The notes below the pieces were generated by a model, which was not told where the DNA came from, searched no databases, and worked only from the letters and a program-made list of their open reading frames with translations. The position numbers and the translations under genes are program-made. Below, piece after piece: positions 1-36,455 of a DNA stretch of 36,455 bases. This DNA is from Planctomycetaceae bacterium. Its GTDB lineage: Bacteria; Planctomycetota; Planctomycetia; Planctomycetales; Planctomycetaceae. The stretch lies in assembly GCA_900299185.1 (NCBI GenBank), contig OMIV01000257.1, positions 1 to 36,455 of the forward strand. Direction: 5' to 3'. Position 1 is the stretch's first letter. Each line of letters starts with the position of its first letter.

Positions 1-32
1 CTCGTGGGCTCGGAGATGTGTATAAGAGACAG
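1..32 (+). other. Illumina Nextera adapter remnant (non-genomic)
   Basis: The first 32 bases match the Nextera read-2 transposase adapter from memory, lacking only its first two bases, and end in the mosaic-end sequence ATGTGTATAAGAGACAG. The adapter creates spurious starts in two frames, giving peptides beginning MYKRQ and MCIRDR, both familiar contamination signatures. Genomic sequence begins at base 33. Confidence 0.97.
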
Positions 33-101
33 ACGTTGCTCCATGGCGGCGCAGAAGTGGCGGCAACTGATCCCGACACCAAGACGTTCGTCGGACTTGC
101 G

Positions 102-1787
102 ATGGAGAGCGAGACTTCCGCAGTCGGCGTCCAGGTGGGGCAAAAGATTGGGAAGTATGAGATCCGCGCCCCGCTCGGAACCGGTGGGATGGGGAGTGTC
201 TTCCTGGCGTTCGATCCACTGATCCAACGCGAAGTCGCGATTAAGGTTCTTTCTCCGGACCTGAGCAGTTCTCCGAGTGCCTTGCAGCGGTTTCTGGGTG
301 AAGCGCGAGCGATCGGACGACTCAATCATCCGAATGTCGTCTCGATCTATGACATCGATCAATGGAATGGCCAGTATTATCTGGTGATGGAACTGCTGCC
401 CGGAGGCAGCGTTGCCGATCAAGTCAGTAAATCTGGTCGATTGCCGTGGCCGGGGGCGTGCCGAATGATTGCTCAGGCAGCACGCGGGCTGGTGGCGGCC
501 CATCAATCGGGGATGATTCACCGTGATATCAAGCCCGAGAATCTGATGCTGACAAACGACGGGATTGTCAAAGTCGTTGACTTTGGACTCTCAAAGCTCC
601 TTAATGCTTCCAACCACCCCCATGACGCGGTTACCAAGGCAGGCCAGATTCTCGGGACTCCCCAGTACATGAGTCCTGAGCAGTTCGAGGCAGAGAATAT
701 CGATGCTCGCACCGATATCTACAGCCTGGGAGCCACCCTGTTTCGCTTGCTAACGGCCCGATTCCCGTATCACGATTGCAGCTCGATCGTTCAGGTGATG
801 ACGGCTCACATGACCAAGGCTTCCCCAGTTCCGTCAGAATTTGAGCCGACAACGCCTGTTGAGTGCGATCGGATCGTTGCCAAAGCCATGGCGAAGAATC
901 CTGCGGACCGATACCAAACCTGTTTGGACCTCGCCAGTGATCTTGACATGCTGCTCCATGGAAAGGCCACGGTCGCGTTCGACTCGACCATTATTGACCC
1001 CGCCATTGTTGACCGTCCATTGAAGACAGTGTTGATCGTGGAGCCCTCCAAGCTGCAAGGTCTAATGCTGCGAAACGCCTTCGAACAGGTCTGTCCGCAG
1101 GCCGTCCACCTCGTTGGCAGCATTGACGCTGTCCGGCATGCGATTGCCAGGACGACTCCCGACCTGCTGCTTACATCCATGCAGTTACCCGATGGGCAGG
1201 GGCTGGAACTGCTACAGGAACTTTGTCGACAGCCGCAGTTCCATCAATCGACGTTCGTGCTGAATTCGAGTGATTCGGCCCTTGAGAGCCTTGCCGCCGC
1301 AGGGCAGGCTGCCACCCTTATTCTGACGCCGAAAAAAGTTCGCCCCGAAGAGATTTTGAGTGTCGTCCATGCGACGGGCCCGAGCGTTATCACCACGGGC
1401 CAGCTGGCCGTTCCTATCGACCCGACGTCGGTGCGGTTGCGGATTATTCTCGATTCCGGTCGCGTTCCCGATGTGCTGGCTGACCTGATTCGGGAACTGA
1501 GCCTGCTCGATGTGGACGTTTGCGTCTCGCCCCAGACGTTCGAACCTTCGGCCCCGCGCGCGGACCTAGTACTGATGCTGCGACAATCAGACCACGACGT
1601 GGCAGGTCCCCAGTGTGCCTCGTGGATTGAACATGCTGCAGATTGGGGAACGATCGTGGCAGCTGTGCAGGTCAGCACGGAAAAGCTGTTCCTTCGCGCA
1701 ATCCGGCGGAAGGGGATTGTGGCGATTTGTCAACGAGAACTGATCGCCCAACGCTTGGTCTGTTTATTCCAAGTTTGCCGGTCCTGA
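102..1787 (+). CDS. Ser/Thr protein kinase fused to degenerate receiver-like domains (5' end uncertain)
   Basis: A Hanks-type Ser/Thr kinase of 561 residues counted from ATG 102. The kinase domain spans about residues 19-285, with glycine loop GTGGMG (26-31), catalytic lysine K48, HRDIKPEN (140-147), DFG (160-162) and GTPQYMSPEQ (185-194), so it should be active. Residues about 308-425 look like a response-regulator receiver, but the phosphoacceptor position is serine (S359, in LLTSMQLPDG) and the N-terminal acidic pair is VE, so it is probably a pseudo-receiver. A second, weaker receiver-like region covers about 443-555. No membrane segment is seen. The reading frame stays open back to base 33, where it meets adapter sequence, so the true start may lie outside the window; ATG 102 is the first start not built from adapter. 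It lies 191 bp before cheW on the same strand, which suggests an input to the chemotaxis cluster; that link is inferred. Confidence 0.88.
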   Translation: MESETSAVGVQVGQKIGKYEIRAPLGTGGMGSVFLAFDPLIQREVAIKVLSPDLSSSPSALQRFLGEARAIGRLNHPNVVSIYDIDQWNGQYYLVMELLPGGSVADQVSKSGRLPWPGACRMIAQAARGLVAAHQSGMIHRDIKPENLMLTNDGIVKVVDFGLSKLLNASNHPHDAVTKAGQILGTPQYMSPEQFEAENIDARTDIYSLGATLFRLLTARFPYHDCSSIVQVMTAHMTKASPVPSEFEPTTPVECDRIVAKAMAKNPADRYQTCLDLASDLDMLLHGKATVAFDSTIIDPAIVDRPLKTVLIVEPSKLQGLMLRNAFEQVCPQAVHLVGSIDAVRHAIARTTPDLLLTSMQLPDGQGLELLQELCRQPQFHQSTFVLNSSDSALESLAAAGQAATLILTPKKVRPEEILSVVHATGPSVITTGQLAVPIDPTSVRLRIILDSGRVPDVLADLIRELSLLDVDVCVSPQTFEPSAPRADLVLMLRQSDHDVAGPQCASWIEHAADWGTIVAAVQVSTEKLFLRAIRRKGIVAICQRELIAQRLVCLFQVCRS

Positions 1788-1978
1788 AACGGCCGAACTG
1801 ATTTCCTTGCGCAAAATCGCTTAGTACACCTCGATAAGACTTGGCTGACCGCTTCAGGATGTCGTAATGTACGTTGATGCTCATCTGGCGATGGGATTTT
1901 CGTGTTGTCAGGATATCCCGGGCTCGCCCGTAACTCGACATCAGCGTCATCGACACAATTGACAAAGGTTTATAACCG

Positions 1979-2515
1979 GTGGCAGAACAAGTAGAAGCCA
2001 GCTCCGCAGTTGCTGTCTCACGAGTAAACATGAAATCGTCGATGCAGTTCGTCGGGTTTCGCCTGGCGGATCAGGAATACGCATTTCGGATCGAACAGAT
2101 TCAGGAGATCCTGATTCCCGATCGCGTAACCCAAATGCCGCAAGTGGCCGATTACATTGAAGGCGTCAGCAATCTGCGTGGCACAATCATCCCGATCATC
2201 AATCTCCGTCGCCTGTTCGATCTGGAGCCGAAGGAGAAAGATGAAGAAACCCGGACCATCGTAGCTAATGTCGGTAGTAGAGTAATCGGCTGCACGGTGG
2301 ACGGCGTTACTCAGGTGATTCGCATCTCTCTCGAGCAGATCCAACCCGCTCCGGAGATTGTGAGATCCGAGGGCACGGCTTACATCGCAGGCTTCGCCAG
2401 ACTCGATAGTCGTGTGGTCGTACTACTGGAAATCGAAGAACTACTCCATCCATCGAAAATGGAGCATGTCAGACGGGTTGCTGCTCCGAGAGTTTCTATC
2501 GACCTCACAGCATAG
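1979..2515 (+). CDS. cheW: Chemotaxis coupling protein CheW
   Basis: Cytoplasmic adaptor that links chemoreceptors to the kinase CheA. The 178-residue product is one CheW domain: the stretch from MQFVGFRLADQEYAF, through EGVSNLRGTIIPIINLR, to the VDGVTQVIRI and AYIAGFARLDSRVVVLLEI segments is typical, and the length is close to the usual 150-180. The GTG start at 1979 is preceded by AAAGG at 1964-1968. An in-frame ATG at 2030 would drop 17 poorly conserved N-terminal residues and is a possible alternative. It is the first recognisable che gene of the cluster and lies 97 bp before the receptor gene. Family assignment is secure; the cognate receptor is inferred from adjacency. Confidence 0.95.
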   Translation: MAEQVEASSAVAVSRVNMKSSMQFVGFRLADQEYAFRIEQIQEILIPDRVTQMPQVADYIEGVSNLRGTIIPIINLRRLFDLEPKEKDEETRTIVANVGSRVIGCTVDGVTQVIRISLEQIQPAPEIVRSEGTAYIAGFARLDSRVVVLLEIEELLHPSKMEHVRRVAAPRVSIDLTA

Positions 2516-2600
2516 TCGGCGAAGCCGCACCTGTTGATGTCCGTTCCGCTCAAGTCGAGCGTCGTGTTCAAGCAATTCAACGAATAACAAAGTTTTTGAC

Positions 2601-2606
2601 GAGGAG
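2601..2606 (+). promoter_or_regulatory. Ribosome binding site deciding the receptor start
   Basis: GAGGAG lies 6 nt before ATG 2613 but only 3 nt before GTG 2610, so it favours the ATG as the start of the chemoreceptor gene. Confidence 0.7.
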
Positions 2607-2612
2607 CCTGTG

Positions 2613-4355
2613 ATGGCTTTGGACAAACCGGCCCGATCGACGCGGAGCCGAAGTCGAGTGGCTACCGCGCGACCGAAGGTTGACTTTGAGCAACTCGTGG
2701 ACCATTCGTCGATCCGCGTCCTCATCGCGGACAGTGATCTCAACCTAGTTTATATGAATCCGGCTTCGGTGAAATTATTGACAGAGTTGCAGCACCTCCT
2801 GCGCTTTCCAGTCGATCAACTGATCGGCAAGTCGATCGATGTCTTCCACGCTAATCCTGAACGGGCGCGACGGATACTGAGCGATCCCAGGAACTTGCCA
2901 CATCACGCCGAGATTCAACTTGGCCCGGAGATCCTGTCCCTGAACGTCACGGCCCTCTTCGATGCTGACGGTGAATACTTCGGTCCCGTTGTGAATTGGG
3001 AACGCATCACCGAGCAAAGAATGCTCGAGTTGCAGCAGGCCGACTATGCGGCCCAGATGCAAGCGATTGGGCGAACCAACCTGACTATCCAATTCCTTCC
3101 CGATGGGACCGTGGTCTCGGCGAACGACAATTTTCTGAACGCTATGGGTTACACCCTCGAGGAAATACGAGGTCAGCACCATCGCATGTTCGTAGACCGG
3201 CAATTCGCCGAAACCAGCGAGTACCGTGAATTCTGGGCGAAGCTGCAACGTGGCGAGTTTATTGCCGATGACTTCAAGCGGATTACGAAAGCAGGCCGCG
3301 AAATCTGGATCCGGGCCGCCTACAACCCGATAGCTGACGCTCAGGGGAAGATCGCGAAGGTTATCAAATTCGCCACGGACATCACTGCAGCCGTTAAGGC
3401 ACAACACGAAACGCTGAGGAATCAGGAGGTACAGTGGGCAGCTGCGGAGGACCTGAAAAAACGGGTGACGCTGCTAACGAACGTCGTGGAAGCAATTGCC
3501 AATGGCGACCTCACGCAGCACGTTGACGATACCGGACACGACGACCTGAGCAGGCTGGCGGAAAGTGTCCGCCGGATGAGCAAGGACCTGCGTGACTTGA
3601 TCGGCCAGGTGATCGAATCAGCCGACCAGCAGAACGAAGGTGCTCAAGCTATCGCCGAAAATTCACAGAATCTGAGTGATTCCGCGCAGAAGCAAGCAGC
3701 CTCCGTCGAGCAAATGTCAGCCTCTGTCGAAGAACTGCTGAGGTCGATTAATGTCATTTCAGAAAGTGCGTCCATCTCGAAGCAGCAAGCCGCTTCGACA
3801 ACGAGCCTCGCGCAGTCCGGCGGCTCGTCGGTGAGCGAGGCGATTGTCGCCATGAAACTCATTCAGAAATCGAGCGAACAGATCAACGACATCATCCAAG
3901 TGATCAGCGAGATTGCCAGCCAGACGAATCTACTGGCACTCAATGCGGCGATCGAAGCGGCACGTGCTGGGGAGCACGGATTGGGTTTTGCCGTCGTCGC
4001 CGACGAAGTTCGTAAACTCGCCGAGCGTTCTAGTCTGGCGGCCAAAGAGATCACGCAACTCATCAAGGAATCCACACGGCGTGTTTCAGAGGGAGCGCAA
4101 TTATCCGAGAAGGTCGGGCATTCGCTGAATGCCATCGTGCAGGCGGTCGAGCAAACCGCCTGCGGCATCAATCGGATCGCTGAGTCGACTGAGGTTCAAG
4201 GAGAAAGTGCGAGGGAAGTTCAGTCGGCGATTCAAGCCGTCGGAAAGACGACCGAATTAAGTGCCGCAAGTTCAGAAGAATTGGCGGCGAGTGCCGAAGA
4301 GTTGGGGGCTCAAGCATCGGCCATGCGTGACTTGGTCAAGCGATTTAACGTATAG
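2613..4355 (+). CDS. Soluble methyl-accepting chemotaxis protein with two PAS domains
   Basis: Chemoreceptor of 580 residues. There is no signal peptide or membrane helix, so it should sense a cytoplasmic signal. Residues about 25-140 form a degenerate PAS domain. Residues about 150-265 form a clear second PAS with a C-terminal motif ending [10 protein letters not shown] short HAMP-like helical segment (about 285-330) follows, then the coiled-coil signalling domain with the highly conserved hairpin tip around residues 433-475 ([18 protein letters not shown], then [16 protein letters not shown]). Ala/Ser/Glu-rich repeats on both sides are candidate CheR/CheB methylation helices. The protein ends RFNV without a CheR-docking pentapeptide. 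ATG 2613 is chosen because GAGGAG (2601-2606) lies 6 nt upstream; the GTG at 2610 would be too close. PAS cofactor (heme, flavin or none) cannot be told from sequence alone. Confidence 0.95.
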
Positions 4356-4433
4356 AGGAACGCGGAGAGAAATCAGATAGTTCTCCTTTAGATCTGTGTC
4401 AAGGCGTCAGCAGTGCGTTGAAAAAAAGGCTGA

Positions 4434-5279
4434 GTGACCGTGGATCCCTCGCAATTAACGTCCCAGGAATTTGAGCAGTTTCAAACGCTCATTTTTCAAC
4501 TTTGCGGAATTCGGGTTCCGGAGAACAAAGTGACGTTGCTTAGCAATCGAATCCGCCGTCGCGTGAAGGCGACGGGGGTTCCCGACTTTCAGGCGTACCT
4601 GAAACTCCTGCGGTCTCCGGCCGGCCTTGTTGAACGAGAAGAGTTTCTGAGTGCCGTTACCACCAACGAAACTTCATTCTTCAGGACCGAGAGGCACTTC
4701 GAATGGCTCGGCACGACGTTTGTCGAGGAACTTCGCGAACAGGCGAGAGCTGGAACTCATTCTCTAAGCATCCGCGTCTGGTCGGCTGCGTGCAGTAGCG
4801 GCGAAGAACCCTACACGATTGCGATGTGCCTGGCCGAGAATCGCCCCAAGCTACCAAACTGGAAGATCGAAATTCATGGGACTGACATCAGTGAAACGGC
4901 GTTGACCAAAGCCCGCGCGGGTGTGTTCGGTGCCAAAGCGGAGTCAGAAATTCCTGAAAAACTGCGGACACGGTATTTCACCCGCGAAGCCGCGGATTCT
5001 GGCTGGAAAGTGAAGGCGTCGCTGAAGGAACTTGTCACTTTTTCGAATCACAACTTGATGCACCACAATCCACAGACGGGGTACGACTGCATCTTCATTC
5101 GCAACGTCTTGATCTATTTCAACCGGGAATCGAAACAAGTCGTGATTGAAAATTTAGTTCGCTCACTGGCCGACGGAGGGTATCTGCTGGTGGGGCCCTC
5201 GGAGGGAGTTTTTGACATGCTCGGAATGCTCCAGAAACGTTCCCCGTTCCTTTACCAAAAGAATCCAGAGCGTCGGTGA
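4434..5279 (+). CDS. cheR: Chemoreceptor glutamate methyltransferase CheR
   Basis: Methylates glutamates on chemoreceptors using S-adenosylmethionine, the adaptation reaction opposed by CheB. The 281-residue product has the N-terminal helical CheR domain (about 10-75), the NETSFFR motif near residue 79, the SAM-binding motif SAACSSGEEPYTIAM, and the C-terminal CIFIRNVLIYFN and GGYLLVGPSEGVF segments. All are standard for the family. GTG 4434 and GTG 4440 are both possible starts: an AAAGG at 4425-4429 lies 4 nt before the first and 10 nt before the second. It follows the receptor gene by 78 bp and ends 4 bp before the preferred cheA start, so the two are probably translationally coupled. Confidence 0.95.
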   Translation: MTVDPSQLTSQEFEQFQTLIFQLCGIRVPENKVTLLSNRIRRRVKATGVPDFQAYLKLLRSPAGLVEREEFLSAVTTNETSFFRTERHFEWLGTTFVEELREQARAGTHSLSIRVWSAACSSGEEPYTIAMCLAENRPKLPNWKIEIHGTDISETALTKARAGVFGAKAESEIPEKLRTRYFTREAADSGWKVKASLKELVTFSNHNLMHHNPQTGYDCIFIRNVLIYFNRESKQVVIENLVRSLADGGYLLVGPSEGVFDMLGMLQKRSPFLYQKNPERR

Positions 5280-5283
5280 CGGT

Positions 5284-7620
5284 ATGACCAATGACACCAC
5301 ATCATCGACGTCCGAACCCGATTCGCCCCTCTCGGACGAGATGGCGCAGTATTTACAAGTCTATATCGATGAGTCCGAAGAGGAACTCGATGGGCTTGTG
5401 GAAGCGATCCTGAAGCTGGAAGGCAACCCGCTGGAAGACGAATCGCTCCACAAAGCCTTTCGGTTGCTTCATTCCCTGAAGGGTTCTTCTGGAATGCTTG
5501 GTTTCGAGTTCGTGGGCAACTTCGCCCACGAACTCGAAGATCGATTCGAACGCTACCGATCCGGTGAGTTGTTCTTGGATCGCGAAACGACGACGTTGGT
5601 GCTGAAGTGTGTCGACTACTTTCGCATGTTCCTGGGACGCCTGAGGGTCGCCGATCTCAATCAAGGCGACCCGGCGAACTTGCTCCACGAACTGAAAGAA
5701 GTCGAACATCGCCGATCCTTGCTCGCGCAGGCACCTGCCGCGCCGAACACGCCGATTGTGCCACCGCCTATTACGATATCCGGTGGTCTAAAACTGGTAG
5801 TCCGGTTTCGTCCCGGGCTGCAGTTGGCCGATTTGAAAGCCCGCCTCATTGTCTCACGCTTGTCATCGATCGGTGAAATTATCGCCTGCGATCCGCCAAT
5901 TGATGATGCACAAAGCTTCGACGAGCTATCGCTCTTCTCGCTCACGTTAGTGACTGATCGAAAGATCGAGGAAGTTCGCAAAATCGCCAACGTCGATGGC
6001 GTCGAATCGATCGAGATTCGAGGTCACGAGGTCTCCGCCCAACAGTTGGCCGCCATCCCGTCGCCTGCAGAGCCAGTCGCGCCGCAACAATCGCCCACCC
6101 AGATCGCGGCCCCAGTCAATGTGGGATCACCTGCTATTCCTCCTCCGCCGGACGTATCACCGCCAGGACCTCTCCAAGCTAATCCAGAAACGTCCGATGC
6201 TACGCCGCAAGCCAGCGAAACTTTACGAGTCGACATTGGACGCCTTGATCGCCTAATGAACCTTACAGGAGAACTCATTGTTGCCAATGCACGGTTCTCC
6301 CAAATCGCTACGGAATTGAGTCCGCTGTTCCGGCAGAGCGCCGTCTTTAAGAAGTCGAGGGAGCTCACGGATCGTCTGCGCGAGCGATTTGAGAACCTTC
6401 GTCAATCTCTGAGTCAACCATTGCAAACCGACGATGCATGGGCTCAGGTGTCACAGGGACTGGAAGAAGATCTGGAAGCGCTGGATCGTCAATCGGAACT
6501 TTGGGCGGAGGGATATCGCCACTTCGCGGGCATCAGCGAAGCGGTTGACCAGTTGACGCGAGTTTCCAAGAACCTGCAGCGGGGCGTGTTGAACACTCGC
6601 ATGGTTCCGGTGGGACCGCTGTTCAACCGCTTCAAACGTGTGATTCGCGACTTATCGACGGAACGACGAAAACAGATCCAGCTGATTATCCGCGGCGAAA
6701 AGACGGAACTCGACAAGCGGATGATCGACGCGCTGGGCGATCCGCTGCTGCATCTCGTCCGCAATTCCATTGATCACGGCTTGGAAAGACCAGAGCAACG
6801 ACAGACGGCGGGAAAACCGGCTGTCGGTACGATCATTCTCGAAGCGGCTCACCGGGGTAACAGTGTCTGGATCACGGTTCGCGACGACGGCGCAGGCATC
6901 AACACCGACAAGATTCGAGCTCGTATCGTTAAGCGAGGCCTCGCCAGCCCTGCTGTCGCGAAGGAAATGACGGACGCTCAGGCGATTGGCCATATCTGGC
7001 ACCCCGGCTTCAGCACGGCAGAGACAGTGACCGAGATCTCGGGCCGCGGGGTCGGGATGGATATCGTTCGCAACGCGATTTCTGACCTGAGTGGCACAAT
7101 CGAAGTTGCCTCTTCGCCGAGTGTAGGGACCACGTTCACTATCCGGCTGCCATCGACTCTGGCGATTATTCACTGCCTGATGATGCGCTATCGGAACGAC
7201 TTCTTTTCGATCCCACTCGATGATGTTCGCGAAATCGTTTCCATCCCTCGGGTGCAGATTCACTCGGTCCATCGTCACGTGACTATTGATGTTCGAGGCG
7301 AACTGATTCCCCTGGTCAGTATGAAGGGCGTTTTTAAGTGGGCGACGATTGCCGATTCCTCCGAATCCTCGGTTGCGAGTGCGTCTCGGACCGTGAATAT
7401 CGTCGTTATTCACTCGCGCGGGAAAACGCTGGGGCTGGCAGTCGATTCCCTGGTGGGACGCGCCGATCTGGTTGTTAAGACCTTGGCCGAGAACTTTCAA
7501 CCCGTCCGCGGTCTGTCCGGAGCCAGCATTCTGGGAGACGGTGCCGTCTGCCTGATGCTCGATTCAGCGGCATTGATCGAACTTGCCGCGGACCGAACTG
7601 CGTCAGCCACTTTCCAATAG
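5284..7620 (+). CDS. cheA: Chemotaxis histidine kinase CheA
   Basis: Receptor-controlled histidine kinase that phosphorylates CheY and CheB. The 778-residue product has a P1 Hpt domain (about 20-125) with phospho-accepting H63 in HSLKGSSGMLG. A P2-like response-regulator docking segment follows (about 165-245), then a Pro/Ala-rich linker. The P3 dimerisation helices begin near SETLRVDIGRLDRLMNLTGE. The P4 ATPase domain carries the N box (HLVRNSIDHGLE), G1 (DDGAGI), GFST and G2 (GRGVGMDIV) motifs, and a C-terminal CheW-like P5 domain closes the protein. ATG 5284 is chosen because the upstream ATG at 5212 would overlap cheR by 68 bp and add 24 residues unlike an Hpt N-terminus. One Hpt, no receiver: a standard, non-hybrid CheA. 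Confidence 0.95.
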   Translation: MTNDTTSSTSEPDSPLSDEMAQYLQVYIDESEEELDGLVEAILKLEGNPLEDESLHKAFRLLHSLKGSSGMLGFEFVGNFAHELEDRFERYRSGELFLDRETTTLVLKCVDYFRMFLGRLRVADLNQGDPANLLHELKEVEHRRSLLAQAPAAPNTPIVPPPITISGGLKLVVRFRPGLQLADLKARLIVSRLSSIGEIIACDPPIDDAQSFDELSLFSLTLVTDRKIEEVRKIANVDGVESIEIRGHEVSAQQLAAIPSPAEPVAPQQSPTQIAAPVNVGSPAIPPPPDVSPPGPLQANPETSDATPQASETLRVDIGRLDRLMNLTGELIVANARFSQIATELSPLFRQSAVFKKSRELTDRLRERFENLRQSLSQPLQTDDAWAQVSQGLEEDLEALDRQSELWAEGYRHFAGISEAVDQLTRVSKNLQRGVLNTRMVPVGPLFNRFKRVIRDLSTERRKQIQLIIRGEKTELDKRMIDALGDPLLHLVRNSIDHGLERPEQRQTAGKPAVGTIILEAAHRGNSVWITVRDDGAGINTDKIRARIVKRGLASPAVAKEMTDAQAIGHIWHPGFSTAETVTEISGRGVGMDIVRNAISDLSGTIEVASSPSVGTTFTIRLPSTLAIIHCLMMRYRNDFFSIPLDDVREIVSIPRVQIHSVHRHVTIDVRGELIPLVSMKGVFKWATIADSSESSVASASRTVNIVVIHSRGKTLGLAVDSLVGRADLVVKTLAENFQPVRGLSGASILGDGAVCLMLDSAALIELAADRTASATFQ

Positions 7621-7659
7621 CCCCCCGTCGAGTCCGCACCGGAACAAGGAGCCTCTTAC

Positions 7660-8304
7660 GTGACCATGGAAGTTCCCACCTTCAACCCTCAACAGATAGC
7701 CCAGTTGACGAAGGCGTTTCACCAAGGAGCCGCCGAGGCGTCGGAAGCCCTGGCGAGATGGGTCAACGCGACTATCACGGTGTCCATCGACTCGGTCGAT
7801 CAATGCCCGCTCGATGTCGCCATCAGGGTCCTCGGCGAAGGCGACACAGGTGTCTGCATGTGCCTCATGGAAATGCAGGGCTCATTGACGGGGTACATGT
7901 TGCTAGCATTTGATGATGTCAGTGGTTGGGCGTTGTCTGATCTGCTGCTGGGACGACCGGCGCGAAGCACGGTCGAATGGGGCGATGTTGAGAATTCTTG
8001 CATGTTGGAGACGATGAATATTGCCGGAAGCTCTTATCTCAATGGAATCTCAAATGACCTGACGGTACGGGGCCGGTTGCAAGTCGAGTTGATTCCGTCC
8101 CCTCCCACGTTTTTGCGGGATTTTGCTGAGAGCCTGCTCCAAACAGCCTTCATGGATCAGGCCATCGCAAGCAGCAACGTGGTTTTCGCACAGACTCGAT
8201 TTAATCTGCGCGGCCAGGCTCTGCGTTGGACTTTCTTGCTGATACCGGATCACGCATCTTTGCAGCGACTGTCAGTCATCCTTGCGAATCTGCGTGACCA
8301 GTGA
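7660..8304 (+). CDS. cheC: CheC-family protein (probable CheY-P phosphatase)
   Basis: CheC/CheX/FliY-family protein of 214 residues. The family dephosphorylates CheY-P through a helix motif D/S-x3-E-x2-N. One copy is clear in SCMLETMNIAG, with a proline about 26 residues further on. The N-terminal copy, where a motif like DALKEIGNIGAG is expected, reads LTKAFHQGAAEASEAL and lacks the Glu/Asn pair, so only one of the two pseudo-symmetric sites looks functional. The next gene is CheD, the usual CheC partner, which supports CheC over CheX. GTG 7660 is chosen because AAGGAG (7646-7651) lies 8 nt upstream; ATG 7666 would be 14 nt away. A 39-bp gap separates it from cheA. Confidence 0.83.
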   Translation: MTMEVPTFNPQQIAQLTKAFHQGAAEASEALARWVNATITVSIDSVDQCPLDVAIRVLGEGDTGVCMCLMEMQGSLTGYMLLAFDDVSGWALSDLLLGRPARSTVEWGDVENSCMLETMNIAGSSYLNGISNDLTVRGRLQVELIPSPPTFLRDFAESLLQTAFMDQAIASSNVVFAQTRFNLRGQALRWTFLLIPDHASLQRLSVILANLRDQ

Positions 8305-8315
8305 GGAAGCCCCCG

Positions 8316-8813
8316 ATGCAAGGCACCCCTTTCAGCGGCTCCGACGGCCGAGTCGAACTAAAGATTGGTATCGGCGAGCTTGCTGTGATCCAAGAGACGG
8401 GACTGTTACGAACGTTGCTCGGGTCGTGTATCGGATTGGTTCTGCATGACCGACAGGCTCGTGTTGGTGGCCTGGCACATATTGTCCTACCGTCGTCCAA
8501 CGGCGATACGCGGGTGCCCGGTAAGTACGCAGATACCGCCCTGCCAGAACTGGTACGCCTCATTGAACGAGCGGGGGGCCAGCCCCGAAATCTGACCGCG
8601 AAAATAGCGGGGGGTGCTAATATGTTCTCGACCCTTAAGATGGCCGGCATCGGCGAGCTGAATTTGATTACGGTTCAGCAGTTGTTGCAGGATGTGCGAA
8701 TTCCTGTGGTAGGTCACCATTGTGGGGGGCAACAAGGCCGACGCATCGCCTATGACGTGAAGACGGGGGCGGAGACAGTAGAAATTATCGGCTGCCTGCC
8801 GATCGAATTGTGA
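8316..8813 (+). CDS. cheD: Chemoreceptor glutamine deamidase CheD
   Basis: Deamidates receptor glutamines to glutamates, making them methylatable, and forms a feedback pair with CheC. The 165-residue product has the catalytic cysteine C38 in LLGSCIGLVLHD and the catalytic histidine H55 in GGLAHIVLP, spaced as in characterised CheD proteins. A glycine-rich segment KIAGGANMF and a C-terminal GHHCGGQQGRRI segment are also family-typical. ATG 8316 is preferred because GAGGAA (8303-8308) lies 7 nt upstream. A GTG at 8301 overlapping the cheC stop is the longer alternative. The tight spacing after cheC fits co-expression. Confidence 0.94.
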   Translation: MQGTPFSGSDGRVELKIGIGELAVIQETGLLRTLLGSCIGLVLHDRQARVGGLAHIVLPSSNGDTRVPGKYADTALPELVRLIERAGGQPRNLTAKIAGGANMFSTLKMAGIGELNLITVQQLLQDVRIPVVGHHCGGQQGRRIAYDVKTGAETVEIIGCLPIEL

Positions 8814-8866
8814 TCACGTTTTCGTTCTAATGGCTCGCTCTGTTGCTCGCAAACCCGTGAGAAATC

Positions 8867-9244
8867 ATGAAACGATTAATGATCGTCGATGACGCTTTGA
8901 TCATGCGAATGAAAATTCGCGAAACGGCAAGCAAGGCTGGTTGGACCGTCGTGGCAGAAGCCTCCACTGGTTGCGACGCTATCCGGTTGTTTGACGAACA
9001 CCGTCCCGATATGGTCACCCTCGACATGATAATGCCTGAGATGGATGGGTTGTCGGCCCTGAAAGGCATCCGGTCCCGGCATCCCGAGGCGGTCGTGGTG
9101 ATGATCAGTGCCGTAAGCCAGAAGGAAAATCTGCGCGAATGTATCTCAGCCGGGGCGATGGACTTTATCGTGAAACCGTTTGATCCTCAACAGCTGCAGG
9201 CATTCTTTGAACGGTTCGAACAGGGTACGGAAGAGATCGTGTGA
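8867..9244 (+). CDS. cheY: Chemotaxis response regulator CheY (single receiver domain)
   Basis: Stand-alone receiver of 125 residues. All active-site positions are present: acidic pair D8/D9 (IVDDA), phosphoacceptor D53 (VTLDMIMPEMDG), S81 at the Ser/Thr switch (MISAVS) and K103 (IVKPF). There is no output domain, so it should act by protein contact, as CheY does at the flagellar switch or another effector. Its place between cheD and cheB, and the adjoining cheC, indicate that CheA phosphorylates it and CheC dephosphorylates it. The stop codon is separated from the cheB ATG by a single base. Confidence 0.93.
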   Translation: MKRLMIVDDALIMRMKIRETASKAGWTVVAEASTGCDAIRLFDEHRPDMVTLDMIMPEMDGLSALKGIRSRHPEAVVVMISAVSQKENLRECISAGAMDFIVKPFDPQQLQAFFERFEQGTEEIV

Positions 9245-9245
9245 C

Positions 9246-10289
9246 ATGGCCCCGTTTCGCGTCGTCGTCGTGGATGATTCGGCCCTTTTTCGGGCGATGT
9301 TGCGCAATCTGTTGACGGACATTCCGAATTGCGAGATCGTCGCTAGTGTGGCAGATGGAACCACGGCGATCGAGAAGATCACCGAGCTTCGTCCTGATCT
9401 CGTGACACTCGATGTCGAAATGCCAAGCATCAGCGGAATCGGCGTCCTGCGCGAGCTGAAACGAAGGTGTGTCAGTACCAAAGTTGTCATGATCAGCCGG
9501 TTTACCTCGGCTGGTGCACAGGTCACGACAGACGCGCTCATTGAGGGGGCATTCGACTTTATCCTGAAACCCTCCGGCAGCAATCTCCTCGAGAACAAAG
9601 CCTTTCTTCGCGCAGCACTGGAAGAGAGAATATCTGTGTTACGCGAGAACACATACACAGATGCCTCCGCGTCGACTGATCAAGTGACGACTACACCAAA
9701 ACCGGCCGTGGGATTGAAAGCGGTCGTGATTGGCTGCTCCACAGGTGGCCCTGACGCCTTGGCGCGTATTATTCCCGAACTTTCCGCCGACTTTCCGGTC
9801 CCGGTCTTCGTCGTTCAGCACATGCCCGCGGGATTCACAGCCTCGTTGGCAGCGCGGCTGAATCAGGCGAGCGAACTTGAAGTCCTCGAAGCCACTGACG
9901 GAATGAGAGCTTCTCCAGGCCGGGTCATCTTAGCACGTGGTGATCGACACCTCGGACTGCAGCATCACGCTCGCGATGGTGTAATTGCAAAACTGTCCGA
10001 CGCGCCTCACGAACACCGGTGCCGCCCTGCCGTAGATTACACTCTGCGCTCCGCCGTGGAACTATTTGATGCCCAACTGCTGGCGGTCATCCTGACCGGT
10101 ATGGGGTGCGACGGAACTGCCGGCTGCGAACTTGTCCACCAACGCGGCGGTTGTGTCCTCGCGCAGCATGAATTGGGTTGCGCAGTCTACGGCATGCCAA
10201 GGTCGGTCATTCGATCAGGCGTCGCCGACCAAATCGTCGAGTTGCCGCAAATCGCCAATGTGATCCAGCGCCAACTTGCTCGACGTTAG
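9246..10289 (+). CDS. cheB: Receptor methylesterase / response regulator CheB
   Basis: Removes methyl groups from receptor glutamates and can deamidate glutamines; activated by CheA phosphorylation. The 347-residue product has an N-terminal receiver with D10/D11, phosphoacceptor D56 (VTLDVEMPSISG) and K108 (FILKPSG). After a linker comes the methylesterase domain with the catalytic triad S165 (GCSTGGP), H192 (VVQHMPAGF) and D289 (LTGMGCDGTAG), almost exactly the E. coli CheB spacing. ATG 9246 starts one base after the cheY stop and gives the expected MAPFRVVVVDDS N-terminus; longer in-frame extension into cheY is rejected. It is the last gene of the cluster, and no clear terminator follows within 100 bp. 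Confidence 0.95.
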   Translation: MAPFRVVVVDDSALFRAMLRNLLTDIPNCEIVASVADGTTAIEKITELRPDLVTLDVEMPSISGIGVLRELKRRCVSTKVVMISRFTSAGAQVTTDALIEGAFDFILKPSGSNLLENKAFLRAALEERISVLRENTYTDASASTDQVTTTPKPAVGLKAVVIGCSTGGPDALARIIPELSADFPVPVFVVQHMPAGFTASLAARLNQASELEVLEATDGMRASPGRVILARGDRHLGLQHHARDGVIAKLSDAPHEHRCRPAVDYTLRSAVELFDAQLLAVILTGMGCDGTAGCELVHQRGGCVLAQHELGCAVYGMPRSVIRSGVADQIVELPQIANVIQRQLARR

Positions 10290-11163
10290 GCAATCTGACG
10301 GGCCAAATCCTGACGGGTTACGGAGGCCAACAAGGCGAAGAGCGGATGCGAAATGCGGCCCATTGTGGTACAGTGGTTCGACGGTTGAATTCGCTGAAAA
10401 TCAGCGGGAATCAGAGTTTTCTTACCCCGCTGGAAAGTTGACCAAAGTACCCGGGTTCGGCCCTTCTGCCGACCGCTATGACGCCCTCAGAAAAGGGCTG
10501 TCCCAGACTCGTCCGCTGCTGACGGCGCGACCCTCAAATCTTCTCTAGGTCCGCGCCGATTCTGGCCAACCGTCCGGTCCCTTGACGGGCTATTAACCCG
10601 TTGATCGCGAGTTCGAAGAGGGTCCCTTTCGTTGGACCACCCCTACCGCCCTGCCGGGTACGTGGAAAACGCGAACTCACTGCGCTAAAACAGTTTGCGT
10701 CAAATCGATGACCCCGAAAAAGGCGCGCATTGTTTCGAACAGGGTCCCTTCCGGGGAGGTTTTGATCAGACGAATCTGGATTTCACGAACAGTCAGAAGT
10801 TCCCCCGGTTTCGCAGGCGTGCGGTTTAGTGAATCACAACAATCGTGCGATTGGTTCGAATGAGGTACCCGCAGAAGTTCGCTGGAAGGGACCCGCTCCC
10901 TTTGTTCGAGAAACTCGTGCAATTACTTGAACGACGTACGGCATGGTAGGAGGAAGTCGCAGGCTACCACAAACTGACCGGATACCACCCCCTGTGAAAA
11001 AATGCGTGACGCGAAGGCATGGTTTGGGAAAAGTGACTTTTGAATTTGGACCCGCCCGCCGGTGACAAAAACCACTTTCAAATCAAAAGTTCGTACGCGG
11101 CGGCGAATCGGTTTGGAATAAGAGGTGTCTCGGGCCTGACCCCACCCTCCCGGTCCGATTCGT
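10290..11163. other. Gene-poor interval between the chemotaxis cluster and the accessory region
   Basis: No convincing gene is seen. Short open frames on both strands (for example 10276-10548 + and 10677-10922 -) show no recognisable domain. The interval contains three copies of GGGTCCCTT, at 10620-10628 and 10742-10750 on + and at 10886-10894 on -. The two + copies share a TTCGAA upstream half. It may be decayed sequence or hold an unrecognised RNA; neither can be supported from sequence alone. Confidence 0.5.
10620..10894. repeat. Three short GGGTCCCTT repeats
   Basis: GGGTCCCTT occurs at 10620-10628 and 10742-10750 (+), and inverted at 10886-10894. The first two are preceded by TTCGAAGA and TTCGAACA; the inverted copy is followed, in its own sense, by CCAG. 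The clustering in about 275 bp looks more than random but the units are short. Confidence 0.4.
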
Positions 11164-11415
11164 CTATTTCGTTTCATTCGTCACCGATGCGGATTGAATA
11201 GCTTGGTCCACGATGGCCTGCCGAGCGTCACGAACGAGCATCGGCCAGACTTCGAGCAGTTGAGCCAATCCGGGATCGAGTGCATACAGGCGTGCATACA
11301 AATCATCGTCCTGAGTGGTTTTCGCCTTAGCTTTCGGCGAATTGTCGAATCCCTCATCGCCCAATCCAAACGGCTGCGTGTTCCAACACGCAGCCGTTTT
11401 TTTATGCGCGGACAT
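11164..11415 (-). CDS. Small hypothetical protein, possibly a recombinase-type C-terminal remnant
   Basis: An 83-residue open frame without a recognised domain. Its C-terminal half, LYALDPGLAQLLEVWPML then a helical Ala/Ile-rich end, resembles a short tail (DPxLAxLxxxWPxL) that I recall at the ends of many planctomycete integrases and small hypotheticals; this is recollection, not a search result. The N-terminal 15 or so codons lie inside the perfect hairpin at 11368-11399, so the real start, if any, is probably a later codon such as the TTG at about 11358. It may be a gene remnant. Confidence 0.35.
   Translation of the reverse strand: MSAHKKTAACWNTQPFGLGDEGFDNSPKAKAKTTQDDDLYARLYALDPGLAQLLEVWPMLVRDARQAIVDQAIQSASVTNETK
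11368..11403 (+). terminator. Strong intrinsic-terminator-like hairpin
   Basis: A perfect 13-bp inverted repeat (11368-11380 and 11387-11399; core CGGCTGCGTG) with loop TTCCAA, and a run of seven T at 11397-11403 at the foot of the stem on the + strand. On the minus strand the matching side has only three T, so it should work mainly for + transcripts. No clear + gene ends just before it; cheB ends about 1.1 kb upstream. Confidence 0.75.
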
Positions 11416-11694
11416 TACGTGAAGCGAGTCAGGTCATGTTTGAACGAGAGTTGATGACGTCGTAATTGCAGGTGTTGACAAGTTGGGGCGCAACTTTGTG
11501 CAAGAACTGGATCGCGGCGTGTAGGCTTCTCCTAAGTCCGTGGCGATCTGCGCGGCAGCCGCGCGGGATTCTGGTTGGGTATGTGAGGAACTCGGTCGGC
11601 TGGCGACCCGATGCTGGTTGTGGAATCTCGGCGGCACATCTTGAGAACTGTTGGGCTGTGACAACGACGGCTCTCGTAATGGCGGGTCAAAACG

Positions 11695-13914
11695 ATGGCG
11701 AAGCAAGCGGCGGCGGTGAGGTTGTTGGCAGGGACCAACAACCAGTCGGGAGATCTCTTCACGCGACTGTGTGGCGATCTGTTCTTTGCTCTGGGCTATG
11801 ACGACTTGCGGTATGACGTCGCGAACTCCGGCCGCGAGCTGGATCTGCAAGGTAAGCACCGGCTCGAACCGCGACGCGTCATTGCTGAGTGCAAGGCTCA
11901 GAAAGAGAAGAGTGGCGGCGACGCATTGAACAAGTTCTTCGGCTCGGTGAGCCGGGAACGGGATCGCGATAAGTCCTCAGCGGTGACGGCGTACTTCGTC
12001 TCTCTGAGTGGCTTCACCGAGACCGCGCGGACTCAAGAGGCGGAGACGAGTGATGGTCAGCGGCTGGTCTTGTTGGATGGGCGGCAGGTGGTTGATGAGC
12101 TGATTCGCATTCGAGTGATTGTCGATCGAGCGAAGGCACTGGAGCGAGCGGGGCGTTGTGCTCAGGCGGCGGGGCTCTCGGAGGCGGTCGCGACGCCGGA
12201 TGATGTCGAACTGCTCGGGCATGAACTGGGCTATGTCTGGGTCGTGTATTATTCGCTTCACAAGCAGAGGACTCACTTTGCCTTGATCCATGCGGACGGC
12301 AACGCACTGGGAGCGAGTGTCGCTCAGACCGTGATTGCTGCTGATCAACTCAAACGTGGGAAGTTGGACCAACTGCAATATCTGCCGCCGCCACCGACGG
12401 CGGCTGATCGGGTTCAGCAGAAGCAGGCTGCCGAGCAGCAGTATCGCCGCTGGGTTGTGACCGAGTTCGGAGACATTCAACTCGACGGTTTGCCGGCGGA
12501 TGCGGATCTGGCGGCGTTGCGGATTCGACTTGAACGTCTCTTCGTGCCACTGCGGTTGTCACGCACTTGGACGGAGCAGGCAGAAGACGGTCCAAAGCAA
12601 CGCGAATGGACCGGACCAGTCGGAAAGTTCCTTACCGAGCATTCGAGGTTTGCGTTGTTGGCCAAACCCGGAGGCGGCAAATCCACGTTGCTGAAGCGGT
12701 TGGCAGTGGCCTATGCCGAGGCTGACGCTGGGCGGCTGAATGAGTCGAACGACGGCTTGCCGCCGCGTGATTGGTTGCCGCTGTTGGTGCGATGTCGCGA
12801 GCTGAAAGAGCGGGCTGAGCGTCCCATTCGCGAATTGGTCGAAGGTCTGCCAAAGCACGCGGGCTTAAGCGACTTCGAACTCGGCTTGTTCGACGAGACG
12901 CTCGACGAGGCGCTCCGTGCCGGGAAGGTCCTGCTGCTGGTGGATGGGCTTGATGAGATTTCGAACGAAGGCGCGTTGAAGTCGTTCGTCAACAACCTGC
13001 GGACCTTCTTAGCGATGTTCCCGCAAGTGGCCTTTGTCGTGACGTCGCGTGAGGCAGGCTATCGGCATGTGGCCGGAGTGGTCGCCAGCATCTGTGCGCA
13101 GACGACACTAGCCCCGTTCAACAAGAACGATGTGCGGCGTTTGTGTGAAGCGTGGCATGTGCAAGTCGTCAAAGACACGGAGACCGTACGACGCGAGTCT
13201 CAGGAGTTGGCCACCAAGATATGGGAAAACGAGCGGATCCGAGCGTTGGCCGAGAATCCCTTGATGCTCACGACCTTGTTGGTGGTGCGACGCACGATCA
13301 ACGACCTGCCGACGAAGCGCGTCGAGCTGTATCGCGAGACGGTCAAAGTCTTCATCCGCACGTGGAACACGCAGGGGTTCGAGCCGATGGATTTGGAGGA
13401 TACTCAGGCTCAGCTCTCGTATGTCGCGTGCGCGATGCTGCAAGACGGCGTGCAGCAGATCGGTCGGCGGCGGCTGTTGGAGTTGCTCAAAGCGGCGCGT
13501 CGGGAACTGGATTCGGAGTTGGGTTTCACGAAGATCAGCCCCGACGACTTCATCGACCGCGTCGAGCACCGCAGCAGCTTGCTGATGCAGACGGGCCATG
13601 AGGTGCTCGAAGACAGGTTGCAACCGGTGTATGAATTTCGACACCTCACGTTTCAGGAGTACCTCGCCGCGCGCGGCTTCGTCGCAGAGCAATACCCCGG
13701 TCGCGCGGCAGAGCAGCCCCTCGTGGAACTCTTCGCGCCGCATTTCGAGGACGACCGTTGGAAAGAGGTCATCCCCTTGGCCGCCGTACTGGCGGGTCGG
13801 AAAGCGGAGCCACTGATTCGGCGTCTCACCGAGATTTGTGAAGGACGGGAATTGAAAAAAGGCTACCCGTCCTATGAAGACGTCACAGCACCGCCCGTTG
13901 TCATCCTTCGGTAA
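11695..13914 (+). CDS. NACHT/STAND ATPase with N-terminal restriction-endonuclease-like domain (defence candidate, stop-interrupted)
   Basis: A 739-residue NLR-like protein. Residues about 15-135 resemble an Mrr-type PD-(D/E)xK nuclease: D50 in GRELDLQG, then E65-C-K67 in VIAECKAQ. Residues about 310-480 are the NACHT ATPase with Walker A (KPGGGKST, around K329), Walker B (VLLLVDGLDEI, D417/D420/E421) and the sensor segment VVTSREAGY. The NPLMLTTLLVV and YEFRHLTFQEYLAARGF motifs typical of bacterial NACHT proteins follow. Bacterial NACHT proteins with nuclease effectors are known anti-phage systems that oligomerise when a C-terminal sensor is triggered; that role here is inferred. The frame ends at TAA 13912-13914, but the same frame continues as coding-like sequence to 14985. 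The sensor has therefore probably been cut off by a nonsense codon. No close neighbour of recognised defence function is seen. Confidence 0.85.
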   Translation: MAKQAAAVRLLAGTNNQSGDLFTRLCGDLFFALGYDDLRYDVANSGRELDLQGKHRLEPRRVIAECKAQKEKSGGDALNKFFGSVSRERDRDKSSAVTAYFVSLSGFTETARTQEAETSDGQRLVLLDGRQVVDELIRIRVIVDRAKALERAGRCAQAAGLSEAVATPDDVELLGHELGYVWVVYYSLHKQRTHFALIHADGNALGASVAQTVIAADQLKRGKLDQLQYLPPPPTAADRVQQKQAAEQQYRRWVVTEFGDIQLDGLPADADLAALRIRLERLFVPLRLSRTWTEQAEDGPKQREWTGPVGKFLTEHSRFALLAKPGGGKSTLLKRLAVAYAEADAGRLNESNDGLPPRDWLPLLVRCRELKERAERPIRELVEGLPKHAGLSDFELGLFDETLDEALRAGKVLLLVDGLDEISNEGALKSFVNNLRTFLAMFPQVAFVVTSREAGYRHVAGVVASICAQTTLAPFNKNDVRRLCEAWHVQVVKDTETVRRESQELATKIWENERIRALAENPLMLTTLLVVRRTINDLPTKRVELYRETVKVFIRTWNTQGFEPMDLEDTQAQLSYVACAMLQDGVQQIGRRRLLELLKAARRELDSELGFTKISPDDFIDRVEHRSSLLMQTGHEVLEDRLQPVYEFRHLTFQEYLAARGFVAEQYPGRAAEQPLVELFAPHFEDDRWKEVIPLAAVLAGRKAEPLIRRLTEICEGRELKKGYPSYEDVTAPPVVILR

Positions 13915-13929
13915 TGTCTGCTGGACGAA

Positions 13930-14985
13930 GTGCAGGCGTTCCCAGCAACGCTGCGAGTTGCCCTGCGCCAGATGGGGCGTCTCGGCGATGAAGAGTCTCT
14001 CGAAGGCTCCATTCTCGGACTGTGGAAGGGCCGGTTTGGCAGGCTGTTTCAAGTGGAGTTGGGGTCCGCATTTCTAGGACGCCGAGAGGTCCTGTCGACG
14101 GTCTCCAGTGGTCAGCCAACTTTAGAATTGAGAGGTAGCATGGACGTGAGCGTCTATGCTACTTCCACCCATCAAAGTCAGAGTTGGGGTACCACTAGCG
14201 AGGCGGCTCAGACGACAGACTGCCCCGAAGTCACGCTCCCGCCAACTCTCGTTCTCGAAAGCGGATGGGACCAGTACGCATTCGCCTTCAACGACCTTGC
14301 GCTGGCGATGGCATTTGATGGGGCAGAGGTCGAATGGTCTGAGCGAATTCACCAAATACTGCGCGAGTGGCTCGCCTCCGGTGATCGCGTCGCACAAGCC
14401 CGAGCTGCATTCGTTTGCATGGAACTCGCTTACGCTGCCCAGAATCACGACAGCGGGCTGTCAGCAGAATTACATAGAGCGTTTCTCGAATTGCGAGACG
14501 GCGGGACCGAGTTGGCTGCAAACGTGTCTCTGATTGGGCTGCTCAAGAGTGGCGATCCACCATTACAGCTTGCAGCGGCTTGGGCTTTGCATTGGATGGG
14601 ACACAGCCGCCTTCCGCAACAGCCGGCGGCCTCGGATGTGTTGCTGGTCTTGCAGGGGCTTTGGAGATTTGGAGAAGCACGCCTGCTGCGTCGGTTCTCG
14701 GCATGGGCCTTTTCGAATCAACCACTTTTGTCGCGCGATGCCATTCCGATAGACGCTTGGGGCGACTGCGACCAGTGGTTCGAAACAGAGGCAGCGGCGG
14801 ACTCCAGCAACTCAGATATTTATGAGACTGCTCGCACGGTGTTGGCGTGGTATCGACGGCGGCCGTGGAGCGATGCCGAGTTGGTCGACCGCATTCGAAA
14901 GCAAGTTCGGTTCGGTCGACCAGATCCCACTCAACAGGAGTTGCTGCAAGCACTCGGAGCGGCGGAGTCGAAGCCGGATGAGTGA
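13930..14985 (+). CDS. Probable C-terminal sensor part of the NACHT protein, separated by an in-frame stop
   Basis: A 351-residue open frame in the same frame as the NACHT gene, divided from it only by TAA 13912-13914. Reading through would give ...PPVVILR-stop-CLLDEVQAFPATLRVALRQM..., a smooth helical continuation; a single C-to-T change of CAA would explain the stop. The GTG at 13930 has no clear ribosome binding site. The sequence has no enzyme motif. Its second half, with many Leu/Ala/Trp helices (AQARAAFVCMELAYAAQN, PPLQLAAAWALHWMGHS), could be HEAT-like repeats, which are common ligand-sensing regions in STAND proteins. It may be a separately translated subunit, a dead fragment, or part of one protein if the stop is an assembly error. 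Confidence 0.6.
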   Translation: MQAFPATLRVALRQMGRLGDEESLEGSILGLWKGRFGRLFQVELGSAFLGRREVLSTVSSGQPTLELRGSMDVSVYATSTHQSQSWGTTSEAAQTTDCPEVTLPPTLVLESGWDQYAFAFNDLALAMAFDGAEVEWSERIHQILREWLASGDRVAQARAAFVCMELAYAAQNHDSGLSAELHRAFLELRDGGTELAANVSLIGLLKSGDPPLQLAAAWALHWMGHSRLPQQPAASDVLLVLQGLWRFGEARLLRRFSAWAFSNQPLLSRDAIPIDAWGDCDQWFETEAAADSSNSDIYETARTVLAWYRRRPWSDAELVDRIRKQVRFGRPDPTQQELLQALGAAESKPDE

Positions 14986-15071
14986 GGTTCGGGGGAGTGT
15001 CGTTCGACCGATGGAACTCTCGCTCTTCGGGAACTGTTTGATTTGGCCTGAGGTATTGTGTTGAGCATGTC

Positions 15072-15143
15072 TTATCCGTGGGCACTCAATCCGTGGGGGC
15101 AGTTAGAGCGAGGGTGCTCCACGGATTGAGTGCCCACAGATAA
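15072..15143. repeat. Long inverted repeat (25-bp arms, 22-bp spacer)
   Basis: Arms at 15072-15096 and 15119-15143 are reverse complements except for one C/A mismatch (15077/15138). The perfect inner 19 bp begins GTGGGCACTCAATCC. It would fold into a long hairpin in RNA or a cruciform in DNA. There is no T run, so it is not a simple terminator. It may be a REP-like or miniature mobile element. Confidence 0.85.
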
Positions 15144-15232
15144 TCGCGTTCCGCTCGACAGATGGGGCTCTCACGGAAAAGCCACTCGGACTCAGTCAGG
15201 AACTCAGCAACGCCGTCCCCAGCCAACCGAGT

Positions 15233-15466
15233 ATGGTCACTCCGGTGATCTCGACGGACAGCTATGCAATCAGCCGCCGGCAACAGCTTGCGGCGGATGG
15301 CTCGAACTTCTTCGTGGTGCCCGACAGCCGCACGCTCACCGCATGGCTGCTCTTGCCTCAGGTTGCGGAAGTGGTACCGCGGTTGATGGCGTTACAAGTG
15401 CACGTGGCTCAGATCTCGCCCTACCAACCAGCAGGCTGTGAACTCACGGCGCAGTATTCTGAATGA
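15233..15466 (+). CDS. Hypothetical small protein (weak)
   Basis: A 77-residue open frame, starting MVTPVISTDSYAISRRQQ and containing a hydrophobic stretch TAWLLLPQVAEVVPRLMAL. The frame stays open upstream without a better start. No family is recognised. It lies about 90 bp after the long inverted repeat and could be a remnant or chance. Confidence 0.25.
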   Translation: MVTPVISTDSYAISRRQQLAADGSNFFVVPDSRTLTAWLLLPQVAEVVPRLMALQVHVAQISPYQPAGCELTAQYSE

Positions 15467-16011
15467 CTCAGCCGGAACTTATTTGTAACGAACCTTCCAC
15501 CTGAGACGTATGCGTAGAGGGCGGTCGCGGTGGCGACGACCGACGAGATCGAACTTCGGCCGCCTAATGCCATGCAAACGCGCGCAACATTTCCGGTCAA
15601 GATCGTCGCTCGGCTGAAGTTTGAAGCAGGCGATAAATCGTTTGTGAGCATCATGAATCATCGAGATGTGTTTCGCCGTCGCTCGGGATCGAGTCACTCG
15701 ATCAACAACCCGAACAAACCGAGCAGCAGAAGGAACATCGAATTGCGATGAGTCATGTCTGCTGCGTCTCTAGGCGATGGTTGCAAGCAAAACGGTTGCG
15801 TTCTGAAAGCAATGTCTCGGATGTTGACTCAGAGCTGGGCTACGAATCCCCATTTGTCGATGACTATCGAAGTGCAACAATTCTGACAGGATGCAGGTCT
15901 AACATCCGAGTGATTCCGTTCGTCAGTGAGCTAAGCCGGTGAGAACTCGTCTGTCGCTAAATAACACCGAACGACAATGCCAATGCGGCATCCGATGTGA
16001 ATCAGGATCAT

Positions 16012-16398
16012 TCAATCGGCGCAAAGCCTCGCGACAACTGACACGTTTGCCGCGGGGAATTTTGGCGCGAGTTCACGCAATTCCTTCTTCGTCACCCATC
16101 GAAAGCCATTGAGCGCCTCGCAATCAGTTGAAGTGACTCGGCACAACCAGAAGTGCAAATCGACGGAAGCATGCGGGTAGTCGAAAGGCACTCTCTCAAG
16201 GAGTGAAATCGGCTCAACAGAAAGCCCGGTCTCTTCGAGGCATTCGCGAACGGCACAGTCAGCGGGAGATTCATCAGGCTCGCATTTCCCACCGGGAAAC
16301 TCTGCAGCACCGGCAAGTGCCTGCCCTGCGGACCGCGTTCCGACTAAGTACTTCTGATTACACTCAACAATCGCGATTCCAATTTGTTTGCGCAGCAT
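16012..16398 (-). CDS. MutT-like Nudix hydrolase
   Basis: A Nudix pyrophosphohydrolase of 128 residues, close to classical MutT (about 129), which cleaves oxidised nucleotides such as 8-oxo-dGTP. The Nudix box is a full match to G-x5-E-x7-REUxEExGU: GKCEPDE, seven residues, then RECLEETGL. The N-terminus MLRKQIGIAIVECNQKYLVG and the EFPGGK segment are MutT-like. The start at 16398 is preferred because AGGA (16404-16407) sits 5 nt upstream and the length fits the family. The frame is open to an ATG at 16545, which would add 49 residues of unknown character. Substrate is not decidable from sequence. It is divergent from the next gene, so 16399-16691 should contain both promoters. Confidence 0.87.
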   Translation of the reverse strand: MLRKQIGIAIVECNQKYLVGTRSAGQALAGAAEFPGGKCEPDESPADCAVRECLEETGLSVEPISLLERVPFDYPHASVDLHFWLCRVTSTDCEALNGFRWVTKKELRELAPKFPAANVSVVARLCAD

Positions 16399-16403
16399 TT
16401 CAA

Positions 16404-16407
16404 TCCT
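16404..16407 (-). promoter_or_regulatory. Ribosome binding site deciding the Nudix start
   Basis: AGGA on the minus strand, 5 nt before the ATG at 16398. It supports the shorter, MutT-length product over the start at 16545. Confidence 0.55.
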
Positions 16408-16691
16408 GTCTTGAGCGATCAAAGTTCGATGACACGATTTGAGGATCTCACTGTCAAATTCCAGATTCTCAAGTCGCCAACTGCGAAAGGCACCAGCAGC
16501 CTTCGTGACATGAGGTTGCTTCGCGACTGGTATCCTTAACTTCAAAAACTACCGACCGTGGGGAGCGAACGATCGCTCTGCATACTGACAACTTCGAGCT
16601 GCTGTCGCGTGGGTCGGCGGTTACTCTCTTGCCGCGTATCTGCGTTGATTGAAGAGTCGTGCTCTCGCCCTTGCTCGCTGAGGACTGCTTT

Positions 16692-18122
16692 ATGACGCGT
16701 TTCGTTTCTGCTGCGACTTCTCCGACTTATTCGCGTCGCACGGCCATTCATGCCGGAGCCCTCGGCCTGATGGGACTCGGCCTCAGTGATCTGCTTGCGC
16801 TGCGAGCCCACTCCGCGCAGTCCGTCATCACGCCACCGAAGTCGACGATCCTCGTGTTTTTAACGGGTGGCGTTTCGCATCAGGACTCGCTGGATTTGAA
16901 GCCCGAGGCACCTGATGTCGTGCGCGGTGAGTTCGCTCCGATTGCCACCCGGACACCCGGCATGCAGATCTGCGAGCACCTGCCGTTGCTGGCCGAACGA
17001 AGTCAGCACTACTCCATCGTGAGATCCGTGGCGACGAATAGCAGCGGACATGAAGAAGCGTGTCACATGCTGCTGACGGGGCGATTGGATTTCCCCGCCG
17101 GCTTTCAAGTCGCGAAGGCACCGAGCCCCAATGAGTGGCCGTCGCTGCCGGCTCAGATCACCTATGCGACGCGCGGTCGGAACAACTTGCCGCCAGCAAT
17201 CGTGCTGCCTCAGCCGAGCGTTAATGAAGCCGGCAAGGTGCGACCCGGTCAATATGCCGGTCGATTGGGACCGAAGTACGAAGCGTGGCATCTCAACATT
17301 GCGGCGCCGTGTGTGCTCGGGAACGGAGCGTGCCCAAACTGCTTCCGCTTCGAAGGCACTCCGTATGAGCACGGCTCGGCCACCGTCTTCGAGACGCCTC
17401 AGTTGGAACTTCCGGAAGGTGGCTCGCCGCGTCTGAATGGCCGACTCGGATTGCTCGATCATCTCGATCAGCAATTGCAGCGGCTTGAACGCACTGCCGA
17501 AGTCAACAAGCTCGATCAACACCGGCAGCAAGCCATTTCGGTGCTCGCCAATCCGAAGGTGCGGCATGCGTTCGATGTCGAGAACGAAGATCCGCGTTTG
17601 CTCGAACGCTACGGCAAGAACAAGTTCGGCATGTCGCTGTTGATGGCTTATCGACTGTCCGCCGCTGGCGTGAATTTGGTGCAGGTCAATCTCGGCAAGA
17701 ACTCCACTTGGGACACTCACCGTCGCAACTTCCCGAACTTGAAAGAGAACTTGCTCCCGCCGCTTGATCGAGGGATCTCAGCCTTGCTCGACGATCTTTC
17801 CGCAAGCGGCCTGCTGGAATCGACGCTCGTGATCGTGACTGGCGAGTTCGGTCGCACTCCCAAGATCAACAACGACGGAGGCCGCGATCACTGGGGGCCA
17901 GTCATGTCGTGCCTCTTCGCGGGCGGTGGCGTGCGAGGCGGCAACATCATCGGCGCGACCGACAAGATCGCGGCGCATCCCATCGCCGATCGACAGACGA
18001 CAGAGAATCTCGCCGCAACGATCTTCGACACGCTGGGCATCCCGCGTCATGCCGAGTGGGTCGACTTCGATGGCCGTCCGCATGAGATGTATCGAGCAGA
18101 TCCCATCGCCGGGCTGATGTAA
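16692..18122 (+). CDS. DUF1501 family exported protein (Tat signal)
   Basis: A DUF1501 protein of 476 residues, a sulfatase/alkaline-phosphatase-like fold abundant in planctomycetes and of unproven function. A twin-arginine-type signal (SRRTAIHAGALGLMGLGLSDLL, RR at 15-16) predicts export after folding. Family landmarks are TILVFLTGGVSHQDSLDLKP near the N-terminus and TGEFGRTPKINNDGGRDHWGP near the C-terminus, with conserved Asp/His probably binding metal. ATG 16692 is chosen because AGGA (16681-16684) lies 7 nt upstream and it gives a correct Tat leader; the frame extends 11 codons further up. DUF1501 genes usually sit beside a DUF1549/DUF1553 cytochrome-like partner; none is present here. 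Confidence 0.92.
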   Translation: MTRFVSAATSPTYSRRTAIHAGALGLMGLGLSDLLALRAHSAQSVITPPKSTILVFLTGGVSHQDSLDLKPEAPDVVRGEFAPIATRTPGMQICEHLPLLAERSQHYSIVRSVATNSSGHEEACHMLLTGRLDFPAGFQVAKAPSPNEWPSLPAQITYATRGRNNLPPAIVLPQPSVNEAGKVRPGQYAGRLGPKYEAWHLNIAAPCVLGNGACPNCFRFEGTPYEHGSATVFETPQLELPEGGSPRLNGRLGLLDHLDQQLQRLERTAEVNKLDQHRQQAISVLANPKVRHAFDVENEDPRLLERYGKNKFGMSLLMAYRLSAAGVNLVQVNLGKNSTWDTHRRNFPNLKENLLPPLDRGISALLDDLSASGLLESTLVIVTGEFGRTPKINNDGGRDHWGPVMSCLFAGGGVRGGNIIGATDKIAAHPIADRQTTENLAATIFDTLGIPRHAEWVDFDGRPHEMYRADPIAGLM

Positions 18123-18310
18123 AATGAATTACATTCAGCCAAACGAATAGGCCGGTTTCGAAGTGGTCTTTTTTGCCTCTCGATTTATCGAGATCAATTG
18201 TAGGAGCAACGTGCCATCGTCCCATCGGCTGAGGTAAACGAACGAAGTTCTCAAGTACCGTGTGCCGACAGAGATACTTTGAAAATGATCCTGAACGAGT
18301 AGGTCACATC

Positions 18311-19768
18311 TCAGTCAAAGCTCGGATCAAGCGCGAGGGCAACTTCCTTGCCAGCTTTCTTCTCCGCCTTCTTCCCGGCCTTCTTGGTCGGCTTTTGTTT
18401 GTTGTTGGCCGAATCGTTGATCGACATCTCGGCGTCATTCTTCTGCGGTGCTCCGAGTGTGCTGCGTCCCTCGGAGATGTAGCCCCGCATAAGAGTTGTG
18501 AGTCGCTCGACGATATCGCGATTGGACTCGGCGACATCTTTGGTTTCGCTCAGGTCGGCTTGCAGATTGAAGAGTTCGCGTTGGCCGTTCTTGTGGAAGA
18601 TCAACTTCCACGGGCCTTGTCGCAGGGCAAGATCGCCTGCAGCGGATTGATGAATGGTGCCATCGCGCGTGGACGCATCGCTTTTGCCGAGCAAGGCGGG
18701 CACCAGCGAAACACTGTCCTCGCCAGCATTCGGTGGAACCGTCGCGCCGGTAAGTTCGGCAGCGGTGGCCATGAGGTCGTTGAGGCACACGGGCTGATTC
18801 CACGTCGAGCCCTCTTTCACTTTGCCCGGCCATCTCGCGACGAACGGCACTCGATGACCACCCTCGTAGATGCTGCGTTTCGATTCACGCAGCGGCGCAT
18901 ACGCACGATGCTCCGCACCGTTGTCGCTGGTGGCGATAACCAGCGTGTTCTCGGCCAGATGATTGCGTTCCAATGCATCCATGATCCTGCCGAGGAACGC
19001 ATCGCCCTTGTAGAGCCAGTCGCCATACTTCGGATCCTTTCGCACAAGATCCTGCGCGCCGCTTTTGCCAGCAAACTCCTTCGAGGGCACGATCGGCTCA
19101 TGCGGGATGCCGAGCGGGAAGTAGAGGAAGAATGGCTCGCCTGCTTTGCGTTGATCAAGCCACTCGACGGCCTTCTTCGCCATGAGCGGTTGGTTCTCGA
19201 CCGGCTCCACATGCGCGATGACGCGATCCTGTTCGATGACCGTGCCGATGTTGCGTGCATGAGTGAAACCGTAGAAGTAATCGAAGCCCAGCGCATTCGG
19301 TCCGCCGGTCATCTTCGCGCCGATGGGTACTTCCTTCTCGCTGCCCGGCTTGCCCTCCACCCAGTCCATCCCGAGATGCCATTTGCCAACGCACGCCGTC
19401 GTGTAGCCTTGCCCCTTCAGTAACGATGCCACCGTGGTGCGGCTCGTCGGAATGATCGGCTTCGAGAACGTAGTGAGCACACCGAACTGCCCGATGCGCG
19501 AAGGATACCGCCCCGTGAGCACGCCATACCTCGTGGGCGTGCAGACCGCCGCCGCCGTGTGCGCGTCCGTAAAACGCATGCCCTGCGAAGCGAGTTTGTC
19601 GAGGTTCGGCGTGCTCAACGCGGACTGAGGGCTGTAACACTGCGGCTGTCCCCAACCGAGATCATCGAAGAGCACGAACACAATGTTGGGGCGCTGTGAT
19701 TCCGCAGCGCTGAGGGCACCGCGAAGCAGCGACAGGATTGCAATGATGACAAAGAGTGTGTGTTTCAT
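18311..19768 (-). CDS. Exported sulfatase (arylsulfatase A-like) with lysine-rich tail
   Basis: A type I sulfatase of 485 residues that hydrolyses sulfate esters, probably of sulfated polysaccharides. A signal peptide covers about residues 1-21. The active-site cysteine C76 lies in C-T-P-T-R, the C-x-P-x-R motif converted to formylglycine, and D35/D36 (FDDLGWG) should bind calcium. GKWHLGMDW and SDNGAEHRAY are further family motifs. After the catalytic domain there is an unusual C-terminal tail of about 35 residues with lysine/alanine repeats (KKAGKKAEKKAGKE) that could bind an anionic polymer or surface. The ATG overlaps the stop of the upstream sulfatase in an ATGA, so the two genes should be translated together. 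A sulfatase-maturating enzyme must be encoded elsewhere. Confidence 0.94.
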   Translation of the reverse strand: MKHTLFVIIAILSLLRGALSAAESQRPNIVFVLFDDLGWGQPQCYSPQSALSTPNLDKLASQGMRFTDAHTAAAVCTPTRYGVLTGRYPSRIGQFGVLTTFSKPIIPTSRTTVASLLKGQGYTTACVGKWHLGMDWVEGKPGSEKEVPIGAKMTGGPNALGFDYFYGFTHARNIGTVIEQDRVIAHVEPVENQPLMAKKAVEWLDQRKAGEPFFLYFPLGIPHEPIVPSKEFAGKSGAQDLVRKDPKYGDWLYKGDAFLGRIMDALERNHLAENTLVIATSDNGAEHRAYAPLRESKRSIYEGGHRVPFVARWPGKVKEGSTWNQPVCLNDLMATAAELTGATVPPNAGEDSVSLVPALLGKSDASTRDGTIHQSAAGDLALRQGPWKLIFHKNGQRELFNLQADLSETKDVAESNRDIVERLTTLMRGYISEGRSTLGAPQKNDAEMSINDSANNKQKPTKKAGKKAEKKAGKEVALALDPSFD

Positions 19769-21180
19769 CGTTTATTCTCACGTGGCGCGAGCGATCTCAT
19801 AGTTGCGAGTCTCGCTGAGTGTTCGGGTTTCGCTGCCAGATTCGTCCACTCGTATCGATCGGCGGCAATGTCGTAGAGTTCTTCACCACCGTCGTGATAG
19901 TGAATGTAACGCCATTGATCGGTGCTGATGGCGTAATTCTCCGGGTGCTCAAGATGCGTTAGTGCGACATGCGACCAATCCGCTTCAGGGTTGCGCAACA
20001 GTGGCACGAGACTCGGCCCGTCGTTGTCGTTTTTAGCCGGAAGGCCCGCAAGTTCCGTCAAGGTTGGAAACAAGCTCAGCAGGCTAACGGGCCGAGAACA
20101 TACCGATCTCGGCTTGGTTCCAGCGGGCAACCCCGGCACGCCGCCAGGCACACGAATGATGAGCGGGATGCGCGTGCAGACGCGCCAGCCCGTGAATTTC
20201 TGCCAATGTTCCTTCTCGCCGAGATGCCAGCCGTGGTCGCTCCACAGCACGACGATGGTGTTGTCGCGATGGGGTGACCGATCCAATGCGTCAAGTACGC
20301 GGCCTACCATCACGTCGGCGTACGCAATACTTGCCAGATACGCCTGGATCCCTTGCCGCCATTGGCCTTGCTCTTGGATGTGTTTCAAGTACCGATTGCG
20401 ACCGATGCGTTGGCTGGCCAAAGGGACGTCGTCGAGGTCGTTTTCCTTCAACCCCGGCGGCATTTGCAATTTGTCCAGCGGGAACAAGTCAAAGTACTTT
20501 TTCGGGACAAACCACGGCTCGTGGGGACGATAGATGCCGCAGGCAAGAAAGAACGGTGCGCTTCGTGGTTTCTGGAGTTGTTCACCGACCCATTGAGTGA
20601 CGTGCCAATCGCCGCCGAACTCTTCGTCGCTGACGTCGAACGGCCACCAATCGGTTTCGACGTACTGCCAGTCTCCGCCGCGAGGCAAACTCTTGGGGCG
20701 TTTTCCCCAGGCGATATGCGGCGGAAACGGATCCTCTGTTTCCTTCGCAGGGAAGTAGTCGTCCCACGAATTAGCGTCGATGAAGTAATGCAGGATCTTT
20801 CCCGAGCCTGCCGACCAGTAGCCATGCCGACTGAAGTACTTCGGCAGCAACTCCGCATCAGGAAGCACGTCACGCATTTTCTGGCGGTTGGAATAGAGTC
20901 CCGAACGGTGCGGTGCCAGACCCGTCATAATCGCCGTTCGCGATGGATTGCAGGACGGCGCCGCGCAGTGCGCATTCGTGAACAAGACTCCGCTCTTTGC
21001 CAGCCGATCGATATTCGGCGTCAATGCCTGCGGATGACCGCCGAGACACCCTACCCAGTCATTGAGGTCATCCAGCGCGATGAACAACACATTGGGCCGC
21101 GCATCTGCGGCGGATACGGCCGACATCAACTCGATCGGCGCAATCAGCAATGCCGCGAGAAGGACAAGAGTTTTTTTCAC
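19765..21180 (-). CDS. Exported sulfatase, iduronate-2-sulfatase-like
   Basis: A second type I sulfatase, 471 residues, closest in pattern to iduronate-2-sulfatases. Signal peptide about 1-25 (MKKTLVLLAALLIAP...). C77 in C-N-P-S-R is the formylglycine precursor, and D37/D38 (ALDDLNDW) should bind calcium. Segments DVLPDAELLPKYFSRHGY, GIYRPHEPWFVPKKYFD and WSDHGWHLGEKEHWQK are typical of this subgroup. It starts with GTG (21178-21180), supported by the signal peptide beginning MKKTL; no good ribosome binding site is visible. It is the first gene of a two-gene operon with the sulfatase that follows. The different cysteine contexts suggest different substrates, but the exact sulfated sugar cannot be named. 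Confidence 0.93.
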   Translation of the reverse strand: MKKTLVLLAALLIAPIELMSAVSAADARPNVLFIALDDLNDWVGCLGGHPQALTPNIDRLAKSGVLFTNAHCAAPSCNPSRTAIMTGLAPHRSGLYSNRQKMRDVLPDAELLPKYFSRHGYWSAGSGKILHYFIDANSWDDYFPAKETEDPFPPHIAWGKRPKSLPRGGDWQYVETDWWPFDVSDEEFGGDWHVTQWVGEQLQKPRSAPFFLACGIYRPHEPWFVPKKYFDLFPLDKLQMPPGLKENDLDDVPLASQRIGRNRYLKHIQEQGQWRQGIQAYLASIAYADVMVGRVLDALDRSPHRDNTIVVLWSDHGWHLGEKEHWQKFTGWRVCTRIPLIIRVPGGVPGLPAGTKPRSVCSRPVSLLSLFPTLTELAGLPAKNDNDGPSLVPLLRNPEADWSHVALTHLEHPENYAISTDQWRYIHYHDGGEELYDIAADRYEWTNLAAKPEHSARLATMRSLAPRENKR

Positions 21181-21316
21181 AGCGTAAGGCTCACTTAGAA
21201 ATTAAAACTTCGAGGCGACCACCGGGTTGTCTCTTTCGCTGGTTCCTGTCGAGTGACAATGGGACATGGCCAATCTCAAGGCCGGCAGGCGGAGTGACAT
21301 TCATGGCCGGGTCGAG

Positions 21317-21332
21317 TTCGGCTTTAGCCGAA
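21317..21332. repeat. Short perfect palindrome
   Basis: TTCGGCT (21317-21323), loop TT, AGCCGAA (21326-21332). No T run follows. It lies 12 bp before a longer palindrome. Confidence 0.6.
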
Positions 21333-21344
21333 TCTGGTAGCTCC

Positions 21345-21379
21345 GTGGAACTGCGTTCGCTGAGCGAACGCAGTTCCAC
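21345..21379. repeat. Perfect 16-bp palindrome with 3-nt loop
   Basis: Arms at 21345-21360 and 21364-21379 (GTGGAACTGCGTTCGC and its reverse complement) enclose TGA. It is very stable as RNA on either strand but has no T run. It is one of several similar intergenic palindromes in the right half of the window. Confidence 0.85.
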
Positions 21380-21523
21380 ACAGAAGCCATCCAAGGACAA
21401 GACTCATTGCGATTTTCATGAGTGCTTTCTCGTTAGTCGTCGACCAATTTCGAAATCCCGGGTTGGAGTGGATTGTGAAATGAGTCGCTCTTGGTTGGTT
21501 GATTCTCAATTGAGATGCGGGTG

Positions 21524-22673
21524 ATGAGCAAGGAAGCCAAGTTTGCGGTCGGTTGACGGTCAATGAGCGACTTTTGTCGATCCACTTGGTCGCCGATCCA
21601 TCGCACGGGCAAAGACCGGATGTTGTGAGCTCGTTTTCTTTAAGGCCGATGCGGACTGCTCCAATTGGGCTGACTCGCGGAGTGCTGTGATGATGGAGAT
21701 CAATTCGGTCACGGCAGCTCGGCTTAGACAACGATGTGTCTTTGAAAGTCTTGAGCTGTCGCGATCTCTGCGAACTCAGGTCCGTCACATACGACGCAAG
21801 CTCGATGGGGCGGCAAAGCGCGGGTGGTAGCCTGGCCTGTGGAGGACTCCCACGGGCAGCAGTTGCTGTCCGATCGGTTTGTTGAGCGGAAAACCGTCGA
21901 TGAAATCAGCGACGAAACCGTGCTTGTGACGCTCAAAAAGCGAATTTCAATCATGGCGTCGAGAGCATGAGTATTCTGCCCTGCACCAGCTCCGCGTTCG
22001 TCTGCCACATGGAAGACGTGTTCCATGTGTATCAACGACTGCATGACTCTGCGTGGCCAATGGTTTGTTTTGATGATGGTGCCAAGCAGCTCGTGAAAGA
22101 CGTCGCGGCCCCGATTGCCGCGACTCTGCAGCCCGTTGAAATCATCGACTTCGAGTATGAACGTCATAGTCCGGGAACATCTTGATGATCAGCAAGCCGT
22201 TGGCTGGACGCGCTCAAATGCCGATCACGCAGCAACGCACTGTCACGAACTAGCAGAGGCGATTCGTTAACTTTTCGATGAGATGAATTCCGCTGCTGAA
22301 AGGTTTTGTGTGAGTGCAGGATAACTTCAACACGCACAAGGCAGCGACGTTGTATCAAGCGTTCTCGCTTGAAGAGGCTCGCCAGCTAATTGACAAGTTG
22401 AAGATTTAAGACACCACCCAGCACCGCAGTTGGCTCAACATGGCCGAGATCGAATGAGGAATATTGGCCTTCCAAAGCCTCAGCCGACGTCCGGCCAACT
22501 TGCGAATCCTTACCTGCGAAGGCGTCGGTCGGAACGAGCATCACAATCAACAACGAATTCGAGTCAACTGGCAATTCAAAACCACCAACGAACGCGTCAA
22601 GCTCAGACGGCTCGATCCCACCTTGAACCGATCAAACCAAACTTGGCGGACCACTGGGATGAGCCGAGGTTGA
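21524..22673 (+). pseudogene. Decayed IS630-family transposase
   Basis: Pieces of an IS630/Tc1-mariner-type DDE transposase appear in the right order but in shifting frames. They are: LTVNERLLSIHLVA (from about 21553); KADADCSNWADS followed by ARLRQRCV and RRKLDGAAK (21642-21827); QQLLSDRFVERKTVDEISDETV and LKKR (about 21850-21945); MEDVFHVYQR, WPMVCFDDGAKQL and DFEYER (21967-22185); MISKPLAGRAQMPITQQRTV (from about 22188); QDNFNTHKAATLYQAFSLEE (from 22317); SWLNMAEIE; then VNWQFKTTNERVKLRRL (to about 22620). The DDE residues remain visible as the Asp of CFDD, the Asp of QDN and the last Glu of AEIE. At least three frameshifts and several stops (for example TAG 21828, TAA and TGA near 22408 and 22455) make it non-functional. 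Identification is from the family pattern I know. No terminal repeats were identified. Confidence 0.85.
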
Positions 22674-22758
22674 TTCAGGGCTGGAACAAGTCGAAGTGCG
22701 ACCGTTCTCCCAATTGCTTTCGACCAACCGCTCCATAGCCTGCTCGATGCCACATCCG

Positions 22759-22763
22759 AAGGA
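22759..22763 (+). promoter_or_regulatory. Ribosome binding site upstream of ruvC
   Basis: AAGGA lies 6 nt before GTG 22770, supporting this start over ATG 22821, which has no such site. Confidence 0.5.
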
Positions 22764-22769
22764 CCGACC

Positions 22770-23312
22770 GTGACCGTTCGCAGCGACATCAACTCCATTT
22801 CCTCGTTCGCTCTTCCTCCGATGCGAGTGTTGGGCATCGACCCCGGTTTGAATCGAACGGGCTATGCAATCTTGGAACAGTCTTCGCGCGGGCCGGTGCT
22901 CAAAGAAGGCGGCATCGTGCAATCGACGAAGAAGCTGTCTCTGTCAGATCGTGTCTATGAAATTGCATCGGGACTAAGGGACCTCATCACCGAATACGAG
23001 CCGACCGTGATGGCGATCGAGCAAGTCTTCTCTCACACCGAATTCCCCAAGACGGCAATCCTGATGGGTCATGCTCGAGGAGTGATCTTGCTGTGCGCCG
23101 CCGAGAAAAGTTTGCCCGTCGTGCATTACACACCAACTCAAGTCAAACGCTTGCTGACCGGCAGCGGCAAGGCCAACAAGGAACAAGTGCAACTAGCCAT
23201 TCAGCGTGAACTGGGGCTAAAGAAAGTGCTCGAGCCTCACGACGTCGCCGACGCCTTCGCCATCGCATTGTGTCACTACCACTCAACGAAACACAAACTG
23301 CGAGCGTCGTAG
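22770..23312 (+). CDS. ruvC: Holliday junction resolvase RuvC
   Basis: Endonuclease that cuts Holliday junctions in homologous recombination, working with RuvAB. The 180-residue product has all four catalytic acids: D24 (LGIDPGLNRTGYAI), E84 (MAIEQVF), and D158/D161 (PHDVADAFAIALCH). Their spacing is as in E. coli RuvC (7, 66, 138, 141). VVHYTPTQVKRLLTGSGKANKEQV is also typical. GTG 22770 has AAGGA 6 nt upstream; ATG 22821 would give 163 residues starting at the usual MRVLGIDPG and is an equally reasonable start. ruvA and ruvB are not adjacent. The gene begins right after the transposase relic, about 100 bp beyond the last recognisable fragment. Confidence 0.95.
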   Translation: MTVRSDINSISSFALPPMRVLGIDPGLNRTGYAILEQSSRGPVLKEGGIVQSTKKLSLSDRVYEIASGLRDLITEYEPTVMAIEQVFSHTEFPKTAILMGHARGVILLCAAEKSLPVVHYTPTQVKRLLTGSGKANKEQVQLAIQRELGLKKVLEPHDVADAFAIALCHYHSTKHKLRAS

Positions 23313-23436
23313 TTGGAGATTGTTCGTTCCTCGCGCGAGTTGCCGTCCGTTTCAAGCCTTGTGCGTCACGCAGGTCAAACGATGCCAAGCTGCGGCGAAG
23401 TTTCCACTGACTTCTAAAGGTCTGAACGTGGCATCT

Positions 23437-23504
23437 ATTCGCGCTCCCTTTAATTCGTGGGGACTGAAGGCAGAACAGCCTCGCGAATGGAAGGGAGCGC
23501 GAAT
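23437..23504. repeat. Inverted repeat between convergent genes
   Basis: ATTCGCGCTCCCTT at 23437-23450 and its exact reverse complement at 23491-23504, 40 bp apart. It lies between the ends of ruvC (+) and a DUF1501 gene (-), where a bidirectional terminator would be expected, but the wide loop and lack of T runs make that uncertain. Confidence 0.6.
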
Positions 23505-23530
23505 GAGAAGACCGCATTCAGTGAGCACAC

Positions 23531-25012
23531 TCAGAACAACGCTTCGATGCGCGAAGAGGACTCGATGAAGCGGAGGAGGTCGATCGGCAAGCTACTTTGT
23601 AGTCGGAGTTGCCCGACATCAAAGAGCGTATGCATGACCGTCGCCATCAAGTTGGGCGTGGAGATCGGTTCGGTGGCAGGCACATCGTTACGACGCGCGG
23701 ATTGACCAATGACCTGCCCCATCTTCAAGCCGCCGCCCGCAAAGGCCAGCGTGCAAAGATTCGACCAATGATCGCGACCGCCACCTTTGTTAAGTCGCGG
23801 GGTGCGTCCGAAATCTCCCGTCAGCACCAACAGCACATCGTTGGTGAGACCTCGCTCTTCGAGATCCATCAGAAACGTTGAGAGCGCCTGATCCAGCGGC
23901 GGACCAAGCATCTCCATCCCGTCCTTCATGTTGGGATTGTTGCCGTCGGCGTGATTGTCCCAGCCAGCCGCTTGCACGGTAACGAAGCCGCAACCGGCCT
24001 CGACCAACCGCCGAGCCATCAGCATCTGCGCTCCCAGCGTCGAACGGCGCATGTCCTTAGGTCGTGCCTTCTGATTGCCAATCCAAAAGTTGCTGGTGTC
24101 GTACTTTGCGATCAACTGCGGATCTTCCTTCGACAAGTCGAATGCTTGGCCGACTCCGCGAACAACGATGTCCAACGCTTGCTGGCTGAACGAGTCCGCT
24201 GCAGCCACATCGGGATTGCTTTCAAGCTGTCGCTGATATCGATCCAACTGCCCGAGCAACGCGCGACGGTTCTCGAAACGATCCAACGCAAGATGCATCT
24301 GCATGTTGTCGAGCGCGACAGCTCGATCATCGATCCGCGACGAACGCTTGGAGGATGACTGCGACGGTTTCTCGATCGCTTCGAACTGCGGTTCGAGTTC
24401 AAACGGAGCAAACACCGAACTCAATGAACCCGGCGCCGCACCGCGTTGAACTCGGCTACGTTCGGTGCGGAATTGACTGTCGGTTTCAGGAGCCGTCAGC
24501 AGCACATTGGTCGGCAAACCCGACTGCGGATGATTGACCCCTCGCACTCGCGCATATGCGGAACTCATGCTGAACCCGCGCGGGTCGTCGCGCTGCCCCG
24601 TCGGATTCGAACCACCCGACATCACATGCACGATCGCGCCGTCGTGATCTCCTACGGGATGCTGAAACGACCGCACCACGGCCAATTTGTCGGCCATCGC
24701 AGCGAGCTTCGGAAATGTCCCACCGAAGGTCACTCCAGGGATCGCAGTCGCCACTTCACCAGTCACCGAGCAATACGGAGAAGGCGAGTTCATAGCCGGA
24801 TTAAACGTCTCAATATGAGAAGCGCCTCCGCCTAAAAACACGAGCACGATGGACTTCTTGCGAACGAACTCACTACCCGCCGCAGCACCTTGCGCAGCCA
24901 GCAGTCCGTTCAAAGTTAGACCACCAAGCCCCAACGCCCCGACTCGCAAGAAGTCACGGCGAGCCAACCTCGAACAGTCGCGACTGAAGCCATCGGCGGT
25001 GATCGTCAACAT
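23531..25012 (-). CDS. DUF1501 family exported protein (Tat signal)
   Basis: A DUF1501 protein of 493 residues. The Tat signal is textbook: LARRDFLRVGALGLGGLTLNG, RR at about 18-19. Conserved segments are SIVLVFLGGGASHIETFNP, VVRSFQHPVGDHDGAIVHVM and the C-terminal LTGDFGRTPRLNKGGGRDHW, with the Asp/His pattern of the alkaline-phosphatase-like fold. Function is unproven; planctomycete members often accompany exported cytochrome-like and sulfatase proteins. It lies 51 bp after another DUF1501 gene on the same strand, so they are probably an operon. The two are clearly divergent, for example at the GGGRDHW site, where the neighbour has an insertion. Confidence 0.93.
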   Translation of the reverse strand: MLTITADGFSRDCSRLARRDFLRVGALGLGGLTLNGLLAAQGAAAGSEFVRKKSIVLVFLGGGASHIETFNPAMNSPSPYCSVTGEVATAIPGVTFGGTFPKLAAMADKLAVVRSFQHPVGDHDGAIVHVMSGGSNPTGQRDDPRGFSMSSAYARVRGVNHPQSGLPTNVLLTAPETDSQFRTERSRVQRGAAPGSLSSVFAPFELEPQFEAIEKPSQSSSKRSSRIDDRAVALDNMQMHLALDRFENRRALLGQLDRYQRQLESNPDVAAADSFSQQALDIVVRGVGQAFDLSKEDPQLIAKYDTSNFWIGNQKARPKDMRRSTLGAQMLMARRLVEAGCGFVTVQAAGWDNHADGNNPNMKDGMEMLGPPLDQALSTFLMDLEERGLTNDVLLVLTGDFGRTPRLNKGGGRDHWSNLCTLAFAGGGLKMGQVIGQSARRNDVPATEPISTPNLMATVMHTLFDVGQLRLQSSLPIDLLRFIESSSRIEALF

Positions 25013-25063
25013 CGCGCGGTCCTCGAAGTGTCTGCATGAGCCTCAGCTTGAAGGTACTAAGTC

Positions 25064-26419
25064 TTACAACTCCGCGATCGCTGTCCCGGTCGAGAGCGCC
25101 ACCGGACGTCCGGCGGGGTTGAGATAGGTGCGACTCGGATCGATGCCCAGGTGCGAGTAGATGGTCGCAAGGATGTCCTGCGGAGTAAGCGGTCGCTCGG
25201 CGGGATGTTCTCCCAACGAGTTTGTCGCTCCGATGACTCGGCCTCCTGAACGACCACCACCAGCAACCAAGATCGACATCGCGTTCGGCCAATGGTCACG
25301 CCCCCAATTGAGGTTGCCAGTCGCGGTCCCCTTCTGCTGATTCATGCGCGGAGTTCGTCCGAACTCACCGGTCACTACGATCATGGTCTTTTCGTTGAGA
25401 CCGCGCTGATAGATGTCCTCGATCAACGCTGTCACGCCTTGATCAAACCCCGGCATGCGTTCGCGCATCGCAGTGGGCAAGTCGCAGTTCACGGCATGGT
25501 CGTCCCAGTTGTAGTTCACCTTGCCGCCGGGCACGCTGACGGTCACGAACTTCACTCCGGCTTCGATCAACCGTCGCCCAACCAGAGCCTGCTGCCCCCA
25601 CCCGGCTCCGTAGCGATCGCGCACCGACTGCGGCTCTTGAGAAACGTCAAACGCATCACGAGCTCGATTGCCGGTCAGAACTTCAACGGCCTGCTGACCG
25701 ATATCGTCGAAGGACTCCATCACGCGCCGCACATCCAGGTCGCGCCGCATGCGATCGAATTGATCGAGAATGTCGCGGCGAGATCGGAAGCGTTCGCTAT
25801 CAATCGTCAGGCTGGAGTTTGGCAGACCTTGATCAACGGTCGGTGGCCTGTAAGCGTTGCTCCAGTAGCCCGCAGCCGTGGTGGGCACATAGCTCCAATG
25901 CCGAGCCCCCATACCCATCGCCGTTGGCAAGCCGTTGCGTATGGTCCCGAAGACTCGATTCACTACCGTGCCCATATCGGGATAGACGGGTTCCTTACGA
26001 GCATCGTCCCAGTCGGGATAGCCGCTAGTCATCATTGGTGTGCCGTCGTTGTGGCACGAGTAACGATGATGACAGGACCGGATCAGCGTGAACTTGTCGG
26101 CGATCTTGGCATGCAGCGGAAGTAGTTCGCAGAGATCAATGCCGGCCACATTCGAACGAATCGGATTGAACGGACCACGGATCTCAAACGGTGCTTTGGG
26201 CTTTACGTCGTATGACTCCAAATGACTAGGTCCGCCTTGTAGCCACACGACCAAAATGGAAGTCTCGCGATCGACCTGAGCGGGCTCATTTTGAGCCGCT
26301 TGCAACCGCATCGCATCGGCCAAACTCAAGCCGCCCAACCCCATCATTCCCGCTCGCAGCATGTGCCGCCGAGTAATGCCGTCTCGACAATGATGAGTCG
26401 AAAAGAACGCGTCGAGCAT
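25064..26419 (-). CDS. DUF1501 family exported protein (Tat signal)
   Basis: A third DUF1501 protein, 451 residues, first gene of a minus-strand pair. Tat-type leader TRRHMLRAGMMGLGGLSLADA (RR at about 17-18). Family motifs: SILVVWLQGGPSHLESYDVKP, LIRSCHHRYSCHNDG and VVTGEFGRTPRMNQQKG. About six extra residues lie between GRTPRMN and WGRDHWPNAMS compared with the other two copies in this window. The ATG at 26417-26419 gives a normal leader. Substrate and activity are unknown. Upstream (26420-26689) contains tandem palindromes and presumably its promoter. Confidence 0.93.
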   Translation of the reverse strand: MLDAFFSTHHCRDGITRRHMLRAGMMGLGGLSLADAMRLQAAQNEPAQVDRETSILVVWLQGGPSHLESYDVKPKAPFEIRGPFNPIRSNVAGIDLCELLPLHAKIADKFTLIRSCHHRYSCHNDGTPMMTSGYPDWDDARKEPVYPDMGTVVNRVFGTIRNGLPTAMGMGARHWSYVPTTAAGYWSNAYRPPTVDQGLPNSSLTIDSERFRSRRDILDQFDRMRRDLDVRRVMESFDDIGQQAVEVLTGNRARDAFDVSQEPQSVRDRYGAGWGQQALVGRRLIEAGVKFVTVSVPGGKVNYNWDDHAVNCDLPTAMRERMPGFDQGVTALIEDIYQRGLNEKTMIVVTGEFGRTPRMNQQKGTATGNLNWGRDHWPNAMSILVAGGGRSGGRVIGATNSLGEHPAERPLTPQDILATIYSHLGIDPSRTYLNPAGRPVALSTGTAIAEL

Positions 26420-26600
26420 GGTGATCCTTGCGAAGTGTGTTGTTCCAAGTGGTGAAGTGCTGAGGAATCTAGCAGGCCGGAACTGTGTGGAGTCCAGGGC
26501 CGCTCATCCAAAATTCGGCATCGCGTTCAACACCGCTGCACGATGTTTGTGATTTGGGAGGATCTGGGCGATCGAAGTTGAGATAGAGACGTCGAAAGCT

Positions 26601-26621
26601 GCGAGTCGCGGAGCGACTCGC
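26601..26621. repeat. Perfect 9-bp palindrome
   Basis: GCGAGTCGC (26601-26609), loop GGA, GCGACTCGC (26613-26621). It is 8 bp from a second palindrome of the same style. Confidence 0.7.
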
Positions 26622-26629
26622 CTACGTAG

Positions 26630-26654
26630 CTCAGTCGCTCTGCGACTGAGTTTT
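26630..26654 (+). terminator. Palindrome with short T run (possible terminator)
   Basis: CTCAGTCGC (26630-26638), loop TCT, GCGACTGAG (26642-26650), then TTTT on the + strand. It lies 36 bp beyond the enolase stop, in tandem with the 26601-26621 palindrome. The T run faces the wrong way for enolase, so its role is uncertain; it may belong to the intergenic palindrome family. Confidence 0.4.
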
Positions 26655-26689
26655 GCACTGAAGCTCAACCGCTGTAAGCCGCGCTACAT

Positions 26690-28048
26690 CTACCCAAACA
26701 CGGCACCGCCGATGTAGCCGTAGGCTGGGTTCTCGGCCAAACGCAGCAATTGGTTGTACTTCGACAATCGCTCGCTGCGAGCCACTGACCCCACCTTGAG
26801 CTGACCAGCTCCGGTCGCCACGACCAGATCCGCGATGGTTGTGTCTTCGGTCTCTCCACTACGGGCCGAAACGACGGGCGCATAGCCGTGATCAAAAGCC
26901 AATCGCATCGCGGCCAACGTGTCGCTCAACGTGCCAATTTGATTGAGCTTGATGAGCACGCTGTTGCCCACGCCGCTTTCTATGCCTCGTCGCAATCGTG
27001 CGACATTGGTCACGAAAAGATCGTCTCCAATGAGCTGCACTCGATCTCCCAATCGCTGCGTCAGACGCTGCCAACCGGACCAATCTTCTTCAGCTAAACC
27101 GTCTTCAATGCTGATGATGGGGTAGCGATCAACCCAACTCGCCAGCAGTTCGATGACATCATCGGCACTCAAGCGAGCCGCCCCGGTCGCCGCCAACTGA
27201 TAAGAGCCATCGCGATAGAAGTGCGTGCTGGCAACATCGAGCGCGATGCCGACATCCTGTCCTGGAGTCAGCCCACTGGCCTCGATCGCGCGAATGATGA
27301 ATTCCAAAGCCTGCTCGTTCGAAGTGAGCTTCGGTCCGTATCCACCTTCATCGCCCACAAGGACTCCCTCAAAGCCAGCCTTGGTGAGTTGCTGACCGAG
27401 TCGACGATAGACGGTCACGATCCAATCGAATGCTTGAGGATATGAAGTCGCTCCGACAGGAATGATGAGGTAATCCTGAAAGTCGAGATTGCGGCCTGCA
27501 TGCAAACCCCCGGAGATCATGTTGACCATCGGCAAAGGCAAGAGCGGCTGCTGTCCAACTTGAGGATGCCGCTTGCTGGTTGAGACCTTAGACGCGGGGC
27601 TCGCCGCAGTCGGAGAAGTCGTGCGTTGCCAAACATCTCGAAACTGTTCGACGGCTGAGATCCCCTTGGCTTCGGCTGTCGCGTACGCACAAGCCAGCGA
27701 CACACCCAACACGGCGTTGGCTCCCAAGCGACTCAAGTTCGGAGTGCCATCGAGTTCTCGCATCCGACGATCCACTGCGGATTGATCGTTCGCGTCCAGC
27801 CCGATCAATGCCTGAGTCACCTCACCATTCACATGACTCACTGCCTTACGAACTCCGAAACCATCCAGCCGATTGAAATCGCCGTCTCGCAGTTCGAGAG
27901 CTTCGAACTGACCGGTACTCGCACCGCTGGGCACCATCGCTCGACCCGCACGCGCACCCGAGCATGAGATCTCAACTTCAACCGTCGGACGTCCGCGGCT
28001 ATCGAAGATCTCGCGAGCATGAACGGACTGAATGGTCGTCGCGGACAT
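26690..28048 (-). CDS. eno: Enolase (phosphopyruvate hydratase), variant active site
   Basis: Glycolytic enzyme interconverting 2-phosphoglycerate and phosphoenolpyruvate. The 452-residue product starts at ATG 28048 (MSATTIQSVHAREIFDSRGR), the normal enolase N-terminus; the frame runs 53 codons further into the next gene, which is rejected. Metal ligands D271, E315 and D342, general-base lysine K367 (IKLNQIGTL), E234 (GDEGG), H183 (GGLHAG) and K418 are present. Two usual residues differ: the catalytic-loop Glu of QEF is D192 (FQDYLIIP), and the His of SHRSGETED is A395 (SARSGETED). A Ser/Thr/Pro-rich insertion of about 25 residues lies at 139-167. I recall related planctomycete enolases with the same changes but cannot verify this. 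A separate paralogue is possible. It follows a prenyl-synthase gene by 92 bp on the same strand. Confidence 0.9.
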   Translation of the reverse strand: MSATTIQSVHAREIFDSRGRPTVEVEISCSGARAGRAMVPSGASTGQFEALELRDGDFNRLDGFGVRKAVSHVNGEVTQALIGLDANDQSAVDRRMRELDGTPNLSRLGANAVLGVSLACAYATAEAKGISAVEQFRDVWQRTTSPTAASPASKVSTSKRHPQVGQQPLLPLPMVNMISGGLHAGRNLDFQDYLIIPVGATSYPQAFDWIVTVYRRLGQQLTKAGFEGVLVGDEGGYGPKLTSNEQALEFIIRAIEASGLTPGQDVGIALDVASTHFYRDGSYQLAATGAARLSADDVIELLASWVDRYPIISIEDGLAEEDWSGWQRLTQRLGDRVQLIGDDLFVTNVARLRRGIESGVGNSVLIKLNQIGTLSDTLAAMRLAFDHGYAPVVSARSGETEDTTIADLVVATGAGQLKVGSVARSERLSKYNQLLRLAENPAYGYIGGAVFG

Positions 28049-28140
28049 AATGGCTTTCGTTGGAAACGAGGTTGTGAATTCGAGTCGTCGACCAGCCGCC
28101 GCCAAACCAATGCGGTCACGCTTGGCGTCAGCGATACTCG

Positions 28141-29070
28141 CTAGCCAGCCTTGCGGCGAAAGCGTTGGCGGAAGCAAGCGTCGGCTGCGATCAACACTTT
28201 GCGCCACGTCGGTAATGAAACGCGGCGCGAGTAGACGTCGTAGTTGCGACGTTCAATCTCAGTCAGCAGTCCACCATAGATCCGCAGCATCGCTTGCAAG
28301 ATGGGCTGCCCATCCGGCGAGAGCGATGCGGCCAACTTCTCGGCACTCGCGTAGTACTGCTTCGCGCGTTCGACCTCGAACTGCATCAATTGGCGAAACG
28401 ATCCGTCTCGCAAACGCTGTTGAAGTGTGGCTGCCGAGCACCCAAAACGCTGTAAGTCTTCTGACGGTAGGTAAACGCGGCCGTCATCGGCGTCGGCACC
28501 CAAGTCGCGTAAGATGTTGGTCAATTGAAATGCCAAGCCGCAGTCGCGTGCTCGTTGCTCAGCGTCGACCCCGGCAAAGCCCCAAATATGAATGCAGCAC
28601 AACCCGACGACTCCTGCGACGTGGTAGCAGTAGCGTTCGAGTTCCTCAAAAGTCGAATGCCGACAGACCAACGCCACATCAGCGCCATTCGTCGGCGCAT
28701 CGAGATCCATGCGCATGCCAGCAATCACGTCAAAGAAGTAATGCTGAGGGATCGAGAAGCGAGCGACCGTGTCCGCCACAGCGGGAAGAATGGCGAGTCG
28801 CTCCGCCGACACTCCGTCGCAAGAGTGCGTCTTTCCCGCGAACGCTGCGCGAACGGCGTCTTCCCAACAACTGAGATCTCGCGTGCGTTGCTCGACCGAC
28901 AACGACTCATCGTCGCCGATGTCGTCACAAACTCGCATATATGCATAGAGCGCGCACATGCCGCGATACTTGTCTGCGGGCAGGCCGATGAACGAGTAAT
29001 AAAAATTCTTAGCGGCTCGCCGCGCAAGGCGACAACAGCGTGAGTAAGCAGCGTCAAGTTGATCCGTCAT
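28141..29070 (-). CDS. Squalene/phytoene synthase family protein
   Basis: Head-to-head condensation of two prenyl diphosphates, the first step to squalene/hopanoids or carotenoids. The 309-residue length fits. The first Asp motif is CDDIGDD (D49, D50, D53, D54), the second NILRDLGADADDGRVYLP; both bind Mg-diphosphate. KNFYYSFIGLP, MCALYAYMRVCDD and FQLTNILRDLG are family landmarks. HpnC/HpnD (hopanoid) and CrtB (carotenoid) cannot be separated by eye, and no other pathway gene is adjacent. ATG at 29068-29070. It is divergent from the kinase gene that follows, so 29071-29292 should hold both promoters. Confidence 0.9.
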   Translation of the reverse strand: MTDQLDAAYSRCCRLARRAAKNFYYSFIGLPADKYRGMCALYAYMRVCDDIGDDESLSVEQRTRDLSCWEDAVRAAFAGKTHSCDGVSAERLAILPAVADTVARFSIPQHYFFDVIAGMRMDLDAPTNGADVALVCRHSTFEELERYCYHVAGVVGLCCIHIWGFAGVDAEQRARDCGLAFQLTNILRDLGADADDGRVYLPSEDLQRFGCSAATLQQRLRDGSFRQLMQFEVERAKQYYASAEKLAASLSPDGQPILQAMLRIYGGLLTEIERRNYDVYSRRVSLPTWRKVLIAADACFRQRFRRKAG

Positions 29071-29292
29071 TCGACTGCTCGCTCGATAGAAGTGGCGGGT
29101 TCACTGAGGCAAAGTGACGGGACTGTCGTCGAAGCGTTGCTGAGCCTCAATCGTTACACGATGGATCGCAGTCCGTGTCCGACGACTTCAACAACTCTGA
29201 AGCGATCGCTCAACCGAGCAATACATGGAGCAACTCGCCAAACTGCAACGCGAGCAAATGGCGACTTCGAGTTCCTTTTGAGAAACCAGCAC

Positions 29293-32200
29293 ATGACGAC
29301 TGCGTCTTCCGATCAGAACTCTTCTGGCGACTCTAATCCGGTGTCCGGCACCATCGTTCCTTCCATCGCTTCTCAGGATGAAACTCGTTTCGAGAATCCA
29401 ACTGTGACCGAACCGACAGCGATCAACGAAGCGACTCCGACTTCTTCGTCGCCGACCCGACAAGTCTTGAGTTCAGATCAGACCTCTGACAGACCCACGG
29501 CCAGCTCAAATGCTCCTTCGAGCACCGAAGAAATCGATCTGGGAGTCACTCGGATCGAAGCTCCGAAACTCAGTGGCGATTCTACGCAGACTTGGATTGA
29601 ACGCGCTGACGAACTCAAACATACACACGCTGAAGTAACGCTAAAGCCACAGTCAGTGTCAGCGTCGCAATCGATAACGAAGACTATGGGGACTGTGGTG
29701 TTGCGGCAGCGTGATGTAAGTCACGGAGTACGCGGCAGTGGTGGAGCGGCGGAGTACGAGATTGGACGCAGGCTAGGCGAAGGCGGGATGGGGGCGGTCT
29801 ATCAAGCGCGGCAAGGCGCGATCGATCGCACGGTGGCGTTGAAGGTCATCAAGCCCAAACTGAAGGACGCAGAGGAACTCAAAGAGAAGTTCGTCGCGGA
29901 AGCCATCATCACCGGCGATCTCGAACATCCCGGCATCGTTCCGATTTATGACCTCGGTACGAACGCGGCGGGTGATGTCTTCTATGCCATGAAGGAAGTG
30001 CGAGGGACGTCTTGGAAGGCCGTCATCGACGAGAAGTCCGAAGCCGAAAACCTTGAGATCCTGATGCGAGTGGCCGACGCGATTGCCTTTGCTCATTCGC
30101 GCGGCGTCGTTCATCGAGACCTCAAGCCCGACAACGTCATGATCGGCGCGTTCGGCGAAGTGCTGGTAATGGACTGGGGATTGGCCATGCCCACAGCGGC
30201 GTTTCCCAAAAAGGGCATCGCTTATGCACAGGGAGCGGCTGGTACTCCTTCTTACATGGCTCCCGAGATGGCTGCGGGCGACTCCAATCTTGTCGGACCA
30301 GCGAGCGACATCTATCTGTTGGGAGCGTTGCTGTTCCGCATCTTGACTGGCAACGCACCGCACACTGGTCGGCATGCGTTGGATTGCTTGTACGCCGCCC
30401 AACGCAACGAGTTCGTTCCCACCGATCGCAATGACGAGTTGATGCAGATCGCGCGACGGGCGATGGCTGCGAAGCCGGATGATCGCTACCGCACCGTTCA
30501 GGAATTTCAGTCGGCTGTGCGTGAGCATCAGGCTCATTCCGATAGTTTGCTGCTCACGAACTTGGCAGAAAATGAATGGCGAGCGGCGATCGACGGTGCG
30601 GAGTATCGCCGCTTCAAAGACGCACTGGCTGCGTTTAAAAATGCACTGCGACTTTGGGCTGAGAATCAGCGAGCGAAGACGGAATTGAAAGCGGCTCAGT
30701 TAGCTTATGCGAGAGCAGCATTGGAGCGAGGCGATCTGGATCTCGCGTCGCAACAACTTGATGCGCACGATTCCGAGCACGCCGAGTTATTGACCGTCAT
30801 CCGAGCAGCTCAACTTGAACGTGAAGCACAGCGGCATCGCGCACGACGCATGAAGCAACTGGCAGTCGGTTTAGCCGCAGCGGTGGTGCTCGTCGTCTCT
30901 ATTTCAAGCGCCTTGATCTATCGCTCGTGGCAACAGGAAGCACTGGCTCATGCAGAGGCGCTGCAGCGATTCAATGAATCTCAGGCGGCGATCAAACAGC
31001 TCACAGGCATCAGCCAGGACTTGGAATACTTTCCGCGTTTGCAAGGTGTGCGACAGAACTTGTTGGAGATGGCCGCGAAGCATTACCGCGAGCTGCATGA
31101 GCATCGCTCGAACGATCCCGACATGCAGTTGGCTACGGCTCAAGCGATGTTGCAACTGGGTGATGTGCGGTTGCTGTTGGCAGATCACAAGCAAGCTCAA
31201 GCCGCCTTCGAGAATGCGGCGGAATTGGCTAAGCCCCTGGCTCAAACGGCTCGCCGCAAGGATCTGAAACACGCAGCGAACTTAGCGTTGATCGCGAGTC
31301 GCTCGAAGCTTGCGGAATGCTCTATTCATCAAGGCGAGTACACCGCAGCCGAAGCGAACATCGCAGCGGGTCTCGAACAGGCAGAAGATTCCGGCGACCA
31401 ATCAGTGCTTGCCACCCGAGGCAGTCTGCTTCTGCAGCGGTCTCATTTGCAGAGGTTGCAAGGACGCTGGTCGGCTGCCGCTCAGGACATCTCGCAAGCT
31501 CAAGAGTTGTTCGAACGAGTGACCTCATCGGCGCGAGACAGCACCAACTCGGAATTGCTCAAAGACTGTCGCATCAACATGGCGTTGAGCTGCGATCAAC
31601 TCGCGCTGGTCGAAGAGCAGCTTGGTCAGTTGGAGCGCGCCGAACAGGCGTCGCAACGAGCCATCGCCATTTGGACTGACCTCAACGCCGATGCGCCGGA
31701 CGTGCCGACGTACTTAGAAGGCTTAGCATCGAGTCATGTGTTGCTGGGCAATATCCAGCGTGGCTTCGGTCACGATTCACTGCGATCCGCGCAGCAAGCG
31801 ATCAAAGCGTATGAGGCTCTCGTTCTCGCGCGGCCGGAAGTGCCGAAATATCAGTTTCAGCTCGCGACTGAGTTGCTCAACGTGGCTTATCTGCAACTGC
31901 GAGCGGGACGTATTTCGGATGCTCGCAATCTGGCGATCGACGCCACCAACAGGTGCGTGCGATTGGCCAATGAGTATCCCGAGGTCATCGACTATGCCGA
32001 TGCCGATGCCTCATCGAGATCCATCTTGGGCGAAGTACTGCGCGACTCCGGCGACTACGAACTTGCGGCCGGGAAGCTCGATGAAGCCATTGAACTCTTT
32101 GCCGAACGCGTCGCTCAATTCGCCGATGTGCCGAGCTATCGCGAACGACTGGCTGAGAGCTTGAACCTGCGAGCTCAAGTCGCGGCACTTAACAGAGACA

Positions 32201-32817
32201 CGGATAAGGCTCGTGAACTTTGGGAGCGCGCATTCGCAACGGCGGAGCCTGTATCGGGTGAGCCCGCATCGAGTTCTCATACGTCGGCGCATCACGGAGA
32301 TCTCATTGCATGGCTGCATCTGCATCTGGCCGACGATGCGTGGTCACGTGGCGAAAAGGACCTAGCAGCTTCGCACTATCAAGCCGCGTTCAAACATCGA
32401 GAGTCACTGCCGAAGACTGCCGAGTTACAGCATCACTTCGGCTGGTTGCTGGCCTATGGCCTCTCGCCCGAGTCACGGCAGCCACAACGAGCGGTGGAAT
32501 TTTTTCGACAGGCTCTCGCCGTCGCACCGTCGAACTCGGACTATTGGTTCGATCTGGCCTTTGCTCAGACCCAAGCAGGTCAATGGGACGAGGCGGCTCG
32601 CAGTGTTGATCTCGGTCAGAAGTACGCGACGACGCCTCGCGGCCAAGCACTCTTCATTCGAGCGGTGATCGAGAACCATCAGGGTCAAGCCGCCGCCGCC
32701 GAGCAGTTGTTCCGACGAGGCAGCGAGCAGCTCCAAAAGGTCTCGCCCGGCAACCCGCGACTGCTGAGGTTGCAACGATTGGCGAAGTCTCAAGCAACGA
32801 GTCCGGACAAGCCTTGA
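29293..32817 (+). CDS. Membrane-anchored Ser/Thr protein kinase with TPR-like C-terminal repeats
   Basis: A 1174-residue kinase. Residues 1-150 are a disordered Ser/Thr/Pro/Glu-rich leader, possibly an autophosphorylation region. The kinase domain (about 155-415) has GEGGMG (162-167), catalytic lysine K184 (VALKVIK), HRDLKPDN (274-281), DWG (294-296) instead of DFG, and GTPSYMAPEM. One membrane helix at about 522-543 (LAVGLAAAVVLVVSISSALI) follows a basic stretch. The remainder (about 550-1165) is made of Ala/Leu/Gln-rich helical repeats consistent with TPRs (for example NPDYWF-like AVAPSNSDYWFDLAFAQTQAG), predicted extracytoplasmic. This architecture is common in planctomycetes. ATG 29293 is chosen; the frame is open back to 29059 but would overlap the divergent synthase gene. 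The ribosome binding site is weak. Confidence 0.92.
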   Translation: MTTASSDQNSSGDSNPVSGTIVPSIASQDETRFENPTVTEPTAINEATPTSSSPTRQVLSSDQTSDRPTASSNAPSSTEEIDLGVTRIEAPKLSGDSTQTWIERADELKHTHAEVTLKPQSVSASQSITKTMGTVVLRQRDVSHGVRGSGGAAEYEIGRRLGEGGMGAVYQARQGAIDRTVALKVIKPKLKDAEELKEKFVAEAIITGDLEHPGIVPIYDLGTNAAGDVFYAMKEVRGTSWKAVIDEKSEAENLEILMRVADAIAFAHSRGVVHRDLKPDNVMIGAFGEVLVMDWGLAMPTAAFPKKGIAYAQGAAGTPSYMAPEMAAGDSNLVGPASDIYLLGALLFRILTGNAPHTGRHALDCLYAAQRNEFVPTDRNDELMQIARRAMAAKPDDRYRTVQEFQSAVREHQAHSDSLLLTNLAENEWRAAIDGAEYRRFKDALAAFKNALRLWAENQRAKTELKAAQLAYARAALERGDLDLASQQLDAHDSEHAELLTVIRAAQLEREAQRHRARRMKQLAVGLAAAVVLVVSISSALIYRSWQQEALAHAEALQRFNESQAAIKQLTGISQDLEYFPRLQGVRQNLLEMAAKHYRELHEHRSNDPDMQLATAQAMLQLGDVRLLLADHKQAQAAFENAAELAKPLAQTARRKDLKHAANLALIASRSKLAECSIHQGEYTAAEANIAAGLEQAEDSGDQSVLATRGSLLLQRSHLQRLQGRWSAAAQDISQAQELFERVTSSARDSTNSELLKDCRINMALSCDQLALVEEQLGQLERAEQASQRAIAIWTDLNADAPDVPTYLEGLASSHVLLGNIQRGFGHDSLRSAQQAIKAYEALVLARPEVPKYQFQLATELLNVAYLQLRAGRISDARNLAIDATNRCVRLANEYPEVIDYADADASSRSILGEVLRDSGDYELAAGKLDEAIELFAERVAQFADVPSYRERLAESLNLRAQVAALNRDTDKARELWERAFATAEPVSGEPASSSHTSAHHGDLIAWLHLHLADDAWSRGEKDLAASHYQAAFKHRESLPKTAELQHHFGWLLAYGLSPESRQPQRAVEFFRQALAVAPSNSDYWFDLAFAQTQAGQWDEAARSVDLGQKYATTPRGQALFIRAVIENHQGQAAAAEQLFRRGSEQLQKVSPGNPRLLRLQRLAKSQATSPDKP

Positions 32818-33401
32818 TAGACCGAGCAGAAGTCGAGCCTTCGAAGTTGCGTGGTTTTGGGTCTCCGCCCCGCAGGGCTGTGGAAGAATTGTGACGCATC
32901 CCGGTGCTCCTTCAGTTTTGCGGTTCGCGGTTGCGATACTGTGTGAGCGCGGAACTCGGACGCAGCGCCCTGGAGTGCTCCGGCTCGACGGAGCACTCCG
33001 ACTCTTGTCACTGGAAGTTCTGAGGCCGAGCAGGCGAGATCGAAGGCCAAGATTCAACGCCAATTGGTGTTAAATCTCGCTTGTGCCTGCAACCTGACCG
33101 GCAGCGACGATTACAATCAAACGACAACAGTCGCGCCTCGAAGTGCCGTCGTGACTGGAGTCACAACTGACATTGGTCGGGATGGAATCCCAACCTACGA
33201 AAAGACGAGCTCACTCTTTCGGTTGGTAAAACCTTGCCGGTTATTCCCGCCGAGACTGCTAGTCGGTTGAGCTACGCCGAAATCTGCGTGAAGTGATCGC
33301 CGACGCTCGCCGATGAGGCGAGTCGTGATCTGGTTTTGAAATCTGGGCGAACGACTCGCTCGGCAACCTGCCCGCACGACTTGTGCTCGAACGGTGACAC
33401 G
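32818..33401. other. Intergenic region between the kinase and the outer-membrane receptor
   Basis: About 580 bp with no convincing gene. It holds an 11-bp palindrome (32971-32998) and a weaker one at 33306-33322 (CTCGCC, loop GATGA, GGCGAG). The receptor promoter should be here; no consensus element stands out. Confidence 0.5.
32971..32998. repeat. Perfect 11-bp palindrome
   Basis: GGAGTGCTCCG (32971-32981), loop GCTCGA, CGGAGCACTCC (32988-32998). There is no T run. It resembles the other intergenic palindromes in layout but not in base sequence. Confidence 0.75.
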
Positions 33402-35885
33402 ATGCCCCTTCGACTTGCTCTTCGACTGCGTGGTGGCCGAATGCTGCAAACAGCGGTAGTCGCTGGCGCGTGCTGGGGCGGAGTGCTCGCGGGAAGTTCG
33501 TTCGCTCAAGACCCCGAAGCGGAGTCCATTCAAGCACCATCAGCCGTCACCGACGAAGACTTAGCTGCGTTCCGCATGGCGGTTCTCGAACAGATTGCCG
33601 AGCACGGTTTGGCGAGCGACGCTCAGGTCTATCTGACGTCGCTCAGTCTCAGCCAAGACATCGCTCCACTGCCTCCACAGTTGATGCAACCGGATGCGTC
33701 CCGCATCGCTCTGCCAAGCAGCACTACTACGGCCAACGTCTTTCGCGGCGGTGCTCCGCGTAGCAATCTGCCAACCGATCGAGCCATCGCGTCCAAAGCT
33801 AGTTCGTCCGACCGAGTCCTCGGCATTGAAGCCCGAGTTCGCAACACCACGGACTCGGGTAGTTTGATTGGTTCGTCGACCAACAGCTCGGGAGTCACGA
33901 CTCAGAAACGCAATCCCATCATCAGCGACCCGCGCATTCGCGGCAGTCGAGTGGGTCATGTCGCGGCCTCGGGTTCGTATTGGGTGCCCGCTCGTATCGA
34001 CCTCGACACGATGCTTAGCAAGATCGACTCGCAGTTGATCGACGAGATCAAGATTGTGAAGGGGCCGTATTCGTCGCTGTATGGACCGGGCTCGGACTTC
34101 ATCGACTTCCAACTGAAACGCACGGCGAGATCTGAGTCGGGCACCGAAGCCGGTGGGACGTCAAGCTTGAGTTATCAGACCAATGGCGAGCAGTGGTATG
34201 GCCGCCAGACCGGCTATGTCGCGGGTGAGAATTGGGGAGCACGCGTCGGGTACGGGCAACGCACGGGCACGGACTACAAGTCCGGCAACGGGCAGCAGAT
34301 TCCATCGAGCTACAAGTCGCGCGATCTCGATGTGGCTGTCGGCATGGACTTCAGCGACGACAAGAATTTGGAAGTCATCTACCTGCATCAGGATCAGACC
34401 GACGTGGAACTGGCTGGCCAAGCGTTCGACTTGGACTCGCTGCTGACCAATGGCGTCGAAGCCACATGGACCGATCGAGGCATCGCCTGGGCCGATCGGC
34501 TGGTCCTCGAAACGTGGTACAACGAGACTCGATTGAAGGGCAACGCTCAGTCTCCGGCCAAGCGGCAGACTTTTCCGTTCTTGGATGTCATCCGTTATCG
34601 CGGCGTGACCAACGTGGACTCGGTCTCGACCGGCAGTAGTGCCAAGAGCGTCTGGGAGTTAGACACCGATCGCGAACTGACGGTCGGTGCCGACATGCGA
34701 GTCGTGCGACAAGGGCTCGACGAGATCTCCAGCGGACGCTTCGGCTTCAGCATCTTCACGAACGCGAACTCGCCAATTCCGCGTTCGGTGTCGGTCAATC
34801 CCGGGCTGCTAGCCGAACTGCGTGACACGTCGATCGAGGGACTGACTTTAACGACCGGCGTGCGTGCTGATGTGGTTTCGACGGAAGTGCTCGACGACGC
34901 GGCACGGTTGCAGAAGGTCGGCACGGGGAGCAGTTCTTACACAGGCATCCTCGGAACGAGCGACCTTGATCAGAGCTTTGGCTTGTGGTCGACCTACCTA
35001 ACTGCGGCTTATGAGCTCGATGAGAATTGGACGCTGACAGGGGGAGTCGGGCACGGCCAACGACCGCCGTCATTGACCGAGCTTTATGCTGCCGAGTCCT
35101 TCATGTTCTTGTTACAGAACGGACTCAACACCGTCACCGGTGATCCTCGTTTGAACCCGGAACGTCGCACGCAAATTGATCTGGGCTTGGCTTACGACGA
35201 CGACCGCTTTCGAGCCGGCGTCACGGGCTTCCATGCGTGGGTCAACGATCGTATCACCTTCGAAGCCATGAGTGTCCGACGTGGCCCTCCATTCGGAAAC
35301 ATCGAGCAGGTCAATCTGCGTTACGTGAATACGGACCTCGCGGCGCTCTATGGTTTTGAGGCCAACGCCGAATACGACGTCGCTCCGTGGATCTCGGTCT
35401 TCACGACCATGAACTATGTCGAAGGCACGGACCTGACTCGCAACGGCAACTACGCCACGCAACAAGCCTCAGGAGCGACGGCCAGCCAACAAGTGCCGGG
35501 TATGGCTCGCGGCACCTTCGCCAACACGGGGGCTGCACTTAACAACCACGAACCGTTGCCGGGCATCGCTCCGTTGGTGGCTCGGTCGGGCGTGCGTTTC
35601 AACGGCCATCTGTGGGACACGCTGTGGAATGTGGAACTCGCCGCACGCATGGTGGGTGCTCAAGACCGTGTCGCCAGCAGCTTGCTGGAATCCACCACCC
35701 CCGGCTTCACCGTGCTGGATCTGCGAACGCATTGGCTGGTCAACAACCACCTGTCGTTCGTCTCGGGCGTCGAGAATATCACCGACAAGAACTACCGCGA
35801 GCACTTCGACTTCCGCTCCGCCAACGGGCTCTCGGTCTATCAACCCGGAGTCAACTTCTACTTCGGCACCGAGCTGCAGTACTGA
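33402..35885 (+). CDS. TonB-dependent receptor-like outer-membrane protein
   Basis: Predicted outer-membrane transporter of 827 residues. Signal peptide about 1-35 (RMLQTAVVAGACWGGVLAGSSFA, then QDPEA). A plug-like domain lies at about 175-245, with DPRIRGSRVGHV and IDEIKIVKGPYSSLYGPG, the standard plug motif. From there to the end are alternating aromatic/polar strands typical of a 22-strand barrel, including PPSLTELYAAESF, NPERRTQIDLGLAYDDDRF and a C-terminus ending in aromatic Tyr (VNFYFGTELQY). No clear TonB box is evident. The substrate is unknown; siderophores, vitamin B12 and glycans are options. ATG 33402 is preferred over an upstream in-frame start at 33336 because it begins a normal signal peptide. 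No TonB or ExbBD gene is nearby. Confidence 0.86.
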   Translation: MPLRLALRLRGGRMLQTAVVAGACWGGVLAGSSFAQDPEAESIQAPSAVTDEDLAAFRMAVLEQIAEHGLASDAQVYLTSLSLSQDIAPLPPQLMQPDASRIALPSSTTTANVFRGGAPRSNLPTDRAIASKASSSDRVLGIEARVRNTTDSGSLIGSSTNSSGVTTQKRNPIISDPRIRGSRVGHVAASGSYWVPARIDLDTMLSKIDSQLIDEIKIVKGPYSSLYGPGSDFIDFQLKRTARSESGTEAGGTSSLSYQTNGEQWYGRQTGYVAGENWGARVGYGQRTGTDYKSGNGQQIPSSYKSRDLDVAVGMDFSDDKNLEVIYLHQDQTDVELAGQAFDLDSLLTNGVEATWTDRGIAWADRLVLETWYNETRLKGNAQSPAKRQTFPFLDVIRYRGVTNVDSVSTGSSAKSVWELDTDRELTVGADMRVVRQGLDEISSGRFGFSIFTNANSPIPRSVSVNPGLLAELRDTSIEGLTLTTGVRADVVSTEVLDDAARLQKVGTGSSSYTGILGTSDLDQSFGLWSTYLTAAYELDENWTLTGGVGHGQRPPSLTELYAAESFMFLLQNGLNTVTGDPRLNPERRTQIDLGLAYDDDRFRAGVTGFHAWVNDRITFEAMSVRRGPPFGNIEQVNLRYVNTDLAALYGFEANAEYDVAPWISVFTTMNYVEGTDLTRNGNYATQQASGATASQQVPGMARGTFANTGAALNNHEPLPGIAPLVARSGVRFNGHLWDTLWNVELAARMVGAQDRVASSLLESTTPGFTVLDLRTHWLVNNHLSFVSGVENITDKNYREHFDFRSANGLSVYQPGVNFYFGTELQY

Positions 35886-36105
35886 TCGAGTAAGTTTTCG
35901 TTCCACAGGCGGACGTTCGCGACGATCTCGGAGTTCGACACTCACGCTTAAAGCACGTCCAACCAACTCGAAAATAAAGAGAAGCAGCCGGCGAGGTTTG
36001 CAGGACCATAGAACCGATTCCATGGATTTGCAGAACTCTCACCGACGAAGCAACAAAACCATCAGACGTCGGCGAATCAGGTCAGACAACTAGTTCGTCA
36101 GAGTG

Positions 36106-36455
36106 CTAAATCGCATCAATCCAACTGGGGATTGATGCCAGCACGTTGGCGAGGACCGAGTCGAAGCCGTCGGTGACTCGGGTGTCGGCGGCGTCATCGT
36201 CGTACTTGTCTGCTCCGCCGTTGCCGACGAGCGAGTCCGTGCCGGACGCCTGAGTCGCTCGCGAACCGCCGATGAGGACGTCGTCGAGAGCACCGCCGAG
36301 CAAGGTGTCGTTGCCCTCTTTACCCAGCAGGATGACAGGAACTGCGGCCGCGCTGGCATCAAGGCGATTCGCACCGACGCCGCCGACGAGGGCCACTCGT
36401 TCGATGTTCGTCAGCGTCTCGGTGCCGGTTCCTGCGGAGACCAGTTGTGTCGCAC
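36106..36455 (-). CDS. C-terminal part of an RTX (hemolysin-type calcium-binding) repeat protein
   Basis: The minus-strand frame is open from the window edge to TAG at 36106-36108, so only about 115 C-terminal residues are seen and the 5' end is missing. The visible part has TGTETLTNIERVALVGG, then GKEGNDTLLGGALDDVLIGG, matching the GGxGxDxUx nonapeptide repeats that bind calcium in secreted RTX proteins. The last 40 residues (SLVGNGGADKYDDDAAD...) end in IDAI. Such proteins are often cell-surface or secreted by type I systems; function and full size are unknown. Confidence 0.82.
   Translation of the reverse strand, partial: ATQLVSAGTGTETLTNIERVALVGGVGANRLDASAAAVPVILLGKEGNDTLLGGALDDVLIGGSRATQASGTDSLVGNGGADKYDDDAADTRVTDGFDSVLANVLASIPSWIDAI

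Follow-up and report, generated by a model that had tools for sequence, protein, structure and literature searches.

A planctomycete Hanks-type kinase with an aspartate-less receiver tail, encoded beside chemotaxis genes, suggests a link between Ser/Thr and Che signalling

The window analyzed here is a stretch of 36,455 nucleotides that makes up contig C257 of a Planctomycetaceae genome (G000; 7.87 Mb in 383 contigs). At its left end lies a gene for a Ser/Thr kinase fused to receiver domains, which heads a chemotaxis cluster, as the initial annotation had stated. The start of cheW is 191 nt behind the kinase gene, and all genes follow one another on one strand in the order kinase-cheW-mcp-cheR-cheA-cheC-cheD-cheY-cheB (Table 1). 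The cheC assignment comes from NCBIfam, and no CheC match was obtained in Pfam for this product. Scanning the gap between the kinase gene and cheW for promoters and terminators yielded nothing above shuffled sequence. Further along the contig, an ORF at 11695-13914 carries a P-loop-like motif (KPGGGKSTLL), with an N-terminal stretch that we take to be nuclease-like, as judged from motifs. A second Hanks kinase domain is located at 29755-30486, within an open frame of 1257 aa.

Table 1. Features at the left end of the window and the evidence for each of them
Feature	Position	Strand	Evidence or remark
Sequencing-adapter remnant, presumably Nextera read-2 type	1..32	+	contig edge; non-genomic
Type A kinase-receiver gene, 5'-truncated	33..1787	+	open frame 3-1784; upstream homology with L010
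Hanks-type Ser/Thr kinase domain, residues 19-272	156..917	+	PF00069, 163.1 bits (cut-off 31.7)
Receiver 1, Asp-less, residues 310-422	1029..1367	+	PF00072, 33.4 bits (cut-off 30.2); model, fold match, alignment
S359 codon, phospho-Asp position of receiver 1	1176..1178	+	alignment
Receiver 2, decayed, about residues 446-561	1437..1784	+	HHalign to type B receiver 2
cheW	1979..2515	+	PF01584, 132.7 bits
mcp (two PAS stretches, HAMP, signalling domain)	2610..4355	+	PF00015, PF08448 (two stretches), PF00672
cheR	4434..5279	+	PF01739
cheA (Hpt, P2, dimerisation, ATPase, CheW domains)	5284..7620	+	Pfam; start chosen within open frame
cheC-like	7660..8304	+	NCBIfam CheC_Thtogales, 53.7 bits (below cut-off 250)
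cheD	8301..8813	+	PF03975
cheY, phosphorylation-site residues present (DDDSK)	8867..9244	+	PF00072, 101.6 bits
cheB	9249..10289	+	PF01339 and PF00072

The kinase frame first described, from 102 to 1787, is indeed open and translates into 561 aa without internal stops, but its start at 102 is doubtful and the gene lacks its 5' end at the contig edge. The latter follows from two observations: i) the first 32 bases are presumably adapter, as they match the Nextera read-2 sequence, and ii) homology extends upstream of the ATG at 102, where 'DPDTKTFVGLA' resembles 'SIDTKTIVGTE' of L010. The frame runs open back to base 3, and translation of the complete gene probably starts at another codon than the ATG at 102. 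Read in frame with the kinase, the adapter bases give 'VYKRQ', and such adapter residues are possible wherever frames run into contig ends.

By family match and catalytic residues, the encoded protein can be assigned to the Hanks-type Ser/Thr kinases. All catalytic residues are present (K48, E67, D142 of HRD, K144, N147 and D160 of DFG), and Lys, Glu, HRD Asp, Asn and DFG Asp are retained in 56 of 56 aligned kinases of the family described below. Together with a Pfam score over the cut-off, these intact motifs agree with the earlier view that the kinase is apparently active. Its best five named relatives came from four Schlesneria MAGs and one Planctomycetaceae MAG, in line with the planctomycete origin implied by the initial annotation.

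Behind the kinase domain, two receiver-like regions had been reported, and both indeed lack the phosphoacceptor. In receiver 1, the alignment puts Ser (S359) into the phospho-Asp column, as previously noted. The acidic pair, described as lost, is only half gone: the second residue is Pro (P315), but the first survives as Glu (E314). The complete set of site residues in the window reads EPSSK, where the Lys is uncertain for type A sequences, as the alignment needs a shift of two residues (TPKK versus KP). Residues 290-561 were modelled with AlphaFold2 from four sequences, with a mean pLDDT of only 61.8. In this model, receiver 1 (309-424) displays the (beta-alpha)5 order, with pLDDT of 72-83 in the first half and 40-71 in the second half. 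VIA-align placed TorR first (Z 15.9) and the receiver of FrzS second (Z 15.7), tied with many other receivers, and the Foldseek list was headed by PleD (E 1.8e-4), with receivers mixed with unrelated folds. A receiver fold is thus predicted for receiver 1, and the outcome that had been named as fatal to the initial annotation, a model devoid of such a fold, did not arise.

Receiver 2 had no Pfam match of its own. Its phospho-Asp position is occupied by Leu (site residues LDLQR), and its model is weak and only partly receiver-like: most strands and helices are there, helix 2 is absent and a late hairpin is present. In HHalign, the profile of type A receiver 2, the type to which the window belongs (see below), matched receiver 2 of type B with 87.3% (E 3.8e-6) and CheY with 2.7% (E 0.017). 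Since the profile fits type B and hardly CheY, we read receiver 2 of the window as a decayed receiver of the type B kind. As neither receiver has a conserved phospho-Asp site, the window protein is not a phosphorylatable response regulator.

To survey relatives, a profile covering the kinase domain and receiver 1 was run on 397 genomes of the class Planctomycetia. Four best candidates were scored per genome, and a match was regarded as full-length if it reached model position 400 or beyond of 415. At least 55 full-length kinase-receiver matches were found in at least 50 of the 397 genomes, which is a lower bound and not a prevalence. In 294 genomes of the phylum (21 within the class, 273 outside), searched at a strict cut-off of 1e-110, the only full-length matches were those in the window genome and in G077, both of the same family; outside the class, weaker relatives may fall short of this cut-off. 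Che proteins around the matches were then sought by BLASTP, the queries being taken from types A, B and C. Among the matches listed, 41 of 55 adjoin che genes. Of the other 14 listed, three run into a contig end no more than 600 nt downstream (G208:C240, G089, G378) and 11 are unlinked; a laxer search of the stretches around these 11 found no Che protein. Three of the unlinked listed matches have no alignable receiver 1 (G258, G397, G205), and eight have one (G002, G340, G130, G353, G287 with only 1.3 kb downstream, G279, G212, G107). The former three (L198, L199, L204) end in a C-terminal receiver with Gly at the phospho-Asp position, and the sequence retrieved around them contains no che gene.

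As a control, 62 loci that each span 8 kb or more were examined, and one of them had che-type genes, namely two MCP-like ORFs; these loci were taken by kinase domain from mixed phyla with unequal flanks, some of them may carry receivers, and 13 of 75 loci were skipped as shorter than 8 kb. In the window genome itself, three of 62 kinase matches, some of them pieces of a single gene, have a CheW-domain gene no further than about 5 kb away. One of these is the kinase of the window, and the other two frames have no receiver. At one locus there (L226, G000:C271, 1039-6661), about 3 kb separate a Hanks kinase gene from a cheW-like gene downstream of it, and a receiver domain is encoded by an ORF of its own in the interval. 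Orthologues that are never found near che genes had been named as a further outcome that would speak against the initial annotation, and relatives do adjoin che genes.

The matches could be sorted into types by their tails and surroundings. Type A consists of the kinase, a dead receiver 1 and a dead receiver 2, in a cluster with its own cheY. The gene order of the window recurs in nine of the 11 type A copies (window genome, G034, G202, G208, G272, G225, G194, G365, G077). Of these nine, G202 is cut after cheY, while two are broken inside the kinase gene (G208, G272), so that in these two the linkage is by position only. The remaining type A copies are L009, located at a contig end, and an orphan in G002. 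Type B comprises the kinase, a dead receiver 1 and a live receiver 2, and a separate cheY is mostly absent. Its neighbours are cheA, mcp, cheW and cheB, in many cases also cheR; their order varies, and most of them lie downstream. G034, apparently the Schlesneria MAG of L010, contains both type A and type B. Types C and D bear receiver 1 only, receiver 2 being absent. In type C, a CheA with its own receiver follows; type D sits on the cheR side of the cluster, and a separate cheY is present.

Receiver 1 is uniform in what it lacks. In 55 aligned copies, the phospho-Asp column holds Ser (32), Ala (15), Thr (7) or Gly (1) and never Asp. The Asp-less state is therefore shared and represents neither a quirk of the window nor a sequencing error. 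At the first acidic position, 52 of 55 copies have Glu and three have Asp, the Ser/Thr position is retained in 51 of 55, and the motif E-x-S-R/K is conserved across types. With the predicted fold present and the phospho-Asp replaced, receiver 1 can be classified as an aspartate-less receiver (ALR). According to the available text of PMC4395418, ALR domains often retain the first acidic residue and often lose the second, while Lys and Ser/Thr are often kept.

We next consider the origin of this architecture. A quick tree of kinase domains was computed from 29 of the 56 family rows and 44 other kinases. Types A and C sit among planctomycete kinases without receiver tails, and types B, D and E are found elsewhere; tails longer than 60 aa of the 44 other kinases contained no receiver. 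A single origin of the receiver-bearing kinases, as judged by kinase domain, was rejected (29 versus 44 sequences, -144.7 log units, p-AU 7.8e-55). Types A and C as one group were not rejected (p 0.71), this group having been named after the tree was seen. When 60 receivers were placed in a tree, the 28 rows for receiver 1 (types A to D) fell on one side of a branch with a support of 83, which is not strong. Similarly, the receiver 1 profile of type A was closer to that of type B (E 1.6e-28) than to CheY (E 1.1e-13), a similarity that the shared loss of Asp could inflate. The simplest account of these sequence comparisons is that the same receiver tail resides on two kinase lineages, both beside che genes, and the Asp-less receiver 1 is probably old. 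The tails of L093, L094, L096 and L099, which are among the receiver-less kinases nearest type A, look, by eye, like periplasmic ligand-binding domains.

Finally, we examined whether the state of receiver 2 corresponds to the presence of cheY. The pattern was scored by hand on 33 of the 41 che-linked listed rows, with cut clusters dropped (L119, L120, L160, L168, L170, L171, L186, L189). A live receiver 2 occurred in 14 rows without any further receiver besides CheB and in five rows with one (L180, L185, L188, L195, L191); for a dead or absent receiver 2, the corresponding numbers were 0 and 14 (Fisher p 1.5e-5, kinship ignored). Here, type C was scored as possessing a further receiver, namely that on CheA, and L191 was scored likewise though partial, which is conservative. 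In three of the 14 rows (L172, L187, L192), another receiver-bearing ORF is located about 2.6-6 kb upstream of the kinase, and counting these as 'with' gives 11 versus 8 (Fisher 4.9e-4). The stretch of L163 ends inside cheR and that of L169 at cheA, and a cheY further on is possible there. With kinship allowed for, the pattern cannot be significant, because the tree needs only two changes of receiver 2 state. The reciprocity between receiver 2 and cheY is thus suggestive. It is the pattern expected if CheY's role in type B is filled by receiver 2, and given the kinship it does not constitute independent evidence.

From these observations, a model can be proposed in which the Hanks kinase is dedicated to the Che pathway and its C-terminal receiver tail serves as a conserved module coupling it to the Che machinery. 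In type B, CheA would phosphorylate the intact receiver 2 and thereby control the kinase, which would act as output in place of CheY. In type A, receiver 2 would have decayed and the separate CheY would take the phosphoryl group. The two pseudo-receivers might then keep the kinase at the Che complex through contacts between proteins, and the kinase could modify Che proteins, or others further downstream, by Ser/Thr phosphorylation, with no need for Asp phosphorylation in its tail. We consider the chances of this reading, with a live output in type B and phosphorylation-independent coupling in type A, to be about even. In its fuller historical form, an Asp-less tail would have become joined to two kinase lineages and placed next to che genes, the Ser/Thr kinase would be the pathway output in planctomycete chemosensing, the live receiver 2 would replace CheY, and the type A tail would now be a phosphorylation-free adaptor; we put this forward tentatively, as somewhat less than an even bet.

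The model competes with several other explanations. First, the kinase might be a mere neighbour of the che genes, co-transcribed with them or simply near them, while its tail and targets serve a different pathway. The orphan in G002 and the seven other unlinked copies that bear receiver 1 speak for this and indicate that genomes can encode the kinase without che genes nearby. In G002, a one-contig genome, the type A kinase (C1:5896367-5898040; L090, L122, L125; 53% identity) lies in a stretch of 32 kb devoid of che genes, and a type A cheA was found nowhere in the genome; this orphan offers a natural experiment on the kinase without its cluster. Yet linkage was observed in 41 of the 55 listed matches versus one of the 62 control loci, it is shared by kinases of more than one lineage, and it recurs even though cluster gene orders differ among the types. 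We therefore think it unlikely that proximity is all there is, and by its conserved position in che clusters, with exceptions, the kinase is a candidate component of the Che system, though proximity of genes does not amount to interaction of their products. The link between Ser/Thr kinase and che genes drawn by the initial annotation is in this respect supported by recurrence, but both mechanisms which it offered fare less well.

One of these mechanisms assumed docking on the P2 domain of CheA. The pseudo-receivers would mimic CheY there and compete with, or tune, the phosphorylation of CheY and CheB. For the window this may hold, as the fold of receiver 1 appears to be retained and P2 was recognized by Pfam in all three type A CheAs tested. 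However, P2 was found in none of ten type B CheAs, which have two CheW stretches each, and not in the single type C CheA, although P2 in some CheAs is perhaps too divergent for Pfam. Since types B and C possess the Asp-less receiver and P2 was not found in them, docking on P2 fails to explain the whole family, and as a general reason for the fusion it is unsupported. We regard this alternative as rather doubtful.

Alternatively, the receiver tail could be a functionless, degenerate remnant on its way to loss. The decay of receiver 2 in ten of ten type A sequences and its absence from types C and D would fit such a course; outside type A, the live signature DDDTK is present in 37 of 40 sequences. 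On the other hand, receiver 1 has been kept across types, with its motif and predicted fold, and even in the dead receiver 2 of type A, some positions do not vary between the compared sequences, which makes a mere remnant very improbable.

The second mechanism of the initial annotation would have S359 as a possible substrate of its own kinase; phosphoserine might then mimic phospho-Asp. Ser or Thr indeed occupies this column in 39 of 55 aligned copies, and the available text of Maule et al. 2015 (PMC4395418) speculates on such modification of Ser-type Asp-less receivers; but the residue lies in the active pocket of the receiver fold, and type A has Ser in five of 11 copies and Ala in six, so that a phosphosite is not obligatory, a general conserved phosphosite was rejected on account of the Ser/Ala/Thr/Gly variation, and we consider autophosphorylation the least probable explanation of all.

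Returning to the model of a Che-dedicated kinase with a coupling tail, its parts can be compared with known systems. Like the ALRs described in the available text of PMC4395418, receiver 1 combines a predicted receiver fold with the lack of phospho-Asp; unlike the ALRs as presented there, it is situated C-terminally to a kinase alone, is conserved family-wide and linked to che clusters. The same text lists the receiver of FrzS from Myxococcus xanthus as Asp-less, with Ala at the site. This is the receiver that ranked among the closest folds to receiver 1 of the window. FrzS is a social motility protein according to its PDB title. It is not known to carry a kinase domain. The kinase of the window also resembles response regulators with a Ser/Thr kinase output, in which a receiver and a Hanks kinase share one chain; type B would be phosphorylatable in the same manner, whereas both receivers of the window lack phospho-Asp.

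Kinases acting near chemoreceptors have been proposed as well. A receiver-bearing PP2C-STYK of Campylobacterota is suggested, in the part of PMC9239204 available, to act on a chemoreceptor via a STAS protein, a proposal that by the paper's own account awaits experimental verification. As far as that part goes, the STAS-partner kinases differ from ours in that they are of the histidine-kinase-like ATPase kind and not Hanks kinases, carry the receiver N-terminally, and come from another lineage with other partners. In Corallococcus coralloides, an ABC1 kinase-like gene is found in che cluster Cc-5 and in no other cluster compared, according to the available text of PMC6194562. Here, too, a member of the eukaryote-like kinase superfamily is combined with che genes, but the kinase is of the ABC1 type and the same text names no receiver on it. 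Variation within CheA, comprising CheA-receiver hybrids and CheAs without P2, is described in the accessible text of PMC10782961 and is paralleled by the receiver-bearing CheA of type C and the P2-less CheAs of types B and C; no linked Ser/Thr kinase is named in that text. Among titles and openings of abstracts, mostly from outside subscription journals, we found no paper on class-wide planctomycete che linkage, on the contrast of live and dead receiver 2 or on two kinase lineages. 

His-Asp signalling of the Che type and Ser/Thr kinase signalling are usually studied apart, and the gene arrangement described here suggests a direct link between these two normally separate systems. Should the kinase prove to be a branch of the Che pathway, planctomycetes would offer a natural and testable circuit joining both. 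Matched designs, with live receivers in type B and dead ones in type A, could then separate Asp phosphorylation from docking, and Asp-less receivers of this kind would gain concrete partners. As a last observation, the assemblies of G208 (L012/L219) and G272 (L013/L220) break within the type A kinase gene, and the contig of the window starts there; perhaps many similar kinases confuse assembly at this site.
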